Virus record (IMG/VR): IMGVR_UViG_3300049855_000348
Span: 156,490-220,489 of that record
Source of the DNA: a virus
Reading direction: 5' to 3' (one strand)
DNA length: 64,000 nucleotides
Position numbers and translations under genes: made by a program. Positions 1 through 64,000 of the stretch are shown piece after piece (within the stretch, counting starts at the first letter, position 1; each line of letters opens with the position of its first letter). Below the pieces are notes generated by a model. The model did no database searches. It had not been told where the DNA came from and worked only from the letters and a program-made list of their open reading frames with translations.

Positions 1-495
1 TGTCGCCACTGGCATCGACAACTGCATGCTGTCCAGAACTTCGGCACGATCGAGATGCACCTGGAATAGCGAGATGGCCATTGCACGGTTGTGCTGGGCC
101 AGTTGCAGGTCCTTGTTCAACAGGACTGCGAGGTTCTTCTCGAACGTACCCTGATCGCTCAGATCGAACGTAGTGGGTGCTGAAGCATCGGCCTTGGCCA
201 CTGTTCCACGTGGAACAACGCTTGGCAGCGCCACGGCCTTTGGACCACCAGCGGCAGCAGCCGGCTGACCCTGGCCGGAACCGCCCTGCCCGCCCGGCTG
301 ACCCTGGCCGCCAGCGGCTTGCGCGACCGCATTGGCCGGTTGAGCGGTCAATGGCGGGGCGATGGCCTGCGACTGTGGCGTAGGCGGCGGGAGCGCCACC
401 GCCTTGTGAGCCGGGTTCTGAGAGGTGGGCAGCGTCCCGAGGAGGTCATCCAGCATCTGGATGGCGGGTGGTTCTGGGGGCTGCTCTCCACTCAT
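1..495 (-). CDS. Unknown Pro/Gln/Gly-rich phage protein, C-terminus cut by window edge
   Basis: The leftward reading frame is open from the ATG at 493-495 to the window edge (165 codons seen). Its start overlaps the stop of the upstream gene (ATGA), which implies translational coupling. Residues 1-95 are low-complexity, rich in Pro, Ala, Gln and Gly with a short GGQGQPGG/GGSGQGQPAA-type repeat. The visible C-terminal part is more ordered and contains an aliphatic, helix-like stretch around AVLLNKDLQLAQHN. I recognise no family. The frame is supported by the overlap and by the similar composition of the next two leftward genes. Confidence 0.7.
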   Translation of the reverse strand, partial: MSGEQPPEPPAIQMLDDLLGTLPTSQNPAHKAVALPPPTPQSQAIAPPLTAQPANAVAQAAGGQGQPGGQGGSGQGQPAAAAGGPKAVALPSVVPRGTVAKADASAPTTFDLSDQGTFEKNLAVLLNKDLQLAQHNRAMAISLFQVHLDRAEVLDSMQLSMPVAT

Positions 496-1220
496 GCGTT
501 GAAGACCTGATCCAGCAGCTTGGTACGCTCCTCATCCGACAGCACGGCCTCTTTGAGTTCGGTGCTGCGGGGCGTGGTGAGCTTGCCGGGATTGGTGATC
601 TCGTGATGACCCTGCGGACGGCCTGCGCCGTCCTTGCCGTAGCCAGCCGGCACGTTCTTGCCGTCAGCGCCAGGGAAGATGTCCTTGGCACGCTGCGCTG
701 GGCGCTTGTCAGCCGCATCATCGTTGAAGGACTGCTTGTCGTCCGGGTTTGCAGCATCTTCAGCGGGCTGGACGGTGAGTTTTTCAACAGCCGTGCTGCC
801 ACCTTCAACACTCTCGACAGCCTGCACCACCGGCTTGCCGGAGGCACCCTGCTGACGATTCGCCATGGCATCCTGCTGGATGCCTTTGGAGGCGGCAGTC
901 GGGCTGATCTTGGTCGGCTTCGGCTGGGCGGTGAGGTTCTTGTTCACCTGCTCCTGCTGCTTCGGGTCGATACCCTGCTGGTGGGCCATGTCCGCCTTGA
1001 CGGCCTGATCACCCTGCTGGGCGTTGGCGGCAGCGGTGGCCTGCACTCCATTGGCCAGTTGCTGGGCGGCAGTCTGCACCTGCTGCTGGGGCTTGCCCGG
1101 TGCCATCTTCACCGGCTTGCCGGGAGTGGGCAGGGCGGTGCCGCCAGCGGCCTGGGCATTGGAGGAACCCTGAAGTTCTTCCAGGATGGCGGCGACGTTT
1201 TCGTGGTAGACTCGGCGCAT
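492..1220 (-). CDS. Unknown Gln/Lys/Pro-rich protein
   Basis: This 242-residue leftward gene starts with MRRVYHENVAAILEEL and has AAAGG before its ATG. A short predicted helical N-terminus is followed by a long low-complexity central region (PGKPVKMAPGKPQQQ, many Ala/Gln) and a charged C-terminus ending LDQVFNA. It sits between two genes of the same strand with 3-4 nt gaps or overlaps. No enzyme motif is visible. A scaffold, virion or nucleic-acid-associated role is possible but not shown. Confidence 0.75.
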   Translation of the reverse strand: MRRVYHENVAAILEELQGSSNAQAAGGTALPTPGKPVKMAPGKPQQQVQTAAQQLANGVQATAAANAQQGDQAVKADMAHQQGIDPKQQEQVNKNLTAQPKPTKISPTAASKGIQQDAMANRQQGASGKPVVQAVESVEGGSTAVEKLTVQPAEDAANPDDKQSFNDDAADKRPAQRAKDIFPGADGKNVPAGYGKDGAGRPQGHHEITNPGKLTTPRSTELKEAVLSDEERTKLLDQVFNA

Positions 1221-1223
1221 AGG

Positions 1224-1892
1224 TCAGACCTTTTTGAACTGGATGGCCAACTGGCTCTTGAGCACCCCAGCACCAACAGGCTTGAGCGCCTTGGACTGGA
1301 CGATGCGACCGAAACGACGGAGGGCGAGCGGATCCTTGGGATCGAGGGCGCTCTGCGTCTTCATGACGCGCACGATCTCCTTGACCAAGTTCGGCGACAT
1401 GACCTTCGAGCCCGGATCGACAGTCGTTCCCAGGGGAGCGATAGCACGGGTGACGTTGTCGAAACGGCGAATGCGCAGACTCGAACCGTCACGGCTGATG
1501 CGGTAGTGCTTGCCCTGTTTGCCGACGGCAACGATGGCAAGAATCTTGCTCTCTTTGAGATCGAAAAGGTTGGAATAGCCGATGTAATCCGCATTTTGGT
1601 AATGCAGACCACCCTTGCTCAGGAAGGTGATGTCGTAGCCCAGATCACGCAGCACCCACGACAGCGTCTGGAGCGTGCTGAGGAACTGGCCGTAGTCGCT
1701 GATGTCGATCGGGTAGTCGGTGCCACCCCACTTGTTCTTGATCGGACCCTTGGCCTCGACCTTCTTGACGATCGTGTTGATGCGATCGGCCTTCTCGTCG
1801 GAGCCGCTTTCACCGGTGGCGTAGGCCATGCCGTTGTAGGGCCAGCGATTCTGGAAGCCGGCGTTCTTGCGTTGGATGGTCAGCAGGTCCAT
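1224..1892 (-). CDS. Unknown 222-residue phage protein
   Basis: The leftward ATG at 1892 is preceded by GGAG six bases upstream. The protein is globular in composition, with no membrane segment, no Cys cluster and no nucleotide-binding loop. The part around FDNVTRAIAPLG to LKPVGAGVLKSQL resembles phage proteins of unknown function only in general character. It belongs to the leftward unit 2447-1 and lies directly downstream of the MFQKRT gene. Confidence 0.75.
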   Translation of the reverse strand: MDLLTIQRKNAGFQNRWPYNGMAYATGESGSDEKADRINTIVKKVEAKGPIKNKWGGTDYPIDISDYGQFLSTLQTLSWVLRDLGYDITFLSKGGLHYQNADYIGYSNLFDLKESKILAIVAVGKQGKHYRISRDGSSLRIRRFDNVTRAIAPLGTTVDPGSKVMSPNLVKEIVRVMKTQSALDPKDPLALRRFGRIVQSKALKPVGAGVLKSQLAIQFKKV

Positions 1893-1895
1893 GGG

Positions 1896-2447
1896 TTACT
1901 CCACCAGCTTGGCGAGATCTTTGACGGCGTTCATCACGGCCTGGATGGGGCCACGCAACGTCAGTTTGTGAGTCTTGATCGAGTTGTCGCTGGCCTTGTT
2001 CTCGGTCAGCGCCTGGATGAGCAGGTCGACGGTCTTGATATTGGCCGTCACCTCGGTCATCTTGTCGGACACGTCCTGGAGAGTGTTCAACGACGTGGCA
2101 GGCTTCTTGAGCTTGACTTCTGGGTTCGTGGGTGGCTTTGCGCCCTGATTTTGGCCGTTGGGGGCTCCAGCCTTGTTTTGTGGCTGCATGCCGCTAGCCT
2201 GCCCGGCCTTGGGATCCACCGCTGGGGCTTCACCCGGCATATCGAGGGGCGACGTGCCACCAGCTTCGCTGATGATATCCTCGGGCTTCATGCGAACGCC
2301 GAGTTCTTCCAGAACGCTGTTGACGCGGGGATCCACCTTGCCGCGCTCTTCGCGCATCTTGTTTTCCGAATGGTTCGGATCGACGCCCATCTTCTGGAGG
2401 GCTTTGGCGACTTGGGCATTCACTCCACCGGTGCGTTTCTGAAACAT
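1896..2447 (-). CDS. Unknown protein with proline-rich linker and C-terminal helix
   Basis: I chose the ATG at 2447 (MFQKRTGG) over a GTG six bases upstream because GGGAG lies six bases before it. The protein is 183 residues: a charged N-terminal half with ALQKMGVDPNHSENK and a similar VLEELGVRMKPEDI, a Pro/Ala/Gln linker, and a C-terminal helical segment. The repeated LGV-type pattern in the first 60 residues may be an internal duplication. Function unknown. First gene of the leftward unit at the left edge. Confidence 0.75.
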   Translation of the reverse strand: MFQKRTGGVNAQVAKALQKMGVDPNHSENKMREERGKVDPRVNSVLEELGVRMKPEDIISEAGGTSPLDMPGEAPAVDPKAGQASGMQPQNKAGAPNGQNQGAKPPTNPEVKLKKPATSLNTLQDVSDKMTEVTANIKTVDLLIQALTENKASDNSIKTHKLTLRGPIQAVMNAVKDLAKLVE

Positions 2448-2486
2448 GGTCACTCCCGGCTATCAGCCTGTCACATAGGTACCAGC

Positions 2487-3938
2487 ATGTTGACCTTCTC
2501 CTACTCGAACGCTTGGACAGCCACCTACCAGGGTGACGTTCGGGGCGTCGCGTGGCTGAAGCGTCTGTTCACCTACACCGACATGGCAGACACCCGGCAC
2601 AAGCAGCGGCTGGGTTATTTTCCCTCCTACTGCACGCTCGACACCGATGGGTGCCGGATGTCCCACGGGCAGGTGATCCACGCTGTACGGCACGCCAAAG
2701 CCGACGGCATCCCCATCACGATCAATGACCCCAGTTGCCGGTATCTGGTCGAATCTGGTCCTATCCCGCCAGATTACCTTCCGGAGATCACCGGGTACGA
2801 CTACCAACTTTTGTCAGCCCAGATCGCCCTGGGCAGCGGGCACGGGCTGGTGGTGATCGCCACCGGTGGTGGCAAGACCGTCGTGATCGGGATGGTGCTC
2901 AAAGCTCTGGCCACCATGACCAACGTTCAGGGTATCCTGATCCTGATCTACTCGAAGGACCTGCTGAACCAAACCGCCAAGCGGATGGAGAAGTACGGTG
3001 TCCCAAGTGACGACATCGGTGTCATCCACTCCGACATCCCACCAGCCAAGCAGGCTATCGCAGCCACGAAGCGCATCGTGCTCGCCACCCACACCTCCAT
3101 CGCCAAGTACCATGGGGTGATCGAACGGACGCAATACGTGCTGGTCGATGAGGGTCACCGGGCGGTCGGCCCACTTTACTCCGCCCTGTTCGGCAAGCTG
3201 CCCAACCTCGTGAACATCCTCGGCTTCACCGCCACACCATGGGACAACGAAGCTGAGCGGATGAAGATGCTGGCGATCTATGGCCAGATCCTGGTGAACA
3301 TCCCGGTGCGCTTCCTCATCGATCGCGGTGTGTTGATGAATCCCGAGGTCTACTTCATCAAGCTCTACTACAAAGACCGCGACATCAAACTGTGCAATCA
3401 GATGGAATGGCGTGAAGCCAAGACTCAGTTCATTCTTGAAGACCGTAACCGCAATCTGCTACCGATCGTTGCTCTGAAGAAGTTCGGTGGTCGCATGCTC
3501 GTCATCTATGACGATCTCGACCATGGCGAGCATCTACAACAACTTTACATCGAGCAAGGTTTCGAGACTCGTCTCGCTGAAGGAAAGACTTCCACTAAGA
3601 ATCGTGCGAATGCCATCGAATGGTTCGAGCAAGACTGCGAGCCTGGACAGTGGGGCAAGGTTCTGCTCGCCTCGAAGGTATTCGATGAGGGTGTCGACAT
3701 CAAAGGCGGCTGCGACATTTTCTTCGCCATCGGTGCCGGAAAAGATGTCAGCAAAGTTGCACAGCGACTCGGTCGTGCTCTACGAAAAAACCGCAGCGGT
3801 AAACTGCGGTGTTTCGACTGCCAGGACAGCAATCATCCAATCCTGTCGCGGTGGTCATCCACTCGTCGTGGGGCGATCGAGGATCTGAAGATTCCGGTGA
3901 AGACGATCAGCCTGGAAGAGTTTGCGGTTCTGACTTGA
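2487..3938 (+). CDS. uvsW: Superfamily 2 DNA helicase, UvsW-like
   Basis: A 483-residue SF2 helicase. A T4-UvsW-like role would be branch migration and fork regression during recombination-dependent replication. Visible motifs: GGGKT (Walker A, about residues 127-131), DEGH (221-224), TATP (248-251), DEGVDIKGG and QRLGRALRK (motif VI, near 430). The N-terminal ~100 residues match the position of the UvsW substrate-recognition domain. The length is close to T4 UvsW (503). The open frame extends much further upstream, but only as a shadow of leftward genes, so I take the ATG at 2487. It is a lone rightward gene among leftward ones and overlaps the convergent gene 3907-4296 by 32 bases. Confidence 0.88.
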   Translation: MLTFSYSNAWTATYQGDVRGVAWLKRLFTYTDMADTRHKQRLGYFPSYCTLDTDGCRMSHGQVIHAVRHAKADGIPITINDPSCRYLVESGPIPPDYLPEITGYDYQLLSAQIALGSGHGLVVIATGGGKTVVIGMVLKALATMTNVQGILILIYSKDLLNQTAKRMEKYGVPSDDIGVIHSDIPPAKQAIAATKRIVLATHTSIAKYHGVIERTQYVLVDEGHRAVGPLYSALFGKLPNLVNILGFTATPWDNEAERMKMLAIYGQILVNIPVRFLIDRGVLMNPEVYFIKLYYKDRDIKLCNQMEWREAKTQFILEDRNRNLLPIVALKKFGGRMLVIYDDLDHGEHLQQLYIEQGFETRLAEGKTSTKNRANAIEWFEQDCEPGQWGKVLLASKVFDEGVDIKGGCDIFFAIGAGKDVSKVAQRLGRALRKNRSGKLRCFDCQDSNHPILSRWSSTRRGAIEDLKIPVKTISLEEFAVLT

Positions 3939-4296
3939 CCAGGAGTTGTTCGACTTTTTTGGCGAACGCTTCCAGCATGTTTTCCACGCCAGAGGTCATG
4001 TTCAACCTCGTCTGCTCTTGGCAGTAGCTGGGCACGTGATCGAACCAGTGCCAGTTCCACTTTCCTGAGTAGGGATTGAGATGGCCTCCACAGTCGTGTG
4101 TGGGGAGATGCTTGATTGCGGCTGGGATATCCTCGAAATGGCAGGCCAGCCAGTCATCCATGGGCCGGACACGAAGAGGGCCAGCCACCGTGTTGATCCG
4201 GAACTCTTTGTTCCAATCGCACGGTACTTCCTCCAGGTGAAGACGATCCTTCAGCTTGAGCAGGCCGGCGAGCACTTCTTTGGTCAGGTCGATCAT
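3907..4296 (-). CDS. Unknown 129-residue protein
   Basis: Starts MIDLTKEVLAGLLKLK at 4296, overlapping the upstream stop (ATGA). It has a helical N-terminus, then a Trp/His/Cys-containing middle (CHFEDIPAAIKHLPTHDCGGHLNPYSGKWNWHWFDH) which could hold a metal or simply be compact. The 3' end overlaps the convergent helicase gene. No family recognised. Confidence 0.7.
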   Translation of the reverse strand: MIDLTKEVLAGLLKLKDRLHLEEVPCDWNKEFRINTVAGPLRVRPMDDWLACHFEDIPAAIKHLPTHDCGGHLNPYSGKWNWHWFDHVPSYCQEQTRLNMTSGVENMLEAFAKKVEQLLVKSEPQTLPG

Positions 4297-4580
4297 GTGA
4301 TGACTCCGTTCGTGAGATTCAGTTCTCCGACGTAGAGGTAGTTGTGCCCCTGGCTGATGGATGGGTCTGGGTAGTGGGCCGGTGGTTCGGCGAAGGTACA
4401 CCCATCACCGAACTTCAACAGCTTCAGATGTCCGAGCGTCTTGCTACCAAGATCGTGGTTTTGGTAAGCCGCCCACCGTCCACCACGTTCACGTACCGTT
4501 GTCAGTGCCTGTGGATGGATACACTTCCCCTCAGCATTTTCATTCTCGGGGTCGATGAGTTTGGCGACAGTGGTGGTCAT
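4293..4580 (-). CDS. Unknown 95-residue protein
   Basis: The ATG at 4580 has GAGGA eight bases upstream and starts MTTTVAKLIDPENENAEGKC. Two Cys and several His in the first 25 residues are too sparse to call a zinc site. It ends LNLTNGVIT and is coupled by ATGA to the gene at 3907-4296. Function unknown. Confidence 0.72.
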   Translation of the reverse strand: MTTTVAKLIDPENENAEGKCIHPQALTTVRERGGRWAAYQNHDLGSKTLGHLKLLKFGDGCTFAEPPAHYPDPSISQGHNYLYVGELNLTNGVIT

Positions 4581-4605
4581 GTGATTCCTCGGGTTGATTG
4601 GTGTT

Positions 4606-4797
4606 TCAGCGTGAGATGTAGAAGCCAGCGCGATCCTTGCCGACGAGATCTTCGAGTTCTTTGTGAGCTTTGATGGCTGCCTGCTCAGCCTCAGCGAAAG
4701 CCAGCGCAGCAGCATGCCGCTTCTCACTGGCTGCTTTGGCAGCAGCACCGAGGGTGCGAGCGAGAGCATCGAAATCGGCAGCGGGTTTCTGACTCAT
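4606..4797 (-). CDS. Small Ala/Glu-rich helical protein
   Basis: 63 residues, almost entirely Ala, Glu, Lys and Leu from position 10 to 55, so probably one long helix or coiled coil. The ATG at 4797 overlaps the stop of the upstream gene (ATGA). It is the second gene of a short unit driven by the early promoter at 5082-5109. Function unknown. Confidence 0.7.
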   Translation of the reverse strand: MSQKPAADFDALARTLGAAAKAASEKRHAAALAFAEAEQAAIKAHKELEDLVGKDRAGFYISR

Positions 4798-5075
4798 ACC
4801 ATGACCTCCGTCTTGTGGGTGCTGTATTGTGGGCTGAAGATCGTCAGAGCCTTTACGACGCCATTCCATTCTTTCTTGATGATTTCCTCCGCCTCTGCGA
4901 GCACAGCGTTCATCTCGGCACCGTAGCGGATCCACGCCTGCTTTCTGCCGTTGATGGTGAACGTGATGAGGTATGGCTTCAGACCATTGACCTCTCCCAG
5001 CTTGAAGAAGGACGCCTTGGTGTATTCCACCCAGGCACCTTCGTATTCGGCGGTCTTTTTGTCTTCGTTGTTCAT
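4794..5075 (-). CDS. Unknown small early protein, leaderless start
   Basis: 93 residues from the ATG at 5075 (MNNEDKKTAEYEG). A GTG two codons upstream is possible, but the -10 box TATACT ends six bases before the ATG, so transcription should start on the A of the ATG and exclude the GTG. A mixed sheet/helix protein with LITFTINGRKQAWIRYG; no family recognised. Coupled to the Ala/Glu-rich gene downstream. Confidence 0.75.
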   Translation of the reverse strand: MNNEDKKTAEYEGAWVEYTKASFFKLGEVNGLKPYLITFTINGRKQAWIRYGAEMNAVLAEAEEIIKKEWNGVVKALTIFSPQYSTHKTEVMV

Positions 5076-5081
5076 GTCCAC

Positions 5082-5109
5082 AGTATAGCGACTAAAAGGT
5101 CGCTGTCAA
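5082..5109 (-). promoter_or_regulatory. Early sigma70-type promoter with dyad spacer, leaderless
   Basis: On the minus strand TTGACA, a 16-nt spacer and TATACT. The spacer reads GCGAC-CTTTTA-GTCGC, a perfect 5-bp inverted repeat. The ATG at 5075 follows the -10 box after six bases. Confidence 0.85.
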
Positions 5110-5113
5110 CACC

Positions 5114-5197
5114 CTATCCGAACAGCGCCTTGAGGCGGAACAGGAAGCTCGGCTTCGTGACGGGGTAGCGGCCAGCGGAGTTTGAGGTGTTACGCAC
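5114..5197 (-). CDS. 27-residue basic peptide, GTG start
   Basis: The minus-strand GTG at 5197 is preceded by AGGAA with normal spacing, and the frame runs 27 codons to TAG at 5114-5116 (MRNTSNSAGRYPVTKPSF, ending FRLKALFG). It is basic with an amphipathic C-terminus. It fills the gap between two early leftward genes and stops just before the promoter at 5082-5109. Short, so moderate confidence. Confidence 0.45.
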   Translation of the reverse strand: MRNTSNSAGRYPVTKPSFLFRLKALFG

Positions 5198-5248
5198 GGT
5201 GTGTTCCTACTAGGGGGAGGCGTTCTGTTTTCTAGAAAATAGAATGGG

Positions 5249-5461
5249 TTAGCGACCACGTGGGGATGGTTCGCCGTCCTTCTGGACGTAGGGGGCGATC
5301 TTCACACCCGGATTCCAACGTTTCGCAAACGCCGCCTTGTTTCTCTCCCAATGGGCAAGAGCAGCCTCTTCACCCCGTTCGCTTGCGAGGTATTCGTAGA
5401 TCAAGCCATCGCTGACGTTGACGTAGAGGTGGACGAGAGGGAGTTCGGCGGTGGTGCTCAT
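5249..5461 (-). CDS. Unknown 70-residue early protein, leaderless start
   Basis: Starts MSTTAELPLVHLYVNVSDG at 5461, six bases after a TATAAT box, so the message should be leaderless. Contains a charged helical middle (ASERGEEAALAHWERNKAAFAKRW) and ends in a basic tail. No family recognised. Confidence 0.75.
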   Translation of the reverse strand: MSTTAELPLVHLYVNVSDGLIYEYLASERGEEAALAHWERNKAAFAKRWNPGVKIAPYVQKDGEPSPRGR

Positions 5462-5467
5462 GCCCAG

Positions 5468-5495
5468 ATTATAGCGACACTTTAGTCTAAGTCAA
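5468..5495 (-). promoter_or_regulatory. Early promoter, leaderless
   Basis: Minus strand TTGACT, 16 nt (TAGACTAAAGTGTCGC), TATAAT; the ATG at 5461 follows after six bases. The spacer carries the common imperfect dyad. Confidence 0.85.
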
Positions 5496-5520
5496 CACCT
5501 TCCTCAACACCGGTCATGGC

Positions 5521-5526
5521 TACATA
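5521..5526 (+). promoter_or_regulatory. Candidate late-promoter hexamer TACATA
   Basis: TACATA followed by AGCC and the ATG at 5531. It matches the TANMTA hexamer found 4-5 nt before other late-looking genes. Its function as a late promoter is inferred from position only. Confidence 0.4.
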
Positions 5527-5530
5527 AGCC

Positions 5531-5707
5531 ATGAACCTCAAGCCCCTCGTCGAAGATACCTGTTCCGGCAACGTGGCTGCATTTACCCGGGCTCGCATTG
5601 GTGGCGGGGATGACAAGGTCGTCCGCAAGCCTGTAGAAAAGAAGAAGGGTACCGGACTCAAGCCCGGTACCCTCTTCGACTTCGTCAACGGCTACAAGAA
5701 ACGCTAG
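5531..5707 (+). CDS. Small rightward protein against the local gene direction
   Basis: 58 residues, MNLKPLVEDTCSGNVAAFTRARIG, a lysine-rich middle, ending FDFVNGYKKR. I prefer it to the minus-strand frame here because the sequence looks like a real phage small protein and a TACATA hexamer sits four bases before its ATG. There is no Shine-Dalgarno. The short acidic start followed by SGNVA and a basic tail recalls small head-associated proteins of T4-like phages, which is only an impression. A strong hairpin (5647-5672) lies inside the gene. Confidence 0.55.
   Translation: MNLKPLVEDTCSGNVAAFTRARIGGGDDKVVRKPVEKKKGTGLKPGTLFDFVNGYKKR
5647..5672 (-). terminator. Hairpin, likely terminator for the leftward replication unit
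   Basis: A perfect 9-bp stem GGGTACCGG/CCGGTACCC with an 8-nt loop. Read on the minus strand it lies about 30 nt past the stop of the 458-residue gene and is followed by TTCTTCTTTTC, giving an intrinsic-terminator shape. On the plus strand it is inside the 58-residue gene. Confidence 0.5.
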
Positions 5708-7080
5708 CCGGCAAGCTGACCGGTTGCCTTGAGCAATCCGTTCAGCAGATCTTCAGCCGAGGCCGAGGCACCTGCCGGGGGTGGATTGCTGACCGGTGGA
5801 GCCTGCTGGACCGACGATTGAGCCACGACCGGGGGCACAACAGGGTTCGTCGATACCGAGGGCGGTACGGGCATCCCAGCGTCACTGCGGATGGCAGCCT
5901 TGATGTCAGAGACCTTCTCCAGGTCCTCCAACTTGGGCATGCTCACCCGGGTTGATGGCAGGGTAGCAGGAGCCGAGTGCAGGGGCGGCGGCACATGCTG
6001 GTGGCTGGTGGTGGGCTCGGCTGGCTTGAAGACCACAACCGGTTCCTGAGGCTGTGCGGTCGGACCATTGATCGGCACCCCACCCTCCTTGAACAAGCTC
6101 TGCTGGCCTTTGCTGGCGTTCTCCTTGGCGATCACGGCGTCAGACTCGGCGATGAGCGCCTTGTATGCCTTCTCAGCGTCGGTGATGTTCTTGGCCCCGG
6201 TGACGGTCTCGATCTGCTCCGGAGTGAACATGCTACGGCTGTTCAACTCGTCGACCATCTTTTTGAGATCGGCGTCGATCTGTTCCTTGGTGCGACGACC
6301 ACGCTGAACCGTTCCAGAGATCGGCGGCTTGCTGCTACCAACACCAGTCAGGATCTGCTTGGTATCGGTGGTGACACCGGCTGTCTGAGCGGGTGATCCG
6401 AGGCTGGGCGGGGTGGCCGGCTGACCGTTGTTGCTGAAGGGGAGCGATGTCACCTCGTAGATGTCCGGCACTTCAATGTCGATCCAGTCGACCGCATCCA
6501 TCATCATCTCCATCGCCCAGTCGGTCGAATAGAGAGGGAAACTACCAAGCTGACGAGCCGCGATCTCCGCTTCGGCCAGGATGACACCGAACACATAGCG
6601 ATCAGGAACCTGACCAGCACCGCCGATGGTGCCGAGTTTGATGAGACGACCGGCGATATCGGCATCGTAGTCCTTCACCACACGGTTTTTCACGTCGGTG
6701 CCGGAGAGTTCCAGCGTCGCAAAAGTGGCGGTTACCAGACCAAACGAGCAATCCCACTTCACGCGGGCATTGAGTGATGCCATCAGACGCTGTTGGTCAC
6801 TGACCATCAGGCAACCTTTGTCGTTGCCCTCAAGTTTGTTCTTCAGGTACCAACCCCAGACCTCGTTCGAGTTGATGTTCTGGACTCGACTGGTGTTGTC
6901 CAAGCTGATGATGTTCTTCTCAGCATCGAACTTGAAATTCTTGTGGTTGGCCTGGATCGCCTTGAGCAGGTACTTCACCGGCACGCCGATGACACGCGCC
7001 ATCTCGAAGGCGGTGAACTTCGGCAAGACATCCTTGCTGAGCTTGATCGACTCGACGATGGATTCACGAGTGATTTTCAT
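5704..7080 (-). CDS. Unknown 458-residue protein with winged-helix-like N-terminus
   Basis: Starts MKITRESIVESIKLSKDVLPKFTAFEMARVIGVPVKYLLKAIQ, where FTAFEMARVIGVPVKYLLKAI looks like a helix-turn-helix. Residues 60-210 are compact. After about residue 215 it becomes a Pro/Gln/Ser-rich linker with a second helical island (RRTKEQIDADLKKMVDEL), then a long Pro/Val-rich tail ending in a helix (SAEDLLNGLLKATGQLAG). The end-loaded helix after a flexible linker suggests a partner-binding tip, as in some replication accessory proteins; this is inference. It overlaps the next gene by four bases at both ends. Confidence 0.75.
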   Translation of the reverse strand: MKITRESIVESIKLSKDVLPKFTAFEMARVIGVPVKYLLKAIQANHKNFKFDAEKNIISLDNTSRVQNINSNEVWGWYLKNKLEGNDKGCLMVSDQQRLMASLNARVKWDCSFGLVTATFATLELSGTDVKNRVVKDYDADIAGRLIKLGTIGGAGQVPDRYVFGVILAEAEIAARQLGSFPLYSTDWAMEMMMDAVDWIDIEVPDIYEVTSLPFSNNGQPATPPSLGSPAQTAGVTTDTKQILTGVGSSKPPISGTVQRGRRTKEQIDADLKKMVDELNSRSMFTPEQIETVTGAKNITDAEKAYKALIAESDAVIAKENASKGQQSLFKEGGVPINGPTAQPQEPVVVFKPAEPTTSHQHVPPPLHSAPATLPSTRVSMPKLEDLEKVSDIKAAIRSDAGMPVPPSVSTNPVVPPVVAQSSVQQAPPVSNPPPAGASASAEDLLNGLLKATGQLAG

Positions 7081-7874
7081 GAGTCGGCTCCCTTATGAGC
7101 GAGTTGTTGACCGGTGATGGTGATCGTGCCGGAAGTGGTGACGATGTGGACATAGCCGCTGTCGGCTTCCACCTCGATGTCGAGCACGACACCACCACGA
7201 CACTTGCTGTCTGGTGTGGTATCGAGTCGACCGAAGAGCTTGGAAGAGAGTTCGGTGTGAAGCTGTTGGAAAGGACGTTCCAGACCGTTGGCCTGAATCA
7301 GTGTCTTGGCCGTCGAATAGGTCGCTTCGTTCTGTGCCAGCGCATAGGCAGCTTCCAGCATCGACTGGAGTTTCTTGTGATCGGTGCGCGGCGGCTTGAC
7401 GGTGATATTCACTGGTCTTTGCGGGGCTGCGATGGTTGGAGCCGGAGCACCAGGAGCGACAGCAGGGGCGCTAGTCGCTGGGCGTGTTGGATCTACCGGG
7501 CGCAGATGCTTTCCAGCCGCAAGGGTTGACGGAGCGACCGCAGCCACGGTGACACCAGACTCACTGATGGGTGAACCGAGCGGAATCGGGCCATTCTCTT
7601 CGTGCGGTCGAGGAACAGCACCTCCAGCACCCATGATCTCAGGAACCGAACCTTCTTCACTGTCGAGATTGATCGCCTTTTTCGGATCGAACGACACGCT
7701 CTTGTTCATCTGAGTTGGTGTCTTCTTCTCATTGAGGACAGTGACGATCTCGGTGTCGTTCAGTTGTCCGAACAGAGCGGCGGTCCATCCGAGAGATTTC
7801 ACCTTGTGCCAGATAACACCCTTGGCGATCATGTTCCCTTTGTATGGAATCAGTTCATCGTGATCAAAAGCCAT
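7077..7874 (-). CDS. Unknown 265-residue protein of the replication block
   Basis: I take the ATG at 7874 (MAFDHDELIPYKGNMIAKGVIWHKVKSLGW); the open frame extends upstream only into the resolvase gene. The N-terminal 60 residues look folded, a Pro/Ala-rich linker covers about 85-150, and a C-terminal domain contains two helices and a beta-rich end (SGYVHIVTTSGTITITGQQL). It shares the layout of folded head, long Pro/Ala linker and folded tail with the 458-residue neighbour. No family recognised. Confidence 0.72.
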   Translation of the reverse strand: MAFDHDELIPYKGNMIAKGVIWHKVKSLGWTAALFGQLNDTEIVTVLNEKKTPTQMNKSVSFDPKKAINLDSEEGSVPEIMGAGGAVPRPHEENGPIPLGSPISESGVTVAAVAPSTLAAGKHLRPVDPTRPATSAPAVAPGAPAPTIAAPQRPVNITVKPPRTDHKKLQSMLEAAYALAQNEATYSTAKTLIQANGLERPFQQLHTELSSKLFGRLDTTPDSKCRGGVVLDIEVEADSGYVHIVTTSGTITITGQQLAHKGADS

Positions 7875-7881
7875 GGTTTCT

Positions 7882-8484
7882 TTACCTGTAAATGGTGATT
7901 TTAGCGGCAACATCAAGATCGTCCTTACGAACGCCCAAAGTGCCAGGAATGGGTTTCGCATAGGCAACCAGTGATATCCGTCCTAAGACATAGGCGTCAG
8001 CGATATTGTTGTCGCTGGATTCAAAAGTCCAGCGTTTGTAGACCCCGAGCATCACTTGGTCCTTCTCACACGTCCCTTTGCCGGTGGCGAACTTCTTCAG
8101 TCCATTGGTGCCACAGCAGGCGAAGTGCCAGTCGGTCCTGCTCATCATGATTCTGAAGTGCCAGCCCAGACCACCGAGCTTGGCCATCTGATGAGCTTGA
8201 GAGAAGGCGAAGTCTTCCATCACCGCACAGACCTTGCGACCAGCAGCGATCTCGGTGACAAACTTGTAGGTCTCACTGAACAAAGTGACGATGCGGTGGA
8301 CTTCATCCATCGGCGTCGAGCCGGCCTTGGTAGAGATCAGTTTCTGGCCAAGCAATGTGCCCTGGTCGTCAAAGATACAGACGCCAGTGCCGGTCATCGA
8401 CTGGTCGATGCCAACATAGACCCCACCCTTCACCCAGGGAGAGACTTGCACGCATGCGGGTACGAGGTTCTTTTTCTTAGCCAC
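7882..8484 (-). CDS. RuvC-like Holliday-junction resolvase
   Basis: A 200-residue RNase H-fold nuclease of the RuvC type, expected to cut branched DNA. Visible acidic motifs: GIDQS (first catalytic Asp near residue 27), VMEDFAF (Glu), a lysine-containing LKKFATGKGTCEKDQV segment and NNIADAY at the C-terminus, the usual D-N-x-x-D-A motif. The GTG at 8484 is chosen because GGAAGG lies six bases upstream; an ATG at 8526 would overlap the previous gene by 50 bases. It sits in the same leftward unit as the SbcCD fusion, which fits recombination and repair. Confidence 0.85.
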   Translation of the reverse strand: MAKKKNLVPACVQVSPWVKGGVYVGIDQSMTGTGVCIFDDQGTLLGQKLISTKAGSTPMDEVHRIVTLFSETYKFVTEIAAGRKVCAVMEDFAFSQAHQMAKLGGLGWHFRIMMSRTDWHFACCGTNGLKKFATGKGTCEKDQVMLGVYKRWTFESSDNNIADAYVLGRISLVAYAKPIPGTLGVRKDDLDVAAKITIYR

Positions 8485-8737
8485 TGACACCCTTCCGTCG
8501 CGCCCATCGACGTTCGTGTTCGACATTCACCGCTGCGACTTCTTCAGCTTTCAGCGATGGTGACGTGAGCGCACGGAAGTGTTCAGCCTTGAGGCGGATC
8601 TCATGTGCGACACGACGCAGTTCGGCTTGGGCCACACCTGCGCCGTGCCCGCCAGCCGCTACCTTCTCTCGATTCAAACGCTGGCTGTTGGCCAGGGTCA
8701 CGAGATCGTCAAAGATGCGGATGGCGTCAGGAGTCAT
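8477..8737 (-). CDS. Unknown small helical protein
   Basis: 86 residues, MTPDAIRIFDDLVTLANSQRLNREK, Ala/Glu/Arg-rich and probably all helical. Starts one base inside the stop of the upstream gene (TGATG) and overlaps the resolvase start. Function unknown; co-transcribed with the resolvase and SbcCD genes. Confidence 0.7.
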   Translation of the reverse strand: MTPDAIRIFDDLVTLANSQRLNREKVAAGGHGAGVAQAELRRVAHEIRLKAEHFRALTSPSLKAEEVAAVNVEHERRWARRKGVSG

Positions 8738-9360
8738 CAGACGTGGTTGTAGCCGTCCCCACCGTTATCGACGATGCTCTTGGCAGCAACGTTGATCGAT
8801 GGAGCGGTACCAGACTTCGGCCAGTTGGTGTCGAGATCGCGGTTGGCGATATCGGTTTCGTTGACGATGAACGGACGGATCAGACGTTCAGCCCATCCAC
8901 CGACTTCAACCTGAGCCAAGGTGGCTGACTTGTAGAGGATCATGCGACCTTCGTCGCCGACCTGAGCACCTGCGGACATGATCTTTTCGATCACACCGCC
9001 ACCAACGACAGCGCGGGTCGTGTAGGTGTACTCGGATGACGACTTGAGGAACGTGTAGTCCTGGTTCGGTTTGAGACCACTGTTGGTCGGCACGAAGCCA
9101 GAGCCATGCACCGTCGGGACACGCAGAACTTTTGACGGCACCTCTTTCTGCGCTGTCAGACCCGGCTGAACAACGAAGTTCATGTCCCCGATGGTGAACT
9201 GGAGGACCTGATTCTTCTGGTTGTTCTGCGTCTGGAGTGCAGGGTTCTGATTCACTGCCGTCGAATCAAATGGATAGGTGGCGAGCATGGCGTGTTTCTC
9301 CACGCCTATGTAGCTGGACGCAGCGAAAATCAGAGTCAGGAGGGCCAGGGTCCTGATCAT
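8737..9360 (-). CDS. Unknown protein with N-terminal signal or anchor segment
   Basis: 207 residues. The first 19 residues (MIRTLALLTLIFAASSYIG) are basic then hydrophobic, like a signal peptide or membrane anchor. The remainder is polar with many Thr/Val/Gly and several TYTTRAVVGGGV-type beta stretches. The ATG at 9360 overlaps the SbcCD stop (ATGA). An exported protein inside a replication operon is odd. No family recognised. Confidence 0.72.
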   Translation of the reverse strand: MIRTLALLTLIFAASSYIGVEKHAMLATYPFDSTAVNQNPALQTQNNQKNQVLQFTIGDMNFVVQPGLTAQKEVPSKVLRVPTVHGSGFVPTNSGLKPNQDYTFLKSSSEYTYTTRAVVGGGVIEKIMSAGAQVGDEGRMILYKSATLAQVEVGGWAERLIRPFIVNETDIANRDLDTNWPKSGTAPSINVAAKSIVDNGGDGYNHV

Positions 9361-12300
9361 ACCGGTTTGATCGCCCAGGAGGTCTGCTCATCGACCATGG
9401 TGGCCACGATGGTACCAGCACGGCTGGAACCCGGCACATCGGCGTGGGTGATGACGAAGATCCGCTTCACCCGATTGACCATGGAAGCGATCAGATCCTG
9501 CACGGCACGGCGACCCTTCACGTCGAGGGCGTCGAAGACTTCGTCGAGGGCCAAGAAGCCGGCACGGTGCCGAGAACGCTGACGGGCCAACTCGAAGATC
9601 GAGAATAGCGCAGCCAGATCGGTCCACTTGCGCTGACCGCCTGAGCGCCGGCCATACCGTTCCTGGTAGGTCAGATCCGAGTTGAAGGTGAGGGTCATCT
9701 TCCCGCCGAAGTGTTGTCCGATGTAGGACTGGACGACGAGATTGAGTTGTTTCACGCTCTGGTCAAGCAGGAAACCCCTCATGGAGCCCTTAGCGGCAAA
9801 AGCCTTGTCCCAGAACGTGATGTAAGCCGATTTCAGGTCCAGGGCATGCGCCTGAGCCTTTGAGGTTTCCATCGCAGCGAACGCAGCCTGTCGGTCGGCG
9901 ACCAAACGGTCCTTGGCGATCTTCAGAGCGGCAGCCGGGTCGGTGGCGGTGAGGTTGCGCTCCTCTTGAGCCAGGGCCGCCTCGGTAGCGGCTCCACCAG
10001 CCTCCAGGGCCGACTTTTCTTGCAGGAGGGCCGAGAGTTCCCCGGTGAGGCGTTTGTGCTCATCCTGAGCCTTCTGGAGGGCTTCTTTGGCCGAGACGAG
10101 ATCCGTCACCGCCTGTGATGCCAGGATCAGATCGGCCTTGGTCCGGTAGGCACTCATGATGGCAAGTAGACCGTCGAGGATCCGCTGGAAGCCGGAGGCA
10201 GTGATGATGTCCTCCAGCCTCTCCGGCATGGGCAGGCACTGGTTGGCCTGTTCTGCGAATCGAGCATCGACCTGCTGCCGGCGTACGGCGATGGCCTGCA
10301 ACCGAGCTTCCATGTCCGGCAGGGACTTGGTCAGCGTTTCGAGCACGGTCTTGGCCGCAGCCAACTGGGCCAGGGTGGCGAGACCCTTGAGGGATTCATC
10401 AGCCTGAACTCGCAGTGCCTGGGCTTCGCTGATGAGTTTGGTCTGTTCGGCTTTGTAGGTCCGGTACCCTGCTCGCAGGCTCTCCAACTCAGCGTTGAGA
10501 CCCTTCACCACGTTGACCATCGATTCGCCATTGATCGAAGTCAGACACGTCGGGCAGTCACCACCAGTGGTGAGCTTTGAGAGCTTTTCAGCCTTCTGTG
10601 AGATCGGCGTTGCTTGCGTGGTGGTGGCCTCGGCCTTCGCACCTTCAGCCGCAGCCAACTGATCTTTCTGTGTTGCCTCTTGGCGGAGGACGTTGGCACG
10701 TTCATTGGCAGCAACCACTGCCGCTTCCTGTTTCAGTGCCGCTTCGAGACCAGTGATGCGATCACGAACAGTGCCGATCTCCGACTTGAGGATGTTCTCC
10801 TCGTTGGTGATGTTGTTGTGATCGATGCAGCGGGAATTCCAAAGCGATTGAAAGCGAACGATGTTCTTGTTGGTCTCTTCCGCCTTGTCGACGTTGGCCT
10901 TCGCCTCGACACGGATCGCCTCGACACCACCAGAGAGTAGTTGGACCTTCTCGGTCGCAGCCTTCACCACATCGTTGCTGTACTGAATAGTCTGCTCACC
11001 ACTGGCTTCTGCATACATCAAACGTTCGCGTTCTTGACGCATCTTGACCTGATGGTCGTTCTTGCGCTGGGCCACTGAACTCAACATCACCTGATGATTC
11101 TTTTCAGCGTCGAGGATCTGCGTTTCGATGGCAGAGATCTGCGCTGCTGAGCGTTCGATTTCACCAGCACGAACCTTCTGAATGTTGGCCTGTTGTTCGA
11201 GTTGATCACTCATGAGTTTCTTCAACTCACGAGTCTTCTCCAGGTAAGCGTCGAAGCGTTCGAGACCCAGCATCTCTTCGATCATGGCACGACGTTTCTT
11301 CTCGTCTCCGGTCATGAAGTTGGCCGTCACGTTTTGGCCCATGATGTAGGAACGACTGTAGGTCTCACGGTCGATGCCGATGAGATCGATGATCATCTTC
11401 TGGGTAGCTTTCGGATCACCCTTCTCGAATGACTCTTGATAGACGCCATCCTTGTAGACCTTCACACCAGTACCGCCGAGGTCGTGGTACTTGCGGAAGC
11501 GTTCGATGCTCCAGCCGTTGGCATGGTTCACCCGAACGTAGCAGTTCTTCCCCTTGCCGGTGAACTGAGGGTCGTAGACCACATCGTCAGCCTTCATCTC
11601 ATCACGGATGGTCTCGCCGAAGTAGCACCAGAAGATAGCTTCGAGGAACGTGCTCTTGCCGGCACCGTTCTCACCTTCGAGGTACCACACGCCTGGACGC
11701 AGGTCATCAAAATTGATGGTGATCTTTTCCTTCACACCAAGGAAGCCCTCAAGAGTCAGGCTGGAGACTTCACCATCGAAAGCCATGCCACCCTTTTCGG
11801 CATCTTGGAAACGTGAATTCACCTCAGCGATGATCGATTTGCCGAACTGGATGGTGATGTCCACATCCAATTGACTATCGCCAGTGATGACCGACTTCAC
11901 GAAGGGCTCGACGAGGCCAGCGGCGGAGGTGGCTTCAACACCGAGGACTTCAACCTCCTGATCACGAATCGCTTTCTCGATGACCGACTCTTTGCGTACC
12001 GAGATGACACCGGCAGCTTCGAGCTTCAGTTGCAGGGCTTCGTGCTGCTCATCGGTGACGAGGTCGTCATAGATGACAGTGACGAAGCAGTCCTTGAGTG
12101 TGGTCAGATCCTGCGGCAGATCGCTGACACCGAGAACCTTGAAGGCATCGTGGTGTGGATTGAGGATGAACCGGTCGTTACCGGTATCCATGTCGAGGAC
12201 CATGATACCACGCTGGTCACCGGCATCGCCGAAATTGAACTGGAGGGGTGAGCCGCAATAGGTCACCCGGTGATCCATGCGCTGGAAGACGTGGAAGTGG

Positions 12301-12848
12301 CCAGAGTAGGTGGCCTTGAATGGGGCGAACACGTCGGGACCGACAGCACCAGAGAAGGTGGTCTTGTAGCGGGTGTTCTGTACCGCACCGTTGATGCCGA
12401 GGTGACCGAACACGGTCATCTTGGCGGCACGCTCGGGGAACTGCCGGGCGAAGTCCTGCACGAAGGCGACGATCTTCGACTGGTCTTCGTAGTAGGGGAT
12501 GAACAGGAAATGATCACCTACCGGGGTGATCTCACGGAAGACCTTGATCTTCGGATGCATATCCAGTCCGTCGAGACTGCTGACGGAGGTAGAATGCTTG
12601 AGGTTGAGATCGTGGTTGCCCAGGGTGAGGAACACCGGCCACTTGTCGGCGAGCTTGCGAAAGAAGTTGATGGCAGCCGACTGGCTGACCACATCGACCG
12701 CTTCACGGGTAACCAGGGCATCACCCATGCAGACGACGGCCTGCACGCCTTGTCGTTGGAACTCTTCAATGATCCAGTCGCCGGTTTTGATGATGCGATC
12801 CAGCCCCTGTGGCTGGAAGTGGATGTCAGAGAAGATTCCAAGTTGCAT
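9357..12848 (-). CDS. SbcD-SbcC (Mre11-Rad50, gp47-gp46) fusion nuclease
   Basis: A single 1163-residue chain joins both halves of the Mre11-Rad50 complex, which T4 encodes as gp47 and gp46. Residues 1-350 are the calcineurin-type nuclease: DIH, GDA, GNHD, GHL and SGHFH. From about 360 the ABC ATPase begins: GENGAGKST (about 394-402), a long coiled coil, a zinc-hook CPTC near 766-769, SGGQ near 1070, and LALDEVFDALD Walker B/D-loop near 1100. All key residues are present. The complex resects double-strand ends for UvsX-driven recombination. I chose the second ATG (12848) because it lies six bases after the -10 box TAGGAT; the first is three bases further upstream. First gene of the long leftward unit. 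Confidence 0.92.
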   Translation of the reverse strand: MQLGIFSDIHFQPQGLDRIIKTGDWIIEEFQRQGVQAVVCMGDALVTREAVDVVSQSAAINFFRKLADKWPVFLTLGNHDLNLKHSTSVSSLDGLDMHPKIKVFREITPVGDHFLFIPYYEDQSKIVAFVQDFARQFPERAAKMTVFGHLGINGAVQNTRYKTTFSGAVGPDVFAPFKATYSGHFHVFQRMDHRVTYCGSPLQFNFGDAGDQRGIMVLDMDTGNDRFILNPHHDAFKVLGVSDLPQDLTTLKDCFVTVIYDDLVTDEQHEALQLKLEAAGVISVRKESVIEKAIRDQEVEVLGVEATSAAGLVEPFVKSVITGDSQLDVDITIQFGKSIIAEVNSRFQDAEKGGMAFDGEVSSLTLEGFLGVKEKITINFDDLRPGVWYLEGENGAGKSTFLEAIFWCYFGETIRDEMKADDVVYDPQFTGKGKNCYVRVNHANGWSIERFRKYHDLGGTGVKVYKDGVYQESFEKGDPKATQKMIIDLIGIDRETYSRSYIMGQNVTANFMTGDEKKRRAMIEEMLGLERFDAYLEKTRELKKLMSDQLEQQANIQKVRAGEIERSAAQISAIETQILDAEKNHQVMLSSVAQRKNDHQVKMRQERERLMYAEASGEQTIQYSNDVVKAATEKVQLLSGGVEAIRVEAKANVDKAEETNKNIVRFQSLWNSRCIDHNNITNEENILKSEIGTVRDRITGLEAALKQEAAVVAANERANVLRQEATQKDQLAAAEGAKAEATTTQATPISQKAEKLSKLTTGGDCPTCLTSINGESMVNVVKGLNAELESLRAGYRTYKAEQTKLISEAQALRVQADESLKGLATLAQLAAAKTVLETLTKSLPDMEARLQAIAVRRQQVDARFAEQANQCLPMPERLEDIITASGFQRILDGLLAIMSAYRTKADLILASQAVTDLVSAKEALQKAQDEHKRLTGELSALLQEKSALEAGGAATEAALAQEERNLTATDPAAALKIAKDRLVADRQAAFAAMETSKAQAHALDLKSAYITFWDKAFAAKGSMRGFLLDQSVKQLNLVVQSYIGQHFGGKMTLTFNSDLTYQERYGRRSGGQRKWTDLAALFSIFELARQRSRHRAGFLALDEVFDALDVKGRRAVQDLIASMVNRVKRIFVITHADVPGSSRAGTIVATMVDEQTSWAIKPV

Positions 12849-12854
12849 CATCTC

Positions 12855-12882
12855 ATCCTAGCGACATTTTGGTCTAAGTCAA
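12855..12882 (-). promoter_or_regulatory. Early promoter of the SbcCD gene, leaderless
   Basis: Minus strand TTGACT, 16 nt (TAGACCAAAATGTCGC), TAGGAT; the ATG at 12848 follows after six bases. Confidence 0.8.
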
Positions 12883-12885
12883 ATG

Positions 12886-13187
12886 GACAGCGGCTTGCCC
12901 GCCAGCACGTCATTTAGGGTCCAACGAGACCTCATCACTTTTTATCACACGTTCTCGTCTGATGGGGATTACCCGTGTGGTACCTGGGAATCTAGTCCCT
13001 TGGCGGTTAGAGCCACCGGCTCGATCTACGTCTGATGTGAGGATTGAATTACCCCAGCATTTCAACTACTCGGATCAGGAGTCACCGTCCCGGCTTCGCG
13101 TAGCCTCGAAATGCCGAGGTTTCCGGCTTGGCTACCATATCGGTGAAGTTTGGTGGGCTACCGACGCTCCCACCAGGAATCCATGAT
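12886..13187. other. Gene-free segment with hairpins, atypical base use
   Basis: Three hundred bases between two leftward genes. It holds several short stems: GGGA/TCCC near 12988-13001, TGGC/GCCA near 13002-13016, and CCTCG/CGAGG near 13106-13121. A rightward frame of 74 codons (12962-13186) exists, but its codon use (CTA, TTA, CGA, GGG) differs from the phage genes and it has no ribosome site. No tRNA cloverleaf fits by eye. It may be a structured RNA, an old insertion, or a spacer. Confidence 0.4.
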
Positions 13188-13748
13188 TCAGATTGGGAGA
13201 ATCACCATGTAGGCGAACAGCATCTGCTCATCGGGCGCACGCACGTGGCTACCTGGGCTGAAGACGAAGAGGGTTGTGTTGGGGCGATGGTTGTCGAGCA
13301 ACCACTTCTCCAGATCCACCATGGTGGCGAACTTGGTCAGCACGGTCTCTGCCGCACTGCCCTTCCATGGGAAACGGGTGTCCGGTGCCTGACGGATATC
13401 CATCTTCAGCTTGGCAGCTTCGGCAGCAGCCTTCACCCCTTCGATGGTGATGAACTTGCCATCCGAGGTTTGACTGACGCTGACTTCACCTTGGATGAGC
13501 TTGCGGGTCTTGCCGTCAGGGAAGATCACGACGTTCACCCAGCGTTCGACGCCGTTCTCAGACACCTTGGTCTTGATGACGGCGAAGCACCAACGACCGG
13601 CGAGCGACTTGTCGGTGGCGACGATGCGCTTGGCAGCTTCCTGAGGGGAGGCATGACCGGTTTCATCGATCATCTGTCCCATGAAGTCGTACCACGTCTG
13701 GCCGACGTAGGTGGGAATTTGCTTGGTGGTGACGCTGGCAGTAATCAT
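13188..13748 (-). CDS. Unknown 186-residue protein
   Basis: Starts MITASVTTKQIPTYVGQTWYDFMGQM. A mixed alpha/beta protein with a beta-rich centre (GRWCFAVIKTKVSENGVERWVNVVIFPDGKTRKL) and an aromatic C-terminus. It lies one base after the gene at 13750 in the same leftward unit. No family recognised. Confidence 0.72.
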   Translation of the reverse strand: MITASVTTKQIPTYVGQTWYDFMGQMIDETGHASPQEAAKRIVATDKSLAGRWCFAVIKTKVSENGVERWVNVVIFPDGKTRKLIQGEVSVSQTSDGKFITIEGVKAAAEAAKLKMDIRQAPDTRFPWKGSAAETVLTKFATMVDLEKWLLDNHRPNTTLFVFSPGSHVRAPDEQMLFAYMVILPI

Positions 13749-13749
13749 A

Positions 13750-14181
13750 TCAGTCTCTGGTTTCTTTGAGGGTGACGAGGTCGGTAACGGGTGGGAAGAA
13801 GTGGATCAGCAGACGGACGAAGTAGCTGGTGTAGCTGTTCGACAGTTTGAAACCGCTGTTGCGGTCTCGCGTATCGATGATGTGTTTCCACCGTGCCACT
13901 TCAACGAGCATCTTCATGCCGAAGGATTCTTTGCGCTCCAGCATGACCTTGGTCATCTGAACGAAAAGCGTCCAGACCTGCGGATTATCACGCAAGAACT
14001 GACGAGCCTTCTCGTCGAGATCGTTGCTGGGGGGAAAGGCCAGATCCAGTTTGGCATCGAGCAATGGAATCCCAGGCGGTGGCACGTAAGGAGGCGGCTC
14101 TGGTTTGGTGTCGAGACGTGGACCGGCACCAGCCTTGCCCAGTCTGTCGAGATCTAATTCAAAAGGATCGTCGTTATGCAC
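13750..14181 (-). CDS. Conserved phage protein, DNP-x-V-W type, function unknown
   Basis: 143 residues. After an acidic, proline-rich N-terminus (to about 45) comes a domain with FLRDNPQVWTLFVQM, MKMLVEVARWKH and GFKLSNSYTSYFVRLL. The order NPxVW, x-RW, F-K-[IL]-S-N, Y-x-x-x-[YF]-x-R resembles a small family of uncharacterised proteins I recall from many phages and prophages. That match is from memory and would need a profile search. Overlaps the upstream gene by eight bases. Confidence 0.72.
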   Translation of the reverse strand: MHNDDPFELDLDRLGKAGAGPRLDTKPEPPPYVPPPGIPLLDAKLDLAFPPSNDLDEKARQFLRDNPQVWTLFVQMTKVMLERKESFGMKMLVEVARWKHIIDTRDRNSGFKLSNSYTSYFVRLLIHFFPPVTDLVTLKETRD

Positions 14182-14455
14182 GCTTCACCTTCTTGGTGAA
14201 GATCAGTCCAGCGGCACCTTCGTTCTCAACCCACAAGACCACACGATCATCAAAATAACGACCAAGAGTGGGATGACTCCTGGCCGATTCGATGATCTCT
14301 TTACCCTTGTCGTTGAGGAATGATTTCTTTCCTTCGATATCAAGATCGAAGAAGTCGACCTTGTAGTGATCGGCGACAGCCTCAATTGCATTCAGGCCAA
14401 TGCGATTCAAACGCTGGTCGATCCGAATGTTGTCTTCGTCAGGTCTTGGAGACAT
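14174..14455 (-). CDS. Unknown 93-residue protein
   Basis: Starts MSPRPDEDNIRIDQRLNRIGL. A helical first half is followed by GKKSFLNDKGKEIIESARSH and a beta-like end (RVVLWVENEGAAGLIFTKK). It overlaps both neighbours by a few bases, as usual in this block. Function unknown. Confidence 0.7.
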   Translation of the reverse strand: MSPRPDEDNIRIDQRLNRIGLNAIEAVADHYKVDFFDLDIEGKKSFLNDKGKEIIESARSHPTLGRYFDDRVVLWVENEGAAGLIFTKKVKRA

Positions 14456-14726
14456 TCCCTACCCCTCTGGATTTCAGGTAGTCGGCAAACAATTGGCGCT
14501 CGTGCAGAGCACAGAAAGCAGATTCTTCAATCCACTGTTCCTGAGTGCCGTACTCCAAGCTCGGATGGTGCTGCTTCATGTAATCCATGACGAGAGTACA
14601 CCCGATGCAGTGTTTGTGATCGACGGTAAGCGCAAACTCCTGGCAGACTTCATTGCGATGAGCAATCATTCCATCCAGGAGAATGGCCAGCGGATCAGAC
14701 GGGGAGTTTGATTGGGGTCCGTCCAT
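14439..14726 (-). CDS. Small Cys/His protein, possible zinc binder
   Basis: 95 residues if it starts at the ATG at 14726; an internal ATG at 14669 would give 76 residues and avoid a 32-base overlap with the upstream gene. It contains H-K-H-C-x2-C and later C-x2-H (CALH), spaced like a small zinc site. The C-terminal half is helical. No family recognised; start uncertain. Confidence 0.55.
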   Translation of the reverse strand: MDGPQSNSPSDPLAILLDGMIAHRNEVCQEFALTVDHKHCIGCTLVMDYMKQHHPSLEYGTQEQWIEESAFCALHERQLFADYLKSRGVGNVSKT

Positions 14727-15090
14727 CCTGTTCCTTGCCGACCGATTTCTCGGAACGCCAGACCGCTTCGAGGCGACGCAGGAAGTCCACGTCACTGGCC
14801 TTGGGTGTCTTGGCGCTCTCGACGTGGTGGAAGCGAGCAGCGCCCTGTGCCTTGCGGATCTCCTTGGTACCGATGTGTAGGTGGACCACATCAGCCTTGG
14901 AGTGCTTGCGGATCTGAGGGATTGCTCCAGCAGTGCCGTCGATCGCCAGAACGGCGACCGGCAGATCCGGAATGACACCGCTCACTTCCTCAGGCGTCTT
15001 GTAGAGGAAGGCTACGCGGTTGGCGAGCCAGCGTCCTGCTAGCTCGACATGCTTGTCCGTATCGCCGGTGATGAGGAAGATGGTTTTCAT
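14695..15090 (-). CDS. Unknown 131-residue protein, possible nucleotide-binding fold
   Basis: The ATG at 15090 (MKTIFLITGDTDKHVELAGRWLANRV) overlaps the exonuclease stop (ATGA). The pattern IFLITGDTDKH, VAVLAIDG and VVHLHIG, alternating beta strands and helices, suggests a Rossmann-like or P-loop-like fold, but there is no true Walker A. It lies directly downstream of the 5' nuclease gene. No function assigned. Confidence 0.68.
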   Translation of the reverse strand: MKTIFLITGDTDKHVELAGRWLANRVAFLYKTPEEVSGVIPDLPVAVLAIDGTAGAIPQIRKHSKADVVHLHIGTKEIRKAQGAARFHHVESAKTPKASDVDFLRRLEAVWRSEKSVGKEQDGRTPIKLPV

Positions 15091-16070
15091 GATGTCCACT
15101 GATTCCTGTACGTGGTGCAGAGAAACTGGGCTGTTTGATTGGCTTGTTCGGTGGCGAACTGATGACGTTGTTCCAGCCAGAGGCTGAAACGGGTGAAGTT
15201 GGTGGCGATCTGTCGAATGCTCTTCTGCTCAAGCTCAGAGACGATGACTTTCACCTTCTGGTGAATCCTTGAGTTGAAGAGATCCATCATGGAGAGATTC
15301 AGAGCTACGACAGCACGAGCATCCTGTGCCACAGGAACTGGTGTCGGGTTGTTCTTGCTCTTACGCGGAGTGACCATGCCAGTCTCTTCGGCCAGCAGCG
15401 TCGGTACACGCTTTTCGATGATCGCCTTGGTGGCCGTGACTTCACCGACACCGATGAGTCCTGGGAGGTTGTCCGAGGCATCGCCCTGAAGGGCTTTGCA
15501 AAGCAAGGATTCCTGAGGGGTCAAGCCGGTCGACTCGACAGTACCATCACCCTTGTAGCGCCAGATCTTCCCATCTTCGCCAAGCTGATAACGCAGTGAA
15601 TGAACTGGGTCGATCATGTAGGTGGTGGCATTGATCAATTGCAGGTAGTCGTTATCCGCAGTGATCAAGATGCCGGGCTTACCAACGTTGAGAGCCACCG
15701 CAGCAGCGGCCATATCATCAGCTTCGATCCATGGGTACTGGAAGTTGGGGCAACCCATCAAGGAGATGAGTTCTGGCAGTACCTCTTCGATGCAGGTCGT
15801 GGCCATGACATGCGCTGCTTCACGCACTGGATCCTTGGCCAGTTTCTCGGCACGATGTGCCTTGTAGCTGGGATGGACCTGCTTCCGCCAGCTTCCGCCC
15901 TTTGGATCCAGACACCAGTAGACACGGGTGGCTTGGTATGAGCGGATGAATTGAGCAACCTTGGCGATGATCTCCAAAGCCACGGCTGGAGGACCGTGAC
16001 GAAGAGACTCGGGCGGCAGCGAGTTCGCTGTCGCATTGGCAAGGTAGGATGCATCGACGTAGAGGTACAT
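15087..16070 (-). CDS. FEN-type 5'-3' exonuclease (T4 RNase H / Pol I N-domain like)
   Basis: A 327-residue flap nuclease expected to remove RNA primers and 5' flaps on the lagging strand. Visible motifs: VDASYL (first Asp), the lysine/arginine patch WRKQVHPSYKAHR, EADD (116-119), TADNDY (about 137-142) and GDASDNLPGLIGVG, the helix-hairpin-helix with the last metal-binding Asp residues. The ATG at 16070 is used because an upstream candidate would intrude on the preceding gene; the junction is TGATG. About 50 residues (TPRKSKNNPTPVP region) form a probable surface loop. It groups with the helicase and resolvase genes in the leftward replication unit. Confidence 0.9.
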   Translation of the reverse strand: MYLYVDASYLANATANSLPPESLRHGPPAVALEIIAKVAQFIRSYQATRVYWCLDPKGGSWRKQVHPSYKAHRAEKLAKDPVREAAHVMATTCIEEVLPELISLMGCPNFQYPWIEADDMAAAAVALNVGKPGILITADNDYLQLINATTYMIDPVHSLRYQLGEDGKIWRYKGDGTVESTGLTPQESLLCKALQGDASDNLPGLIGVGEVTATKAIIEKRVPTLLAEETGMVTPRKSKNNPTPVPVAQDARAVVALNLSMMDLFNSRIHQKVKVIVSELEQKSIRQIATNFTRFSLWLEQRHQFATEQANQTAQFLCTTYRNQWTS

Positions 16071-16600
16071 CACTCGGCCTTGTGGATCATCACGTCGCAC
16101 GGGTCTTTGTCCCATGCATCGAAGGTGTCAGCCAGGGTGGTGAGATAGGAAAGATCGGCTGACGATCCAACCACTCGATTGTTGCCGACGACGATCTTCA
16201 CATCACGCACGTTGGCGAGGTTGATGAAGGTCATCTCTTCCTTGTCGCTGCTCAGCAGGGCTTTCTTGAGCAACGTGGCGAAGTTGTCGTCTTCGCCTTC
16301 ACTGGTTGGGTTGATGCGGAAGAAGTGAGTGTCGATCGGATAGATGGAAGCCTTCAGATCCCCCAGGAAACGAACCGTCAGGCTGCCCTGATTCTTGAGC
16401 GCCTGATTGATCTGTTCCCGTAGAGAGACCGTGAAACTGCCGAGCACCGACGGGACCATGATCCCATCGTCATTGAACGGCAGTTCGAGCGGATCAACCT
16501 CAGCCGCCTTGGCGACCAACTTGAGCGCAGCGATGGTGCGCTGGACTGAGAAGTCCGGTCCAGTCTTATCCACCCTTCCGAAACGGATCACTTGGTTCAT
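16070..16600 (-). CDS. Unknown 176-residue protein next to the 5' nuclease
   Basis: Starts MNQVIRFGRVDKTGPDFSVQRTIAAL. Contains alternating strands and helices (VPSVLGSFTVSLREQINQALKNQGSLTVRFLGDL) and an acidic tail. One-base overlaps with both neighbours. Its place between the 5' nuclease and a small Pro-tailed protein upstream of the helicase makes a replisome accessory role possible, but no motif supports this. Confidence 0.7.
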   Translation of the reverse strand: MNQVIRFGRVDKTGPDFSVQRTIAALKLVAKAAEVDPLELPFNDDGIMVPSVLGSFTVSLREQINQALKNQGSLTVRFLGDLKASIYPIDTHFFRINPTSEGEDDNFATLLKKALLSSDKEEMTFINLANVRDVKIVVGNNRVVGSSADLSYLTTLADTFDAWDKDPCDVMIHKAE

Positions 16601-17082
16601 CAGAGTGCCTGCGGACCTTTGCCTTCAGGCGTCGGCGGAGGCAGTTGACCACCAACCTGTTTCTCGGCGTGGTGTTCAGCCGAGGTGGCGAGCTTGTTGC
16701 CGGCACCGGCATTCGGAGCCTTCGCCAGGATCTCCTTGATCTCATCACCACCGAGGATGCGTGGCTTGCCACCCTTCAGCGAGATCCACGGACCCTGCTG
16801 ATCTTCCGGTAGACCGGCCTGGACGATCTGGAGGTTGAGGCAGGAGGCGATGGCACGGACGTTCTTGGGCTGCGTACGATGCAGGAACTTGAAGAAGTCC
16901 TCACCGCCGACGGTCCATTTCTTCCGGCGATCGAATTCATCGGTCTCATAGACCCAGAAGTCGCCGATCAGACTGCCGTCATCACGGATGGTCAACTTGA
17001 CCTCGCACAGCGGCTTCGGCTTCTTCGGTTTCTCGTCGCCGATATTCTGGGTGTTGCCACCGGTGTTGTTGGGCTTGGCCAT
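16600..17082 (-). CDS. Unknown 160-residue protein with Pro-rich tail
   Basis: The ATG at 17082 is preceded by GAGGA with a long spacing. A basic N-terminus is followed by a beta-rich core (CEVKLTIRDDGSLIGDFWVYETDEFDRRKKWTVGG) and a helical part, then a Pro/Gly tail. The core could be a small OB-like or single-strand-DNA-related fold, which is a guess. About 110 bases upstream to 17195 hold no gene, only a TTGACA-GCGAC fragment like the -35 half of the early promoter without a good -10. Confidence 0.68.
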   Translation of the reverse strand: MAKPNNTGGNTQNIGDEKPKKPKPLCEVKLTIRDDGSLIGDFWVYETDEFDRRKKWTVGGEDFFKFLHRTQPKNVRAIASCLNLQIVQAGLPEDQQGPWISLKGGKPRILGGDEIKEILAKAPNAGAGNKLATSAEHHAEKQVGGQLPPPTPEGKGPQAL

Positions 17083-17194
17083 GACTGGGTTCCTCAGCTA
17101 GGTAGACGATGTGGTTCTGCCCCGGAAGTCGGGAGCAAGGTTGGTTGGCAGGTGATTGCTTACGATGGCGTCAATAGTGTCGCTGTCAATACGG

Positions 17195-18772
17195 CTACTT
17201 GGGAGTCGCTATAGGTGGCGGTTGGAGCCCCATACCCCAGGCAGCATTTTCAGCCTGCTGACCTTGAGTGAGTTGCACGACCGCATTTTTGGCTTTGACC
17301 GAGTGAGTGCCGAACGACGAGGCACCCAACAGCGACTCCATACCAGCCTCTGGACTGTCTGGGGTGAATGGAGGTTGGATCGCCAGGGTTCCACTGCTGG
17401 CAGCTTTGGCGATGGCAGCCGTGGTCGCCTTGGCTACCGCAGCGTTGTAGTTCATCGTTGAGGCCGAGTCCTCGGAGATACGCAGCGTCTTGTAGTCGAC
17501 ATCGGTCATGATGGTGTAGCAGTCGTCGAAGTCGCGGACCTTCGAGGCATACAGGCGCATCTTGCCCATCTGCTTCTCAGCTTCGGTCTGATTCAGCGTC
17601 AGCACACAGTCCAACACATGCATGACAGCGTAGGAGTCGGCGATGTCTTCCTTGCCGATCTTCTCCTTGCTGGCTGCATTACGATTCGACTGGAGTGCGG
17701 TGACGATCGGGATGTCCATCTCCATGGCGATGGCACGGACCTCTTCAGCGATCTGCTTGAGCTTGGCGTAGTCACGCTTCATGTCGACGTTGTCGGGATC
17801 GTTCGGCAACATGATGGTCAGGTAGTCGAGAATGATCACGTCCGGCTTCGGGCCACCGAGCAGCAGGTAGTCATTGAGCGATCCACGAACGGTGTTCGCT
17901 GAGGCTGTGCCAGTTGGATGCTGGATGACGTAGAGTTTCCCCATCGTCCCTTTGTCTTTGATCTTCTTCAGCGCATCGTCGAGGATCTGAGGGTTGTTGC
18001 GACGCTCGTCGGAGGAAACACCACCGATGCAGACATCGTAGCGAGCCTTGGTTTTCTCAGCAGAAAGCTCGAAGGTGAAGTGGTAGACGTTCAAACCATT
18101 GAGAACACAGCAGGCACCGACATTCACGAGGTTGATCGACTTACCAGAGCCTGTCGGACCCATGAAGGCTGACAGGGCAGCTACCTGGAAGCCACCACCA
18201 TGCTTGGCATTGAAGGTTGCCCACGGTGTCTTCACACCGGCCTTGAGCGTCTTCTCCTTGGTAACACGGGCGACAACTGACTCAGCCTCAGTGCTGAGGT
18301 AGGCATCAACCGGTTGTGCCAACGTGTGGCGAACGGTGATCTCTTCGAGGAGCTTCGGAATCGACTTGTGATTCTTCTGAGAGATGAGCTTGGCAGCCTC
18401 GATGATGAAGCGATCGTAGTCGACCGCCTTCATGTGATCCATCAGACAGTCTTTGGTGTATTTCTCTTCGGTCTGGTAGTTCTTGGTGAAAATTTCATCG
18501 ATATATCGGACGAAATTTTCCAACGCATCGTAGACGCTGAGATGTTTCAGCAGTTCTTGTTTGATGATCGAGATCGTCGGGAGTTCTTTGTACTTCGTCG
18601 TATGCTCATCGACGATCTTGAAGATCACCTGGATGTGTGGTTCATTCCAGTGATCGACCTTCAGCCGATTCTTCCACTTGACCAGGAAGCTCTGGTCTTT
18701 GGTAACGATGACAATCGCCTGCTGCTCGATTTCCGGAAGGAATTCAAGTTTGCGAGTCGGAATGTCGGTCAT
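17195..18772 (-). CDS. Replicative DnaB-family helicase (T4 gp41-like)
   Basis: 525 residues. The RecA-type ATPase is clear: GPTGSGKS (about 205-212), HFTFELS (231-237, catalytic Glu), DVIILDYL Walker B (311-318), VTALQSNRN (sensor Gln) and the conserved EDIADSYAV region. The N-terminal 150 residues are helical, as in gp41 and DnaB N-domains. The last 90 residues are low-complexity (Ala/Gln/Pro-rich), longer than in most relatives, and may bind partners. It unwinds DNA at the fork with the gp61-like primase at 22269. The upstream gene at 18778 is five bases away. Confidence 0.9.
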   Translation of the reverse strand: MTDIPTRKLEFLPEIEQQAIVIVTKDQSFLVKWKNRLKVDHWNEPHIQVIFKIVDEHTTKYKELPTISIIKQELLKHLSVYDALENFVRYIDEIFTKNYQTEEKYTKDCLMDHMKAVDYDRFIIEAAKLISQKNHKSIPKLLEEITVRHTLAQPVDAYLSTEAESVVARVTKEKTLKAGVKTPWATFNAKHGGGFQVAALSAFMGPTGSGKSINLVNVGACCVLNGLNVYHFTFELSAEKTKARYDVCIGGVSSDERRNNPQILDDALKKIKDKGTMGKLYVIQHPTGTASANTVRGSLNDYLLLGGPKPDVIILDYLTIMLPNDPDNVDMKRDYAKLKQIAEEVRAIAMEMDIPIVTALQSNRNAASKEKIGKEDIADSYAVMHVLDCVLTLNQTEAEKQMGKMRLYASKVRDFDDCYTIMTDVDYKTLRISEDSASTMNYNAAVAKATTAAIAKAASSGTLAIQPPFTPDSPEAGMESLLGASSFGTHSVKAKNAVVQLTQGQQAENAAWGMGLQPPPIATPK

Positions 18773-18777
18773 GTGAT

Positions 18778-19146
18778 CTACCGTTCGATATGAATGAGGC
18801 GAAGTTGCCGCTGAAACGCCCGTCTCAATGACTTCTTCAGCGTGGGGATCCGATCTTGCGGGATGCCCAGGAATTCTGCAACACGTTCTTCGGTCCAGCG
18901 TTCTCCCGCCTGTTGCAAGGCGAAATCCATCGGAACGTTGTAGATGAAGTCAAACAACTTGCGCTGTTCTTCAGTCTTCAACCAGTCACGGACTTTGCCC
19001 ATGAAGGCTGAGTCCTTGAGTAACTGCGTCTCGAACGATCCTTCAACTGAAGCATCCGAGGATGACTTCGGCAACGCGCTGAAGTCGATCTTTGGCGGTG
19101 ACGACAACCGTACGGTAAGAGTGGGTGTAGTGGTTCGCTGCGGCAT
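18778..19146 (-). CDS. Unknown HTH-like protein just upstream of the helicase gene
   Basis: 122 residues from the ATG at 19146; the first 104 bases overlap the kinase gene in another frame, so a later start (for example TTG near 19080) is possible. The C-terminal half, with FALQQAGERWTEERVAEFLGIPQDRIPTLKKSLRRAF, reads as a helix-turn-helix. Its place directly before the replicative helicase invites the idea of a loader (T4 gp59 role), but there is no sequence evidence for that. Confidence 0.6.
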   Translation of the reverse strand: MPQRTTTPTLTVRLSSPPKIDFSALPKSSSDASVEGSFETQLLKDSAFMGKVRDWLKTEEQRKLFDFIYNVPMDFALQQAGERWTEERVAEFLGIPQDRIPTLKKSLRRAFQRQLRLIHIER

Positions 19147-19816
19147 ATGCCTCTTCCCATTCGGCCTGGGGTGTTACACCACGATGAGATTTTTCGGCAG
19201 TCTTACCGAGCGGCATCTCATGTGCGCAGGCTTCGACCGGAACGTAGAGATGACTGAGCGAAATGTTGAGCGCCCAGCCGGCAGCCTGCCCGACCAGATC
19301 ACCCATCAGCATGTTGTATTCTTCATCCATCGCTTCGGTCACCGAGGCGAACTGCTCAGGGGACAGTTCGAGCTTCGAGTAGGCAGCGATGTCTCCGAAC
19401 CAGCGATCGACGAAGATCACACCACCGCCATTGGCCTTGGCGGCAGCAACCTGGGCGATGAGTTTGCGAGCCAGGATGCCGGGCAATTCCCGCTGCATCT
19501 GCTCACGGAATCCCATGAGGTTGATGTCGTTGTAGGTCTCAGGGTAGGGCTTACCCTGTTCCTTGAGTGATGCCTGAGTCTGCTGGAACCATGCGGTGGA
19601 GCAGGAGGGCACCGAGAACTGGGTCAGGGATTTGTAGTCGTAGGAGGACAGATCGAACGAGCCGTCGATGGGGAGATCCGGGGTCTTCCCCTCCATCAGA
19701 TCGGCCAGAGCACTCTTCAGATCCGTGATCAACGTACTCTTTCCGACGCCATGTGCGCCGGAAAGAGTCAGGATGGTGATGATGCCACGTGGAAACAGGT
19801 TGTGAGAACGCGGCAT
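19043..19816 (-). CDS. P-loop kinase-like NTPase, nucleotide metabolism candidate
   Basis: 257 residues. TLSGAHGVGKST (about 17-28) is a Walker A loop and IFVDRWFGDIAAYSKLEL has the D-R-[WFY] signature of dNMP/thymidylate-kinase-like and NadR-like P-loop kinases. The family kinship fits a nucleotide or nucleoside kinase; the substrate cannot be read from the sequence. The start follows the upstream stop as TAATG. A second, different P-loop dNMP kinase is encoded at 33576. Confidence 0.72.
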   Translation of the reverse strand: MPRSHNLFPRGIITILTLSGAHGVGKSTLITDLKSALADLMEGKTPDLPIDGSFDLSSYDYKSLTQFSVPSCSTAWFQQTQASLKEQGKPYPETYNDINLMGFREQMQRELPGILARKLIAQVAAAKANGGGVIFVDRWFGDIAAYSKLELSPEQFASVTEAMDEEYNMLMGDLVGQAAGWALNISLSHLYVPVEACAHEMPLGKTAEKSHRGVTPQAEWEEAYAAANHYTHSYRTVVVTAKDRLQRVAEVILGCFS

Positions 19817-20205
19817 TACTTGCCGGCCTTGATGTCGGCGAGGCTCAGATCATCCGAACGACGACGGCGCTTCGGCAGGTGAGCGTCCGAGACGAAGCCC
19901 TCAGGCAGGATCGGGAACACGCACTTGTCGTAGTATTCCAGACCCTTCTCCGTCAGGATGAAGTCGCAGCGCGAGGTCTCGCCCTTCAGATTGATCTGAA
20001 CACCTTGGAGATCAGCAGGCGCATCTTCGATCAGGCCAGCACTCTTGGCCGGGTAGACCACATTGCGCTTCTCGTTGCGGCTGAGAACTCGGTAGTCATT
20101 CTTGACGACCCAGAATACCGCAGCCAGAGAGCAGCCGGGACGCGGCTTTTCAGGGAATGCGTTGTAATACGTGGTCTTCGGGTGCATTGGCTTCGGTGAG
20201 CCCAT
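19816..20205 (-). CDS. Unknown 129-residue early protein
   Basis: The ATG at 20205 (MGSPKPMHPKTTYYNAFPEK) has AAAGGCG upstream, unlike the leaderless genes. A frame extension to 20259 is excluded because it would run through the promoter at 20234-20261. The core GCSLAAVFWVVKNDYRVLS..CDFILTEKGLEYYDKCV suggests a winged-helix-like unit with a YYDK end; the basic tail (KRRRR) fits nucleic-acid binding. Function not known. Confidence 0.72.
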   Translation of the reverse strand: MGSPKPMHPKTTYYNAFPEKPRPGCSLAAVFWVVKNDYRVLSRNEKRNVVYPAKSAGLIEDAPADLQGVQINLKGETSRCDFILTEKGLEYYDKCVFPILPEGFVSDAHLPKRRRRSDDLSLADIKAGK

Positions 20206-20233
20206 AGTATCGCCTTTCGGTGCGGTCGCTCTG

Positions 20234-20261
20234 TGTATAGCGACAAAAAGATCGCGCACAA
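20234..20261 (-). promoter_or_regulatory. Early promoter with 28-nt leader
   Basis: Minus strand TTGTGC, 16 nt (GCGATCTTTTTGTCGC), TATACA. Weaker -35 than its siblings. Here a Shine-Dalgarno and leader separate it from the ATG at 20205. Confidence 0.65.
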
Positions 20262-20274
20262 TAAAAATCAGGCG

Positions 20275-20601
20275 TCACGACTTGGCGTGCAGGATTCCCA
20301 TAGCAGCGGAGAGCACTACCGCCAAGTGACCATCATCAATGGACTCGGGTTTCCGAATGCCGGGCATCCGGTAAAAATTCATTCTCGGCGGGAACTCTTC
20401 CTCCATCTGCTCAGCCAGAGCATGACCGATCCGGTCGTTCTGTTGTGCAGTCTTCACCAAGACCTCGACTTGCTGAATCGTGACGACGGCTTCACGACTG
20501 ACGTTGATGCGGGTGACCTTCCGAGGTGTGAGCGTGCGCTCCCCGCCAGCGAGAGGGTTCTTCACTGGTCCCTGGTAGTTCGAGAAATCCAGGTCCACCA
20601 T
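20275..20601 (-). CDS. Unknown 108-residue protein, first leftward gene at the divergent region
   Basis: The ATG at 20601 starts MVDLDFSNYQGPVKNPLAGG. A TTG start at 20640 is possible but has no ribosome site. The protein has a beta-like centre (TRINVSREAVVTIQQVEVLV) and helical ends. A degenerate copy of the early-promoter dyad (AGCGATCCTTTGACTGC) lies about 45-60 bases upstream. Function unknown. Confidence 0.68.
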   Translation of the reverse strand: MVDLDFSNYQGPVKNPLAGGERTLTPRKVTRINVSREAVVTIQQVEVLVKTAQQNDRIGHALAEQMEEEFPPRMNFYRMPGIRKPESIDDGHLAVVLSAAMGILHAKS

Positions 20602-20843
20602 GGCTGGCAGACTACTGGCTTGTAGCACCCACACAAGCAATAGCAGTCAAAGGATCGCTAGGATTGACCCATCAAAATTGCCTTACTCAAAACTGCAAGG
20701 GTCAAAAAAAACCCGGCGGAGTAAAATTTATAAAATTTATAAAAGTCATAAATTACTTGACAAAATATAATCTATCTGAGAATTGCCTTTGTCATGTCTT
20801 GCATTGCCAGGGTCCTGCCCTTGGATCAAGGTGGTAACAACTT

Positions 20844-20857
20844 AGCGCGAAGCGCGA
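20844..20857 (+). repeat. 14-bp inverted repeat, left arm
   Basis: AGCGCGAAGCGCGA, itself nearly palindromic within TTAGCGCGAAGCGCGATAA. The exact reverse complement is at 21058-21071, about 200 bases away. Confidence 0.7.
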
Positions 20858-20933
20858 TAACTTACACTGACTGAGCTAAGCTAGGCTGTCCTTACAAGGA
20901 GAGTAAGAACAGCAAGACTTACAAGACTTGCAA

Positions 20934-20955
20934 GTCTTTCGCATTTTTGAAAGAC
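20934..20955. other. Hairpin in the divergent region
   Basis: GTCTTTC and GAAAGAC form a perfect 7-bp stem around an 8-nt loop (GCATTTTT). It is not next to a gene end, so a terminator is less likely than an RNA or origin structure. Confidence 0.5.
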
Positions 20956-21057
20956 GTGGTAGGGACTGCATAGACATCACTGGGGTATGAGAAGTCGCTA
21001 CGCGAACTGGCATGAACCTATGTTCTTGAGGATGACCACACCTTCATGAGCAAGTCT

Positions 21058-21071
21058 TCGCGCTTCGCGCT
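21058..21071 (-). repeat. 14-bp inverted repeat, right arm
   Basis: TCGCGCTTCGCGCT on the plus strand, the exact reverse complement of 20844-20857. Confidence 0.7.
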
Positions 21072-21352
21072 GAGGGTGTCTTGCCCTTGAGCTAAGGGTA
21101 TGAAAGCATCACTGGGATAGCTGGGGTCATGCAAGGCTTGTAAGCCGAGCAAGGCTTTCAAACCACACAGCCTAGCAAGCCACCGGCTTTCCGTTTTCTG
21201 GCCATCTGACGGGCTGTAGGTCGCCCAATGACCATCCAGGGTCAACCTGTCTCAAATCGCCCAGGAACGGCTCGATTGAGTACCCCTGATGAGATACGGA
21301 TTGGTGTGACACGGGTCAATAGAGACACTACCACATCCAGTATCGTGTTGTA

Positions 21353-21380
21353 TTGACAGTTTTTGGGTGATGCCACACTT
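21353..21380 (+). promoter_or_regulatory. Possible sigma70 promoter for the late-sigma gene
   Basis: TTGACA at 21353-21358 with CACACT or ACACTT 15-16 nt downstream, ahead of the ATG at 21417 with AGAGGAAG as ribosome site. The spacer lacks the usual dyad. The match to -10 is weak. Confidence 0.4.
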
Positions 21381-21416
21381 CGGCCTTCCGGTCTAAGTCA
21401 ACACCCAGAGGAAGTC

Positions 21417-22034
21417 ATGCAAACGATCTACGACATCGAAACCATTGCCGTTCTCGATGCCAAGTCGATCAACCGTCGTTCCTTCCGATCTGGACCAGCC
21501 TCACGCATCCTTTCAATTTACGATGACCCTGAGATCCTACGGAAGCGACTTGAAGCGAATGTCCCCTGCCCGCTCAAAATGGCGATTGAAAAAAATGGTT
21601 ACGATCCCGCCAATCCTCCGAAGTTGAAGCGCGGTCATTACATGGATCCGAAGGAGTTGTTCTACCGCACCATGAAAGTTCAGATGGCTGGTGGAATCGA
21701 CAAAGCGGGTCGTGATGGAGAACGTTTCATCGAACTGCTGACCCTGCTGGCGAATGGTTATATGGGTCGCATCATGTTCAAGGATACCGGCTCGATGGCC
21801 AATCTCACTGAAGACATGGTGCAAGAAGCTATCACCAAGTGTGCGATGATCGTCATGCGCTTCAATCCCTGGGACCCCCGCGCCACCAAACCCACTCTCA
21901 ATAACGCTTTCGCCTATTTCACCACGGTTATCCGCAATCGCTTCTATGAAACACTCACTTGCCCATTGGTCGGGTCGGATGTGTTCCTCGAAGATCTCAA
22001 AACCGAAAACCAGTCGATCGGTGATTTGATTTGA
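21417..22034 (+). CDS. Late sigma factor, T4 gp55-like
   Basis: 205 residues from the ATG at 21417 with AGAGGAAG in front. The C-terminal half, EDMVQEAITKCAMIVMRFNPWDPRATKP followed by NNAFAYFTTVIRNRFYETL, matches the region-2 pattern of T4 gp55-type late sigma factors (helix, aromatic turn, NAFAYFTTxIRNxF). The family redirects host RNA polymerase to late promoters and usually needs the sliding clamp as co-activator. It is the first rightward gene from the divergent region. Candidate target sites are the TANMTA hexamers described elsewhere in this annotation. The first 90 residues are not recognised. Confidence 0.72.
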   Translation: MQTIYDIETIAVLDAKSINRRSFRSGPASRILSIYDDPEILRKRLEANVPCPLKMAIEKNGYDPANPPKLKRGHYMDPKELFYRTMKVQMAGGIDKAGRDGERFIELLTLLANGYMGRIMFKDTGSMANLTEDMVQEAITKCAMIVMRFNPWDPRATKPTLNNAFAYFTTVIRNRFYETLTCPLVGSDVFLEDLKTENQSIGDLI

Positions 22035-22058
22035 CTTAGCGACAATTTGGTCTAGATT
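22031..22058 (+). promoter_or_regulatory. Early-type promoter facing the primase gene
   Basis: TTGACT, 16 nt (TAGCGACAATTTGGTC), TAGATT. The usual dyad is present. No start codon follows within 10 nt; the first rightward gene is the primase 210 bases on, so the transcript would run antisense through 22052-22270. Confidence 0.55.
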
Positions 22059-22270
22059 GGCTTCCTGGAGGAAGTCCGTTTGACGAACTGTGCGACTGGC
22101 ATCACGAGTGCATCTCGTGACTCATCAACCAATGCGTCGATCTCCGCTGGCTCGATCTCGCCTTTGGCGGCTCGGGTGGCGATCAACTCGAATTTGTCGT
22201 GCAGGATTTCTTCCAGCCGCTTCGAGAGCGTGAAGATGTCACGCGCATGGTTTTTCTGAGATTCCGCCAT
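22052..22270 (-). CDS. Small leftward helical protein opposite the primase leader
   Basis: 72 residues, MAESQKNHARDIFTLSKRLEEILHDKFELIATRAAKGEIEP, helical and charged. Its ATG (22268-22270) overlaps the primase ATG (22269-22271) within CCATGG, so the two genes start back to back on opposite strands. The only leftward gene in this part of the rightward block. Function unknown. Confidence 0.65.
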   Translation of the reverse strand: MAESQKNHARDIFTLSKRLEEILHDKFELIATRAAKGEIEPAEIDALVDESRDALVMPVAQFVKRTSSRKPI

Positions 22271-23387
22271 GGCAGATTTATCCACCCCAGACGACATCAG
22301 GATCGAAAAACTTCGCCGCTGGCTGGAGGGTAAGGGGATTGACGTGGTACAGATCGGCAACGAACTGTGCTGCCCATCCCCCTTCAAAGAGCGTGAAAAG
22401 CGCAAGACCGACCCCCATTACCACGACGATAAGCGCCGGCTGTCGATCACAGTGGTCCAGGAAGCCGGTATCCCCACCCTGCGTTGGCAGTGTTGGTGGT
22501 CGAAGGGGAAGACCGGCAAGCCGTTCGGTGGTCGGTCGGCCTATGCCGTCTCGATCCTGGCCAAGACCTCACAGGAGGAGATCGCCAAGCTGCTGGATTT
22601 AGAGTACGACGCCCAGGTCGAAGCCGCCGAGACCAACCTCGACAAGGCTATTGCCATTCTCGGTCAGCCGGCCCGCCAGTTGGAGGCACGCCGTCAGTTC
22701 GCTGCCGCCAAGCAGGCCAAGGTCCGTCGACCTCACCAATTGCCGACCAGCCTGCTGCGCATGTGGGATGGAAGCCCACTGACCATGGGCGGTGAGCAGA
22801 TGGTCACCGAGCGTGGCATCCTGCCTGAGATCGGGAAGACCTACGGGCTGTTGTGGGACTATGAGGAACAGGCTGTGGTGATGCCCTGGGCTGATCGTGA
22901 TCAACGAGTCATGACCTACCAGTGTTGGTACGGCAGCAAGTATCGTTTCCCCAAGGAGAGTGAAGACCTGATGACGAAGATGGATGCCATCTTCGGACTG
23001 CACACCTGGACCCCTGGTAGACCACTCATTCTTTGTGAGGGTGGCTTCACAGCCATGTCAGTTTGCGGTATGGCTCTTGGTGGATCAACGATCTCTGATG
23101 AGCAGATCGCTCTGATCCACGGTTGTGCTCCGTCGATGACGGTGGTTGCCTTCGACAACGACACCGGTGGTCTCTACGGGGCACAGGGTGTCACCAAAGC
23201 TCTCTCCCAGGCTATGCCCTACACCAGAGTTGTGCCGGTCTTCGCTCCCACTGGGAATGATTGGAACGATGTCATCAAGGTGAATGGCTTTCAAAAGACG
23301 ATGGAGCTTTTCGCTCGACGGATCAAGGATTCTCTCACGATGGAACCGGCACACGCCATTGCATTGCAGTATCGAGGCACCCGATGA
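22269..23387 (+). CDS. DNA primase, T4 gp61/DnaG-like
   Basis: 372 residues. The N-terminal part has CCPSPFK, DPHYH and RWQCWW (residues 34-77), a plausible zinc-binding region. The Toprim core is clear: LILCEGGFTAM (about 253-263, catalytic Glu) and VVAFDNDTGG (292-301, Asp-x-Asp). Expected to make RNA primers for lagging-strand synthesis with the gp41-like helicase encoded on the other arm. Length is close to T4 gp61 (342). The start overlaps the divergent small gene; the end is coupled to the next gene by ATGA. Confidence 0.87.
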   Translation: MADLSTPDDIRIEKLRRWLEGKGIDVVQIGNELCCPSPFKEREKRKTDPHYHDDKRRLSITVVQEAGIPTLRWQCWWSKGKTGKPFGGRSAYAVSILAKTSQEEIAKLLDLEYDAQVEAAETNLDKAIAILGQPARQLEARRQFAAAKQAKVRRPHQLPTSLLRMWDGSPLTMGGEQMVTERGILPEIGKTYGLLWDYEEQAVVMPWADRDQRVMTYQCWYGSKYRFPKESEDLMTKMDAIFGLHTWTPGRPLILCEGGFTAMSVCGMALGGSTISDEQIALIHGCAPSMTVVAFDNDTGGLYGAQGVTKALSQAMPYTRVVPVFAPTGNDWNDVIKVNGFQKTMELFARRIKDSLTMEPAHAIALQYRGTR

Positions 23388-23938
23388 ATTCACCAGCCAA
23401 TGAACCGACTGATCCGAAGGTTGCCTTCGTGCATGTGGTGAAAGATCACATCAAGCATAAGCCGATCGCTGAGATCGCACGATTGTTGATCTCTGATCAG
23501 TACGCTGATTTCTGGCAGGCACCGTTCTCCAACGGACAGGGACGCTGGGATTCCAACGGCGGTCTCGCTGAAGCAACTGTCCTTGGTTACCGTGCGATGC
23601 GCTTTCTCATGGCGACGGCGAATAACCTTTTCTCCACGCTCGACGCCGACGCTGAGAATCGGATCGTCGCTCTCTACCTCTCGCTCATGTCCGCTCGTTG
23701 GGCCGATGTGAGGAACCTCCATCGTACATTCAGCAAGTTCAACCCAGCCAGTGCATCGTCGGTCGCGGTGGCCAATGCCGTGGCTTTCGGCATCGACCTC
23801 AAGCCGACTGAAGTAACTGCACTGACACGCTGGTACTCCAGTCGTATTGAACTGGCCAGGGAGTTCGACGGCTTCACGGTCGAGTGGTGGGTTCTCAGTG
23901 AAACGATGAACTGGCTCTTCGTCGGCAACCGTCGGTGA
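23384..23938 (+). CDS. Unknown 184-residue protein after primase
   Basis: Starts MNSPANEPTDPKVAFVHVVKDHIKHKPI at an ATGA junction. Mostly helical, with two Trp-rich patches (YADFWQAPFSNGQGRWDSNGG and FDGFTVEWWVLSETMNWLF). No motif that I recognise. Co-transcription with primase suggests a replication context. Confidence 0.72.
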   Translation: MNSPANEPTDPKVAFVHVVKDHIKHKPIAEIARLLISDQYADFWQAPFSNGQGRWDSNGGLAEATVLGYRAMRFLMATANNLFSTLDADAENRIVALYLSLMSARWADVRNLHRTFSKFNPASASSVAVANAVAFGIDLKPTEVTALTRWYSSRIELAREFDGFTVEWWVLSETMNWLFVGNRR

Positions 23939-23980
23939 CTTGACAATTCCTCCCGCTCAATAGCGTGCAAAAGATCGCCA

Positions 23981-24316
23981 ATGCCACAGTACCTCGTTCT
24001 CTTCGATTTGCCTGACGAACTCATCGAACACATGAAGAAACATGGAGAAATCGATTGGGGCGCTGTCGGCCCGTACTCGGATGAAAAACACATAGAGCAG
24101 TTTGCCACTTCGTTGAAGTTGACCAGGGAACACTTCAAACTCGAAGGGGATCAAAAACTTCACGGTCTTTATACCAAGGGCAGTGAGGTGATCATCGGGC
24201 ACACCGGTACCTCACCAACCTGCGGCCTTCACGCTCGAATCATCACCGGTCTTTGGAACGCTCTTCACCATCAGGTAACGCATCCACCCATCGGTGCTGA
24301 GGGGGCTTTGCTGTGA
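23981..24316 (+). CDS. Unknown 111-residue protein
   Basis: Starts MPQYLVLFDLPDELIEHMKKHGEIDWG. A TTGACA lies 40 bases upstream with a poor -10. The C-terminal half contains HTGTSPTCGLHARIITGLWNALHH. No family recognised. Coupled by GTGA to the basic gene that follows. Confidence 0.7.
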   Translation: MPQYLVLFDLPDELIEHMKKHGEIDWGAVGPYSDEKHIEQFATSLKLTREHFKLEGDQKLHGLYTKGSEVIIGHTGTSPTCGLHARIITGLWNALHHQVTHPPIGAEGALL

Positions 24317-24465
24317 ACAATCAGAAGAAGCTCGAAAAGAAAAAGAAGAAGGCCAAGGCGCGTGCGGCCAAGCGTAAGGAACGCAAGAGAAACGCGGAAA
24401 AACCAAGGCAAGTCTTCATGACTGGCCAAGACACTCCAGATCTCTCAGGAACCGGATTTCCGTGA
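24313..24465 (+). CDS. 50-residue Lys/Arg-rich protein, GTG start
   Basis: The GTG at 24313 overlaps the upstream stop (GTGA) and the gene ends at a second GTGA junction into the next gene, so the frame is locked on both sides. Residues 5-35 are almost all Lys, Arg, Ala and Glu (LEKKKKKAKARAAKRKERKR), then a polar tail ending LSGTGFP. Likely binds nucleic acid or an acidic partner. Confidence 0.7.
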   Translation: MNNQKKLEKKKKKAKARAAKRKERKRNAEKPRQVFMTGQDTPDLSGTGFP

Positions 24466-25016
24466 CCGAACCTATCGTCGGATCAGCCGAAGACTTCACC
24501 ATTGAAGTCCTCACCGAACTCGGTGCGAAGATCCGTCATGCGGCTCTCGATCAGATCGCAGTCAATGATGAACACCTTCTTCAGGATGCCAAGGAACTGC
24601 CGCAACTTCTCTTCTACTACCAAGCCGCATGGTGTCGTCTCAACCTGAGGGCAGCCCAGACCAAGATCAAACTCGAACAAGCTGAAGCCAACGCCTTCGT
24701 TATGCACAAGGCCAACAATCTCAAACTCGGCGAGCGCATGCCGGTCGAAGAGATCAAGGCACGCATCATCCTGGAACCGAATGTCATATCACTCACCAAC
24801 GAGCATGCCGAACTGGAAGCCAAGGCGGCCACCGTCAAGGGCATCCTCGAAGCTCTTCGTCAGAAGGGTTATTCGCTGCAACTCGTTGCCTCCATTCGCG
24901 GCAAGGAGGAAGACTGGCTCCGGTCATCCTTCGCTGACCGCTTCGCTGATCACCCACAACGGGAGCAGATAGCTTCCGCTTTCAATTCTGTCATCGGCTC
25001 TAATCTGGTTCGCTAA
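24462..25016 (+). CDS. UvsY-like recombination mediator candidate
   Basis: 184 helical residues from a GTG at a GTGA junction. The order of elements recalls T4 UvsY: an early helix ending in LLFYYQAAWCRLNLRAAQTKIKLEQAEA, a proline-containing middle, then EHAELEAKAATVKGILEALRQKGYSLQLVASIRGKEEDWLRSSF, close to the UvsY C-terminal pattern of paired helices, an R-x2-I-type turn and W-x3-F. UvsY loads UvsX onto gp32-coated DNA, and this gene lies directly upstream of gp32-like and UvsX genes. Similarity is from memory, so moderate confidence. Confidence 0.5.
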   Translation: MTEPIVGSAEDFTIEVLTELGAKIRHAALDQIAVNDEHLLQDAKELPQLLFYYQAAWCRLNLRAAQTKIKLEQAEANAFVMHKANNLKLGERMPVEEIKARIILEPNVISLTNEHAELEAKAATVKGILEALRQKGYSLQLVASIRGKEEDWLRSSFADRFADHPQREQIASAFNSVIGSNLVR

Positions 25017-25090
25017 TCACCCCCTCATGCATCGTCACGGCATTCGCCATCGACACTTAGATGCAGGGACAACAACAAAGGAAGCCTACC

Positions 25091-26383
25091 ATGGCTCTCT
25101 TCGACGTACTCGGTAACATCAACCCCTCCACCGTCCAAGGGCAGAAGCCCACCAAAGGACGCTTCATCAAGGAAGGATATCTCGACTGGGATAATCCTGA
25201 GATCGCCAAGGTCGATCCGAACAACAAGGCCATCAAAGAAGTCGTCGGCGTGATCTTGCCGCCGTACGCTTCCTACCTCCAAGAGCGTGTCGCTGCCGCA
25301 CAAGCTGGCATCCCGTTCAACATCCCATTCTACCTCCAGGTCGGCAATCATGCGATGGGTCATCGCAACGATAAGGAGAAGGTCTACATCTCCTGCCAGC
25401 GTGAACTGGTTCGCAACAACAAGGTCGGCGCGGCTTACCCCATGCTGCACCCCGATGTCGCCAAGATGTCGGATCACTGCGAAGTGTGCGCGACCTGCTG
25501 GGAAAATCTCTGGCCGATCGTTCAGCAGTACCAGAACAACAAGAATTCGCCCGAGTACAAAGCCTACAAGGAAGCCCACAAGCAACTCTGCCCGCAGCAG
25601 AAGTACGTCTTCAACTTCCTGCCGGCTGGCTCAGCGACTCCTGTGCTGCTCGAAGCTGCCAAGACCCTCGGCGAGTCGATCGTCAATCTCCACTACGACG
25701 ACAAGCATCCCGACCTGCTCTGGCCGTATCCGGTCGGTCACTTCGCCTGCGCCTGGGTGCAGTTGAAGCGTGAAGAGAAGCCCGACACCACGAACTACTC
25801 GGCAGCACCGGTCTATCACAACCTGCCGCACGTTCGTGATGCCGCCAGCGGTGCGTTCAACGAACGCCTCTACCTGGAAATCATCGGCAAAATGAAGGAT
25901 CTGCGTGAGGTCAGCAAGCTCTACGTGCCGGAACAGGCCGACATCACCAAGGCTCTGCTCAAGCGCGACAAGATCCTGACGAGTGTCGGTCTTGGCATCG
26001 CTACCGATCGCTCAGTGGCGGATGCGGTGAATGGTGCCACTGCCGGTGTGAACGGTCAGATCGCCAGCCCGCCGCCGATCATGGCCACTGGTATGCCGGC
26101 TGCGTTCCCGGTTCCCGGTGCGACGCCGGTGCCGGCTGCAATCCCGCAGCCGACTGCCACGTTGCCTCCGGCGATCCAGAGCACCCCTGCTCTGCCGCCC
26201 GCCACGCCGACCATGCAGCAGCCCCCGGTTGCTCAGGCCAACGTGCCGGCCATGCCGCCCAGTCTCCCGGCGACTCCGCCTCCCGCCGCCACTCCTGCTC
26301 CGGTGAAGTCACCGGGTCAGACCCCGGCTTCGGGTGAAGCATTCAACATGCTTCAGAATCTGCTGGGCGAACCGCCCAAGTGA
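25091..26383 (+). CDS. Single-strand DNA-binding protein, gp32-like
   Basis: 430 residues from the ATG at 25091 with AAGGAAG seven bases upstream. The core (about 30-290) includes a Cys cluster C-x2-C-x2-C near residues 130-136 with a nearby His and a later Cys, in the place of the gp32 zinc site, and aromatic-rich strands. Residues 310-405 are a Pro/Ala/Gln-rich linker, ending with a helical tip (EAFNMLQNLLGEPPK). It is longer than T4 gp32 (301), mostly through this linker. The neighbouring UvsX gene supports the call. It should coat single strands and hold replication partners through the tail. Confidence 0.7.
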   Translation: MALFDVLGNINPSTVQGQKPTKGRFIKEGYLDWDNPEIAKVDPNNKAIKEVVGVILPPYASYLQERVAAAQAGIPFNIPFYLQVGNHAMGHRNDKEKVYISCQRELVRNNKVGAAYPMLHPDVAKMSDHCEVCATCWENLWPIVQQYQNNKNSPEYKAYKEAHKQLCPQQKYVFNFLPAGSATPVLLEAAKTLGESIVNLHYDDKHPDLLWPYPVGHFACAWVQLKREEKPDTTNYSAAPVYHNLPHVRDAASGAFNERLYLEIIGKMKDLREVSKLYVPEQADITKALLKRDKILTSVGLGIATDRSVADAVNGATAGVNGQIASPPPIMATGMPAAFPVPGATPVPAAIPQPTATLPPAIQSTPALPPATPTMQQPPVAQANVPAMPPSLPATPPPAATPAPVKSPGQTPASGEAFNMLQNLLGEPPK

Positions 26384-26398
26384 ACTGAAGAGAATCGA

Positions 26399-26424
26399 GA
26401 GGGCGGCTCGTGTGAGTCGCCCTC
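26399..26424 (+). terminator. Hairpin after the SSB gene
   Basis: An 11-bp stem GAGGGCGGCTC/GAGTCGCCCTC with one G-T pair and a 4-nt loop. No clear T-run follows, so it may slow rather than stop transcription or protect the SSB message end. Confidence 0.5.
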
Positions 26425-26457
26425 GCCTCTTCGTCAACTCACAGCACAGAAAAAACC

Positions 26458-27741
26458 ATGTCCAAAGACAAAAAACCCGACGGCAAGCACAAGGCGTCGA
26501 AGGTCGATCGTGAAGGCGACGGCCCAGACATCTCGAACTTCGACAATTTCATGGACACCATCACCAAGGGTGTGGATCGCATCACCAATGTCGATCCCAA
26601 CACCGCAGTGCGCTGGTTGTCCTGCTACAACGTTGCCACCAACCTCGCTCTGTCTGGCCATCCCGAACGTGGGCTGCCGGTCGGACGCATCATCAACTTC
26701 GAGGGTGAAAGCGACACTGGTAAGACCCTGCTCGCCTTGACCTGCATGCGTGAAACGCAGAAGCAGTACGGCAGCCTCTTCCGTGGTCTTGTCATCGACA
26801 GCGAACGCGGCCAGAGTCTTCAGCGCAATGCCGACCTCGGCATCATGGTGAAGAAGAAGCCCAAGAACGCCAAGAAGCCGAACGTCGAAGACGGCGAAGA
26901 CGACACTGGAGATCCCCGTGCCGGCACTTTCAAGGTCATCCAGACCACTGACGTGACCACCGTCGCCGACAACATCCTGCCGCCGTTCCTGGCTGCTGCT
27001 CGGGCACACCCCGAGATGATGTTCATCCTGCTCATCGACTCCGTGTCGATGCTGGTGACCGAGCATGAACGCAGCACTGACTTCGGTACTCGTGACATGG
27101 CTCGTGCCCAGGAACTCCGCAAGCTGATGCGCCTGCTGAACGATGGCTACTCGGACAACCTCACGGTATTCCTGGTCCATCACCAGACCGACCGCATCGC
27201 CACGGCTGGCAAGCAACTGACCGCTCAGCAGGGCACCCACGACAAGACCATCGGCGGTGGCAAGGCGATGAAGTTCGTCCCCTCCGTGCGCCTGGAAATC
27301 AGCTACGGTGGCAAGGAACGTCGCGGCTCCGGCGACAACGAGCGCATCATCGGTGCGAAGTGCAAGATCCAGGTCATCAAGACGCGCCTGTACCGCCCGC
27401 TCTTGATCGCCCAGACCTACATCGATCACAACACCGGCTTCACCCAGTTGGGCGGCTTGGCCGACCAGTTGGAACAGCAGGGTGTGATCACTTCGCCCAG
27501 TCAGGGCTTCAAGCAGTGCAAGGCACTCTTCGGCGACAAGAAGTGGCGTGAGGCCGACCTGGAGCAGGAACTGGAGAAGCCAGAGAACGCTCGTAAGGTC
27601 GTCGACATGATCGTCGAGAAGATGCAGATGGCATCCTTCGGCGAGGGTGATGAAGCCGAACAGGCCAAGACGGAAGCGGATCCTCTGGATCTCGACTCCC
27701 TCGAAGCTCTGGCCACCAAGTCGGCTGACACCAAGAAATGA
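26458..27741 (+). CDS. uvsX: UvsX/RecA-family recombinase
   Basis: 427 residues. GESDTGKT (about 83-90) is Walker A, LVIDSERG follows, and MFILLIDSVSML is Walker B, then VFLVHHQTDRI and GGKAMKFVPSVRLEIS, the L2 region and core end. A Lys-rich insert near 130-150 (MVKKKPKNAKKPNVEDGEDD) is unusual for the family. The acidic C-terminus with a charged helix is typical. The protein forms filaments on single-stranded DNA for strand invasion in recombination-dependent replication. It lies between two strong hairpins. Confidence 0.92.
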   Translation: MSKDKKPDGKHKASKVDREGDGPDISNFDNFMDTITKGVDRITNVDPNTAVRWLSCYNVATNLALSGHPERGLPVGRIINFEGESDTGKTLLALTCMRETQKQYGSLFRGLVIDSERGQSLQRNADLGIMVKKKPKNAKKPNVEDGEDDTGDPRAGTFKVIQTTDVTTVADNILPPFLAAARAHPEMMFILLIDSVSMLVTEHERSTDFGTRDMARAQELRKLMRLLNDGYSDNLTVFLVHHQTDRIATAGKQLTAQQGTHDKTIGGGKAMKFVPSVRLEISYGGKERRGSGDNERIIGAKCKIQVIKTRLYRPLLIAQTYIDHNTGFTQLGGLADQLEQQGVITSPSQGFKQCKALFGDKKWREADLEQELEKPENARKVVDMIVEKMQMASFGEGDEAEQAKTEADPLDLDSLEALATKSADTKK

Positions 27742-27749
27742 TGTGACCT

Positions 27750-27776
27750 GCCCCGGGAGGGATGCTCTCCCGGGGC
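27750..27776 (+). terminator. Hairpin after uvsX
   Basis: A perfect 10-bp GC-rich stem GCCCCGGGAG/CTCCCGGGGC with a 7-nt loop, starting nine bases after the uvsX stop. No T-run follows. Likely a processing or attenuating hairpin. Confidence 0.6.
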
Positions 27777-27792
27777 ACTACATGAGAGAGCC

Positions 27793-28026
27793 ATGGCGCA
27801 AGATCTGTTCGTGACCTTCATCGATGACGACAACGTCGTCCATATGCTTTTGGCCAGGGAATGCCACTTCACGTCGATGCGTGGTCAGATGTCGATCGAG
27901 ATCAAGGGTCGTGTGTACCATCTCGCCAAGAACACCAATTACACCATCGGTGATCTGGCTGGTTGTCTTCCGCAATTCAACCAAGCCATCGCCTTGACCA
28001 ACCTGAACCGTCCACCCGAGATCTGA
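27793..28026 (+). CDS. Unknown 77-residue protein
   Basis: Starts MAQDLFVTFIDDDNVVHMLLAREC, after GAGAG. Predicted beta-rich, possibly a small barrel (VTFIDDDNVVHML..MSIEIKGRVYHL). It abuts the next gene with no gap. Function unknown. Confidence 0.7.
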   Translation: MAQDLFVTFIDDDNVVHMLLARECHFTSMRGQMSIEIKGRVYHLAKNTNYTIGDLAGCLPQFNQAIALTNLNRPPEI

Positions 28027-28629
28027 ATGACCAAAGAACAACAATCTGTCGATGTCGAGTGCAAGCATGAGGTGGTCAACTACTCCATCCCGGCGATCTG
28101 TGCCAAGTGTGGTGCGCAGGTCGACGAGGGTATCGTAGCGGTGAAACTCTCAGACCTACCTGCCGACAAACAAGCCACGATTGCAGAACTCGCCCATGGT
28201 CTGCCTGACGTGGAGATCGGAGATGTCGAGTCGACTCCGGCTGCCATCAACATGCGTCGGCCACTCAAGATCCGTGCCGGTATCGAAAGAAAGCCCGCCA
28301 AGGCCGATTCCAAACCCTCAGAAGGCAAGAAGCCAGCCAAGGGAGCCATCACCAAGATCGAGGCTCTAAACGCCAAGGAACGCATCTTCGTGGTCAACGG
28401 GGTGAAGTTCTATGCCGCCGTGACCGACTCCGGCTTCCGGGTGCTCGCTGCCTGCCATGAGTCGAAGAAGACCCTGGAGTCGGCTGCTCGGGTGCTGGAG
28501 ATCAAAGGCTGGATCCCGAAGGTCAAACGCTCGAAGGACGACAAGAGTCTGTTCTCGCTGGAAGCCAAAGAGAAGCGCCCGTCCGGCCCCTGGCCTGATG
28601 AGGACCCAGTCGAAGAGAAGAAAGCCTAG
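28027..28629 (+). CDS. Unknown protein with N-terminal zinc-ribbon-like site
   Basis: 200 residues. C-x-H near residues 12-14 and C-x2-C near 25-28 (ICAKCG) form a small zinc knuckle. A Lys/Pro/Ala linker covers about 85-120. The C-terminal domain (IFVVNGVKFYAAVTDSGFRVLAACHESKKTLESAARVLEIKGWI) looks folded. The tail is acidic. It is convergent with, and overlaps by four bases, the leftward gene 28626-28997. Confidence 0.72.
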   Translation: MTKEQQSVDVECKHEVVNYSIPAICAKCGAQVDEGIVAVKLSDLPADKQATIAELAHGLPDVEIGDVESTPAAINMRRPLKIRAGIERKPAKADSKPSEGKKPAKGAITKIEALNAKERIFVVNGVKFYAAVTDSGFRVLAACHESKKTLESAARVLEIKGWIPKVKRSKDDKSLFSLEAKEKRPSGPWPDEDPVEEKKA

Positions 28630-28997
28630 CCGTCTACGGTCACCTCGGTGATCCGCTTGGTCGGGTCCTCGGCGAAGTGCCAGACTGGCTGCTTGCCCGG
28701 GATCTCTTCTTTACAACTCAAACACCGGATGACGAGGGTGTAGCGCAACGGGGATCGTTTGGTCGAAACGATGTGGCAATCGTGGGTATAGATTGCGAGC
28801 CCTTGGCGTGGTCGGATGAAGGCGACGCTATGCCCCAGCCGACCAGGGGATGGGAATCGATGTAGGAACACCTTGCGGAAGCTCCTCTGTGAGACGATCT
28901 CGACAATGAGGACTCCATGACCGGAGGTATCATCGTACTGGGTGATCTCCCAGGACAGACTGTCACACCGGTGAAATTTCCACTTACCGCCACTCAT
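28626..28997 (-). CDS. Unknown leftward 123-residue protein with CxxC
   Basis: Starts MSGGKWKFHRCDSLSWEITQYDD. Beta-rich, with one C-x2-C (CLSCKEE) and several His. It is alone on the minus strand inside the rightward block. About 30 bases upstream lies the dyad GCGATCAAAATGTCGC with TATTGT beside it but no -35, which may act as a shared operator with the rightward promoter at 29050. Confidence 0.7.
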   Translation of the reverse strand: MSGGKWKFHRCDSLSWEITQYDDTSGHGVLIVEIVSQRSFRKVFLHRFPSPGRLGHSVAFIRPRQGLAIYTHDCHIVSTKRSPLRYTLVIRCLSCKEEIPGKQPVWHFAEDPTKRITEVTVDG

Positions 28998-29049
28998 GCC
29001 TAGAACCTAGCATGGTTGGTGTGGAATACAATAGCGATCAAAATGTCGC

Positions 29050-29077
29050 TTGATTTTGAAGTCTGATTTGGTACACT
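29050..29077 (+). promoter_or_regulatory. Early promoter, leaderless
   Basis: TTGATT, 16 nt, TACACT; the ATG at 29084 follows after six bases. The usual dyad sits just upstream (29034-29049) instead of in the spacer. Confidence 0.65.
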
Positions 29078-29083
29078 GCGGGC

Positions 29084-29194
29084 ATGTTCAAACTCCCCAT
29101 CCTGGCAGTCCTCCTCATCGCCACCTTCGCCTGCGGTCTCTACGTGGGCCACAAGCTCGGCTTCGCCCACGCGCAGAAGATCCAGACCAAGTGA
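29084..29194 (+). CDS. 36-residue single-span membrane peptide, leaderless
   Basis: MFKLPILAVLLIATFACGLY followed by VGHKLGFAHAQKIQTK: one hydrophobic helix (about 4-20) with a Cys near its end and a basic tail. The ATG is six bases after the -10 box, and the gene ends at a GTGA junction with the next. The Cys is not in a clear lipobox. Function unknown; an inner-membrane peptide made early could act on the host envelope. Confidence 0.65.
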   Translation: MFKLPILAVLLIATFACGLYVGHKLGFAHAQKIQTK

Positions 29195-29580
29195 GTAAGC
29201 CGGTTCAGGTCTATGATGGCAATGGGTTATTCGATAACGAATACTTCATAGCCAAAGAGTCGACCAAGATCGTCCTCGAACTGAAGGGATTGTTGATCGC
29301 ACTTGAACGATATGCCAAGATGGGTGTTCGCAGAAAAGACGTTCACGGACACGATCTCGAACCACTGGATCCGGAAGAAATCTCACAAATTATAGAAAGC
29401 GCCAAAGCGGTTTATGATTGGCTGAATGATTTTGAACCTTACGAACTAGCGGCACCCGTCATTTATAGACTCGGCTTCCTTGCTGGGGAGTGTGTGAAGA
29501 AAGGATTCAATCCGTTTGCAGCCCAACTCCATCAGCTTGTCGGCGGAATGAGTAAGATCCATGAATCACGCCGTCATTGA
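29191..29580 (+). CDS. Unknown protein with N-terminal VQVYDGNG tag
   Basis: 129 residues from the GTG at 29191 (GTGA junction). Begins MSKPVQVYDGNGLFDNEYF; residues 4-12 resemble the starts of the next two proteins. The rest is helical (STKIVLELKGLLIALERYAKM). It overlaps the following gene by 20 bases. No family recognised. Confidence 0.72.
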   Translation: MSKPVQVYDGNGLFDNEYFIAKESTKIVLELKGLLIALERYAKMGVRRKDVHGHDLEPLDPEEISQIIESAKAVYDWLNDFEPYELAAPVIYRLGFLAGECVKKGFNPFAAQLHQLVGGMSKIHESRRH

Positions 29581-29983
29581 TGTCGTTCAAGTCTACGAGG
29601 GTGACGGTGTCAAACCGCCACGACGGAAAATCGTACGTCCTCCGAAGCCGTTCGAGAACGAAGGGAAGTTTCGGATCACCATCAATGATATCACGTTCAT
29701 CATCAACTATAAGGTCCAAGAGTTCAAACAACATGGTGTGGTGACGAGTCAAAACGTTGCTGTGACCGGTTGCGGTTTTGGCGGAGTCTTCACCTCCAGT
29801 GATCTCAAATTACAGGAACCGGTGAAGATCAGACAGGTCATGGTCGGCAAACAAAAAGTGCAGACCTACCTGTGGGATCTCGATGTTCTCATGATCACAC
29901 GTATGACGCTTGAACGCTTCGGCGATCACCTCGCCAAGCATGCAGCCCACAAGAAAAAATACTACAAGAAGAGGACATGGTGA
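29561..29983 (+). CDS. Unknown protein with N-terminal VQVYEGDG tag
   Basis: 140 residues, MNHAVIDVVQVYEGDGVKPP. After the tag and a basic stretch comes a beta-rich domain (FRITINDITFIINYKVQEFK, VAVTGCGFGGVFTSSDL) and a Lys-rich tail. Second of three consecutive proteins that begin with this tag. Confidence 0.72.
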   Translation: MNHAVIDVVQVYEGDGVKPPRRKIVRPPKPFENEGKFRITINDITFIINYKVQEFKQHGVVTSQNVAVTGCGFGGVFTSSDLKLQEPVKIRQVMVGKQKVQTYLWDLDVLMITRMTLERFGDHLAKHAAHKKKYYKKRTW

Positions 29984-30678
29984 TGGAGATCCAGTGCTAT
30001 GATGGTGATGGAGTTGAGCCATTATACGTTCGTCAGAAACGCGAAGCCGAGGAGGCTCGCTATCGCAGGCGTGTTGAGCAGGTTGGTCTGCGTCTGGCAA
30101 ATCGTGAGCGCCGTGAACGCCATCGTTCAGAGCGTCAGAAGGCCAAGCCCATCGTTCGTTGTGAACGATTCGAGATGCGACGTGTCGGCAACAAGACCCA
30201 TTTCCACATCAAGTCGACTGATCACCCAACCAAGCTGATCTTCTTCGCCGGTGACCATTTCAGGGAGATGACCTTTCGTTACCCTTCCTACGATGATGTC
30301 AGAGACCCCATGCGGATGCCGGTGGTCCTCAGGGCTGTCAACGTGAAGGTCCTCCAGATGCATGCCGTCGAACCCATGGGTTCTGACGATGACACTCCGT
30401 TGTTCTATGAGACTTCGATCACCATCGAATCAGACACCCTCATCAACGAGTCGGCCAAGGTTTACAAAGCCTTCCGAGACTCTATCTGTCTCCCCATTCC
30501 AACCCTGAAGGGCACTCATGGCTCAATACAGCCTGGGCAAGTGGCGTCATCCGAAGACCGAGCAGATTCGGATCTACCTCAACGGCCTCGACAGCACCGA
30601 GCAAAAGGTGTGGTTCGAGAGGGGGGAGCGAAAAAACGACCAGCTTCCGCCCGAGTTCGGCATCAAGCTGTGTTGTGA
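29983..30678 (+). CDS. Unknown protein with N-terminal IQCYDGDG tag; C-terminus overlaps next gene
   Basis: Start taken at the ATG at 29983, seven bases after AAGAGGA; another ATG is six bases upstream. Begins MEIQCYDGDGVEPLY, then an Arg/Glu-rich helix and a beta-rich domain (ERFEMRRVGNKTHFHIKSTDH..). The frame stays open 161 bases into the next gene, and its last 54 residues look like a shadow translation (Arg/Ser/Ala-rich). Either the overlap is real or an earlier stop was lost. Confidence 0.65.
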   Translation: MEIQCYDGDGVEPLYVRQKREAEEARYRRRVEQVGLRLANRERRERHRSERQKAKPIVRCERFEMRRVGNKTHFHIKSTDHPTKLIFFAGDHFREMTFRYPSYDDVRDPMRMPVVLRAVNVKVLQMHAVEPMGSDDDTPLFYETSITIESDTLINESAKVYKAFRDSICLPIPTLKGTHGSIQPGQVASSEDRADSDLPQRPRQHRAKGVVREGGAKKRPASARVRHQAVL

Positions 30679-30799
30679 AAACACGGTAACGCTGACCAAG
30701 CAGGAGGTTGTGGAGGAGATCGCCGAGGCGTTCTCCGAGATGGACCTCTTCCTCGACAAGACCACCTGGAGCCGCCTGGGAAGGGCTGCTAGCTGGTAA
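30518..30799 (+). CDS. Unknown 93-residue protein
   Basis: MAQYSLGKWRHPKTEQIRIYLNGL, a compact alpha/beta protein with two Cys (KLCCEN) and a helical C-terminal half. Its sequence looks more natural than the overlapping frame of the previous gene, so I keep both. The stop TAA forms part of the TAACTA hexamer before the next gene. Confidence 0.68.
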   Translation: MAQYSLGKWRHPKTEQIRIYLNGLDSTEQKVWFERGERKNDQLPPEFGIKLCCENTVTLTKQEVVEEIAEAFSEMDLFLDKTTWSRLGRAASW

Positions 30800-30802
30800 C
30801 TA
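30797..30802 (+). promoter_or_regulatory. Candidate late-promoter hexamer TAACTA
   Basis: TAACTA, then AGTC, then the ATG at 30807. The first three bases are the stop codon of the upstream gene. Confidence 0.45.
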
Positions 30803-30806
30803 AGTC

Positions 30807-31304
30807 ATGCCGGTCACGCTCCCATCCCCGATCCTCTACAGCGCCCTGACCATGCTTCAGGACACGGATGAGAACGTCATCCTCCAGCGCCTGTACGACC
30901 GTGATGAAGCCCTACTGGCCGCCTTCAACGCCCTCAACGACATCCGTGAAGACCTGATTGCCCAGTTCTCCCGCTTCGACGATATCGAAGCCCGTATCCG
31001 CTCGATCGGCAACATCATCAACGCCATCATCGCAGCGTTCTATCAGGACATCGACGGTAACGGCATCGTTCCGGACAACTACGCCTTCTTCAACCAGTTG
31101 ATCGCCGACCTGAAGTTGAACATCAATGCGATCAACGCCGTCAGTGGTGGCATCATCAACTTCCTTGGTGTTCAGACCGCTGTGACGCCGGTTGCTGAGC
31201 ATCTGGCCCGTCTCCAGGGGCTCGACAATCTGATCAAGGAAAAGTTGAACTACATCTACAGCAAGTGGGACATCGATCCGAACGACGATCTACTCTCGCT
31301 GTGA
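30807..31304 (+). CDS. Unknown helical protein, possibly virion
   Basis: 165 residues, MPVTLPSPILYSALTMLQDTDENVILQRL, long helices rich in Ile, Asn and Asp (IEARIRSIGNIINAIIAAFYQDI, QLIADLKLNINAINAVSGGIINFLG). The composition suits an oligomeric structural protein, and it starts after a TAACTA hexamer like the virion operon at 40566. Coupled by GTGA to the next small gene. Confidence 0.68.
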   Translation: MPVTLPSPILYSALTMLQDTDENVILQRLYDRDEALLAAFNALNDIREDLIAQFSRFDDIEARIRSIGNIINAIIAAFYQDIDGNGIVPDNYAFFNQLIADLKLNINAINAVSGGIINFLGVQTAVTPVAEHLARLQGLDNLIKEKLNYIYSKWDIDPNDDLLSL

Positions 31305-31477
31305 CGCAGGACGAGATCTACAAGATCTTCGCCAAATTCGTGGTGGGTAATCCAACCGCAAAAGCCGACGCTGTTGTAAAACACGTGCTATCGGCTTCTG
31401 GTGGATTCGGTGATCCGGTAACCATCAGCATCTGGTACAGTCAGTGGAGAATCATCTGGACCGAGTTGGCTCTCTAG
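31301..31477 (+). CDS. Unknown 58-residue protein, GTG start
   Basis: The GTG at 31301 overlaps the upstream stop. MTQDEIYKIFAKFVVGNPTAKADAVVKHVLSAS, helical then Trp-rich (SIWYSQWRIIWTEL). Function unknown. Confidence 0.62.
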   Translation: MTQDEIYKIFAKFVVGNPTAKADAVVKHVLSASGGFGDPVTISIWYSQWRIIWTELAL

Positions 31478-31505
31478 TTGACAGCGACATTTTGGTCTTA
31501 TATTT
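31478..31505 (+). promoter_or_regulatory. Early promoter, leaderless
   Basis: TTGACA, 16 nt starting GCGACATTTTGGTC, then ATATTT (or TATATT with 15 nt). The ATG at 31512 follows ATATTT after six bases. Confidence 0.75.
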
Positions 31506-31511
31506 CCAATC

Positions 31512-31856
31512 ATGAAGCTCGCCGTTGTTGGAAGCCGTGAATTCTCGAAAATAGATGAGGTTCCCCGCCTTCTTTCAATGCTTCACGCACAGCGTCCTCT
31601 CACCAAAATCATCACTGGTGGCGCTGATGGCCCAGACAAGCAGGCTGAGGAGTGGGCCAAGACCAACGGTGTCGAGTGTGTTGTTCATGCAGCCGATTGG
31701 AGTCTTGGTGAGGGTGCTGGCATCAAGCGCAATGGCACCATCATCGACGAGTCTGAAGCTCTGATGGCCTTCTGGGATGGAGAGTCCGCTGGCACCCTAG
31801 ATTCAATCTGTCGCGCCTCCAAGAAGAAGCTCCCAATGCAGGTGATTCTCGCATGA
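31512..31856 (+). CDS. SLOG-fold protein, YspA/DUF2493-like
   Basis: 114 residues with the marks of the family: AVVGSREF at the N-terminus, IITGGADGPDKQAEEWA (GGAxGxD), then VVHAADWSLGEGAGIKRNGTII and ALMAFWDGESAGT. SLOG proteins bind nucleotides or nucleotide-derived signals. The substrate here is unknown. Coupled by ATGA to the DUF1643 gene, so the two may act together. Read from a leaderless early promoter. Confidence 0.82.
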   Translation: MKLAVVGSREFSKIDEVPRLLSMLHAQRPLTKIITGGADGPDKQAEEWAKTNGVECVVHAADWSLGEGAGIKRNGTIIDESEALMAFWDGESAGTLDSICRASKKKLPMQVILA

Positions 31857-32395
31857 ACTCTGTTCAGGTAAACGATGGTGGACTCAAGTTCAGCGAGAAG
31901 AACGCAATTCTCAGTCACTGCGGAACCTATCGCTACGTGTTGACTCGTCGTGTCCCCCAGGTGATTCGCTGGGTGAAGCCGGCGCTGTTTATCATGCTGA
32001 ATCCCAGCATCGCTGATGCTGAAGTTGATGATCCGACCATCCGTCGTTGCTGGGGTTTCTCCAATAGCTGGGGTTGCACCTCGCTGACCGTAGTCAACCG
32101 CTTTGCTCTGCGCTCCACGGATCCAGCAGGTCTGTATCATCACGCTGATCCCTATGGACCAGAGAATGATCGTCACCTTGAAGAACAGATCGCTGCTCAT
32201 CGTCTTGGTGTGATTGTCTGCGCCTGGGGTGCTGAGCCGATCGCCACCGCATCACCCTGGTTCGAGCCTTTCATCCAGAAACTCAAGGAAGCCAACGCTC
32301 AGTGCCTCGGCATGACCAAGAATGGCAGCCCCAAACATCCGCTCTACCTCAAGAAGACCCAAGATCTCATACCTTGGAAGGGAACGGCAGAATGA
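31853..32395 (+). CDS. DUF1643 family protein
   Basis: 180 residues. The family core is visible: ALFIMLNPSIADAEVDDPTIRRCWGFSNSWG then LTVVNRFALRSTDPAGL and VICAWGAEP. The biochemical role of DUF1643 is not established to my knowledge. Its first ten residues (MNSVQVNDGG) echo the VQVYDGDG tag of genes at 29191-29983. It follows the SLOG gene with an ATGA overlap. Confidence 0.82.
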   Translation: MNSVQVNDGGLKFSEKNAILSHCGTYRYVLTRRVPQVIRWVKPALFIMLNPSIADAEVDDPTIRRCWGFSNSWGCTSLTVVNRFALRSTDPAGLYHHADPYGPENDRHLEEQIAAHRLGVIVCAWGAEPIATASPWFEPFIQKLKEANAQCLGMTKNGSPKHPLYLKKTQDLIPWKGTAE

Positions 32396-32664
32396 CCGAC
32401 ATCTGTAAAATTTGTGGCGATGACCACCTGCCCGAACAGGCTGATCAGATCCACAAGGAGTTGATCGCTACTCTGCGTGCCAAGACCAAGGTGATGATCA
32501 CCGATGATCACGTTACCGCCATCCATTCATCGGTGATCGGTTTCTACCACACCATCACCCCTGCTCAGGTGGTGTTGAAGTGTGATCCGAAGAAGCCTGA
32601 GTGGAATGCGCTCAGACAGATGCATGAACGTATCCGCGAAGGGTTGAAGGCGCTTTTCACATGA
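32392..32664 (+). CDS. Unknown small protein with CxxC
   Basis: 90 residues, MTDICKICGDDHLPEQADQIHKEL. C-x2-C near the start with a following His gives a possible zinc knuckle with too few ligands. The rest is helical. Joined by ATGA overlaps to both neighbours. Confidence 0.7.
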   Translation: MTDICKICGDDHLPEQADQIHKELIATLRAKTKVMITDDHVTAIHSSVIGFYHTITPAQVVLKCDPKKPEWNALRQMHERIREGLKALFT

Positions 32665-32903
32665 TCGGCGGATTGGTGACCAGTGTTTCGATCAACCTCA
32701 AAGCCGTGTTGGTAACCGTCACCGACAAGGGTGAGAGCATCGTCCGTGGTCTGCCACTGAACGACAAGACTCGCTGTATTGGCATCGGTGACGCCATCTG
32801 GTGGCAAGGAAAGAGATACTTCTGGACCCCTCAGGGGTCGTCACGCACGAAGCAGGGCAAGGACTTCGATATCATCATCGAGTGGGATGAGGTGCCGGTA
32901 TGA
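32661..32903 (+). CDS. Unknown 80-residue beta-rich protein
   Basis: MIGGLVTSVSINLKAVLVTVTDKGESIVRGLPL followed by IGIGDAIWWQGKRYFWTPQ. A likely small beta barrel. ATGA overlaps on both sides. No family recognised. Confidence 0.7.
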   Translation: MIGGLVTSVSINLKAVLVTVTDKGESIVRGLPLNDKTRCIGIGDAIWWQGKRYFWTPQGSSRTKQGKDFDIIIEWDEVPV

Positions 32904-33298
32904 CCGTTGAAGTCCTTCCTCTCATCCTTCCTCCCAAATGGCCACACGGCTGGCCTGAATGTGAAGAACACAAGATCGTCAAGGCGGCGATCAAGTTCGG
33001 TGACAAGGTCTACGTTGGATGGCGGCATATCCACATCCTGGATCACCTCCGTCACGAAGGTCATGATCGTCTGAGCTTCGGTTCTCAAGAAGACCAGGGC
33101 TTCATCAACAATCTCGGATGGTTCTTCGATCGTTATATGTCGGCCAAGATCGCCTCGGGAGCACGGCAATGCACCTGGAGTCAGATCAGGGCAAAAACGT
33201 TACTGAGTGAAGATCTCTGGGATGAAGAGGGCACTCCTCACCCGCCGAAGCCGGCATTCGACTCGAAAGACCTCGGTGAAAGGGGATATTACCGGTGA
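32900..33298 (+). CDS. Unknown 132-residue protein
   Basis: MTVEVLPLILPPKWPHGWPECEEHKIVKAAIKFGDKVYVG, with His-rich turns (GWRHIHILDHLRHEGHDRL) and FINNLGWFFDRYMSAKIA. The HIHILDHLRHEGH cluster could bind a metal. It ends in a GTGA junction. Function unknown. Confidence 0.7.
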   Translation: MTVEVLPLILPPKWPHGWPECEEHKIVKAAIKFGDKVYVGWRHIHILDHLRHEGHDRLSFGSQEDQGFINNLGWFFDRYMSAKIASGARQCTWSQIRAKTLLSEDLWDEEGTPHPPKPAFDSKDLGERGYYR

Positions 33299-33579
33299 TC
33301 TGCAAGCAGAAGACGATTCGTTGGAAGTTCATCATGCACCTCAGCTTTGACAAAGCTCATGAGATGCACTGCAAATCGAAGTACCGTGGTCGTGAGATCG
33401 GTTGGGTGCAAGTCACCCCTCGTAAGAGAAGTGGTGAATTCGGCAAACCGAAGAGCTACTTCATGGATCTCACCAAAGATCCAAAGACCAGGACCGAACA
33501 CACAACCAAGACCTCGCTGCTGACCGACATCGACAATGAACTCTCGATTGTAAAATCCATCAAGGGTAAAAAGAAATGA
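33295..33579 (+). CDS. Unknown basic 94-residue protein, GTG start
   Basis: GTG at 33295 overlapping the upstream stop. MICKQKTIRWKFIMHLSFDKAHEMHCKSKYRGREIGWVQV, rich in Lys/Arg throughout and ending KSIKGKKK, so probably nucleic-acid binding. Coupled by ATGA to the dNMP kinase gene. Confidence 0.68.
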   Translation: MICKQKTIRWKFIMHLSFDKAHEMHCKSKYRGREIGWVQVTPRKRSGEFGKPKSYFMDLTKDPKTRTEHTTKTSLLTDIDNELSIVKSIKGKKK

Positions 33580-34148
33580 TTCATTACATCGGCTTCCATG
33601 GCCCAAAGCGTGTGGGTAAGGACTACGTTGCTTCACACCTCGCTGAGGTGTTGAGAGAACACAAACTTCATACCACCATCGACCGCATCGCTCGTCCTCT
33701 CTACGAATGGGCTCAGGCGATCACCGGTCTTCCCGATGAATACCTGATGGGGCACGAGAAAGACACCCCTCTCAAGAACTCAGTCAACATCCCGCCAGAA
33801 CTGGTTGGCCATTCACCTCGGAAGATCCTGCTCGATCACGGCATCTGGGTGCGCAAGACCTACGGTGAACAGTTCCTTTTCAACTGTCTGAAGGCTCGGG
33901 CAGAATCGTTGAGTGAAGATCATGACCTGTGGGTGATGATCGCCGACGTGAGGACCGACGCTGAAGCCTCTCTTTGTGATGTCGTCTTCGAGATCTTACG
34001 TGAGGGCTACGTCTACGAGGGTGGTGTCACCGAGAGCAAGCTCACCGTTCCGGTCATCGACATCCATATGAAGACGAACGTCTTCCACCCGGTCCATCAG
34101 TTTCAGGAAATCTTCAAACAACACCTCGAACCGTTGATCAAGAACTGA
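33576..34148 (+). CDS. Deoxynucleoside monophosphate kinase
   Basis: 190 residues. GFHGPKRVGKD (about 6-16) is the P-loop in the form used by T4 gp1-like dNMP kinases, followed by IDRIARPLYEWAQ and PRKILLDHGIWVRKTYGEQF, the substrate-lid region, and MIADVRTDAEA with the D-x-R pair. Such enzymes phosphorylate dNMPs for phage DNA synthesis. It is next to thyX, in a nucleotide metabolism pair. Length is shorter than T4 gp1 (241). Confidence 0.82.
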   Translation: MIHYIGFHGPKRVGKDYVASHLAEVLREHKLHTTIDRIARPLYEWAQAITGLPDEYLMGHEKDTPLKNSVNIPPELVGHSPRKILLDHGIWVRKTYGEQFLFNCLKARAESLSEDHDLWVMIADVRTDAEASLCDVVFEILREGYVYEGGVTESKLTVPVIDIHMKTNVFHPVHQFQEIFKQHLEPLIKN

Positions 34149-34165
34149 TCTGCGAAGGAATCATA

Positions 34166-35200
34166 ATGCAAAACACCATCATCTGCCCCGTTACCGGCGA
34201 CACCATGGTCGATGCTCTGGCATCGATTGATCCCGACCTCATCAACCAGAAGTGCCTGGACCACGGTTTCGTGAAGACCCTGGACTGCATGCCTCGTCTG
34301 ATCCCGATCGAAGCGAAGGGTTGCGACTTCGCCTTGGCTGACGCTGCCCGTATCAGCTACCAGAAGGGCACCCGCAAGGCCAACAGCGACACGGCTCTGA
34401 TCGACCACCTGATCCGCAACGAACACACCAGCCCCATCGAGATGGGTGAGTTGAAGTTCCACATCCGCCTGCCGATCTTCGTCATGCGCCAGCACGTTCG
34501 TCACCGCACTGCCTCCCTCAACGAGGAGTCAGCCCGCTACAGCGAACTGGCCGGCGATTTCTACATTCCTGAGCCTCAGAACTGGGCCATGAACACCGCT
34601 GCCAATAAGCAGGCTACGGTGAAATACGACATGCCCCAGGCAGTGGCCGACAAGCTCCACCAGTGGATCAAGGACCACAACGAGGATTCCTACCGTCTCT
34701 ACCAGCAACTGCTTGACGGGTCGGAGTCGGCTGACGCTGACATCGTCGTCCCTGGTATCGCCCGTGAACAGGCTCGCATGGTCCTCGGGGTGAACATCTA
34801 CACCCAGTGCGTCTGGAAGTGCGACCTCAAGAACCTGCTGCACTACCTGCGCCTGCGCACCGACAAGCATGCTCAGTCGGAGATCCGTGTCTTCGCTGAT
34901 GCCATCGCTCGGGTCGTAGCGGCCCTGTTCCCGGCCTCCTGGAACTCCTTCAAAGACAATTTCATCGAAGGGGTCCGCTTCTCCAGTGTGGAACTGGGGG
35001 TCGTTCGTTGGATCGACAGCATCCCTCGTGTCACGACTCCAGACACCTTCCAGGATATGCTCAAGGGTCTCGGTTGGAGCAAGACTCGTTGGATGGAGTT
35101 CAAGAAGAAGCTCGTCCGCTCCGGTCTGGGGAATGTCAGTGCAGAACAACTCGACCACCTGGAAGCTCTGGCTTTCCCGCCCGCGCCTGCCAAGGTCTGA
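34166..35200 (+). CDS. thyX: Flavin-dependent thymidylate synthase ThyX
   Basis: 344 residues. The ThyX motif R-H-R-x7-S is exact (RHR at 112-114, Ser 122) in FVMRQHVRHRTASLNEESARYS, and the C-terminal KNLLHYLRLR..HAQSEIRVFADAI completes the active site. It makes dTMP from dUMP using methylenetetrahydrofolate, NADPH and FAD. It is longer than usual (about 220-260): an N-terminal extension of about 45 residues with C-P-V-T-G-D and a C-terminal extension of about 80 that looks helical. With the dCTP deaminase at 37158 it forms a route from dCTP to dTMP. Confidence 0.93.
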   Translation: MQNTIICPVTGDTMVDALASIDPDLINQKCLDHGFVKTLDCMPRLIPIEAKGCDFALADAARISYQKGTRKANSDTALIDHLIRNEHTSPIEMGELKFHIRLPIFVMRQHVRHRTASLNEESARYSELAGDFYIPEPQNWAMNTAANKQATVKYDMPQAVADKLHQWIKDHNEDSYRLYQQLLDGSESADADIVVPGIAREQARMVLGVNIYTQCVWKCDLKNLLHYLRLRTDKHAQSEIRVFADAIARVVAALFPASWNSFKDNFIEGVRFSSVELGVVRWIDSIPRVTTPDTFQDMLKGLGWSKTRWMEFKKKLVRSGLGNVSAEQLDHLEALAFPPAPAKV

Positions 35201-35203
35201 ATC

Positions 35204-35458
35204 ATGACTGACGATTCCCTTACCCAACAACACCTCGGTCACGTGATCACCGCTGACAAACGTCAGTATCGTGTCACGACAGAGACCGGGGATATCCTTC
35301 ACGAAGTCAATGATCGGTGTTCCTCTGCGCCGTTGACGAATGTCCAGAGAGGAGTCATGTGGTTGGAAAACCACCTTGGCATTGCCAAAGACGATGACGA
35401 CGAGGTTGGTGGTCTGGCAGTTGACATCGACCAGAGTGTCGCTATTGTTCAGGGATGA
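35204..35458 (+). CDS. Unknown 84-residue protein carrying a promoter in its 3' end
   Basis: MTDDSLTQQHLGHVITADKRQYRVTTETGDIL, a beta-rich first half, acidic end (KDDDDEVGG). Its last codons (about 35421-35448) double as the early promoter of the next gene. Function unknown. Confidence 0.68.
   Translation: MTDDSLTQQHLGHVITADKRQYRVTTETGDILHEVNDRCSSAPLTNVQRGVMWLENHLGIAKDDDDEVGGLAVDIDQSVAIVQG
35421..35448 (+). promoter_or_regulatory. Early promoter inside a coding end, leaderless
   Basis: TTGACA, 16 nt (TCGACCAGAGTGTCGC), TATTGT; the ATG at 35455 follows after six bases. It is wholly within the previous gene. Confidence 0.7.
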
Positions 35459-36231
35459 ACGAAGAGAAAAAGCGCCTTGATGAAGAGTTCCGTCTTTCGA
35501 CTCGTTTCAAAGACCATGTCGCCACCTACTGGTGTGAAGAAAAGAGTCTTGGTCGACGAGTCGAAAGACTGACCTTCAGAAACATCTCTGGTTCAGGCAA
35601 CGATTACATCGAATACCTGTCGATCGGTTCCGCTCTGATCGTGCGTGGTGATCTTTACGAAGCGATCTACGCTGTCAGTGGAGAAAAATCGTTGTCTTGG
35701 TGGGAAGGTACCGATCCCGATTACCTTTCCGGCAAGATGCGTGACCTCAATGGTGGTCGTGCCCTATCATCGGAGACCTGGGATTCTGATCAGGCCGATC
35801 GAGAACTTGAGAAGTTCAAGCAGGATCTGATCAAAAATCTCCGCGAGGAGACCACAAGTCAGTACGAGAGTTACAAAACCGATAGTGAGGAGAACGAGAA
35901 CGTCTCTTACGAAAATTGGCTCGAAGAACACCTCGATGGTCTCAACGAGTTTGATGACAAGCAGCGTAAGAGCTATTCTCACACCTACGCCTTCCGGATG
36001 AAGTTCTGGAACGAGTATGAGCCAGAACGTCACACCAGTGATGAACATGAGTGGATCACCTTCCTACACGAGCATGGCGAAGAACTCTTCGGTGACTGTC
36101 ACTACGAGACTGGATGCTATGACTTCGGCAAACGCCGGCATCCGATGATCGACGTTCACAAGCATGCGCTCGATCTGGCATTGAAGCAGCTTCGTGAGAA
36201 GGGCGTCGTCCTCTACGCCGTCAAGGAATGA
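35455..36231 (+). CDS. Unknown acidic 258-residue protein, leaderless start
   Basis: MNEEKKRLDEEFRLSTRFKDHVATYWCEEKSLGRRVERL. Strongly charged, Glu/Asp-rich in the middle (KTDSEENENVSYENWLEEHLDGLNEFDDK), with many Tyr/Trp. Acidic DNA-mimic character is conceivable but not shown. ATGA overlap at its start and end. Confidence 0.72.
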   Translation: MNEEKKRLDEEFRLSTRFKDHVATYWCEEKSLGRRVERLTFRNISGSGNDYIEYLSIGSALIVRGDLYEAIYAVSGEKSLSWWEGTDPDYLSGKMRDLNGGRALSSETWDSDQADRELEKFKQDLIKNLREETTSQYESYKTDSEENENVSYENWLEEHLDGLNEFDDKQRKSYSHTYAFRMKFWNEYEPERHTSDEHEWITFLHEHGEELFGDCHYETGCYDFGKRRHPMIDVHKHALDLALKQLREKGVVLYAVKE

Positions 36232-36572
36232 CCTACGTCCACCTGAACATCCCAAGGTACGATCGGGTGTGGCTGCAACGCCATCCCTGTCCGTACTGCA
36301 AGAAGGAACGCTTCTTTCTCGGCTGTTCCCAGGAATGGTACGGCTTCACCAAGACCTGTCTCCGGTGTGGGGACTCATTTACAGACGAAGGTTGGAACGC
36401 TCGACCGTTTGAACGGGCGTGGCGGAAGAAGGCAGTCGAATCAGCAAGGAGAATCTGGCATGCGTGGCGGAAGAATGAATCCAAAAACCAGGGACCAGAT
36501 CGCCGAGATCCGACCCAAGCTATTTCTTCTTCTCCAGGAGAAGGGGGCCATGTCGACGCTCGACATCTGTGA
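36228..36572 (+). CDS. Zinc-finger-like small protein; C-terminus overlaps next gene
   Basis: 114 residues, MTYVHLNIPRYDRVWLQRHPCPYCKKERFFLGC. CPYC (about 21-24) and CLRCG (about 44-48) form a four-Cys zinc ribbon, followed by an Arg/Lys-rich helix. The last 38 residues overlap the next gene and look like shadow sequence. DNA or RNA binding is likely for the first 80 residues. Confidence 0.7.
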   Translation: MTYVHLNIPRYDRVWLQRHPCPYCKKERFFLGCSQEWYGFTKTCLRCGDSFTDEGWNARPFERAWRKKAVESARRIWHAWRKNESKNQGPDRRDPTQAISSSPGEGGHVDARHL

Positions 36573-36714
36573 ACTTCTGAAGATCGACCCCAATGTCCTG
36601 GGCACTGTGTTGCGCCACAGTCAGATGACCTTCGATGTGAAGGATATCCAAGCAAACAACCTGAAGCGTCGGATGATCTCACTGAAGTCAGCCAATGCCT
36701 GCTCGGTGGTCTGA
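36460..36714 (+). CDS. Small winged-helix-like protein
   Basis: 84 residues from the ATG at 36460 with AAGGAG eight bases upstream (MRGGRMNPKTRDQIAEIRPK). IRPKLFLLLQEKGAMSTLDICELLKIDPNVLGTVLRHS has the helix-turn-helix spacing of winged-helix regulators. A second small winged-helix gene lies at 36940. Possible transcription regulators. Confidence 0.68.
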   Translation: MRGGRMNPKTRDQIAEIRPKLFLLLQEKGAMSTLDICELLKIDPNVLGTVLRHSQMTFDVKDIQANNLKRRMISLKSANACSVV

Positions 36715-36717
36715 TTC

Positions 36718-36745
36718 TTGACTTCATCCAGGTTGTCGCTATTCT
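36718..36745 (+). promoter_or_regulatory. Early promoter, leaderless (GTG)
   Basis: TTGACT, 16 nt ending GTTGTCGC, TATTCT; the GTG at 36753 follows after seven bases. Confidence 0.65.
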
Positions 36746-36752
36746 CGTCCGC

Positions 36753-36950
36753 GTGATCACCATCGATACACCAGTCGTGATCGTCGGCGACAAGCTCGGC
36801 GAGATGTGTCTTCTCGATCTCCCCAAGATGATCGGACAGAAGGCGGTTGTCGAATCTGCACAGGGCGAAGGTTTCTGGTGGGTCAGGCTGGAAGACAACA
36901 ATCGGATTCTGCTTCATCAGGACGAACTGAAGGAATTCAATGCACCCTGA
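36753..36950 (+). CDS. Unknown 65-residue protein, GTG start
   Basis: MITIDTPVVIVGDKLGEMCLLDLPKMIGQKAVVESAQGEGFWWVRLED. Reads as a small SH3-like barrel (GQKAVVESAQGEGFWWVRLEDNNRILLHQDEL, the usual last strand). Its partner is unknown. Leaderless from the promoter just upstream; it overlaps the next gene by 11 bases. Confidence 0.65.
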   Translation: MITIDTPVVIVGDKLGEMCLLDLPKMIGQKAVVESAQGEGFWWVRLEDNNRILLHQDELKEFNAP

Positions 36951-37161
36951 ACCCAATCTCGGCTCCAGCCAAGTCAAGATCCTCAAGGATCTGAAGAAGT
37001 TGGAATCAGGGTATGGTGAAGTGCCTGGAGATCATCTGGCCAGAGCCCTCGACAAGCTCTACAACAAGGGCTACGTCAAGTTCCAGACCGTGAACGGAAA
37101 AAAGGTCTGGGCCATCACCAAGCAGGGCGTTGAAGCTCTCGATCGTAAAGGACTCTCATGA
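36940..37161 (+). CDS. Small winged-helix-like protein
   Basis: 73 residues, MHPEPNLGSSQVKILKDLKKLESGYGEVPGDHLARALDKLYNKGYVKFQTVNGKKVWAITKQGVEAL. Helix, helix, recognition helix and a two-strand wing (GYVKFQTVNGKKVWAITKQG) give a standard winged-helix pattern as in MarR/PadR-like modules. A DNA-binding regulator candidate. ATGA overlap with dcd. Confidence 0.72.
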   Translation: MHPEPNLGSSQVKILKDLKKLESGYGEVPGDHLARALDKLYNKGYVKFQTVNGKKVWAITKQGVEALDRKGLS

Positions 37162-37775
37162 AGCTCGGCGGCGAAGCGATCGAAGCACAGTTCACCAGCG
37201 GTGAATGGCGTGCCTACAAGGGAGACGAGTTGTTGACGATCGACAAGATCGCTCCGCTCATCGGACCCAACAGCATCGACGTGACACTGCACAAGCAGTT
37301 TCTCATCGCTCGCCTTGGAGAAGGTCATACCGTGGTCGACCCACGTGATCAGGCGTCGTTGGAGTGGGATCCATTCACTCTGGAAGATGATGATTCGCTC
37401 ATCATCCAACCCGGTGCCTTCATGCTCGGCTCGGTCAACGAACGCTTCGTCTGCGAAGCTCCGGTCCTGACAGAAGAGTACGGTCCTATCAAGAAACACC
37501 TCTTCGCCCCGATGTACGAGGGTCGCTCCTCCTGTGGTCGCCTGGGCATCGCCAGCCACATCACAGCCGGCTTCGGCGACTATGGCTTTGGCGGTGCTTT
37601 CACGCTGGAGATCTTCAACCATTTCCCCTTCCCGGTGATGCTCTACGCCGGCATGCGAATCGGTCAGGTAGCCTTCGATGAGGTCTTCAAGCCGAAGCGG
37701 TACGTAGGTGCATACTCCGGCTCGAATCACCACAACGGACCAGTGATGCCCAAACTCGGTCCAGATCGGTTCTGA
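37158..37775 (+). CDS. dcd: dCTP deaminase
   Basis: 205 residues. The trimeric dUTPase/dCTP deaminase fold shows in GPNSIDVTLHKQFLIA, GAFMLGSVNERF, EGRSSCGRLGI (Arg 123 and 128) and HITAGFGDYGFGGAFTLEI with the catalytic Glu at about 151, which separates dCTP deaminases from dUTPases. It converts dCTP to dUTP, or to dUMP if bifunctional. It feeds dUMP to ThyX and lowers the dCTP pool. Confidence 0.85.
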   Translation: MKLGGEAIEAQFTSGEWRAYKGDELLTIDKIAPLIGPNSIDVTLHKQFLIARLGEGHTVVDPRDQASLEWDPFTLEDDDSLIIQPGAFMLGSVNERFVCEAPVLTEEYGPIKKHLFAPMYEGRSSCGRLGIASHITAGFGDYGFGGAFTLEIFNHFPFPVMLYAGMRIGQVAFDEVFKPKRYVGAYSGSNHHNGPVMPKLGPDRF

Positions 37776-37776
37776 T

Positions 37777-38283
37777 ATGAAACACCCTGCTAATGCCAAG
37801 TTCGGTGAACCAGACCTGCATGGAGTGGCTGGGGAAGCCTGGATGGTCGATGCGAAATCGGCTGTAAAAAAGCCTGACCAACAAGCCGTCCTTGCCTTCT
37901 GGCAAGCTACCATTCCAGGTGCTCATCCGTTCTGGCACAGCTATGCTATCAGCGTCATTCACCTGCGTCCGATCGCGGGCGTCAAGGATGCCCACAAGCA
38001 TTATCCAGAAGCTGTTTACGAAATCTGCGTGCTTGCGCTCGATCCTGACAAGCCGTTGAGCGATCCGAAAGACGGCGGCAACTTCGAGATGAAGCCACTC
38101 GTGCCGCTCAACCTCCAGTTTCAGTTCCATGGGATCACTGATGAGCAGGCAGGAGATCTCGCACGGGCATTGGTTGGTGAGTATGTGTCAGGGAGAATCA
38201 GCCCAGACACCGACTTCCGATCCTACAACATCCGTTTCGTTCGGGAGTACGTCGAGCGATTCCTCGGGTCTTGTGAAAAATGA
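37777..38283 (+). CDS. Unknown 168-residue protein
   Basis: MKHPANAKFGEPDLHGVAGEAWMVDAKSAVKKPDQQAVLAFWQATIPGAHPFWHSYAISVIHL. Mixed alpha/beta with many His/Pro. No family recognised. Follows dcd by one base and is coupled to the next gene by ATGA. Confidence 0.7.
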   Translation: MKHPANAKFGEPDLHGVAGEAWMVDAKSAVKKPDQQAVLAFWQATIPGAHPFWHSYAISVIHLRPIAGVKDAHKHYPEAVYEICVLALDPDKPLSDPKDGGNFEMKPLVPLNLQFQFHGITDEQAGDLARALVGEYVSGRISPDTDFRSYNIRFVREYVERFLGSCEK

Positions 38284-38594
38284 CCAAGTACAAAACGAAA
38301 CCACAGTTCGTCGAAGCCGAACAATGGTTCCCTGGGAAGAAGATTGTTGGTGTCACTGAAGAGGACATCCCAATCGGCGGTCGTTATTTCCATGCCTGGA
38401 CCGACACCCTCATGAGTCTCCAGGTTGGTGTTGAAGCTGGCGATTGGATCGTAACGAGGATAGACAAACCTTATCGAGAGGTCATCAAAGATCGCATCTT
38501 CCGCGCCACTTTCGTAACGCTCAATGATGAGCCGATCCCAGACGACATCACTCGCGTCGAGACCGAAGTCATTCGGAGGAAGCGTGACGAGTGA
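38280..38594 (+). CDS. Unknown small protein with GDWIV motif
   Basis: 104 residues, MTKYKTKPQFVEAEQWFPGKK.. LQVGVEAGDWIVTRIDKPYREVIKDRIFRATF. The order QFVEAEQWF, then GDWIVTR..G/KPY..I..RIF...F, is like a small family of phage and prophage proteins that carry a [PEA]GDW[IV] turn. Function unknown. Confidence 0.7.
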   Translation: MTKYKTKPQFVEAEQWFPGKKIVGVTEEDIPIGGRYFHAWTDTLMSLQVGVEAGDWIVTRIDKPYREVIKDRIFRATFVTLNDEPIPDDITRVETEVIRRKRDE

Positions 38595-38596
38595 TC

Positions 38597-38932
38597 TCAG
38601 GCCGAAGCAGCAGGCTCCGGGCACTTGAGACCACCGAACGGGAAGATCATGTCTTGGAAGTCAAATCGCTTCGTCTCCACCACACCCATCAACGGGATCT
38701 TGTAGACCACCGCATAACGATCGTTCGTCACGATGTCATCGTAGGTCAAATCAACGACCAGCTTCGCACGATCGACGAAGCGATCATAGGGGCCATACTC
38801 ACGAAGCCGGTTGCTGGTGTAGCGCCAATACCGCAGGAACGACAGACAGCCACCGTTCGGCGTAGGACGGCAAAGGACCTTCGCTTCGGGCGTCGGAGCC
38901 TCTGGGGCTGGGAAGATCGGAAACAGGGCCAT
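38597..38932 (-). CDS. Leftward unknown protein
   Basis: 111 residues from the ATG at 38932, MALFPIFPAPEAPTPEAKVLCRPTPNGGCLSFLRYWRYTSNRLREYGPYDRFVDRAKLVVDLTYDDIV. A Pro-rich start followed by a compact domain. Opposite to its neighbours. A TATCTA hexamer five bases before the ATG marks it as a possible late gene. Confidence 0.68.
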   Translation of the reverse strand: MALFPIFPAPEAPTPEAKVLCRPTPNGGCLSFLRYWRYTSNRLREYGPYDRFVDRAKLVVDLTYDDIVTNDRYAVVYKIPLMGVVETKRFDFQDMIFPFGGLKCPEPAASA

Positions 38933-38937
38933 GTGTA

Positions 38938-38943
38938 TAGATA
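38938..38943 (-). promoter_or_regulatory. Candidate late-promoter hexamer TATCTA
   Basis: On the minus strand TATCTA, then TACAC, then the ATG at 38932. Confidence 0.4.
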
Positions 38944-38967
38944 GTTTCAGAGCATCCAAGGATACCC

Positions 38968-39378
38968 ATGATTGAGAAAATCGGTCGTTCTGGCGTCGAA
39001 CTCCACCAAGTCCGCAAGCACGTGGATGCCGATGGAAACGACATCGGACCACGTCGGAAGCCCAACAACGCCTATCTGGACGGCAAGGTGAAGACCCGTG
39101 GCGGACGGGCTCCCCAGGGCTGCACCCGCATGGTCAGCCACGGCTTCGGACCCAGCAAGCTCAACGTCAACAACGACGTGCCCAAATTGTCGAAGCAGCA
39201 GAGGACTCTGCTGCTGGCGATCGATGCAGGAGCCACCACGCTGACGACCGCTGCCTTGAAGGTGGCCGACTCCCTGGTCAAGCTGGACCTTGTGATCTGG
39301 AGCGATTCCAAGAACAACTTCGTCTGTATGGTCGAAGGTCGTCGCGTCGCTGAACTCCTGAGGGAAAACAAAAAGTGA
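38968..39378 (+). CDS. Unknown 136-residue protein
   Basis: MIEKIGRSGVELHQVRKHVDADGNDIGPRRKPNNAYLDG with AAGGA upstream. Basic N-terminal half; the C-terminal half (LSKQQRTLLLAIDAGATTLTTAALKVADSLVKLDLVIWSDS..VEGRRVAELLREN) looks like a winged-helix unit. DNA binding possible. Confidence 0.7.
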   Translation: MIEKIGRSGVELHQVRKHVDADGNDIGPRRKPNNAYLDGKVKTRGGRAPQGCTRMVSHGFGPSKLNVNNDVPKLSKQQRTLLLAIDAGATTLTTAALKVADSLVKLDLVIWSDSKNNFVCMVEGRRVAELLRENKK

Positions 39379-39689
39379 GTGCGAGCCACGCCAAACGCAA
39401 AGTCTCACGCTTAGACTTCGAGAAGATGTTCCCAGAATACGACACTGATTTCTGGGAAGGCATTCTGTTGTTCGACGACATGAACGAGGCTTTCGTTGGA
39501 ATTGCCCAGCAGTTCACCAACGAAACGGTTGCGGTCTACGACTACGATCTCTGCCTCAAGTGCCTCATGAAGAGTGGCATGTCTGAGGAAGATGCCCTCG
39601 AATGGTTTGTGACAAACACCCAGGGTTCGTGGATCGGTGAGCGTACGCCGATGATCCTCTACCAACGTGGCGACAAGAAGAAAAAATGA
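39375..39689 (+). CDS. Unknown 104-residue protein, GTG start
   Basis: GTG at a GTGA junction. MSASHAKRKVSRLDFEKMFPEYDTDFWEGILLFDDMNEAFVGIAQQF. Acidic middle, Lys-rich tail. The run WEGILLFDDMNEAFVGIAQQF..YDYDLCLKCLMKSGMSEEDALEWFVTN is a typical layout of an uncharacterised phage family. Function unknown. Confidence 0.7.
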   Translation: MSASHAKRKVSRLDFEKMFPEYDTDFWEGILLFDDMNEAFVGIAQQFTNETVAVYDYDLCLKCLMKSGMSEEDALEWFVTNTQGSWIGERTPMILYQRGDKKKK

Positions 39690-39985
39690 AAACCACTGAA
39701 CTCATCCTGTGCAAGACAGTCACCACTGAGTCCTTCCCTGATCGTGGGTGGATCGGCCTCGTCATTCCCGGCGAGAACGGCAAAGAGTTGGCCGGTCTCT
39801 ACACCCGCTCGGAACTGTACCGGGAGGTGAAGAAGATCATGGACAAGTACGGCGAGGACAAGGTCCGCATGACCGTCTCGAAGTTCAAGGTCCCTGAGGG
39901 CTACCAACTGATGTTCGCTCCGAGCCGTGATGCCTATGATGGCACGCACGCTCGCAAGCTCATCGAGAAGCACCTGTATGGGTGA
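39686..39985 (+). CDS. Unknown 99-residue protein
   Basis: MKTTELILCKTVTTESFPDRGWIGLVIPGENGKELAGLYTRSELYREVKKIMDKYG, alternating strands and helices. ATGA junction upstream. No family recognised. Confidence 0.7.
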   Translation: MKTTELILCKTVTTESFPDRGWIGLVIPGENGKELAGLYTRSELYREVKKIMDKYGEDKVRMTVSKFKVPEGYQLMFAPSRDAYDGTHARKLIEKHLYG

Positions 39986-39988
39986 ATC

Positions 39989-40333
39989 GTGACGCATCAC
40001 GATCATCGAAAGAACCTCAGAGATCTTTCTCGTGATGACCCAATGCTGACCCTGATCGAGCAGCCGTCGGCTATACAGGCCGACGGCTCTGTGCAGATAG
40101 GGGATGGGCTAGTTCAATCCCAACCTGCTGACCTTACATACAATACCGACAAATTCGGCAACGCCATAAAGGCTGCTGTGTTCGTCGCTGAGGTGGAGAA
40201 CACACAACCAGCATTGCCAGCCGAACCAGGACCAGTCCGGCTCGCAGTAAATCGCACTCATCTGAAAGGTCTCCTGTGCCTGCCCGAGTCATCCCTATCA
40301 CCAGACGAATCTGGAATCGAAAAAAGCTCATAG
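39989..40333 (+). CDS. Unknown 114-residue protein, GTG start
   Basis: MTHHDHRKNLRDLSRDDPMLTLIEQPSAIQADGSVQIGDGLV, polar and probably partly disordered. The last 19 codons overlap the next frame, so the true end or the next start is uncertain. Confidence 0.58.
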   Translation: MTHHDHRKNLRDLSRDDPMLTLIEQPSAIQADGSVQIGDGLVQSQPADLTYNTDKFGNAIKAAVFVAEVENTQPALPAEPGPVRLAVNRTHLKGLLCLPESSLSPDESGIEKSS

Positions 40334-40557
40334 AACGAATGACTCTGACCAAGCGCGACGACAAGGACGGCATCGTCATCGATGTCAGTCCCGGGGCAGT
40401 GAACTCCATACTCATTGTTGAGACCATGGTGCTGCTGGAGCAATGCCAGAAGGACAAGGTCTCAGTCGAGATCCACACCCACGACGATACCACCTATCGT
40501 TCGTTCAAATACGTGGGTATGGAGAAACTGGCCGTCCTGAAGCGGATGCCGAACTAA
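40276..40557 (+). CDS. Unknown 93-residue protein
   Basis: GTG at 40276 with AAAGG seven bases upstream; an internal ATG at 40339 is the alternative. MPARVIPITRRIWNRKKLIERMTLTKRDDKDGIVIDVSPGAVNSILIVETMVLLEQCQKD. Alpha/beta, ending MEKLAVLKRMPN. Its stop TAA is inside the next late hexamer. Confidence 0.62.
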   Translation: MPARVIPITRRIWNRKKLIERMTLTKRDDKDGIVIDVSPGAVNSILIVETMVLLEQCQKDKVSVEIHTHDDTTYRSFKYVGMEKLAVLKRMPN

Positions 40558-40560
40558 CTA
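40555..40560 (+). promoter_or_regulatory. Candidate late-promoter hexamer TAACTA
   Basis: TAACTA, then GGTGC, then the ATG at 40566, heading the virion unit 40566-44883. Includes the preceding stop codon, like the site at 30797. Confidence 0.5.
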
Positions 40561-40565
40561 GGTGC

Positions 40566-40892
40566 ATGCCGCTGAGCAAAGCTCAGATCCAGATTCTGAC
40601 CAACCCTGCTGTGCGTAAGCGGTTACCCGCCAGGGCGTCAGACTTCAAGTACGCCGACACCCTGCTCAGGGATGTGGGAGAGGGATGTCCTCGACTTCCA
40701 GCAGTCTGGACCAGGGTCTTCTCCAATCTCAGCCCAGCGGATGCTGCGTGGCTGAACCAGACCTTTCCCGGCCATCAATTCGCAGGTGTCGACCCCAAGG
40801 CACCACCACAGCCTTTGCCGCCGTTGGTGAAGCCGTCGAATATCGTTCACCGTGCGATTGAAGTCCTCCAGTCGTACAAGAAAGCCACATGA
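40566..40892 (+). CDS. Small protein heading the virion unit
   Basis: 108 residues, MPLSKAQIQILTNPAVRKRLPARASDFKYADTLLRDVG, then a Pro-rich turn (GVDPKAPPQPLPPLVKPSN) and a C-terminal helix. The ATG follows a late-type hexamer. Overlaps the 1289-residue gene by ATGA, so probably a virion or assembly component. No family recognised. Confidence 0.68.
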   Translation: MPLSKAQIQILTNPAVRKRLPARASDFKYADTLLRDVGEGCPRLPAVWTRVFSNLSPADAAWLNQTFPGHQFAGVDPKAPPQPLPPLVKPSNIVHRAIEVLQSYKKAT

Positions 40893-43800
40893 GCCTCGAT
40901 CGACCACTGTTCTCGACTAGCTCGGTGTATTCGTTGATCGAACTCAACGAAGTCATCACCCGCTACGCTCAAAACGATGAGCAGATGAAGGCTGTCGCCG
41001 AATCGCTCGAACAGATTCTCACCACCGTCTCGGCTGGTCAGATCCTGTCGCCGGCTGATCTCCAGGCTGCGGTCGATGCGATCTATGATGCCGGCAGTCC
41101 GCTGGCCCGTGCCTACATCGTCTCGCCCCCTTCTCGCTCACTGCAAGAGATTGCAAACCTGATGACGATCTCGCCACTGAGCGATCTCATCGAGGGAACC
41201 AAGCTCAACCCCACTGCCTGGATGCCCATCCTGCGCGTGTTCAGCATGCTCAAGGGCATGATCTACCTCGTCGAGAATGGCCCGAGCTACGACGCCGATC
41301 CGGTCTTCGTGAAAGATGGCTCGTTCTTCTTCACGTCGATCACTGATGGCAACAGCCCTGAGGGTCATCTCCTCTGTAGCGAAAATGGCACCGTGCTCGA
41401 AGTCGGTGGACCGATCTACCGTGTCCTGCCTGATGGCACTGATGCGATCACTCTGATCGAGTTTATGCTTCGCCGATTGGAGCAGCAACGCCTGCGCCAG
41501 ATCTATCGTTTGGGCTGCTTCGAGGCATCGGTCGATGCCAAGTACGACTCTGGCAGCAGCTACGATTTCATCGACAAGGTCTTCACCACCGGTGCGGGTC
41601 CTGAATTCAATCAGCGTTTCCCCTGTGGCTACACCGCAGCCGGTGAACTGCTGTTCCTGCGTTCGCAGGCTGGCAAGTACCGTGGTGCCGATCTCAACCT
41701 CTTCCGCCCTGGCTACAGTGCCCAGTCTGGCGTCGAAGATCGAGTCATCATCGGTGAGTCGACGGTGCAGACCCCGATGGGTCTCTTCCATATTCCGCAG
41801 TGCGTTGTGCGCTGGGATCACCTGCTGACCGATGAAGATCGTCAGCCGAATGCTGATGGCGATCCAGTCGTCTTCGTTGGCCTGCGCTTCAAGGTCAGCA
41901 TGCTGAAGCGTACCTCCTACGCCAATGGCGTAGCAGAGCCTGATGCCATCGTTGACGTTGGCACTGGTGATGGCGTCGTACTGATGAAGAGAAATGCCTT
42001 CGGCAGCGAGATCCCGAACTACCCAACGACGTTGACTGGTACCCAAGCTGAGAAGTTCCCAGCCGTCGCGGCTGAGGGTGTTGAACATGGTCGTGTGATC
42101 GGCTTCATCCAAAAGGATGGCCTGAACACCTTCGCTCAGTTCTTCCAGGTCTCACTCGACGTGGCGATCGTCAAACAGCACGGTCGTGCCTTCTTCGAGC
42201 AGGGTGTCGGCTACGCAGCCGGTCAGGTCGATGAGATCGGCAAGCTGGGTGAACTCGGTACCGACATCGACGTGGCCCCATGGCGTGCCTTCGGTACCGG
42301 TCCACGGCATGTGCTCGAAGTGGTGCAGACCGATGCCACGCTCGCCGGTGAAGGCTTCGTGCTTGATGTCGACCAGGGTGTCTTGAAGCGCGAGGAGAAG
42401 ACCTCCGACACTGCTGAATGGGAAGTCATCCTGCCCATCGGCCTGTCGCTGATGAAGAATCAGAAGCCCTTCAGCTTGGGTAACCTCAACGGCTGTTCGA
42501 CCCGCTTCACGGATGCCTGGGCAATCCGTCAGGTGACCAGCGTTCAGAAGTCCCTCAACACGGTCATCTTCGACGATGGCAATGGTGAGCCCGAAGCCTT
42601 CCCCCAGGACTTCATCGGTGCTGAGGTGACCTTCTGGCATGCCGACCGCACCAGCAGCGTGACCACCATCGTGGAGCGTGTTGGCGACCGTCTGGCTCGG
42701 ATCCCGACCGATGTGCTGGCCAAGGTCACCGCAGGTGATGTGGTCACCATCGACCGCCGTAAGCCGTCGAGCAGCTTCGATGGTGCCTACGAGCGTGAGG
42801 CCGGCATCACCAACTTCGTCGACCTGCGTCTGCTGGTACGCCGGATGGTCGATACCGAGGTCGTCCCAAGCTCGGAAGGGCTCCTCTCCCCCAGCCCGTC
42901 ACCAGCCCAGCCCTGGACCGCCCTGGTGCGTTCTAAGCCAGCTTCCCTGGTTCTGGCTGCCATGGCCCCATTCGCCGACAACGTGGCTGCAATCGGCAGC
43001 AAACTGCGTTGGCACTATGCCCAGCAGTTCATCGCCCTGGCCAGCCAGCGGCAGGACATGGTCGACATCACCGGCACCACAGCCGAGCTTCAGTCTTACC
43101 TGCTGCGGTGGGTTCAGAACTATGAGGCTAATAAGAACCACGAGTGGATCGTCGGCGAGGGCTCGATCATCCACTGGCCTGCCAAGAACCCGGTGACCAA
43201 GGTCAACCTGCGCCGATACAGCCCGCCCATCCTCCCTGGGGTGGACGACGGGATCACCATCGAAGAGGTCGCAGGCTGGGGTCCGGTGCCGGTGCTGACC
43301 AAGTACCTCCGCTCCGGTGACAACCAACGCTACCCGCTGCGCATCATCAAGCCGTTGGTCTTCGCCTCCGAGCGTTCCTTCTCGATCCCTGGCCACACCA
43401 AGCTCGCCGGCAGCTTCCGCTTCCAACCCGAGGACACCTGGATCGTTGACGAGGTGATAACCTTCGTCCTCTATCAGACCCAGAACCGCAATGGCCTGAT
43501 CCAGGAGGTGATCCTTGGTTCGTTCGACCTGCGTTGGCAGGAGGCATCCAACTTCTCAAACGCCACGGGCGTGTTCCGTATCGATGACGAGGCGAGCTAC
43601 GATCCGACGACTGGCTTCCTGAACATCAACTACAACCAGATCATCGACTTCACGGTTGAAGAGGCTGGTCGTCTGTCGGTCACTGCCGTCTATCATGACC
43701 TGACTGAGGTTCACCCGATCTACTCTTTCAACCTCGCCCAGTTCGGCCTGAACGTCAGCCATCTGGCCGATGCCAAGGTGTTCTCGATCGTGGACGGCAA

Positions 43801-44758
43801 GGTCGAAGAGAAGGCCGACGTGCTGCGCCTGGAAGGCATCTCGATTTCCAATGGTACGGTCTATATTCGCTTCAACCGTGATGACATCTTCAAAGCCATT
43901 GCTGTGCGTGGCATCTTCAAGACCAAGTGGGTGCTGCGCAACATCGCCTGGATCACCATCACCAACGTTTCGTACGACGAGAACAACATTCCGATCTCTG
44001 TGGAATACGATGCTCAGAACGTGCGTGATGCGATTACCATGTCGACACTGCTGGAAGCAGATAAACGCTGCCGTCAGGTCTACATCCCTTGTGCCACGAA
44101 GTATGGCTGGATCGATGTTGGCCAGACCAACATCCACACCGAGGCCATTCCTCAGAACGATAGTCCACGTTTCGGCTTCTTTGAACTCGACAACATCAAA
44201 GGCATCGACACGGCTCTGTTGATCGATGGTCCGGTCTACAATGCCTTCAAACCGGTCGACATCGACTATCGCTTCCTGGAGAAGTACGTCGACTCAACGG
44301 ATCTCGAAGAGATCAAATCAGTGGCCATCGTTCGTCACATCGTCACCGGCGCACGTCGCGTGTTCGTTGGTGTCTATCGTGAGGCCAACGGCGGCGGTGG
44401 AGTCACTGCTCTCAACAACGAGATCACGCTCGGCACATTGACTGATCAGGACGTTCTGTTCATCAACGATTCGCTGCTGGATTCGTCCTGGGTGCTGGAC
44501 TTCGCTGGTGTCATGACCACGGCACCTGATGGTGGCGTTGGTGACTTCGGTGACTCGAAGCTCATGCTGGCCGGTTACTGGTATGCCGGTCACTCGCTGG
44601 AGGACCGTGCTGGATCCTTCACACGCTTCCGCCCTGACACTGCTCAGTTCAACAGTCCGACCAAGAATGCCGACTTCTATCGTCTCGGCGATGTACCGAT
44701 GTCCTTCCTCTACCGTGGCAACACTCTGCTGTGGTCTGATCACACGAGACCGGCGTGA
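40889..44758 (+). CDS. Large virion-type structural protein, 1289 residues
   Basis: The largest gene in the window. Mostly beta-rich with repeated Val/Gly/Asp strands, few Cys, no enzymatic motif that I can see and no transmembrane segment. A helical N-terminal 100 residues (LIELNEVITRYAQNDEQMKAVAESLEQILTTV) is followed by several beta domains; a Pro/Ser hinge occurs near residue 670 (SSEGLLSPSPSPAQP). Size and composition fit a baseplate, tail or fibre component. Its last codons overlap the polyserine gene (GTGA), so the two are made together. Confidence 0.75.
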   Translation: MSLDRPLFSTSSVYSLIELNEVITRYAQNDEQMKAVAESLEQILTTVSAGQILSPADLQAAVDAIYDAGSPLARAYIVSPPSRSLQEIANLMTISPLSDLIEGTKLNPTAWMPILRVFSMLKGMIYLVENGPSYDADPVFVKDGSFFFTSITDGNSPEGHLLCSENGTVLEVGGPIYRVLPDGTDAITLIEFMLRRLEQQRLRQIYRLGCFEASVDAKYDSGSSYDFIDKVFTTGAGPEFNQRFPCGYTAAGELLFLRSQAGKYRGADLNLFRPGYSAQSGVEDRVIIGESTVQTPMGLFHIPQCVVRWDHLLTDEDRQPNADGDPVVFVGLRFKVSMLKRTSYANGVAEPDAIVDVGTGDGVVLMKRNAFGSEIPNYPTTLTGTQAEKFPAVAAEGVEHGRVIGFIQKDGLNTFAQFFQVSLDVAIVKQHGRAFFEQGVGYAAGQVDEIGKLGELGTDIDVAPWRAFGTGPRHVLEVVQTDATLAGEGFVLDVDQGVLKREEKTSDTAEWEVILPIGLSLMKNQKPFSLGNLNGCSTRFTDAWAIRQVTSVQKSLNTVIFDDGNGEPEAFPQDFIGAEVTFWHADRTSSVTTIVERVGDRLARIPTDVLAKVTAGDVVTIDRRKPSSSFDGAYEREAGITNFVDLRLLVRRMVDTEVVPSSEGLLSPSPSPAQPWTALVRSKPASLVLAAMAPFADNVAAIGSKLRWHYAQQFIALASQRQDMVDITGTTAELQSYLLRWVQNYEANKNHEWIVGEGSIIHWPAKNPVTKVNLRRYSPPILPGVDDGITIEEVAGWGPVPVLTKYLRSGDNQRYPLRIIKPLVFASERSFSIPGHTKLAGSFRFQPEDTWIVDEVITFVLYQTQNRNGLIQEVILGSFDLRWQEASNFSNATGVFRIDDEASYDPTTGFLNINYNQIIDFTVEEAGRLSVTAVYHDLTEVHPIYSFNLAQFGLNVSHLADAKVFSIVDGKVEEKADVLRLEGISISNGTVYIRFNRDDIFKAIAVRGIFKTKWVLRNIAWITITNVSYDENNIPISVEYDAQNVRDAITMSTLLEADKRCRQVYIPCATKYGWIDVGQTNIHTEAIPQNDSPRFGFFELDNIKGIDTALLIDGPVYNAFKPVDIDYRFLEKYVDSTDLEEIKSVAIVRHIVTGARRVFVGVYREANGGGGVTALNNEITLGTLTDQDVLFINDSLLDSSWVLDFAGVMTTAPDGGVGDFGDSKLMLAGYWYAGHSLEDRAGSFTRFRPDTAQFNSPTKNADFYRLGDVPMSFLYRGNTLLWSDHTRPA

Positions 44759-44883
44759 CCAGACCGTTTCCTTATATTGAATTGCAATGCAATTTCGCAG
44801 AGATTGTTATCTGTGCTGAGTCTTCATCGTCTTCTAATGCATCAAGTTCATCAAGTTCTTCTTCATCATCGAGTAATCCATAA
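44755..44883 (+). CDS. Small polyserine-tail protein, copy A (GTG start)
   Basis: A 42-codon gene whose GTG overlaps the stop of the 1289-residue virion gene (GTGA), so translation is coupled. Sequence: MTRPFPYIELQCNFAEIVIC, then AE, five Ser, Asn-Ala, eleven Ser, Asn-Pro, stop. The head (R-P-F-P-Y-I-E-L-x-C-x-F-x-x-I-x-I-C) matches the head of the gene at 63759 at nine identical positions with conservative changes elsewhere, which supports it as real coding sequence. Ser codons are mixed (TCA, TCT, TCG, AGT), so the tail is not a recent repeat. Two Cys seven residues apart could pair or bind a partner. Function unknown; a virion-linked, possibly modified or disordered tail is inferred. Confidence 0.72.
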   Translation: MTRPFPYIELQCNFAEIVICAESSSSSNASSSSSSSSSSSNP

Positions 44884-44895
44884 AGTGTAATTTTC

Positions 44896-47229
44896 TTATG
44901 ATAACATCTTGGCTAGCTGTTCATCCGACGGCATCTTGTTGACGTTGAGTGGTGTCACTCGTGGTCCAACTGAGATATGTTGGTCACCGATGCGAACCTT
45001 GCGACCGTTGCCGATGTAGGCGGTAGCTGAACCAGTGCTGTGATCGGTTGCCCAAGACAGCGTCCGCTTCACAGCCTTCTCTACAGCACGGCGAGCCGCA
45101 GCCATCTTGGGGTTGCGAACCACTGCTGGCTTGCGGGCAGACTGGAAATGTACGTCCTTCGAGAGTTTCCCGACAGGGTTCTGTTTCGAGATGGATTGCG
45201 CTGGTGCTGAATTCTGTTGTGAAGTCGGAAGATCATAGTTCCGACCGATGATCATCTCGTCGACCTTGTCCCAATCTGGGTGAGGCGACTGACCGGTGAT
45301 GTTGTGAAATCTTACGAACTGTTCATCAGCGTCATCAGCGTCACTGCGCTTGGCGACATACTCAGTCTTCCACATCTCTTTCAGATGGCGATTGTAGTTG
45401 AGGATGTCGCATGCCTCGATCAGTCGCGGCAGGTCCTTGCTGATGTTGACATCGAAGTTGGCAAACGAACCTTCCATCATCACCACGTAACGCTTCTCAA
45501 ACAGTTCGGCCATGCCGTTGATCATGTCATCCAACTGGTGATCGTAGAAGCCTTCGGCACAGGTGCCGATCATGATCGCCTTGGCAGCTTCGTAGACTGG
45601 GCTGTCCTGGAGCTTCTTCAATTCTGTTGGCTTGATGGCAGCCGACTCCTCGCCGGCCTTCATCGAGTCACGAACCTTCAAAGCCTCGGTCACACCACGT
45701 TGAAAGTGGGGAATGCCATGACGACGTTTCACTTGGGCATAGAATTCGTTAGCAGCCATCCAAACAGAGACGTGTCCCCATTCGGTCTTTGGCTCGGTCC
45801 AATGCCAGTGGATCGTACCGAACAACTCCTTCAGGCCACGGCTGACATGAGGTGCGGTGTTGACCACATGATCGAGATCAATCTCAGAAGCCTGTCCGTA
45901 TGCCTTGAGACGACGATGAAGCTCGATCAGCACATCGCGCCACACAGCGGCACGTGGGTCGATTCCACGGATCGGCTTCCACTCGCTTCTTGGCTTCACA
46001 TCATGCGCCAGCTTGGCAATGTGACTGACACCATCGTCGAGTGTCTGATCACGTCCAATGCTGTAATCGATCACACCGCCTTCGGTGTAAGCAGACACCC
46101 CGGTCGTTGCTCTGATATGTTGGCCTTCCTGGCGATGTTTTGGCTTGCCAGGAACTTCTCCCTTGTCTGTGAACTTGATGCTGGTCGACACTGCCCGTCC
46201 ACGCTTGGTGATGGCCACGCGAGGCATGCTCAGGTTGACCTTGCCGGTGGTTGGAAGTGGATTGGTGAAGGCTTGAATGCCGCCGTGAACTGCACCCAAG
46301 CGAATGATCTGATCACGTGGATCGATGGCGTTGATGACACGACTGATGACCTTGCGTTCACTACGCTCTGGGTTCCAGACTGAAGGATTATATTCGCCCT
46401 TCTTCTGTTGAGCGGTTTGGAACACGTCGATGATGTCGAAAGCATCGGAACGCATGAAGAATGCTTGTTCTGGTTCACCGTGGTAGACCACGGCATCCTC
46501 GGGTCCCTTGGCAGTGTCGATCACGACACTGATTCCAGCCTTCAGGAAGCGAGCACGCTGATCATTGTGGTTGAGAACACGCTTGGCGAATAGCTTGTAA
46601 CCGTTGACCGTGTTGGCCAAATCAAAGCCTGATTGAGAGGCAAAGAAGAACGCCTTCGGCACCGTCACGGGATGTGGCGACACTTTGGAAGCAGTCATCT
46701 CCCAGATGTCTTGCCAGAATTTTTCGACCGGTACGTCATCTCCCTGCGGAAGGACCTCCATCACATTGAGGATCTTCAACGCAGCGTCTTTGGTAAGAGT
46801 CTGAAGATCGAGTACCTTAGCGTTCGGTCGTAGTTTGATGACGCGCAGGTACCGAGAGTTGCCGGCGTAAGGAATACCGGCCTGCTCACTGATCACGAAT
46901 TCGAGCGGGTAGGTGTAGATGGCAGCCGGGTCAGAGTGGTTGGGCTTGGTCCACAGTGTAGTGTCAGGATGAGGGGTACGGGCAGCTTTGAGTCCGAGCT
47001 TTTTACGGTTCGTTGTCCAGTACCGTTCCTCGTAACCCGGTTCTGGACTTCTACCATATTGCGAGCCTACCATTCGCTTGTCATCGGTCGACGAGGCGAA
47101 GTTGGTGAACTGCACGAACAGGTCTTTGCGATGTGCCTGCGGCGTGTACTTGGCGACGAACTCACGCCAGCCCTTGGTGGACACATCAGAGACCAGAACC
47201 TCAGTGACGAGTTGATTGTAGAGATCCAT
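44896..47229 (-). CDS. Late protein, 777 residues, paralogue of 48123-49820
   Basis: Leftward, second gene of the unit that starts with lysozyme. It shares with the 565-residue protein a domain containing N-H-S-D-P-x-x-[IT]-Y-x-Y-P-x-E-[FY]-V (about 100-116), a following Y-x(4)-LRV-[IL]-K block, and a later V-V-I-D-x-A-K-x-P-x-[DE]-A-x-[VI]-Y-x-x-E-P-E-Q-A segment. The E-P-E-Q-A turn and the YP block recall proteins of many phages that are thought to be carried in the virion; an ADP-ribosyltransferase-like fold is possible but unproven. The C-terminal 350 residues are unique to this copy. It ends 13 bases from the polyserine gene on the other strand. Confidence 0.72.
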   Translation of the reverse strand: MDLYNQLVTEVLVSDVSTKGWREFVAKYTPQAHRKDLFVQFTNFASSTDDKRMVGSQYGRSPEPGYEERYWTTNRKKLGLKAARTPHPDTTLWTKPNHSDPAAIYTYPLEFVISEQAGIPYAGNSRYLRVIKLRPNAKVLDLQTLTKDAALKILNVMEVLPQGDDVPVEKFWQDIWEMTASKVSPHPVTVPKAFFFASQSGFDLANTVNGYKLFAKRVLNHNDQRARFLKAGISVVIDTAKGPEDAVVYHGEPEQAFFMRSDAFDIIDVFQTAQQKKGEYNPSVWNPERSERKVISRVINAIDPRDQIIRLGAVHGGIQAFTNPLPTTGKVNLSMPRVAITKRGRAVSTSIKFTDKGEVPGKPKHRQEGQHIRATTGVSAYTEGGVIDYSIGRDQTLDDGVSHIAKLAHDVKPRSEWKPIRGIDPRAAVWRDVLIELHRRLKAYGQASEIDLDHVVNTAPHVSRGLKELFGTIHWHWTEPKTEWGHVSVWMAANEFYAQVKRRHGIPHFQRGVTEALKVRDSMKAGEESAAIKPTELKKLQDSPVYEAAKAIMIGTCAEGFYDHQLDDMINGMAELFEKRYVVMMEGSFANFDVNISKDLPRLIEACDILNYNRHLKEMWKTEYVAKRSDADDADEQFVRFHNITGQSPHPDWDKVDEMIIGRNYDLPTSQQNSAPAQSISKQNPVGKLSKDVHFQSARKPAVVRNPKMAAARRAVEKAVKRTLSWATDHSTGSATAYIGNGRKVRIGDQHISVGPRVTPLNVNKMPSDEQLAKMLS

Positions 47230-48107
47230 CAGAACTCGCCGAAGAGGTCATCGACTGACTCGGCCAGCGTCTCACGCTTGGCGACCGAACCAGCACTGCG
47301 GATGAGGTTGATGACCTTCTCGGCCCGGTCACCCACCTGCAAGCGCCACGCCGTGCGCTGGAGGCTGTTGGCTGCCCTGGGATAGTCGAAGCGTTCCAAG
47401 TGATCCCGGGCATCCAGGTTGGCGAAGCCGGTCGGCCCGAGGTTGTAGATCAGGTCGGTCACCGCCAACTGGACCTCCTTGGGTTGCTCCTCGAAGGTCT
47501 TCATGACCCGAGGACCAGCCTTCAGGGCATCGGCGACCTTGGCGGCGAACAGAGCCTCGATCTCTTGGTCGGTCAGACGGCGTTGGCCGGTTTTGACGGC
47601 GGTGTAGTTGATGCCCAGGTCGCGCAGGTACCGAGCCGCACCGGGCTGATCCAGGTTGAAACCGACACCAATGGTCCGCTTACCGACCGAGTCTCGGTAG
47701 ACCTTCGCCCGGCGACCCTCGTTGGGGTGGATGAACTCCTTGGCCTCTTCCAGGCTCAGGGATTCCCTTTGGAAGGCCGTATCTGGCCCGGGGGGTGTCT
47801 CGGTAGGGGGCGGCGGGTAAGATGGCTGTGTGGGCTTCTGGTGCGTCGCAGTGGCCGGTTCCTTGGCTTCCACCGGTGGCTGGTAGCTCTCCTTGTTGCC
47901 GAGAGCCTTGGCCGCCAGCAGGCCGAGGAGGACGCCAGTGCTCGCCATGGCGGCACGCTTGGTCCACGGAAGATCGGCCTCGGACACCATAGGAGCGAAT
48001 AGGCTATCGACTGATTGGCTGAGTCCAACCGATTCCTTGACGATTCGGCGGGGTGGCCGGCGCACCTCCGTTTGATGAATCCACAGCGGTTGTGCTTTCG
48101 CAGTCAT
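47229..48107 (-). CDS. Endolysin, GH24 (T4-type) lysozyme with N-terminal anchor and Pro-rich stalk
   Basis: 292 residues. The catalytic triad spacing is exactly that of T4 lysozyme: Glu 130, Asp 139, Thr 145 (T4 E11, D20, T26) in NEGRRAKVYRDSVGKRTIGVGFNL, and the C-terminal domain keeps AVTDLIYNLGPTGF. Ahead lie a basic N-terminus, a hydrophobic segment near 54-70 (MASTGVLLGLLAAKALG), and a Pro/Thr/Glu stalk to about 115. Such a layout suits a membrane-tethered or signal-arrest lysozyme, or a virion-bound one. It hydrolyses peptidoglycan. The ATG at 48107 is five bases from a TAGATA hexamer. Confidence 0.87.
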   Translation of the reverse strand: MTAKAQPLWIHQTEVRRPPRRIVKESVGLSQSVDSLFAPMVSEADLPWTKRAAMASTGVLLGLLAAKALGNKESYQPPVEAKEPATATHQKPTQPSYPPPPTETPPGPDTAFQRESLSLEEAKEFIHPNEGRRAKVYRDSVGKRTIGVGFNLDQPGAARYLRDLGINYTAVKTGQRRLTDQEIEALFAAKVADALKAGPRVMKTFEEQPKEVQLAVTDLIYNLGPTGFANLDARDHLERFDYPRAANSLQRTAWRLQVGDRAEKVINLIRSAGSVAKRETLAESVDDLFGEF

Positions 48108-48112
48108 GCATC

Positions 48113-48118
48113 TATCTA
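48113..48118. promoter_or_regulatory. Bidirectional late-type hexamer between lysozyme and paralogue
   Basis: TATCTA on the plus strand lies four bases before the ATG at 48123; its complement TAGATA lies five bases before the minus-strand ATG at 48107. Only 15 bases separate the two divergent start codons, and this is the only motif in them. Confidence 0.5.
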
Positions 48119-48122
48119 AGTC

Positions 48123-49820
48123 ATGCACCGCGTTGATCTGACCGACCTTGCCAGGATCTCTGAAGCTCACTACTCGGATGTCTTCGGTGCAGCGATGCGG
48201 CGGTTCCACGACAAGTACAAGGACGCCGGTCCCGAGTTCTTCGTGAATTTCAACCCGGTGGTCAGCGATCCCCGGGACAAGACCATCCTTGGCCAGCAGA
48301 GCGATATCCCGGCACCCAAGAGCGGGCCGGACGCTGGGCACCCCCTGTTCAAGAAACCCGACCACAGCGACCCGGTGGGCACCTACGTCTACCCTGCTGA
48401 GTACGTCGCCAACCACTGGCATGACCTCCAGTACGGGTCAGACATGGGCAACCTGCGGGTGCTCAAGGTCAACACCGATCCCGAACACACACTGATCCTC
48501 AGCGACATGACGCAGGATCAGTTCCTTGAGGCAATGAAACGCCTCAACCTGGAATTCCATGTCCGTGATCACGGCTGGATCTACACCCGGTCGAAGCGTG
48601 ATGCGATTGCGATCTATGAAGCGATCTTCGAGTGGGAGGCACCGTCGGCACCCCATCACCGGGTGAACTCCTACGGCAAGGTGCTCTTCAAGCTCATCCA
48701 GAACGACTACCGCTTCGAGCCCAACGTGCCCGAGGAGGATGAGGATGCCGATGAGGAGGAGGGCGAGAACTGGAATGCATTCATGGAAACTGGGTTGTCG
48801 AAAGACAGCAAATACTCCTCAGCCGGTGAGTTCAAATACGAAGGTCAATTGAAGGTCCAGCACGTCACTGAACTGACGCAGATCAAGCAGACTCGTCGTC
48901 TGTTGAAGGCCAAGTATGAAGTGGTCATCGACCGGGCCAAGACTCCGCTGGAGGCTACGATCTACCCGTCCGAGCCAGAGCAAGCCGTCTGCCTGACCAA
49001 GCGGTCCTACGAGGTGGTCGACACCTACAAGATTCAGAACGCTGCTCAGGGTGACCAGACCGTCAGACCAGAACGTCTCGACCGTGAGAAGCTGACCAAG
49101 AAGGCTGGGTGGTTGATCGCCAAGACCATGGGTGAGTCGATCACCGAGAACGTCAGCCATTTCTTCAACCGCGAAGGAGTCAACCAGCCCGGTCGAATCA
49201 GGAATCTCCACATCCTGCGGAACTGGATCTCCACCGAACGTGTTGAGCAGCACCCCATCTCGTCATGGGATCCCACTGGTCAGATGACGGCTATCGATGC
49301 CTGGGTAACCACCAAGGGCAACCTGATTGTGGTCGATACAGTTGTCGCCAGGGCCGAGACCGTCGCCGATCCACAGGCCAAAGCACGCACTCATCAGTCA
49401 GTCTCAAAGGCTCGCATCCGTCCCGGTGAGGATCAGCAGGCGATCACTGACAACCTCACCAGCTATGTCGACTCGGCGATGGACAAGTCTGAGCATCGCA
49501 AGTTCGGCGCTCACAACACCATCTCTTTTGCGATCGGTCTGGTCACCGCTGCGGCACAACCAACGTTCATCAGAACCAGGGCGAAAGAGAGCCTGTCAGA
49601 TCTGCCGGCGAAGGTTCAGGAGGCGTTGCACAAGAACAGCGCCACTGCACCCTTCAAGCGGATCACCAACGCTCTGTTGGAAGAGTTCGTGAAAGCAGCC
49701 AAGAAGAAGGTCGCTTTGGTCAAACCACACGCAGATTCAGCAGCGAGTACATCCGCTGGAAATCCTCCGACAGCCACACCAGCGGCACCGGGTGATACTT
49801 CGGCGCATCCAACACCATAA
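48123..49820 (+). CDS. Late protein, 565 residues, paralogue of 44896-47229
   Basis: MHRVDLTDLARISEAHYSDVFGAAMRRFHDKY then P-x-F-F-V-x-F-N and D-H-S-D-P-x-G-T-Y-x-Y-P-A-E-Y-V, a YGSDMGNLRVLKV block, and KYEVVIDRAKTPLEATIYPSEPEQAVCL. These match the 777-residue protein in the same order. An acidic insert (EEDEDADEEEGEN) lies near 207-220. The C-terminal part, ITENVSHFF onward, also corresponds loosely. Divergent from lysozyme, with a late hexamer. The last 100 bases overlap a leftward gene. Probably virion-associated or injected; enzymatic activity unproven. Confidence 0.72.
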   Translation: MHRVDLTDLARISEAHYSDVFGAAMRRFHDKYKDAGPEFFVNFNPVVSDPRDKTILGQQSDIPAPKSGPDAGHPLFKKPDHSDPVGTYVYPAEYVANHWHDLQYGSDMGNLRVLKVNTDPEHTLILSDMTQDQFLEAMKRLNLEFHVRDHGWIYTRSKRDAIAIYEAIFEWEAPSAPHHRVNSYGKVLFKLIQNDYRFEPNVPEEDEDADEEEGENWNAFMETGLSKDSKYSSAGEFKYEGQLKVQHVTELTQIKQTRRLLKAKYEVVIDRAKTPLEATIYPSEPEQAVCLTKRSYEVVDTYKIQNAAQGDQTVRPERLDREKLTKKAGWLIAKTMGESITENVSHFFNREGVNQPGRIRNLHILRNWISTERVEQHPISSWDPTGQMTAIDAWVTTKGNLIVVDTVVARAETVADPQAKARTHQSVSKARIRPGEDQQAITDNLTSYVDSAMDKSEHRKFGAHNTISFAIGLVTAAAQPTFIRTRAKESLSDLPAKVQEALHKNSATAPFKRITNALLEEFVKAAKKKVALVKPHADSAASTSAGNPPTATPAAPGDTSAHPTP

Positions 49821-50163
49821 AGCCGAGAGCATCGTTCCAACAGCCGGCGTAGAGGCACCAACGCTTGGCGCACTGGCTTTCAACGAGCCACCAGATGGCT
49901 GACATGCAGTTGTGACGAGCACAGGATGCAATGATCCGATCACGTGGATCCAATTCAGTGCTCAGACCGGTGAAGCCGTTCTGACCGGTGAGTAACTTTA
50001 CACCACCATCGACCATCAGGTGGTAGAAGATGTCGGCGATCTCTGCGCCTTCTGGTCCGTTCTCTTCGCAGTAGCCACGACGAGTCAGATACTCTTCGAT
50101 ATCTGGCTCTCGTTGCGCTTCTGTAAATCCAGGAAGATAGGCACCAAGGACGACGAGACTCAT
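49720..50163 (-). CDS. Unknown Cys/Trp-rich protein
   Basis: 147 residues, MSLVVLGAYLPGFTEAQREPDIEEYLTRRGYCEENGPEGAEIADIFYHL. Contains CARHNC, an SAIWWLVESQCAKRWCLYAGCWNDAL stretch with five Cys, and a hydrophobic end. Cys count suggests metal or disulphide. The 3' end overlaps the convergent gene by 101 bases. TAATTA lies six bases before the ATG. Confidence 0.62.
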   Translation of the reverse strand: MSLVVLGAYLPGFTEAQREPDIEEYLTRRGYCEENGPEGAEIADIFYHLMVDGGVKLLTGQNGFTGLSTELDPRDRIIASCARHNCMSAIWWLVESQCAKRWCLYAGCWNDALGFMVLDAPKYHPVPLVWLSEDFQRMYSLLNLRVV

Positions 50164-50168
50164 AGCGT

Positions 50169-50489
50169 CTAATTACGGTGCTGATGCTCGGCGAATAGTC
50201 GCAATTTTTCTTCCGCTTCTCGTTGCATTTTGACTGGGTACCACTTCAGACACTCCGAGCCGAATGACTCTGGCGGAGCCTCCCTGTTCAACCAGTCTTT
50301 GATGTCTTGGTAGTTGCGTGTGGTGTAGTGTGGATTGTTCAACACCTTCTCGTAATCGTTCTCGAAGCATGCCTGAAGAAAGAGATCCTGAGGGATCTGT
50401 CCGAACGCAATCCAGGCAGCGATCCAGTAGTGAAATTCTGGGAGGACCGGAGTCTTCTTCAGAGAATGGATGACGTGGTGGTATTTCAC
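50169..50489 (-). CDS. Unknown 106-residue protein
   Basis: MKYHHVIHSLKKTPVLPEFHYWIAAWIAFGQIPQDLFLQACFENDYEKV, helical, with aromatic clusters, followed by a charged C-terminal helix. Coupled by ATGA to the membrane protein gene upstream. No family recognised. Confidence 0.7.
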   Translation of the reverse strand: MKYHHVIHSLKKTPVLPEFHYWIAAWIAFGQIPQDLFLQACFENDYEKVLNNPHYTTRNYQDIKDWLNREAPPESFGSECLKWYPVKMQREAEEKLRLFAEHQHRN

Positions 50490-50782
50490 CGTTGGTGTAC
50501 CTTGACCAGATCATCGCGGAGCTTGAACAGTTCACGACGAACTTTGATGCTGGTCCAGAGCACCCACGCTTGAAGCGAGAGAAGGATGCTGGTGATCACC
50601 CATGTGATGGTTGCAAGCACTGGGTGATCATTGGTGAAGAAGGTGAGGCCACCGAGTGCCAACAGAACGGTGGGTGGGAGAGCCTTGATCGTTTCTTTGG
50701 TCACCTGCCAGAACGTTGGGCGCTTAGCTTCACGGATTTCTTTGAGAGCATCTTTGATCAGATTGGCGGCGTTGGTTGCCAT
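50486..50782 (-). CDS. Two-span membrane protein, holin candidate
   Basis: 98 residues with GAGAGAAG before the ATG at 50782. A cytosolic helix (residues 5-30) precedes two hydrophobic segments (about 35-51 and 55-78), a short loop (TNDHP) and a charged tail. Two-span proteins of this size near an endolysin are often holins, and lysozyme is 2.5 kb away. The loop and topology would suit a class II holin, but this is inference from layout only. Confidence 0.62.
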   Translation of the reverse strand: MATNAANLIKDALKEIREAKRPTFWQVTKETIKALPPTVLLALGGLTFFTNDHPVLATITWVITSILLSLQAWVLWTSIKVRRELFKLRDDLVKVHQR

Positions 50783-50790
50783 GGCTTCTC

Positions 50791-51099
50791 TCAGTGGACG
50801 ATGGGGGTGACGACGCCAGCCTTCTTGGCTGCGGCCTTCTCTTCACGGGTCATGCGGCGGTAGGAGCCACAACCCGTGCGGACCAGGGTGGGCTTGTTGG
50901 GCAGCCACTTACGGATCTGGCTCTCGTAGTAGGTTTTCGGTGCATTGTGATTCCACGATGCGACACAGGTTCGCTTCTCCTTGTCAATCGTGTGAACCTT
51001 GATCGACCAGATGCCGAGCGTGCTGAGCTTAGTATTGCCCATCTTATACGAATGGCAGTCGTAGACGACGGAATTCTCTTTCAGGCTCTCGAACTTCAT
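50791..51099 (-). CDS. Unknown 102-residue protein
   Basis: ATG at 51099 with GAGGA upstream. MKFESLKENSVVYDCHSYKMGNTKLSTLGIWSIKVHTIDKEKRTCVASWNHNAPKTYYESQIRKWLPNKPTLV. Beta-rich, then a Lys/Arg helix with a short Ala/Lys run. Possibly an RNA- or DNA-binding small barrel. No family recognised. Confidence 0.68.
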   Translation of the reverse strand: MKFESLKENSVVYDCHSYKMGNTKLSTLGIWSIKVHTIDKEKRTCVASWNHNAPKTYYESQIRKWLPNKPTLVRTGCGSYRRMTREEKAAAKKAGVVTPIVH

Positions 51100-51106
51100 A
51101 GAGTCC

Positions 51107-51307
51107 TCAGTTTTCAGATGGGCTTGTTTGAGATTTCTTTCCTGGTTTCCCATTCTTGATATCTGGATTACAGGTGCAGATACCATTTGGTTTCAAACCT
51201 GGACAGTTGTCATCATGATAAACTGTGACGTGTGTAACAGATCCAGGTTTCAGTAAACCAGCCTTTATGATTTTTTCGATATAGGATTCTTTTGGTTTTT
51301 TACTCAC
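51107..51307 (-). CDS. Small Cys protein, GTG start
   Basis: 66 residues from a GTG overlapping the upstream stop. MSKKPKESYIEKIIKAGLLKPGSVTHVTVYHDDNCPGLKPNGICTCNPDI: three Cys and a His (H..C..C.C) make a small zinc site plausible. Basic tail. Function unknown. Confidence 0.62.
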   Translation of the reverse strand: MSKKPKESYIEKIIKAGLLKPGSVTHVTVYHDDNCPGLKPNGICTCNPDIKNGKPGKKSQTSPSEN

Positions 51308-51534
51308 AGTACCTCCAGCAGCGGGATATGGTTTTCGAGGGAGACACGGACCTTCACTGGTCCTTTGGCTTCTTGGTAGAGCTTGAGGAATGTCGCGGCG
51401 AGTCGAGTGGTGACCATGACATGGACACCACCAGCATTGTCGGGCAGCCATTGGTCGACCACATACGCAGCAGCTTTCGCAGCGGCCTTGCCGATATTTG
51501 GCCCTGGGGTGAGAGTTATGGTGAAGGGGGTCAC
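51304..51534 (-). CDS. Unknown 76-residue protein, GTG start
   Basis: MTPFTITLTPGPNIGKAAAKAAAYVVDQWLPDNAGGVHVMVTTRLAATFLKLYQEAKGPVKVRVSLENHIPLL. Alternating strands and helices. GTGA overlaps on both sides lock the frame. Confidence 0.65.
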   Translation of the reverse strand: MTPFTITLTPGPNIGKAAAKAAAYVVDQWLPDNAGGVHVMVTTRLAATFLKLYQEAKGPVKVRVSLENHIPLLEVL

Positions 51535-51878
51535 GCCTCGACCCGTTTTGCCTTGGCATTAGACACGCCGTAGTCAACGCATGCCTGTTTGGCCTCGATC
51601 AGAGTTTTTCTGGTCGAATAGCTGGATCCGTTGATGGAAATCACCCAACCTTCTTTTTGCTTCTTGATCAGATATCGGTTCGATCCGATATCTGCACAGT
51701 AGTAAGCACCGTTCACGGTATCCCAATGCGCAGTCCACAGGAACCGTACCGGTGGGTTGAGCAGCTTCTCAGCGTTCGAGATAGCCGTGTGGAAGCCAGG
51801 AAATGCTGCTCCGTTGATATAGGCACGGTGCGAGAAGTTGACGAGTTCTTGCAGGACCTCTCTGGTTTTCTTGTTCAT
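51531..51878 (-). CDS. Unknown 115-residue protein
   Basis: MNKKTREVLQELVNFSHRAYINGAAFPGFHTAISNAEKLL then a beta-rich half (WDTVNGAYYCADIGSNRYLIKKQKEGWVISINGSSYSTRKTLIEAKQAC). The C-terminal part resembles a small strand-helix domain. ATGA overlaps on both ends. No family recognised. Confidence 0.7.
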   Translation of the reverse strand: MNKKTREVLQELVNFSHRAYINGAAFPGFHTAISNAEKLLNPPVRFLWTAHWDTVNGAYYCADIGSNRYLIKKQKEGWVISINGSSYSTRKTLIEAKQACVDYGVSNAKAKRVEA

Positions 51879-52171
51879 TTGAAGACGATCTCCAGAATGG
51901 TCGGCTTGGGAGTGTAGAGCGGCATCCGAATGGAACCGGGAACCTTTGGTGGGCACCCACCATTGAGTCCTGAGAACTCGGTCGCACACCTCTGTGTTGC
52001 GAGTTTCGGCATCCACAAAGTGACGCTCAGAATCACCACCTTGTGAGGAAGGGGAAAAGAGATCTTCCCCTTCCTGATGGTGCATTCCTTCGTGTGAGAT
52101 TTCATCTCAGGCAGCGAAGCGAGACTCGTGGATCCCTTGGGCAGGTAGTCGACCCGGCAGTGAACCTTCAT
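51875..52171 (-). CDS. Unknown 98-residue protein
   Basis: MKVHCRVDYLPKGSTSLASLPEMKSHTKECTIRKGKISFPLPHKVVILSVTLWMPKLATQRC. Basic and beta-rich, four Cys. The start is set by the ATGA overlap with the gene upstream. Function unknown. Confidence 0.62.
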   Translation of the reverse strand: MKVHCRVDYLPKGSTSLASLPEMKSHTKECTIRKGKISFPLPHKVVILSVTLWMPKLATQRCATEFSGLNGGCPPKVPGSIRMPLYTPKPTILEIVFK

Positions 52172-52785
52172 GCGTACCACGAGCAGTAGGTCTCGCGGCC
52201 ATCCCACAGGTGGGCGCTCTTGCCGTAGGTGTACTTGGCCGAGTTGCCGATGTGGAAGCTGTCCTGGCTGACCAAGGTGACTTCGATCACCTCGCCTCCG
52301 GTCGATTCGAGATCGGCGGTGACGTAGGCCGACATGCCCGAGCAGCCCTTGGTGATCTTGTAGCCGATGGGCTGGACCAAGAGCTTGGTGCGGCTCTTAC
52401 GACCGACGACCCTGAAGAAGTCGACGTTCGTCTGTTCCCAGCCCCACGAGTGGACGAAGATCGTGCCGTCGGCGTGCTTGCTGCTGTCGATCGCGGCCTT
52501 GGAGGCTTTCTTCTCAGCCTTGTAGGCGGCGACGCGGTTGGCGATGGCGTCGGCATCTTCGAGGAACTTGGTCACGAAGGCATCGCGCTGTTCGACCGTG
52601 CGGAAGTTGTGGAAGAAGTCGGCCTTGTTGCGCTTGCCAAGAAAACCCTTGGCCAGGATGACCTGCTTCCCGCCCCGATCTTCGATCCAGGCGTAGGCCA
52701 CGCCGTGACCCGTCTTCGAGTCGAGCTTGGTGGCGTTCTTGTCAGCCGAGGGGAGGAAGTATTCGCGGGTGAGGGTGATGGCCAT
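52168..52785 (-). CDS. Conserved phage protein of WGxxQTNVDFF type
   Basis: 205 residues from the ATG at 52785, with AAAGGAC upstream and a 32-nt leader from the promoter at 52818. KADFFHNFRTVEQRDAFV and FVHSWGWEQTNVDFFRVVGRKSRTKLLVQPIG are hallmarks that I recall from proteins of unknown function in phages and plasmids (FHYRFRS and SWGYDQTNVDFY in relatives). Function not known. The rest includes CSGMSAYVTADLE and a C-terminal GRETYCSWYA. Confidence 0.75.
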   Translation of the reverse strand: MAITLTREYFLPSADKNATKLDSKTGHGVAYAWIEDRGGKQVILAKGFLGKRNKADFFHNFRTVEQRDAFVTKFLEDADAIANRVAAYKAEKKASKAAIDSSKHADGTIFVHSWGWEQTNVDFFRVVGRKSRTKLLVQPIGYKITKGCSGMSAYVTADLESTGGEVIEVTLVSQDSFHIGNSAKYTYGKSAHLWDGRETYCSWYA

Positions 52786-52817
52786 GGGTTTGTCCTTTGC
52801 TGTGCTTTGACCAACGA

Positions 52818-52845
52818 AGTATAGCGACCTTTTGGTCGCTGTCAA
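52818..52845 (-). promoter_or_regulatory. Early promoter with perfect dyad
   Basis: Minus strand TTGACA, 16 nt GCGACC-AAAA-GGTCGC, TATACT. The spacer is a perfect 6-bp inverted repeat, the best example in the window. Here a 32-nt leader with a Shine-Dalgarno precedes the ATG at 52785. Confidence 0.85.
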
Positions 52846-52849
52846 CTAC

Positions 52850-53182
52850 CTACTTTTCGAGGTCTGCGAGCAGCTTCTGACCATAGGCATGATCATTCTC
52901 GGCTTCGCGGATTCGATCGGTCACCTGGAGGTAGGTGGTCGATCCCAGCCCTTCCAGGGGCAGAACCTTGAGATTCGTATCCACGGCATGCTTCAGGCGG
53001 TGGAGGGCGGCATTCCAGGCCAGCATGTCGTCACGGGCCGGTCCCGGGCTGTAGGTCGGCAGAACCTGATCAGAGCGGGCCATTTCGTAAGAGATGAGGA
53101 TTTGAATCTCATACCGTAGGCGATCCGCCAGGGCCGGGCTGAAGTGACTGGTATCGAAGGAGGTCAGGAGTGGGCGGGTCAT
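52850..53182 (-). CDS. Unknown 110-residue protein
   Basis: MTRPLLTSFDTSHFSPALADRLRYEIQILISYEMARSDQVLPTYS then a helical C-terminal half. The ATG at 53182 is close to a TTGACC..CATACA pair without conserved spacing, and GCGAG is a weak ribosome site. No family recognised. Confidence 0.65.
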   Translation of the reverse strand: MTRPLLTSFDTSHFSPALADRLRYEIQILISYEMARSDQVLPTYSPGPARDDMLAWNAALHRLKHAVDTNLKVLPLEGLGSTTYLQVTDRIREAENDHAYGQKLLADLEK

Positions 53183-53199
53183 TTGTATGCTCGCTTTGA

Positions 53200-53541
53200 C
53201 TAAGTGGTCAAAAGATGGTTGATGTTGAGCGGTCTGGTAGCCTTGAAGGCTAGCTCGCCCCACTTGCGGCCACGTCCATCGATCTTGGCGTGAAACTGAC
53301 CACGCTTCATGATGACTGAGTAGGAGGCGATCTCCTCGTTGTTCGGGTTGAACAGGGCGACCGAGAAGAGGGAGTGGTCGACGTAGTATTCCTGTGCCAC
53401 AGGGGAGATCGGCAGGCCGATCTGCTGCACGATGTCGATCAGTTGGTTAGTGCTCCCACAGTCAAACCCCTGTTCGGGGTACTGCGGAACGTCATAGACC
53501 GGGGGAACCGGCAGACCGTCGTCGAGAACTTGGATGCTCAT
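53200..53541 (-). CDS. Unknown 113-residue protein
   Basis: MSIQVLDDGLPVPPVYDVPQYPEQGFDCGSTNQLIDIVQQ, Pro-rich at first, then a beta-rich part (HSLFSVALFNPNNEEIASYSVIMKRGQFHAKIDGRG). Seven bases after the gene upstream. Function unknown. Confidence 0.68.
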   Translation of the reverse strand: MSIQVLDDGLPVPPVYDVPQYPEQGFDCGSTNQLIDIVQQIGLPISPVAQEYYVDHSLFSVALFNPNNEEIASYSVIMKRGQFHAKIDGRGRKWGELAFKATRPLNINHLLTT

Positions 53542-53548
53542 CAGACCC

Positions 53549-54124
53549 TCAGTTCTGGTAGTTGGCTTCAGCCTGGGCACGCAGGGCAGTGATTTCGTCG
53601 AGCGAGAGGCGACCGGCGAGGTAGAGCAGGTGGAGGACTTCGGAGGAGGAGTTGCCGCCACCGATCTCTTTGGTCTGGAGGAAGGTCGAGCGGAAGTCGC
53701 GCACCGGCTGGCTCAGAGCTTCGAGCAAGAGCTTCTGGAGTTCGAGCTTGGCCTTGGCGAACTTGCGTTCCCGGGTCGTTTCAGCGTTGTCGACCTCGTA
53801 CTGGGCATCCGGGGTGACCGTGGCCACATCGCCTTCCAGAACCTCGCGGGAGAGCGGGAAAGCCTCTCCGGTGGAGAAGGATGGGTTGGCATCGCTACCG
53901 CTGCCATCCAGGCGCAGTTCGGTGCGGAAGAGGGTGCCGGGCTTGACGTGCTCGGACTGGAAGTCGCGGGTGAGGTCGGTTTTGCCGAGGATGAAACGGG
54001 TACCAGCCTTGAGCACCGGGCGATTGAGCCAGCCTTCGCGCATGCGCTTATCGACCACCTCAGCGAAGGGGTTGGCGATGTCCTTGGTGAGGACGTGGGC
54101 GGTTTCGGTGTAGTGGTAGGTCAT
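53549..54124 (-). CDS. Unknown 191-residue early protein
   Basis: MTYHYTETAHVLTKDIANPFAEVVDKRMREGWLNRPVLKAGTRF then a beta-rich centre and a long C-terminal helix (AKAKLELQKLLLEALSQPVRDF). GAGGA precedes the ATG and a 24-nt leader follows the promoter at 54149. Function unknown. Confidence 0.7.
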   Translation of the reverse strand: MTYHYTETAHVLTKDIANPFAEVVDKRMREGWLNRPVLKAGTRFILGKTDLTRDFQSEHVKPGTLFRTELRLDGSGSDANPSFSTGEAFPLSREVLEGDVATVTPDAQYEVDNAETTRERKFAKAKLELQKLLLEALSQPVRDFRSTFLQTKEIGGGNSSSEVLHLLYLAGRLSLDEITALRAQAEANYQN

Positions 54125-54148
54125 TCGTATCCTCGCTTCGATGAGCAG

Positions 54149-54176
54149 AGTATAGCGACCTTTTTGTCTAAGTCAA
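54149..54176 (-). promoter_or_regulatory. Early promoter, 24-nt leader
   Basis: Minus strand TTGACT, 16 nt (TAGACAAAAAGGTCGC), TATACT. An ATC sits six bases after the -10 where leaderless siblings have ATG; here a Shine-Dalgarno-bearing leader is used. Confidence 0.8.
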
Positions 54177-54428
54177 CACCTTCTCTATGTGGCCTGGGGT
54201 GTACCGCTTCCCACCCGGTGATGGCAGATCACGACCTGCGATCCAACGGGCACCGACCAACGCAGCGTTGAATCGGAGCCACGTCTTGATCTCCTGGTTG
54301 GTGAGGTTCATCTCCTCGAAGGCAGGTTCGGTCCCGAAGACCTTGTTGTGTGCCTGCAACAGTTCAGCGACGATCGACAGGAACTGTTGCTTCCGGGCGA
54401 TCTTTTCGGCTGTCAGTGGGGTGGGCAT
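54168..54428 (-). CDS. Unknown 86-residue protein, start uncertain
   Basis: MPTPLTAEKIARKQQFLSIVAELLQAHNKVFGTEPAFEEMNLTNQEIKTWLRFNAALVGARW. Helical. An in-frame ATG at 54575 would add 49 Ser/Pro/Arg-rich residues and overlap the methyltransferase by eight bases; both starts are possible. It ends inside the promoter of the next gene. Confidence 0.6.
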   Translation of the reverse strand: MPTPLTAEKIARKQQFLSIVAELLQAHNKVFGTEPAFEEMNLTNQEIKTWLRFNAALVGARWIAGRDLPSPGGKRYTPGHIEKVLT

Positions 54429-54567
54429 CGTTTGATTTTCCGTGAATTGCGGCGGTGCAGGTGGTGAGGAAGTAGACAACAAGGATAATGGTCGCGCATT
54501 GTGCGACCTCCGAGACGGCGGTTGGCCAGTTCTTCGGGTTTTGACCGGATCCTCTTCGGTGGTGGAA

Positions 54568-55380
54568 TCAGGCATCATCTTTCTCCTGGGCTCGGACGAA
54601 CTTGAAGATCTTGGTGGCGATATTGGTGCCGGATTCTTTGAAGGTCTCCTCGGGCAGATCGAAGTCTCCAAAGGTCTCACAGAAATCACTGTGACAGATC
54701 TCCAGCAGGCGCTTGTAGGGATTGACATCCTTGTGCAGGAAGTTGGCCGGCACGATGGCTACCAGGACGCCACCCGGCCTGAGAAAGTCCAGCGCATGCA
54801 GGATGTGTTCGGCATCCTGACCGTTGGAGAACGGTGGGTTCATGACGATGCGGTCACAGGAACGACCGATGGTCGGCTCGAACTGGAGGAAGTCGCCATG
54901 GCGGGCCATCGGGTACTTCTTGCGGAGGATGGCGACGGCCTCGGGGTTGAATTCGATCATGTCGACTGTGTTTGCGGAATCGGTTCCGATTGCACGAAAG
55001 ATTGCATCGACCAGGGCACCTTCACCTGCTTCCGGTTCCATGATTCTCTGGCCAACCTTCAGATCGGCATGACGTACCAGGATGTCAGCCGCGAAGTCGG
55101 GCGTGTAGAACGACTGGAAGAGGTTCTTCTTGTTCACCACCTCACCGGTGCCCAAGGCTTCGTCCAGCACTTCGGTGATGGGTTTGTCGAAGACCGTGGC
55201 CTGCGCCGAACGGTTCCACTTCCCTCCCAGGAGTTCCAGGATCTTCGCGCATGCCTTGTAGACCTTGGGATCCAGCTTCTGCTCGATCTTGAGATGGTTA
55301 CGGTTCGGGCCGGTGATCACCGCATTGCGGAGGATCTTGGCGATGTCGGGATCGATTTTGACTTTGGTGCTGGCAGCCAT
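54568..55380 (-). CDS. N6-adenine-type DNA methyltransferase
   Basis: 270 residues. Class I fold with motif X-like FYTPDFAADILV, motif I EPEAGEGA (about 115-122), motif II IEFNPEA and motif IV NPPF (181-184), which fits an amino-methyltransferase of the N6-adenine group. A helical N-terminal domain (about 30-75) may bind DNA. No restriction enzyme gene is beside it, so it is probably an orphan used to escape host restriction or to mark phage DNA. Some NPPF enzymes act on RNA or protein instead. Confidence 0.8.
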   Translation of the reverse strand: MAASTKVKIDPDIAKILRNAVITGPNRNHLKIEQKLDPKVYKACAKILELLGGKWNRSAQATVFDKPITEVLDEALGTGEVVNKKNLFQSFYTPDFAADILVRHADLKVGQRIMEPEAGEGALVDAIFRAIGTDSANTVDMIEFNPEAVAILRKKYPMARHGDFLQFEPTIGRSCDRIVMNPPFSNGQDAEHILHALDFLRPGGVLVAIVPANFLHKDVNPYKRLLEICHSDFCETFGDFDLPEETFKESGTNIATKIFKFVRAQEKDDA

Positions 55381-55414
55381 GAGGTTCTCTGGGTTGGGTT
55401 GATTGATGAAGGAC

Positions 55415-55774
55415 TTATTTTCTCATGTGCGCCGACAGACCCCACCAGCAGAGCGCATCGCGGATGCGGAGGGCGTTCTCGATGTGGTGACGGCGGTTCT
55501 CGTTTTTCATCCTGGCCATCGCACGATGGACGATCAGAAAACGTGCCATGCCGAAGGCGTGGTCGAGGCCGACTGTGTAGCACTTGATCTTGATGTCGCA
55601 GTGATTGGTCGCACAGACGATCTTGCGACCGTGGTATGGCTCGAACCCAGCCGACCGATGCCGCTCGTCGATGCCTGCGGTGTAGATCTCACGCAGACGA
55701 TCTCCGGCAGCATGCTGGAGCGTGAAGCCAGCATCGGCTTCTAGGTGTGGGAAGAGGGTGGCGGTGGCGTTCAT
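55415..55774 (-). CDS. Unknown 119-residue Cys/His protein
   Basis: MNATATLFPHLEADAGFTLQHAAGDRLREIYTAGIDERHRSAG then CATNHCDIKIKCY and a basic helical tail with many Arg/His. C-x4-C-x5-C plus His suggests metal binding, not a known finger. ATGA coupling to the gene upstream. Confidence 0.65.
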   Translation of the reverse strand: MNATATLFPHLEADAGFTLQHAAGDRLREIYTAGIDERHRSAGFEPYHGRKIVCATNHCDIKIKCYTVGLDHAFGMARFLIVHRAMARMKNENRRHHIENALRIRDALCWWGLSAHMRK

Positions 55775-56052
55775 GCCGACCTCATGGGCCAGGGTTGGGG
55801 ATTCTCCGCCTTGGGCGGGAGCTTGCCGGCTGCGACGCAGTCGGGGCACACGTCGTACTCGGTGCGGTAGCGGGCGAACTTGTTGCGCTTGCCACGGATG
55901 GGAGCGGTCTCAACCGGTCCACAGGCGGCAAGGTAGCCCCGGGAGTCGTAGGAACCGCTTGGCCACTTGGTGACCACGACTTTGTTGGTGCAGCCTTCGC
56001 AATCGCATTTGCGATGTAGGATGCCGGTGTCTCGGTTCTCGATGATCATCAT
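55771..56052 (-). CDS. Small zinc-ribbon-like protein
   Basis: 93 residues. C-D-C-E-G-C (about 16-21) and C-P-D-C (about 69-72) give two Cys pairs 50 residues apart, a zinc-ribbon layout, with basic linker residues between. Likely nucleic-acid or protein-binding. Start ATGATG at 56052 overlaps the upstream stop. Confidence 0.68.
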   Translation of the reverse strand: MMIIENRDTGILHRKCDCEGCTNKVVVTKWPSGSYDSRGYLAACGPVETAPIRGKRNKFARYRTEYDVCPDCVAAGKLPPKAENPQPWPMRSA

Positions 56053-56441
56053 CCTTCTCCGACTTGAACGAGTTTGCGACGGTAGGTGGGCTTGCGCTTC
56101 TTCTTGGGCGGCGAGTAGCGGTAAGCGCGGCGTTCGTCGCCAAGACTGATCTGAGTGAGGTCGTAGGCGTCGGCGATGACCTGACGTTCAACGAGGTGGT
56201 GTTCCAGGCGGACGCTGCGACCGTTCTTGTGGGCAGGAACTTCCAGCGTTGGCCGGTAGTTGCCAGCGGCGTTCAGGACATCGGTCAGATCTGAGAAACC
56301 GGTATGAAATCCGACCAGACGATCGAGGACTTTCAGGGCGGCGAGGGCAGCAGCGAGGCGCTTGCGACCACCCGGGAACTTGGTGACCTTGTCACCCTCG
56401 ATGATCTGCACTTCGTTGACGGTCGTGTCGTTGTTGCTCAT
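56049..56441 (-). CDS. Unknown basic early protein, leaderless start
   Basis: 130 residues, MSNNDTTVNEVQIIEGDKVTKFPGGRKRLAAALAALKVLDRLVG, ending in a Lys/Arg/Tyr-rich tail (YSPPKKKRKPTYRRKL), so probably nucleic-acid binding. The ATG at 56441 is six bases after TATACT. Confidence 0.72.
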   Translation of the reverse strand: MSNNDTTVNEVQIIEGDKVTKFPGGRKRLAAALAALKVLDRLVGFHTGFSDLTDVLNAAGNYRPTLEVPAHKNGRSVRLEHHLVERQVIADAYDLTQISLGDERRAYRYSPPKKKRKPTYRRKLVQVGEG

Positions 56442-56447
56442 GCCGGG

Positions 56448-56475
56448 AGTATAGCGACCAATTTATCTAAGTCAA
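56448..56475 (-). promoter_or_regulatory. Early promoter, leaderless
   Basis: Minus strand TTGACT, 16 nt (TAGATAAATTGGTCGC), TATACT; the ATG at 56441 follows after six bases. Confidence 0.85.
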
Positions 56476-56478
56476 CAC

Positions 56479-56688
56479 CTACTTGGTCTCTTCGCGTTCC
56501 TTGGCAGCGGTGGCGATTTTTCCCATTTCACGCTGAACGGTTTGCAAGTTGTTCCCGTGGTGGGCTACTATCGCCATCGCGGTGGTATCTTCCCGCACAT
56601 AGTGACCAGCCAGACGAAGGTGCTCCTGAGCCGCTGCGATGTGACGCTGAGCGTCGCGGTACTCACGAGAGGTTAGTTGGTGGGCCAT
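56479..56688 (-). CDS. Small helical protein
   Basis: 69 residues, MAHQLTSREYRDAQRHIAAAQEHLRLAGHYVREDTTAMAIVAHHG then a charged C-terminal helix. Predicted all-helical, possibly a helical hairpin. Function unknown. Confidence 0.7.
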   Translation of the reverse strand: MAHQLTSREYRDAQRHIAAAQEHLRLAGHYVREDTTAMAIVAHHGNNLQTVQREMGKIATAAKEREETK

Positions 56689-56698
56689 GGTGTTCTTT

Positions 56699-56950
56699 TC
56701 ATGTGAGAAGTTTCATTTCCCGCAAGGCGTTCTGAGCCGTGGTGTGCATCTCGAAACGAAGATCTGGATTTCCACGAACACGTTCAGATCGATGGTTGGA
56801 GATAGATCTCAGGGCTGCGATGGCGGTCTGTAGTTGCTTGGCCATGTCTTCGATGTCGATGAACTTCACGTAGCTGCCGTCGTTCATCGGTTCGAGATCA
56901 TAGCGTGGACCACCTTCGCAGTCGCCGACTCCGTAGCGTTGGAGAGCCAT
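56699..56950 (-). CDS. Unknown 83-residue protein
   Basis: MALQRYGVGDCEGGPRYDLEPMNDGSYVKFIDIEDMAKQLQTAIAALRSI. A short beta start followed by two helices. The DGSYVKFIDIEDM pattern is common at the N-termini of small phage proteins of unknown function. Confidence 0.7.
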   Translation of the reverse strand: MALQRYGVGDCEGGPRYDLEPMNDGSYVKFIDIEDMAKQLQTAIAALRSISNHRSERVRGNPDLRFEMHTTAQNALREMKLLT

Positions 56951-56953
56951 GAA

Positions 56954-57211
56954 TTATTCCAGTTCGATCCAAATCGAGACATTCACTTCTGGCGTACCGC
57001 CAACGAGGTCGTTGTGATATTTTAGGACGTGTTCGTGTTCGACCTTACGGACGATGCCGTAGACCGGCCCTCTTTCTTCATGGTAACAAATGTGCTCGTC
57101 GATTTTCGGAATCGAGGCACCGGCTGGCCATGTGAGCATGGTCAGGATATCAGAGTCGTTTGGATTTTCCTTTTTGTAATGGTAGATGGCGATGGATTGA
57201 TTGCTGAGCAT
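56954..57211 (-). CDS. Unknown 85-residue protein
   Basis: MLSNQSIAIYHYKKENPNDSDILTMLTWPAGASIPKIDEHICYHEERGPVYGIVRKVEHEHVLKYHNDLVGGTPEVNVSIWIELE. Beta-rich with many His. Resembles a small sheet protein; no family recognised. Confidence 0.7.
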   Translation of the reverse strand: MLSNQSIAIYHYKKENPNDSDILTMLTWPAGASIPKIDEHICYHEERGPVYGIVRKVEHEHVLKYHNDLVGGTPEVNVSIWIELE

Positions 57212-57232
57212 TGGTTCTTTCCTTACGAATGC

Positions 57233-58000
57233 TTACAAATTATCTACATACGACTGAAGCGCGTTGTCTCTCTGCTCTGCGGTGTCATATGGGCCATGCT
57301 TGTTGCACCACACTTCATCCCAGAACCAGAACTTGCCATCCTCTTTGAATCGAGGATCTGAGGAATCACCCTTTGCCTTCTTGGTCTCTTCGGCGTTGCG
57401 GTATTCCTTGAGTCCCTTCTCAGCCGCAGCACAGCGCATGCTGATGGCATTGATGCCATTGGTCAGATCACCACCGAAGGGACCGTTGGGATCTCCGAAG
57501 CCGCCGAGGGCTTGTCTGGCGCTGTCGATCTGTGCTCGCATACATTTGACGCAGCAGCCACAGGGGCCATCACCGTCTTCCATGCAGCCGACACCACGGA
57601 GCATGTCGATCTCTGCCTGTTTTTGCTCGTTGCCATGCCTGAGTTTTTGCAATTCTTCCTTGGTGAAGGCATTGACCTTGAGCAGGAAGAAATCAGGTAG
57701 GCCGGTGTCGACGTTGGGGACATCTGGATAACCAACGACCTTGGCGAAGTTGACCAACATGCACTTGCCCTGATAGAACAGTTCGTCGTACGCCTTCTCG
57801 GCGTCGGTGACCTGGGTGAAGTCATGCTCGTTGGCGACCATGAACATGGAGATCTTTTCGAGGAGTTTGAAGTCCTTCGCTCGTCCGATCTCCCCCATGC
57901 ATTCACGCAGTAGCTCGGATCCAGCCTTGATGCGTCCGAGCAGATGTCGGCTGTATTCTTGAAGTTTGGCGATCTCGTCAGCCTGTGTGGATTCTGTCAT
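57233..58000 (-). CDS. Unknown 255-residue early protein
   Basis: Mostly helical: MTESTQADEIAKLQEYSRHLLGRIKAGSELLRE, a middle AKVVGYPDVPNVDTGLPDFFLLK, then a Cys cluster (C-M-E-D-G-D-G-P-C-G-C-C-V-K-C) near 150, and a C-terminal WFWDEVWCNKHGPYDTAEQRDNALQSYVDN. The five-Cys patch may bind metal. The ATG at 58000 lies seven bases after TAATTA. Function unknown. Confidence 0.72.
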   Translation of the reverse strand: MTESTQADEIAKLQEYSRHLLGRIKAGSELLRECMGEIGRAKDFKLLEKISMFMVANEHDFTQVTDAEKAYDELFYQGKCMLVNFAKVVGYPDVPNVDTGLPDFFLLKVNAFTKEELQKLRHGNEQKQAEIDMLRGVGCMEDGDGPCGCCVKCMRAQIDSARQALGGFGDPNGPFGGDLTNGINAISMRCAAAEKGLKEYRNAEETKKAKGDSSDPRFKEDGKFWFWDEVWCNKHGPYDTAEQRDNALQSYVDNL

Positions 58001-58007
58001 GGGCTCC

Positions 58008-58035
58008 TAATTAGCGACCTTTTAGGTGCTATCAA
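58008..58035 (-). promoter_or_regulatory. Early promoter, near-leaderless
   Basis: Minus strand TTGATA, 16 nt (GCACCTAAAAGGTCGC), TAATTA; the ATG at 58000 follows after seven bases. Confidence 0.65.
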
Positions 58036-58038
58036 TCG

Positions 58039-58302
58039 TTATTTGATCGGTTTGATTGGATAGTGGGCGATCGGAATGATCGTGGCCACACGGCAGATGG
58101 TGCGCTTCGTTCCTGGTTTCAGGAAATACCAGCACACCGATCTGGTTCCGTTGTTGGCGATGGTGACCTGCCAACCCTTTTTTTGCAGTTGCGGTCTGAT
58201 GCGTAGCAGAATATCCAACACTGCCTCAGCCGTCGGTGTGAAGGTCGGCGTGGTCTTGGCCGCAAGTTGTTCCAGATCACGGATGGTTTTGATGTAGGTC
58301 AC
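58039..58302 (-). CDS. Unknown 87-residue protein
   Basis: MTYIKTIRDLEQLAAKTTPTFTPTAEAVLDILLRIRPQLQKKGWQVTIANNGTRSVCWYFLKPGTKRTICRVATIIPI. A helix followed by three strands. ATGA overlap with the gene upstream. Confidence 0.7.
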   Translation of the reverse strand: MTYIKTIRDLEQLAAKTTPTFTPTAEAVLDILLRIRPQLQKKGWQVTIANNGTRSVCWYFLKPGTKRTICRVATIIPIAHYPIKPIK

Positions 58303-58823
58303 GACTGCTCCGCGATGGTGTAGGTGAGGCTGTTGATGTTCTCGTATCCGGCTTTGGTGAGGGCGGCGAGGATCTTCTCCTGAGTTGATACCGAGAAGAC
58401 TTCAACGTCTGGATTCCAGTAGTCGCTGCCGGTCTCTCCAGCTTTCTTGCCATAGAAGGTGCAGAGAAAGGTGCGTTCCTTGGCCTCGAATTGTTCCAGC
58501 ATTCTCGCCACGTTGAAGTGGGTCATCCAGCACCAGCCGTTGACCCCGTCGATGAATGTCGTCGGGTAGATGCCGGTGCGAGGGCTGTGCGGCGAGATGA
58601 TAGATGCCAGGGCGTCTTCGTACTGGCCACAGAAGACCCCTGAGGGATCAGTAGGATCCACGATGCTCAGTAGGAACTCTCCATTGCTGTTGATCTGCAA
58701 CGGCTCCTTGAACTTCTTCTCGAAGCAGGCAGCGAGGTGACGCAACCCCTCGGCCAGCTTCTGTTCACGGGCGATGGCAACCTCGATAGGGCTGCCTTTG
58801 AAGTCATGGTGATGATAGGTCAT
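58299..58823 (-). CDS. Unknown 174-residue protein
   Basis: The ATG at 58823 (MTYHHHDFKGSPIEVAIAREQKLAEGLRHLAACFEKKFKE) avoids overlap with the previous gene. A helix first, then a beta-rich centre (FLLSIVDPTDPSGVFCGQYEDALASII, TTFIDGVNGWCWMTHFNVARMLEQFE). Function unknown. Confidence 0.7.
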   Translation of the reverse strand: MTYHHHDFKGSPIEVAIAREQKLAEGLRHLAACFEKKFKEPLQINSNGEFLLSIVDPTDPSGVFCGQYEDALASIISPHSPRTGIYPTTFIDGVNGWCWMTHFNVARMLEQFEAKERTFLCTFYGKKAGETGSDYWNPDVEVFSVSTQEKILAALTKAGYENINSLTYTIAEQS

Positions 58824-58827
58824 CAGA

Positions 58828-59169
58828 TCACTTTGAGGCTGAGGTGTAGGTGCGGCAGGTGTGCTCGCCATTGGCGCTGCGGCGTTCTTCGATGCGGGTG
58901 GTCACGGTGCGGAGCATGCCGTTCCACGTGGTGCGGACGGTCAGTTCCCAATCGATGGAGAACTTCCGATCCGGGCTGGTCTCGTTCCAATTGGCGATCT
59001 CACCCTTGGTACGCCACCGCTTGTCGTTGCCGTTGACCGCAAAGAGGGTCGGTCCCTCTTTGGACGCGCACATCTCGATGAACTGCTCGACGATGGTTGG
59101 ATCGGCTTCGACCTTCTTGCCACGGGCGCGGATCTGTTCAGCGGCGGTGGGCATTTGCAGCGTCTTCAT
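58828..59169 (-). CDS. Unknown 113-residue protein
   Basis: MKTLQMPTAAEQIRARGKKVEADPTIVEQFIEMCASKEGPTLFAVNGNDKRWRTKGEIANW then strands and a basic end. ATGA overlap with the 94-residue gene upstream. No family recognised. Confidence 0.7.
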   Translation of the reverse strand: MKTLQMPTAAEQIRARGKKVEADPTIVEQFIEMCASKEGPTLFAVNGNDKRWRTKGEIANWNETSPDRKFSIDWELTVRTTWNGMLRTVTTRIEERRSANGEHTCRTYTSASK

Positions 59170-59450
59170 TTGAAGATCCTCTCACCGGTGATGATGTCGA
59201 TGGCGTTGGGTCCGAGGTTGGCGCGGATCTCGCACAACTCCTCAGCACTGCGCACACGGGGCTGAGCCCGGTAGGCGGCGAGGAAGGCGTCGATCTCGGC
59301 ATCCAGGGCGGCCTTGTGCTTGACCCGGTCATAGCCAGCCGGCGCATTGGCGTCCAGGCAGTCCATGGGGACGCAGTGGTCGTTCTCGACCCAGCGGAGG
59401 ATACCCTTCTCATCGATCAGGGCTTCGGCGCGGTACGGGCTGTTGTTCAT
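59166..59450 (-). CDS. Unknown 94-residue early protein, leaderless start
   Basis: MNNSPYRAEALIDEKGILRWVENDHCVPMDCLDANAPAGYDRVKHKAALDAEIDAFL. A small beta start, then helices. The ATG at 59450 is six bases after TATACT. First gene of a leftward unit. Confidence 0.72.
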   Translation of the reverse strand: MNNSPYRAEALIDEKGILRWVENDHCVPMDCLDANAPAGYDRVKHKAALDAEIDAFLAAYRAQPRVRSAEELCEIRANLGPNAIDIITGERIFK

Positions 59451-59456
59451 GCCCGA

Positions 59457-59484
59457 AGTATAGCGACCATTTTGTCGCTGTCAA
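59457..59484 (-). promoter_or_regulatory. Early promoter, leaderless
   Basis: Minus strand TTGACA, 16 nt GCGAC-AAAATG-GTCGC, TATACT; the ATG at 59450 follows after six bases. Perfect 5-bp dyad. Confidence 0.87.
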
Positions 59485-59520
59485 CAACTGGTTGGTGGTA
59501 TTCGTCTGGTAGCCCCGATA

Positions 59521-59526
59521 TACATA
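59521..59526 (+). promoter_or_regulatory. Candidate late-promoter hexamer TACATA
   Basis: TACATA, then GAAC, then the ATG at 59531. Confidence 0.42.
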
Positions 59527-59530
59527 GAAC

Positions 59531-60949
59531 ATGCTCCTGATCGACATCGCTGACAGCACTCTTCCAAGTCACCTCCTGTTGGCACAGGCAGTTATGGAAG
59601 CCGTTGGCAAGGCAAAAGAGATGCCGATGGGCTGGAAGCATGTCTCCAAGTACCTGACCGAAGAAGAGAAAGGGAAGATGCGGAAGGACACCGCACAGAA
59701 GTTGATCAACATCTTCCGTTCCCTGCCCAACGAGAAGGAGTTCGAGGCATCAGCCCGTGCCGGCCAAGCCAAGAAGGGCTGGTACGCAGCCTCCGCCCAG
59801 GCTCTGATGGAAGTCTTCGGACCTGACACCCCTCGCTTTGCCGCCTTGCTGGCCAGCCTCTCCCCTCAGGTGTCGGTGCAGGAGAACCTGCGCAATGCCA
59901 TCCGTTTCTGGGAGAAGTGGATCGAAGCTGGTCGCCCAACCCATGGCAAGGAACTCGACGCTGTTGGCCATGCAGCAGTCGGCCAGCCACGCTGGGAGAA
60001 GATGAACTGGAAGCAGAACGTTCAGCGTTCGATGTTGCACGAAAGCCCCGAGAAGGTTGTCCTGTCTTCGGGTGGCATGGCTGGCAAGGTCGACAGCTTC
60101 CGTGCCAATCTCCTGGGAGATCTCAGCCGCGTCACCAACGACGCCTGGATGGCCCACTTCGCCAACATCGATCAGGCTCTCTTCTCCAGCCCCGCTGGCT
60201 ACCTCGCCATGACTGCCCGCGTCCGCAAGGTCGCTGCCAAGATGGGCTGGTCACCGGCTGAGGTGCAGGAGACCGTGTGGAGCTTCTTCAAGGCTCTGCA
60301 CGAGAAACAGAATCAACAACATCAGGGTCGCAAAACGCTGGAGAAGCTGGGTCATGACGACGTGAACTCGTCTGAAGATTTCGCTGATCTGCTGGTCCGC
60401 GACGAAGAGGTGAAAAATGCACTCAAAAGACTCCGGGATCGAGGGCTCGTTGGAGAACCTACTCCGCGCTCTAGAGACGGAGGGCAAGATCCAGGATCAA
60501 GCCCACAATCCGCAGCAGCGCAAAGAGGTCTTGCTGGCAGTCTTGGGCGGGTCGCCGACCGAGCAGAAGCCCTCAAGCACCGACAAGACCTCCAAGAACT
60601 CGCCACCCGTGGCTACCACTTCCCCAACGCCACCAACATCAAGTACGGGCACCACCACGTTACCTTCACGCTAGTCGATCCACGTGAGATCGCCGAGTGG
60701 AAGGAAAAGATGCGCAAGCCGGAGGACACCTACTCGCTGATCCTTGGTCGCAAGGATGGCAAGTGGGATCGTTTGTCTGGTGTCACGCATGGCATGCCGA
60801 CGGTGACCGACAACGGTACCGATGTCACCATCACCCTGCCATTCGCTGAACGTGAGAAGATCAAGCCAGCAGCGATTGATGCCGAGCGTTGGCGCTACGT
60901 TGATGCGAAGAAAATGGAACGTGCCAAGAAGTTGAACAAGGCAGTTTAG
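59531..60949 (+). CDS. Conserved phage protein of the FGPDxPRFAALLASLSPQ type
   Basis: 472 residues. The core WYAASAQALMEVFGPDTPRFAALLASLSPQVSVQENLRNAIRFWEKW, GRPT, FRANLLGDLSRVTNDAWMAHF and RVRKVAAKMGWSPAEVQETVWSFFKAL matches a widespread, uncharacterised phage protein family that I recall as DUF7178. Residues 285-360 form a low-complexity link that is also covered by a second frame (60417-60674). The C-terminal domain (HHVTFTLVDPREIAEWKEKMRKPEDTYSLILGRK) looks independent and could be a fused second unit. Rightward and alone between leftward units, with a late hexamer before its ATG. Confidence 0.72.
   Translation: MLLIDIADSTLPSHLLLAQAVMEAVGKAKEMPMGWKHVSKYLTEEEKGKMRKDTAQKLINIFRSLPNEKEFEASARAGQAKKGWYAASAQALMEVFGPDTPRFAALLASLSPQVSVQENLRNAIRFWEKWIEAGRPTHGKELDAVGHAAVGQPRWEKMNWKQNVQRSMLHESPEKVVLSSGGMAGKVDSFRANLLGDLSRVTNDAWMAHFANIDQALFSSPAGYLAMTARVRKVAAKMGWSPAEVQETVWSFFKALHEKQNQQHQGRKTLEKLGHDDVNSSEDFADLLVRDEEVKNALKRLRDRGLVGEPTPRSRDGGQDPGSSPQSAAAQRGLAGSLGRVADRAEALKHRQDLQELATRGYHFPNATNIKYGHHHVTFTLVDPREIAEWKEKMRKPEDTYSLILGRKDGKWDRLSGVTHGMPTVTDNGTDVTITLPFAEREKIKPAAIDAERWRYVDAKKMERAKKLNKAV
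60417..60674 (+). CDS. Possible nested gene in the +1 frame of 59531-60949
   Basis: 85 codons from an ATG inside the linker of the 472-residue gene: MHSKDSGIEGSLENLLRALETEGKIQDQAHNPQQRKEVLLAVLGG then a Thr/Ser/Pro-rich tail. The first 45 residues look more protein-like than the same bases in the main frame, which read as Arg/Ser/Gly/Pro-rich. It may be a real nested gene, or the main gene may be a fusion whose linker grew through this frame. No ribosome site stands out. Confidence 0.35.
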   Translation: MHSKDSGIEGSLENLLRALETEGKIQDQAHNPQQRKEVLLAVLGGSPTEQKPSSTDKTSKNSPPVATTSPTPPTSSTGTTTLPSR

Positions 60950-60951
60950 TG

Positions 60952-60979
60952 TTGACTTAGACCAAATGGTCGCTATAAT
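60952..60979 (+). promoter_or_regulatory. Early promoter, leaderless, consensus form
   Basis: TTGACT, 16 nt (TAGACCAAATGGTCGC with GACCA/TGGTC dyad), TATAAT; the ATG at 60986 follows after six bases. Confidence 0.88.
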
Positions 60980-60985
60980 GTGGGC

Positions 60986-61189
60986 ATGAGCAACAGCACC
61001 ACCCCCGCCACTAAGACCTACCTCGTCCGCTTCGGCGGCGGTGGTTACAACACGGTCAATGCTACCAGCAAGCGTGAGGCTGAGAAGAAAGCAAAGGACA
61101 AATTCAACTTTGCCATTTCTTCAGTAGCTTTGCCCAAGAAGGGTGAGATCGAAGCTCTCGACGAGTTCTGGGCCAGCCAGTTCCGCTAA
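60986..61189 (+). CDS. Small basic early protein, leaderless
   Basis: 67 residues, MSNSTTPATKTYLVRFGGGGYNTVNATSKREAEKKAKDKFNFAISSVALP. Strand-helix-strand (YLVRFGGGGYNTVNATSKREAEKKAKDKF) like a small RNA- or DNA-binding module with a helix of Lys/Ala/Glu. Convergent with the gene at 61186, overlapping four bases. Confidence 0.72.
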   Translation: MSNSTTPATKTYLVRFGGGGYNTVNATSKREAEKKAKDKFNFAISSVALPKKGEIEALDEFWASQFR

Positions 61190-61767
61190 GCCACCAGGAC
61201 CTTCCCGGTCAGTGAGTCGAGCAGTTCGTCGGCAGCCTTCTTGAACTGACCAGGGAACTGGGCCAGGACCTCCTTCGTCCCCTCGGCATGGCCGGGCTGG
61301 GCGTAGGCGGTCCACTTCCGTTTGCCGTCATCGACCTTGATTGCCCCATTGGAGGCGTTCAGAGCCACGTTGCCGGTGAGAAGGTACTCGGCGAGCAGAT
61401 CCTCGGTAATATGGTCAGGATGGGCGTGGAAACGGCCTGTGTGGGCACTGGCTACGTGGTGGTGTTCACGGCTACCAAGGCCATGCAGCGTCGACAGGCG
61501 ATTCAAAGCCTTCCAGACCACCGTATCGACGACACGCCACTCCAGAGACTTGCTCGACTCGGCGATGCCGGCCATGCGGTGAGCCACGTGGCCTGACTTC
61601 AGTTCGGTTTCATCTGGTACGGTGACGATGATCGAGATGACACCAGGGGTCGGCATTGCGGTGTCGACCTGCTTCTCGAAGACCCCATGCTCCAGTTTGT
61701 CCTCGGTGCGATAGGTCCGAAAGTCACGGGTTACCTCGGACCAAGGCTTGAGGATGGGCGTCAGCAT
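61186..61767 (-). CDS. Unknown 193-residue protein, end of a leftward structural-like unit
   Basis: MLTPILKPWSEVTRDFRTYRTEDKLEHGVFEKQVDTAMPTPGVISIIVTVPD. Beta-rich first half and a His-rich stretch (LGSREHHHVASAHTGRFHAHPDHI), ending in a helix. Third gene of the unit starting at 63247; start at a one-base overlap. Possibly a tail or baseplate part, inferred from company only. Confidence 0.68.
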   Translation of the reverse strand: MLTPILKPWSEVTRDFRTYRTEDKLEHGVFEKQVDTAMPTPGVISIIVTVPDETELKSGHVAHRMAGIAESSKSLEWRVVDTVVWKALNRLSTLHGLGSREHHHVASAHTGRFHAHPDHITEDLLAEYLLTGNVALNASNGAIKVDDGKRKWTAYAQPGHAEGTKEVLAQFPGQFKKAADELLDSLTGKVLVA

Positions 61768-62390
61768 CAGAAGAGGATGAGGTGCGTGATCGCCAGAGCC
61801 CAGCCGGGCTGCTTTTCAATCGGGTAGGTCCAGCGGTGGGCGAACTTCGCACCGTTGGTGAGGATCACCTCGACGGTGTCGAACGTGGCACCGACCGAGG
61901 TCAGGGCATCGAGTTCGACTTCGAGTTCGACAGCGTACTCATCCGCGTTGAACGGATAGGTGACGCCAAGGGAAATGGCCTTCTGAGTCAGTGCCAGACC
62001 GACACCGTTCCACTCCAGACCATCGGCGAGCAAACCGCTCACGTCGGCTTGGGTGTGGAAGTAATTCTCGGTCAGGATCGTGTCGTACTGCGGCAGCGGG
62101 GTGACTTGGGTGACCGGTGCTTCGAGGGGACGGTTGTTGACGTTGTCCCAATGGTTGGCCAGGGCATTGGAGTAGCCGCAACGATACTTCTTCACCTGGA
62201 AGCCGAGACCGATCGAGCCCGGCGTGTTGGAGAACGCAGCCGCAGCCGAACGACGAGCGTCGTTGACGACCGTGTTCTTCTCGAACAGGGAATCGTAGGT
62301 GGTCTTGCCAGTGAGGGCATCCCAGCAACGCATGCGAACGTAGCCCTGGGCAATCTCACCTTTACGGGCGAAAGTATCGTGTGATCTCAT
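61767..62390 (-). CDS. Unknown 207-residue protein, fibre/tail-like
   Basis: MRSHDTFARKGEIAQGYVRMRCWDALTGKTTYDSLFEKNTVVNDARRSAAAAFSNTPG. Beta-rich (ELEVELDALTSVGATFDTVEVILTNGAKFAHRW). The opening NTVVNDARRSAAAAFSNTPG resembles phage proteins that follow fibre or tail genes. Coupled by ATGA to 62387-63247. Confidence 0.68.
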   Translation of the reverse strand: MRSHDTFARKGEIAQGYVRMRCWDALTGKTTYDSLFEKNTVVNDARRSAAAAFSNTPGSIGLGFQVKKYRCGYSNALANHWDNVNNRPLEAPVTQVTPLPQYDTILTENYFHTQADVSGLLADGLEWNGVGLALTQKAISLGVTYPFNADEYAVELEVELDALTSVGATFDTVEVILTNGAKFAHRWTYPIEKQPGWALAITHLILF

Positions 62391-63247
62391 GAGGGCTTCC
62401 GGATGCGAAGGATGTAATTGCCGAGGGAGGAGAACGGGGTCAGATCGAGACCGCTGGTGGCGATACGATAGACGACAACCTGCGGCACACCAGAGAGCAT
62501 GAAGAACGTCGCCTTGTAGGCGGTGGTCGGCAGTTCAACACCATTCTCCAGCAGCGAGATCTCGCCACCGGATTCCTGGAAGTCTGACCAGTCATACTGA
62601 GTGGTCAGTGGGAACACCTGATGGTCGATGTCGTTCAGAGCACCGAAGGAGAAATTGATCCGGATGTTGAGCGGATCCTGTTCGAGGTTGACCGCACGCA
62701 GTGTGGAGGCGGCATAGCCGGTCTCATTCTGCATCGGGCCGGTGTAATAAACATTTTCGTTACCAACCAAAGTCTCCCAGGTCTTGCCGAGGAGAACTCC
62801 GTCGTTGGCGACGATGACCGGATCATTGATGAGAGGGTCATTCCAGAACGTGGCGGCGAACTGGCTGGGCACCTTGGTGTTCAGGAAATACAGGCGCTGA
62901 ACCGGGCCGGCGACCTGAGTCCAGTCGTGGTTGCCGCTCGGGATGAGGACGCTGTTCTGCACACGGACATCGATGTTGATGGCTGCACCGTTGGTGCCGA
63001 TGGCGCGGATGCTGGCGAAGACGGTCAGGTCGGGACCTGCGGCGACACCCTTGTAGGCTTTCGAGCCACGTTCCTTGATGACCTTGAGCAACTTGTTGGT
63101 CGAGTCATACCAGGGCATGCCGGCGACGGCGTAGCCCGGCAGGGAGGCTCCGGCTTGGCTGCTCAGCAGGGAGTTGAAGTTGTCCCGGACAAGCTGGGAA
63201 ACCGCCAAAGAGTTGAATGCCGGTTGTGTCGGGGTGAAGGACTGCAT
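62387..63247 (-). CDS. Unknown 286-residue protein, fibre-like
   Basis: MQSFTPTQPAFNSLAVSQLVRDNFNSLLSSQAGASLPGYAVAGMPWYDSTNKLLKVI: an N-terminal helix followed by a W-Y-D-S-T-N-K-L-L-K strand as in many tail-fibre N-terminal regions. The rest is strand-rich with Thr/Asn/Val. A TAGATA hexamer lies five bases before the ATG, so late expression. Function unproven. Confidence 0.7.
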   Translation of the reverse strand: MQSFTPTQPAFNSLAVSQLVRDNFNSLLSSQAGASLPGYAVAGMPWYDSTNKLLKVIKERGSKAYKGVAAGPDLTVFASIRAIGTNGAAINIDVRVQNSVLIPSGNHDWTQVAGPVQRLYFLNTKVPSQFAATFWNDPLINDPVIVANDGVLLGKTWETLVGNENVYYTGPMQNETGYAASTLRAVNLEQDPLNIRINFSFGALNDIDHQVFPLTTQYDWSDFQESGGEISLLENGVELPTTAYKATFFMLSGVPQVVVYRIATSGLDLTPFSSLGNYILRIRKPS

Positions 63248-63252
63248 GGGCT

Positions 63253-63258
63253 TATCTA
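63253..63258 (-). promoter_or_regulatory. Candidate late-promoter hexamer TAGATA
   Basis: On the minus strand TAGATA, then AGCCC, then the ATG at 63247, heading the unit 63247-61186. Confidence 0.48.
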
Positions 63259-63279
63259 GCGGGTCCGACGCTTCTTAGG

Positions 63280-63687
63280 TCAGTAGAACAGGACGCGCAT
63301 CGAGCCATCAGGTTCCAGTACGGTGGAGATGCCTCGGAATACGAACATTTCACGCTGGGTCAGGGCGACCAATTCAGCCCATGCCTCGTTGGTGTTTGGG
63401 ATGTTCATCACCTTGCCAGCGACCGACTTGGGTGTGGTCACCGAGACCTTCTCACCCATCAGAAAACCAGCGATCTCGTTGATGCCCTTGCTGTCCTTCA
63501 GCAGGGCGTTCTGGATCTCCATGGCGCACTTGCAGTTGGGGTTGTCCTGGTAGCTGTTGATGTTCGCTTCCTGATTGGGGAAGCGTTCGAGGAACCTCCG
63601 GCGACGGGCGACCTCTTCAGGTGTTGGTGCGGCAGCATTCTGATACCGCAGAGCCTGGGTCAGTTGTTGAACGGTAAGTGCTAGCAT
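63280..63687 (-). CDS. Unknown 135-residue protein
   Basis: MLALTVQQLTQALRYQNAAAPTPEEVARRRRFLERFPNQEANINSYQDNPNCKCAMEIQNALLKDSKG. Helical first half with CKC, beta-rich end (EMFVFRGISTVLEPDGSMRVLFY). TCTATA lies seven bases before its ATG, a looser form of the late hexamer. Function unknown. Confidence 0.7.
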   Translation of the reverse strand: MLALTVQQLTQALRYQNAAAPTPEEVARRRRFLERFPNQEANINSYQDNPNCKCAMEIQNALLKDSKGINEIAGFLMGEKVSVTTPKSVAGKVMNIPNTNEAWAELVALTQREMFVFRGISTVLEPDGSMRVLFY

Positions 63688-63747
63688 GGTGACCTATAGA
63701 TGGAGCGAAACGTCTTCAGAGACGGTCGAAATCTAACTTCTAGACGC

Positions 63748-63753
63748 TACATA
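63748..63753 (+). promoter_or_regulatory. Candidate late-promoter hexamer TACATA
   Basis: TACATA, then ACCAA, then the GTG at 63759. No Shine-Dalgarno is present, so start by the promoter-linked route is likely. Confidence 0.45.
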
Positions 63754-63758
63754 ACCAA

Positions 63759-64000
63759 GTGAGACCAGATCCTTTCATCGATATCGTATGTGGATTTTCT
63801 AAAATCCAGTTGTGTCTCGGTTCTTCGGGTCCGTCATCATCCAGTCTTTTTTCTTCAAGCTCTTCTTCGTCCTCAAGCTCAAGCTCGTCAAGCTCAAGCT
63901 CGTCAAGCTCAAGCTCGTCAAGCTCAAGCTCGTCAAGCTCAAGCTCGTCAAGCTCAAGCTCGTCAAGCTCAAGCTCGTCAAGCTCAAGCTCGTCAAGCTC
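63759..64000 (+). CDS. Polyserine-tail protein, copy B, truncated by the window end
   Basis: A rightward frame from the GTG at 63759, open to the window end (80 codons). Head: MRPDPFIDIVCGFSKIQLCL, then G-S-S-G-P-S4-L-F, and from residue 32 an uninterrupted run of 49 Ser. The head matches copy A at 44755 (R-P-x-P-[FY]-I-[DE]-[IL]-x-C-x-F-x-x-I-x-[IL]-C), including two Cys eight apart in position. From residue 39 all codons come from the 15-bp repeat TCAAGCTCAAGCTCG, read as five Ser. The upstream stop is at 63741, and no ATG is available. The opposite strand is also open over the repeat (ELDEL pattern) but has no start and no matching relative. Confidence 0.7.
   Translation, partial: MRPDPFIDIVCGFSKIQLCLGSSGPSSSSLFSSSSSSSSSSSSSSSSSSSSSSSSSSSSSSSSSSSSSSSSSSSSSSSSS
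63873..64000 (+). repeat. 15-bp tandem repeat, about 8.5 copies, runs off the window
   Basis: Unit TCAAGCTCAAGCTCG in perfect tandem copies from 63873 to the end. In the frame of copy B every codon is Ser (TCA, AGC, TCA, AGC, TCG). Perfect identity suggests recent expansion or homogenisation. Confidence 0.95.

Follow-up and report, generated by a model that had tools for sequence, protein, structure and literature searches.

The 64,000-nucleotide stretch of viral DNA analysed here (the window) corresponds to bases 156490-220489 of the 220,489-bp virus record IMGVR_UViG_3300049855_000348, and window and record end together. The last gene of the window, gene B, breaks off within a long run of serine codons. 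What is the place of this run in the protein, and what kind of protein carries it? The initial annotation, made from the letters of the window, described a polyserine tail growing by a perfect 15-bp repeat and suggested a length-variable, phase-variable-like virion or surface element.

A perfect 15-bp array encodes serine at the end of the window

Within the window, gene B is made up as follows.
63759-63851 (+): N-terminal module, 31 aa, GTG start, beginning RPDPFIDIVCGFSKIQLC... (translation)
63852-63872 (+): codon-mixed polyserine, 7 Ser, ahead of the perfect array (translation)
63873-64000 (+): perfect 15-bp tandem array of TCAAGCTCAAGCTCG, running into the contig end (Tandem Repeats Finder)

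The window closes on 49 serine codons in a row (63852-63998, +), in agreement with the at least 49 consecutive Ser annotated. The array is the sole tandem array that Tandem Repeats Finder detected in the 64-kb window. It has a period of 15, 8.5 copies and 100% matches, and each unit encodes 5 Ser. It holds 42 of the 49 Ser codons, so that most of the run does come from exact copies of the unit. Along the run, TCN and AGY codons alternate, and the reported mixing of the two codon families is directly visible. The polyserine flanking the perfect array uses all six Ser codons, which bears out the view that serine persists as the DNA repeat grows. An 18-bp Ser-coding variant unit lies at window positions 63855-63872 and again just past the array at record positions 121-138 (locus L004), on both array sides, as if expansion had happened inside a duplicated block. 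A two-unit 30-mer was absent, as an exact string, from the viral and genome contig collections, from which the records of this or a very near genome were possibly excluded.

The serine run leads into an Ig-like domain

The record begins and ends with the same 128 bp, and its last 128 bp are also those of the window. Translation of record positions 1-435 gives 56 Ser followed by 88 residues and a TAA stop. The part beyond the array continues gene B outside the window coordinates.
Record 127-435: gene B continuation, 14 codon-mixed Ser, 88 aa of He_PIG, TAA at 433-435 (translation)

Neither a stop nor a frameshift follows soon after the window, and the frame is open to the TAA at record positions 433-435. 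Because the frame reads past the junction through Ser into He_PIG, the polyserine of gene B lies inside the protein as a linker and does not form its tail, if both contig ends are one gene. The joined record, with 14 more Ser and 88 residues before the TAA, does not sustain the description as a tail. When the shared 128 bp are counted once, the linker has at least 7 + 42 + 14 = 63 consecutive Ser, the copy number of the array being given as a minimum since the contig end falls inside the repeat. If the contig ends are one gene, at least 63 Ser thus stand between N-module and He_PIG, and the layout of N-module, polyserine linker and Ig-like head comes to at least 182 residues (31 + 63 + 88).

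The contig break was modelled with a toy de Bruijn graph built with the real flanks at k = 99, 119, 121, 127 and 141. At k = 119, 121 and 127, the array broke with a 128-bp shared edge only if it was at least 143 bp long, and a 128-bp array gave no contig break. The shared edge was 113 bp at k = 99 and 143 bp at k = 141. On an assumed assembler k, the tract of gene B would hold at least 68 Ser. We considered the 128-bp ends as a terminal repeat and rejected this reading, since the shared sequence is the array and nothing more, and 128 bp is what the toy graph yields. According to the toy graph, the record ends at this place because the repeat breaks assembly. The record probably represents a whole circular genome, ~220.4 kb plus some number of 15-bp units, closed within gene B.

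The 88 residues after the Ser run matched PF05345 (He_PIG) with 35.4 bits against a cut-off of 24, and this is the one He_PIG match over cut-off in the whole record. A weaker stretch resembling He_PIG, which at 16.4 bits falls below the cut-off, lies in a 451-aa open frame at record positions 90322-90495 (-) (G000, locus L157). AlphaFold gave an all-beta model of the He_PIG part with a pLDDT of 95.2 from a 10-sequence alignment. This all-strand model, together with Foldseek matches to Ig- and cadherin-like folds, predicts a beta-sandwich Ig-like fold. The top Foldseek matches were a Bacteroides alpha-galactosidase (4nzj, TMq 0.83; also 4ogz) and the binding region of the SraP adhesin (4m03, TMq 0.82). 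The nearest PHROG to the He_PIG part was a tail protein (phrog_8763, E 4.2e-6). The C-terminus of gene B reads ...LTIIISGGS and shows no LPXTG-type anchor. No relatives of gene B as a whole were found, and a Ser run longer than 4 occurred in 0 of the 14 viral He_PIG relatives (ORF).

The N-terminal module has a second copy in the window

A second gene of the window, copy A, starts with a similar module.
44755-44883 (+): copy A, N-module then short codon-mixed Ser runs, no Ig domain, 42 aa (translation and alignment)

The N-modules of A and B gave a local alignment score of 55, a value reached in 0 of 20,000 shuffles. Among 3,742 start-codon contexts in the window, the next unrelated one scored 30, as did an overlapping start inside copy A. 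This alignment shows the two modules to be homologous. At up to 3 mismatches, the record contains the module in copies A and B only. A regular expression for it had 0 matches over loci L013-L147. A degenerate pattern matched 4 stretches in other viruses, all at one unrelated locus with an early in-frame stop; these matches were attributed to chance and rejected.

After its N-module, copy A carries Ser runs of 5 and 11, the longest, and then stops. The initial annotation called this an older, codon-mixed tail: the mixed codons are seen, and the word "older" is interpretation. The G+C content is 0.44 in the N-part of gene B, 0.45 in its post-Ser part and 0.38 in copy A, as compared to 0.56 for the window. 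This low G+C makes a recent acquisition possible. Upstream, copy A adjoins a 1,289-aa ORF (window 40889-44758, +) whose stop overlaps the GTG start of copy A. This ORF had no Pfam or PHROG match and no viral relative.

Gene neighbourhood and phage

Gene B, with its GTG start, is encoded on the plus strand and its neighbours on the minus strand.
62387-63247 (-): neighbour gene, 286 aa (ORF), no PHROG or Pfam match
63280-63687 (-): weakly terminase-small-like gene, 135 aa, next to gene B (phrog_5334, E 0.0083, weak)
L004:1503-3110 (-): lectin-like gene with DUF2341 and Laminin_G_3, 535 aa, second gene to the right of gene B

The 286-aa gene had no phage match by tblastn. The DUF2341/Laminin_G_3 gene near gene B fits an adhesion cluster; a search for viral relatives of this gene found none. 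For the neighbour at L004:439-1506, a structure predicted without alignment had a pLDDT of 37.7 and was set aside. We found no convincing promoter for gene B, one weak site lying within the gene, and its expression is a prediction.

The record carries the portal (phrog_213), terminase large subunit (phrog_2), DnaB-like helicase and UvsX-like recombinase families. Among the matches listed, portal and terminase showed no more than ~26-35% identity to known phages, which include many large T4-like or jumbo phages. A search for relatives with the portal gave one 11-kb contig with 54% identity, on which a loose eight-codon Ser-like pattern occurred 13 times, as compared to 13 in the reversed control. 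Elsewhere in the window (9357-12851, -), a 1,164-aa ORF combines an N-terminal calcineurin-like phosphoesterase with a C-terminal AAA_23/SMC_N part and a weak Rad50 zinc-hook match; from these domains it resembles a natural fusion of SbcD and SbcC (Mre11-Rad50).

Polyserine tracts in other viruses

Viral sequences were searched for two copies of the pattern TCN AGY TCN AGY TCN. It was present in at least 118 viral stretches, and all 118 listed were analysed. They gave 125 ORFs in 65 clusters, with 64 representatives of at least 80 aa. In these representatives, among the matches listed, the last Ser run was C-terminal in 34 cases, internal in 22 and N-terminal in 8. All six Ser codons were used in 70 of 141 tracts of at least 20 Ser (again among the matches listed).

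Family scans were run on 51 of the 64 representatives whole, and again on 58 of the 64 with the Ser-rich parts removed, because Ser-rich sequence can inflate matches. He_PIG was not among the families matched in the Pfam scan of the 51 polyserine ORFs. The Ser-trimmed rescan kept baseplate wedge or baseplate families (up to 5 members per family), head scaffolding (3) and head decoration or cement (2), as well as major head, tail assembly and minor tail families. Matches to glycoside hydrolase (2), RNA ligase (1) and DNA methyltransferase (1) were kept as well. As judged from these raw matches, polyserine clearly, though not exclusively, goes with virion proteins. Jumbo-phage-like baseplate wedges (~1,180 aa if complete) with C-terminal polyserine and a GGSSY end were seen in L034, L038, L043, L057, L079, L117 and L126; the length of their polyserine tail differs among near-identical contigs.

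Tract length varies in frame among near-identical contigs

Exact 25-mers on both flanks defined 120 region pairs among the matches listed, one of them within a single contig. The tracts were of unequal length in 53 of the 120 pairs, and 53 of 53 differed by multiples of 3. One baseplate-wedge group had tracts of 20, 30 and 35 residues. Where its 200-bp flanks were 99.5-100% identical, the differences corresponded to whole 15-bp units; in the more diverged wedge contig L043, the tract was also 20.

Indels were then counted in all 118 locus pairs (18 groups, variable or not), the pairs being non-independent. We found 43 indels in 46,276 bp of polyserine, 43 of 43 being multiples of 3, as compared to 50 in 537,997 bp elsewhere, where 31 of 50 were multiples of 3. 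Thus, in near-identical contigs, indel density is about tenfold higher in polyserine than elsewhere. At least one in-tract indel occurred in 9 of the 18 groups, with one contig, L058, supplying 10 of the 43. Tracts longer than ~120 bp may be mis-sized by assembly, and the short ones (L034, L035, L041 and L076 groups) therefore weigh most. Since slippage of a 15-bp unit alone gives multiples of 3, the 43 of 43 in frame are no proof of selection.

A proposed length-variable tether for a surface domain

On balance, and with moderate confidence, we think that gene B encodes a virion-surface Ig-like adhesin or decoration protein carried on a length-variable polyserine tether. The short N-module would anchor the protein to the particle, the run of at least 63 Ser would form a long disordered tether between this module and the head, and the C-terminal He_PIG head would bind a surface sugar or protein. 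Slippage or recombination of the five-codon, 15-bp repeat would add or remove five serines with the frame intact, so that the reach of the Ig head could shift quickly while the protein stays whole. Within this phage, the basis is the array, the read-through into He_PIG, the predicted Ig fold and the module common to A and B; that similar tracts go with virion proteins and change length in frame has been seen in other phages only. For gene B itself, we infer a virion location, a binding role and length variation of its own array. Against this reading stands the N-module, which had no known match in the pattern search in viruses (including the regular expression over L013-L147). The orientation of gene B against its neighbours, its GTG start, the failure to find a convincing promoter or a relative of the whole gene, and the missing Ig domain in copy A also count against it. 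Phase variation in the on/off sense was rejected: the 15-bp unit is five codons inside the frame and alters length without a frame shift. The earlier interpretation is therefore supported in part: serine is retained, and comparable tracts in other phages vary in length in frame and often sit on virion proteins, whereas the tail and phase variation in the on/off sense are not borne out.

The same tracts may have lengthened neutrally, a short polyserine linker having been seeded once and then extended by slippage, with its length tolerated and not used. We consider this rather unlikely. It would account for a perfect array that looks recent beside its codon-mixed flanks, slippage requires no selection, and half of the groups in other phages are without length change. 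However, the Ser frame persists with both codon families in many unrelated virion proteins (70 of 141 tracts with all six codons, among the matches listed), which suggests that Ser itself is retained. The array could also be primarily a DNA element for replication, packaging or recombination, with polyserine as a by-product. Its directly repeated 15-mers presumably resemble iterons, and it lies at the ends of the record. Yet the flanking codons are diverse in sequence and all encode Ser, the array sits within a coding frame with a recognisable domain, and repeat-broken assembly accounts for the record end. Moreover, the exact 30-mer was absent from the viral and genome contig collections while the Ser pattern occurs in at least 118 stretches. 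We give this possibility very little credence.

Another reading concerns the junction: an array that two places have in common and that exceeds the assembly k-mer in length would end contigs at both, and the record could then be a linear fragment with two different array-bearing genes at its ends, not a circle closed in one gene. This is improbable, given that the frame runs on across the junction, that the 18-bp variant block flanks the array on either side, that minus-strand neighbours lie on both sides and that the record has a single He_PIG match over cut-off; moreover, one array of at least 143 bp is expected to leave a 128-bp shared edge at k = 119-127. A pure Ser tract also offers many acceptor hydroxyls, and the Ig head is similar to the binding region of SraP. 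The polyserine might accordingly serve, in the style of serine-rich-repeat adhesins, as a scaffold that carries O-glycosylation or some other modification and so gives the virion a coat or shield. A cell-wall LPXTG anchor is a feature of SraP-type serine-rich-repeat glycoprotein adhesins, and the C-terminus of gene B is without an anchor of this type; we regard such a scaffold as highly unlikely.

Beyond the tether proposed for gene B, we suggest tentatively, as an idea that falls somewhat short of probable, that a hypervariable virion element, apparently not yet described, is widespread among tailed phages in the form of polyserine stalks and tails on their virion proteins (baseplate wedge, capsid, cement, tail tube, fibres), with length tuned by in-frame, often five-codon, slippage. 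Gene B, with at least 8.5 perfect units feeding an Ig-like head, would be a clear case. If so, phages would own a simple in-frame means of setting how far surface domains reach, unlike diversity-generating retroelements or on/off phase variation. The array would explain the contig end seen here, and gene callers would miss the Ig half wherever a contig ends within such a protein. Since the pattern recurs in many phages, the idea can be checked in existing long-read viromes.

Comparison with known systems

Keyword searches of openly licensed PMC papers gave, among the matches listed, no description of recurrent long, length-variable polyserine on phage virion proteins. Polyserine linkers of bacterial enzymes, length-variable polyserine in MG192 and a linker-borne Ig domain on pb10 are already known (PMC2386152, PMC2169797, PMC5292684). 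In carbohydrate-active enzymes of Saccharophagus degradans and Cellvibrio, long Ser runs, among them runs of 25-58 residues, separate functional domains (PMC2386152), and the long Ser run of gene B likewise separates parts of a protein. The bacterial linkers join catalytic and carbohydrate-binding modules (PMC2386152), whereas gene B is phage-encoded, with a short N-side module and a perfect 15-bp array.

In MG192 (MgPa) of Mycoplasma genitalium, the copy number of an AGT repeat sets polyserine length; slipped-strand mispairing or recombination has been proposed, and the tract is a possible flexible spacer (PMC2169797). As in MG192, an in-frame DNA repeat of gene B encodes Ser. The MG192 unit is, however, a single codon in a gene of a bacterial adhesion operon, whereas that of gene B has five codons, TCN and AGY, and belongs to a phage.

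The decoration protein pb10 of phage T5 has an N-terminal anchoring part, an extended linker and a C-terminal Ig-like domain that moves partly independently (PMC5292684). Gene B resembles it as a small phage protein with N-part, linker and C-terminal Ig-like domain; as in pb10/Hoc-type proteins, the Ig-like domain is carried on a small protein. In pb10 the capsid-binding domain is helical and the linker a short poly-proline one, whereas in gene B the N-part measures 31 residues and the linker at least 63 Ser. Finally, in tail-associated proteins of crAssphage, tandem repeats of the Ig-like BACON domain evolve by tandem duplication (PMC6949934). There, whole domains repeat; in gene B, it is the linker that repeats and the domain that is single.
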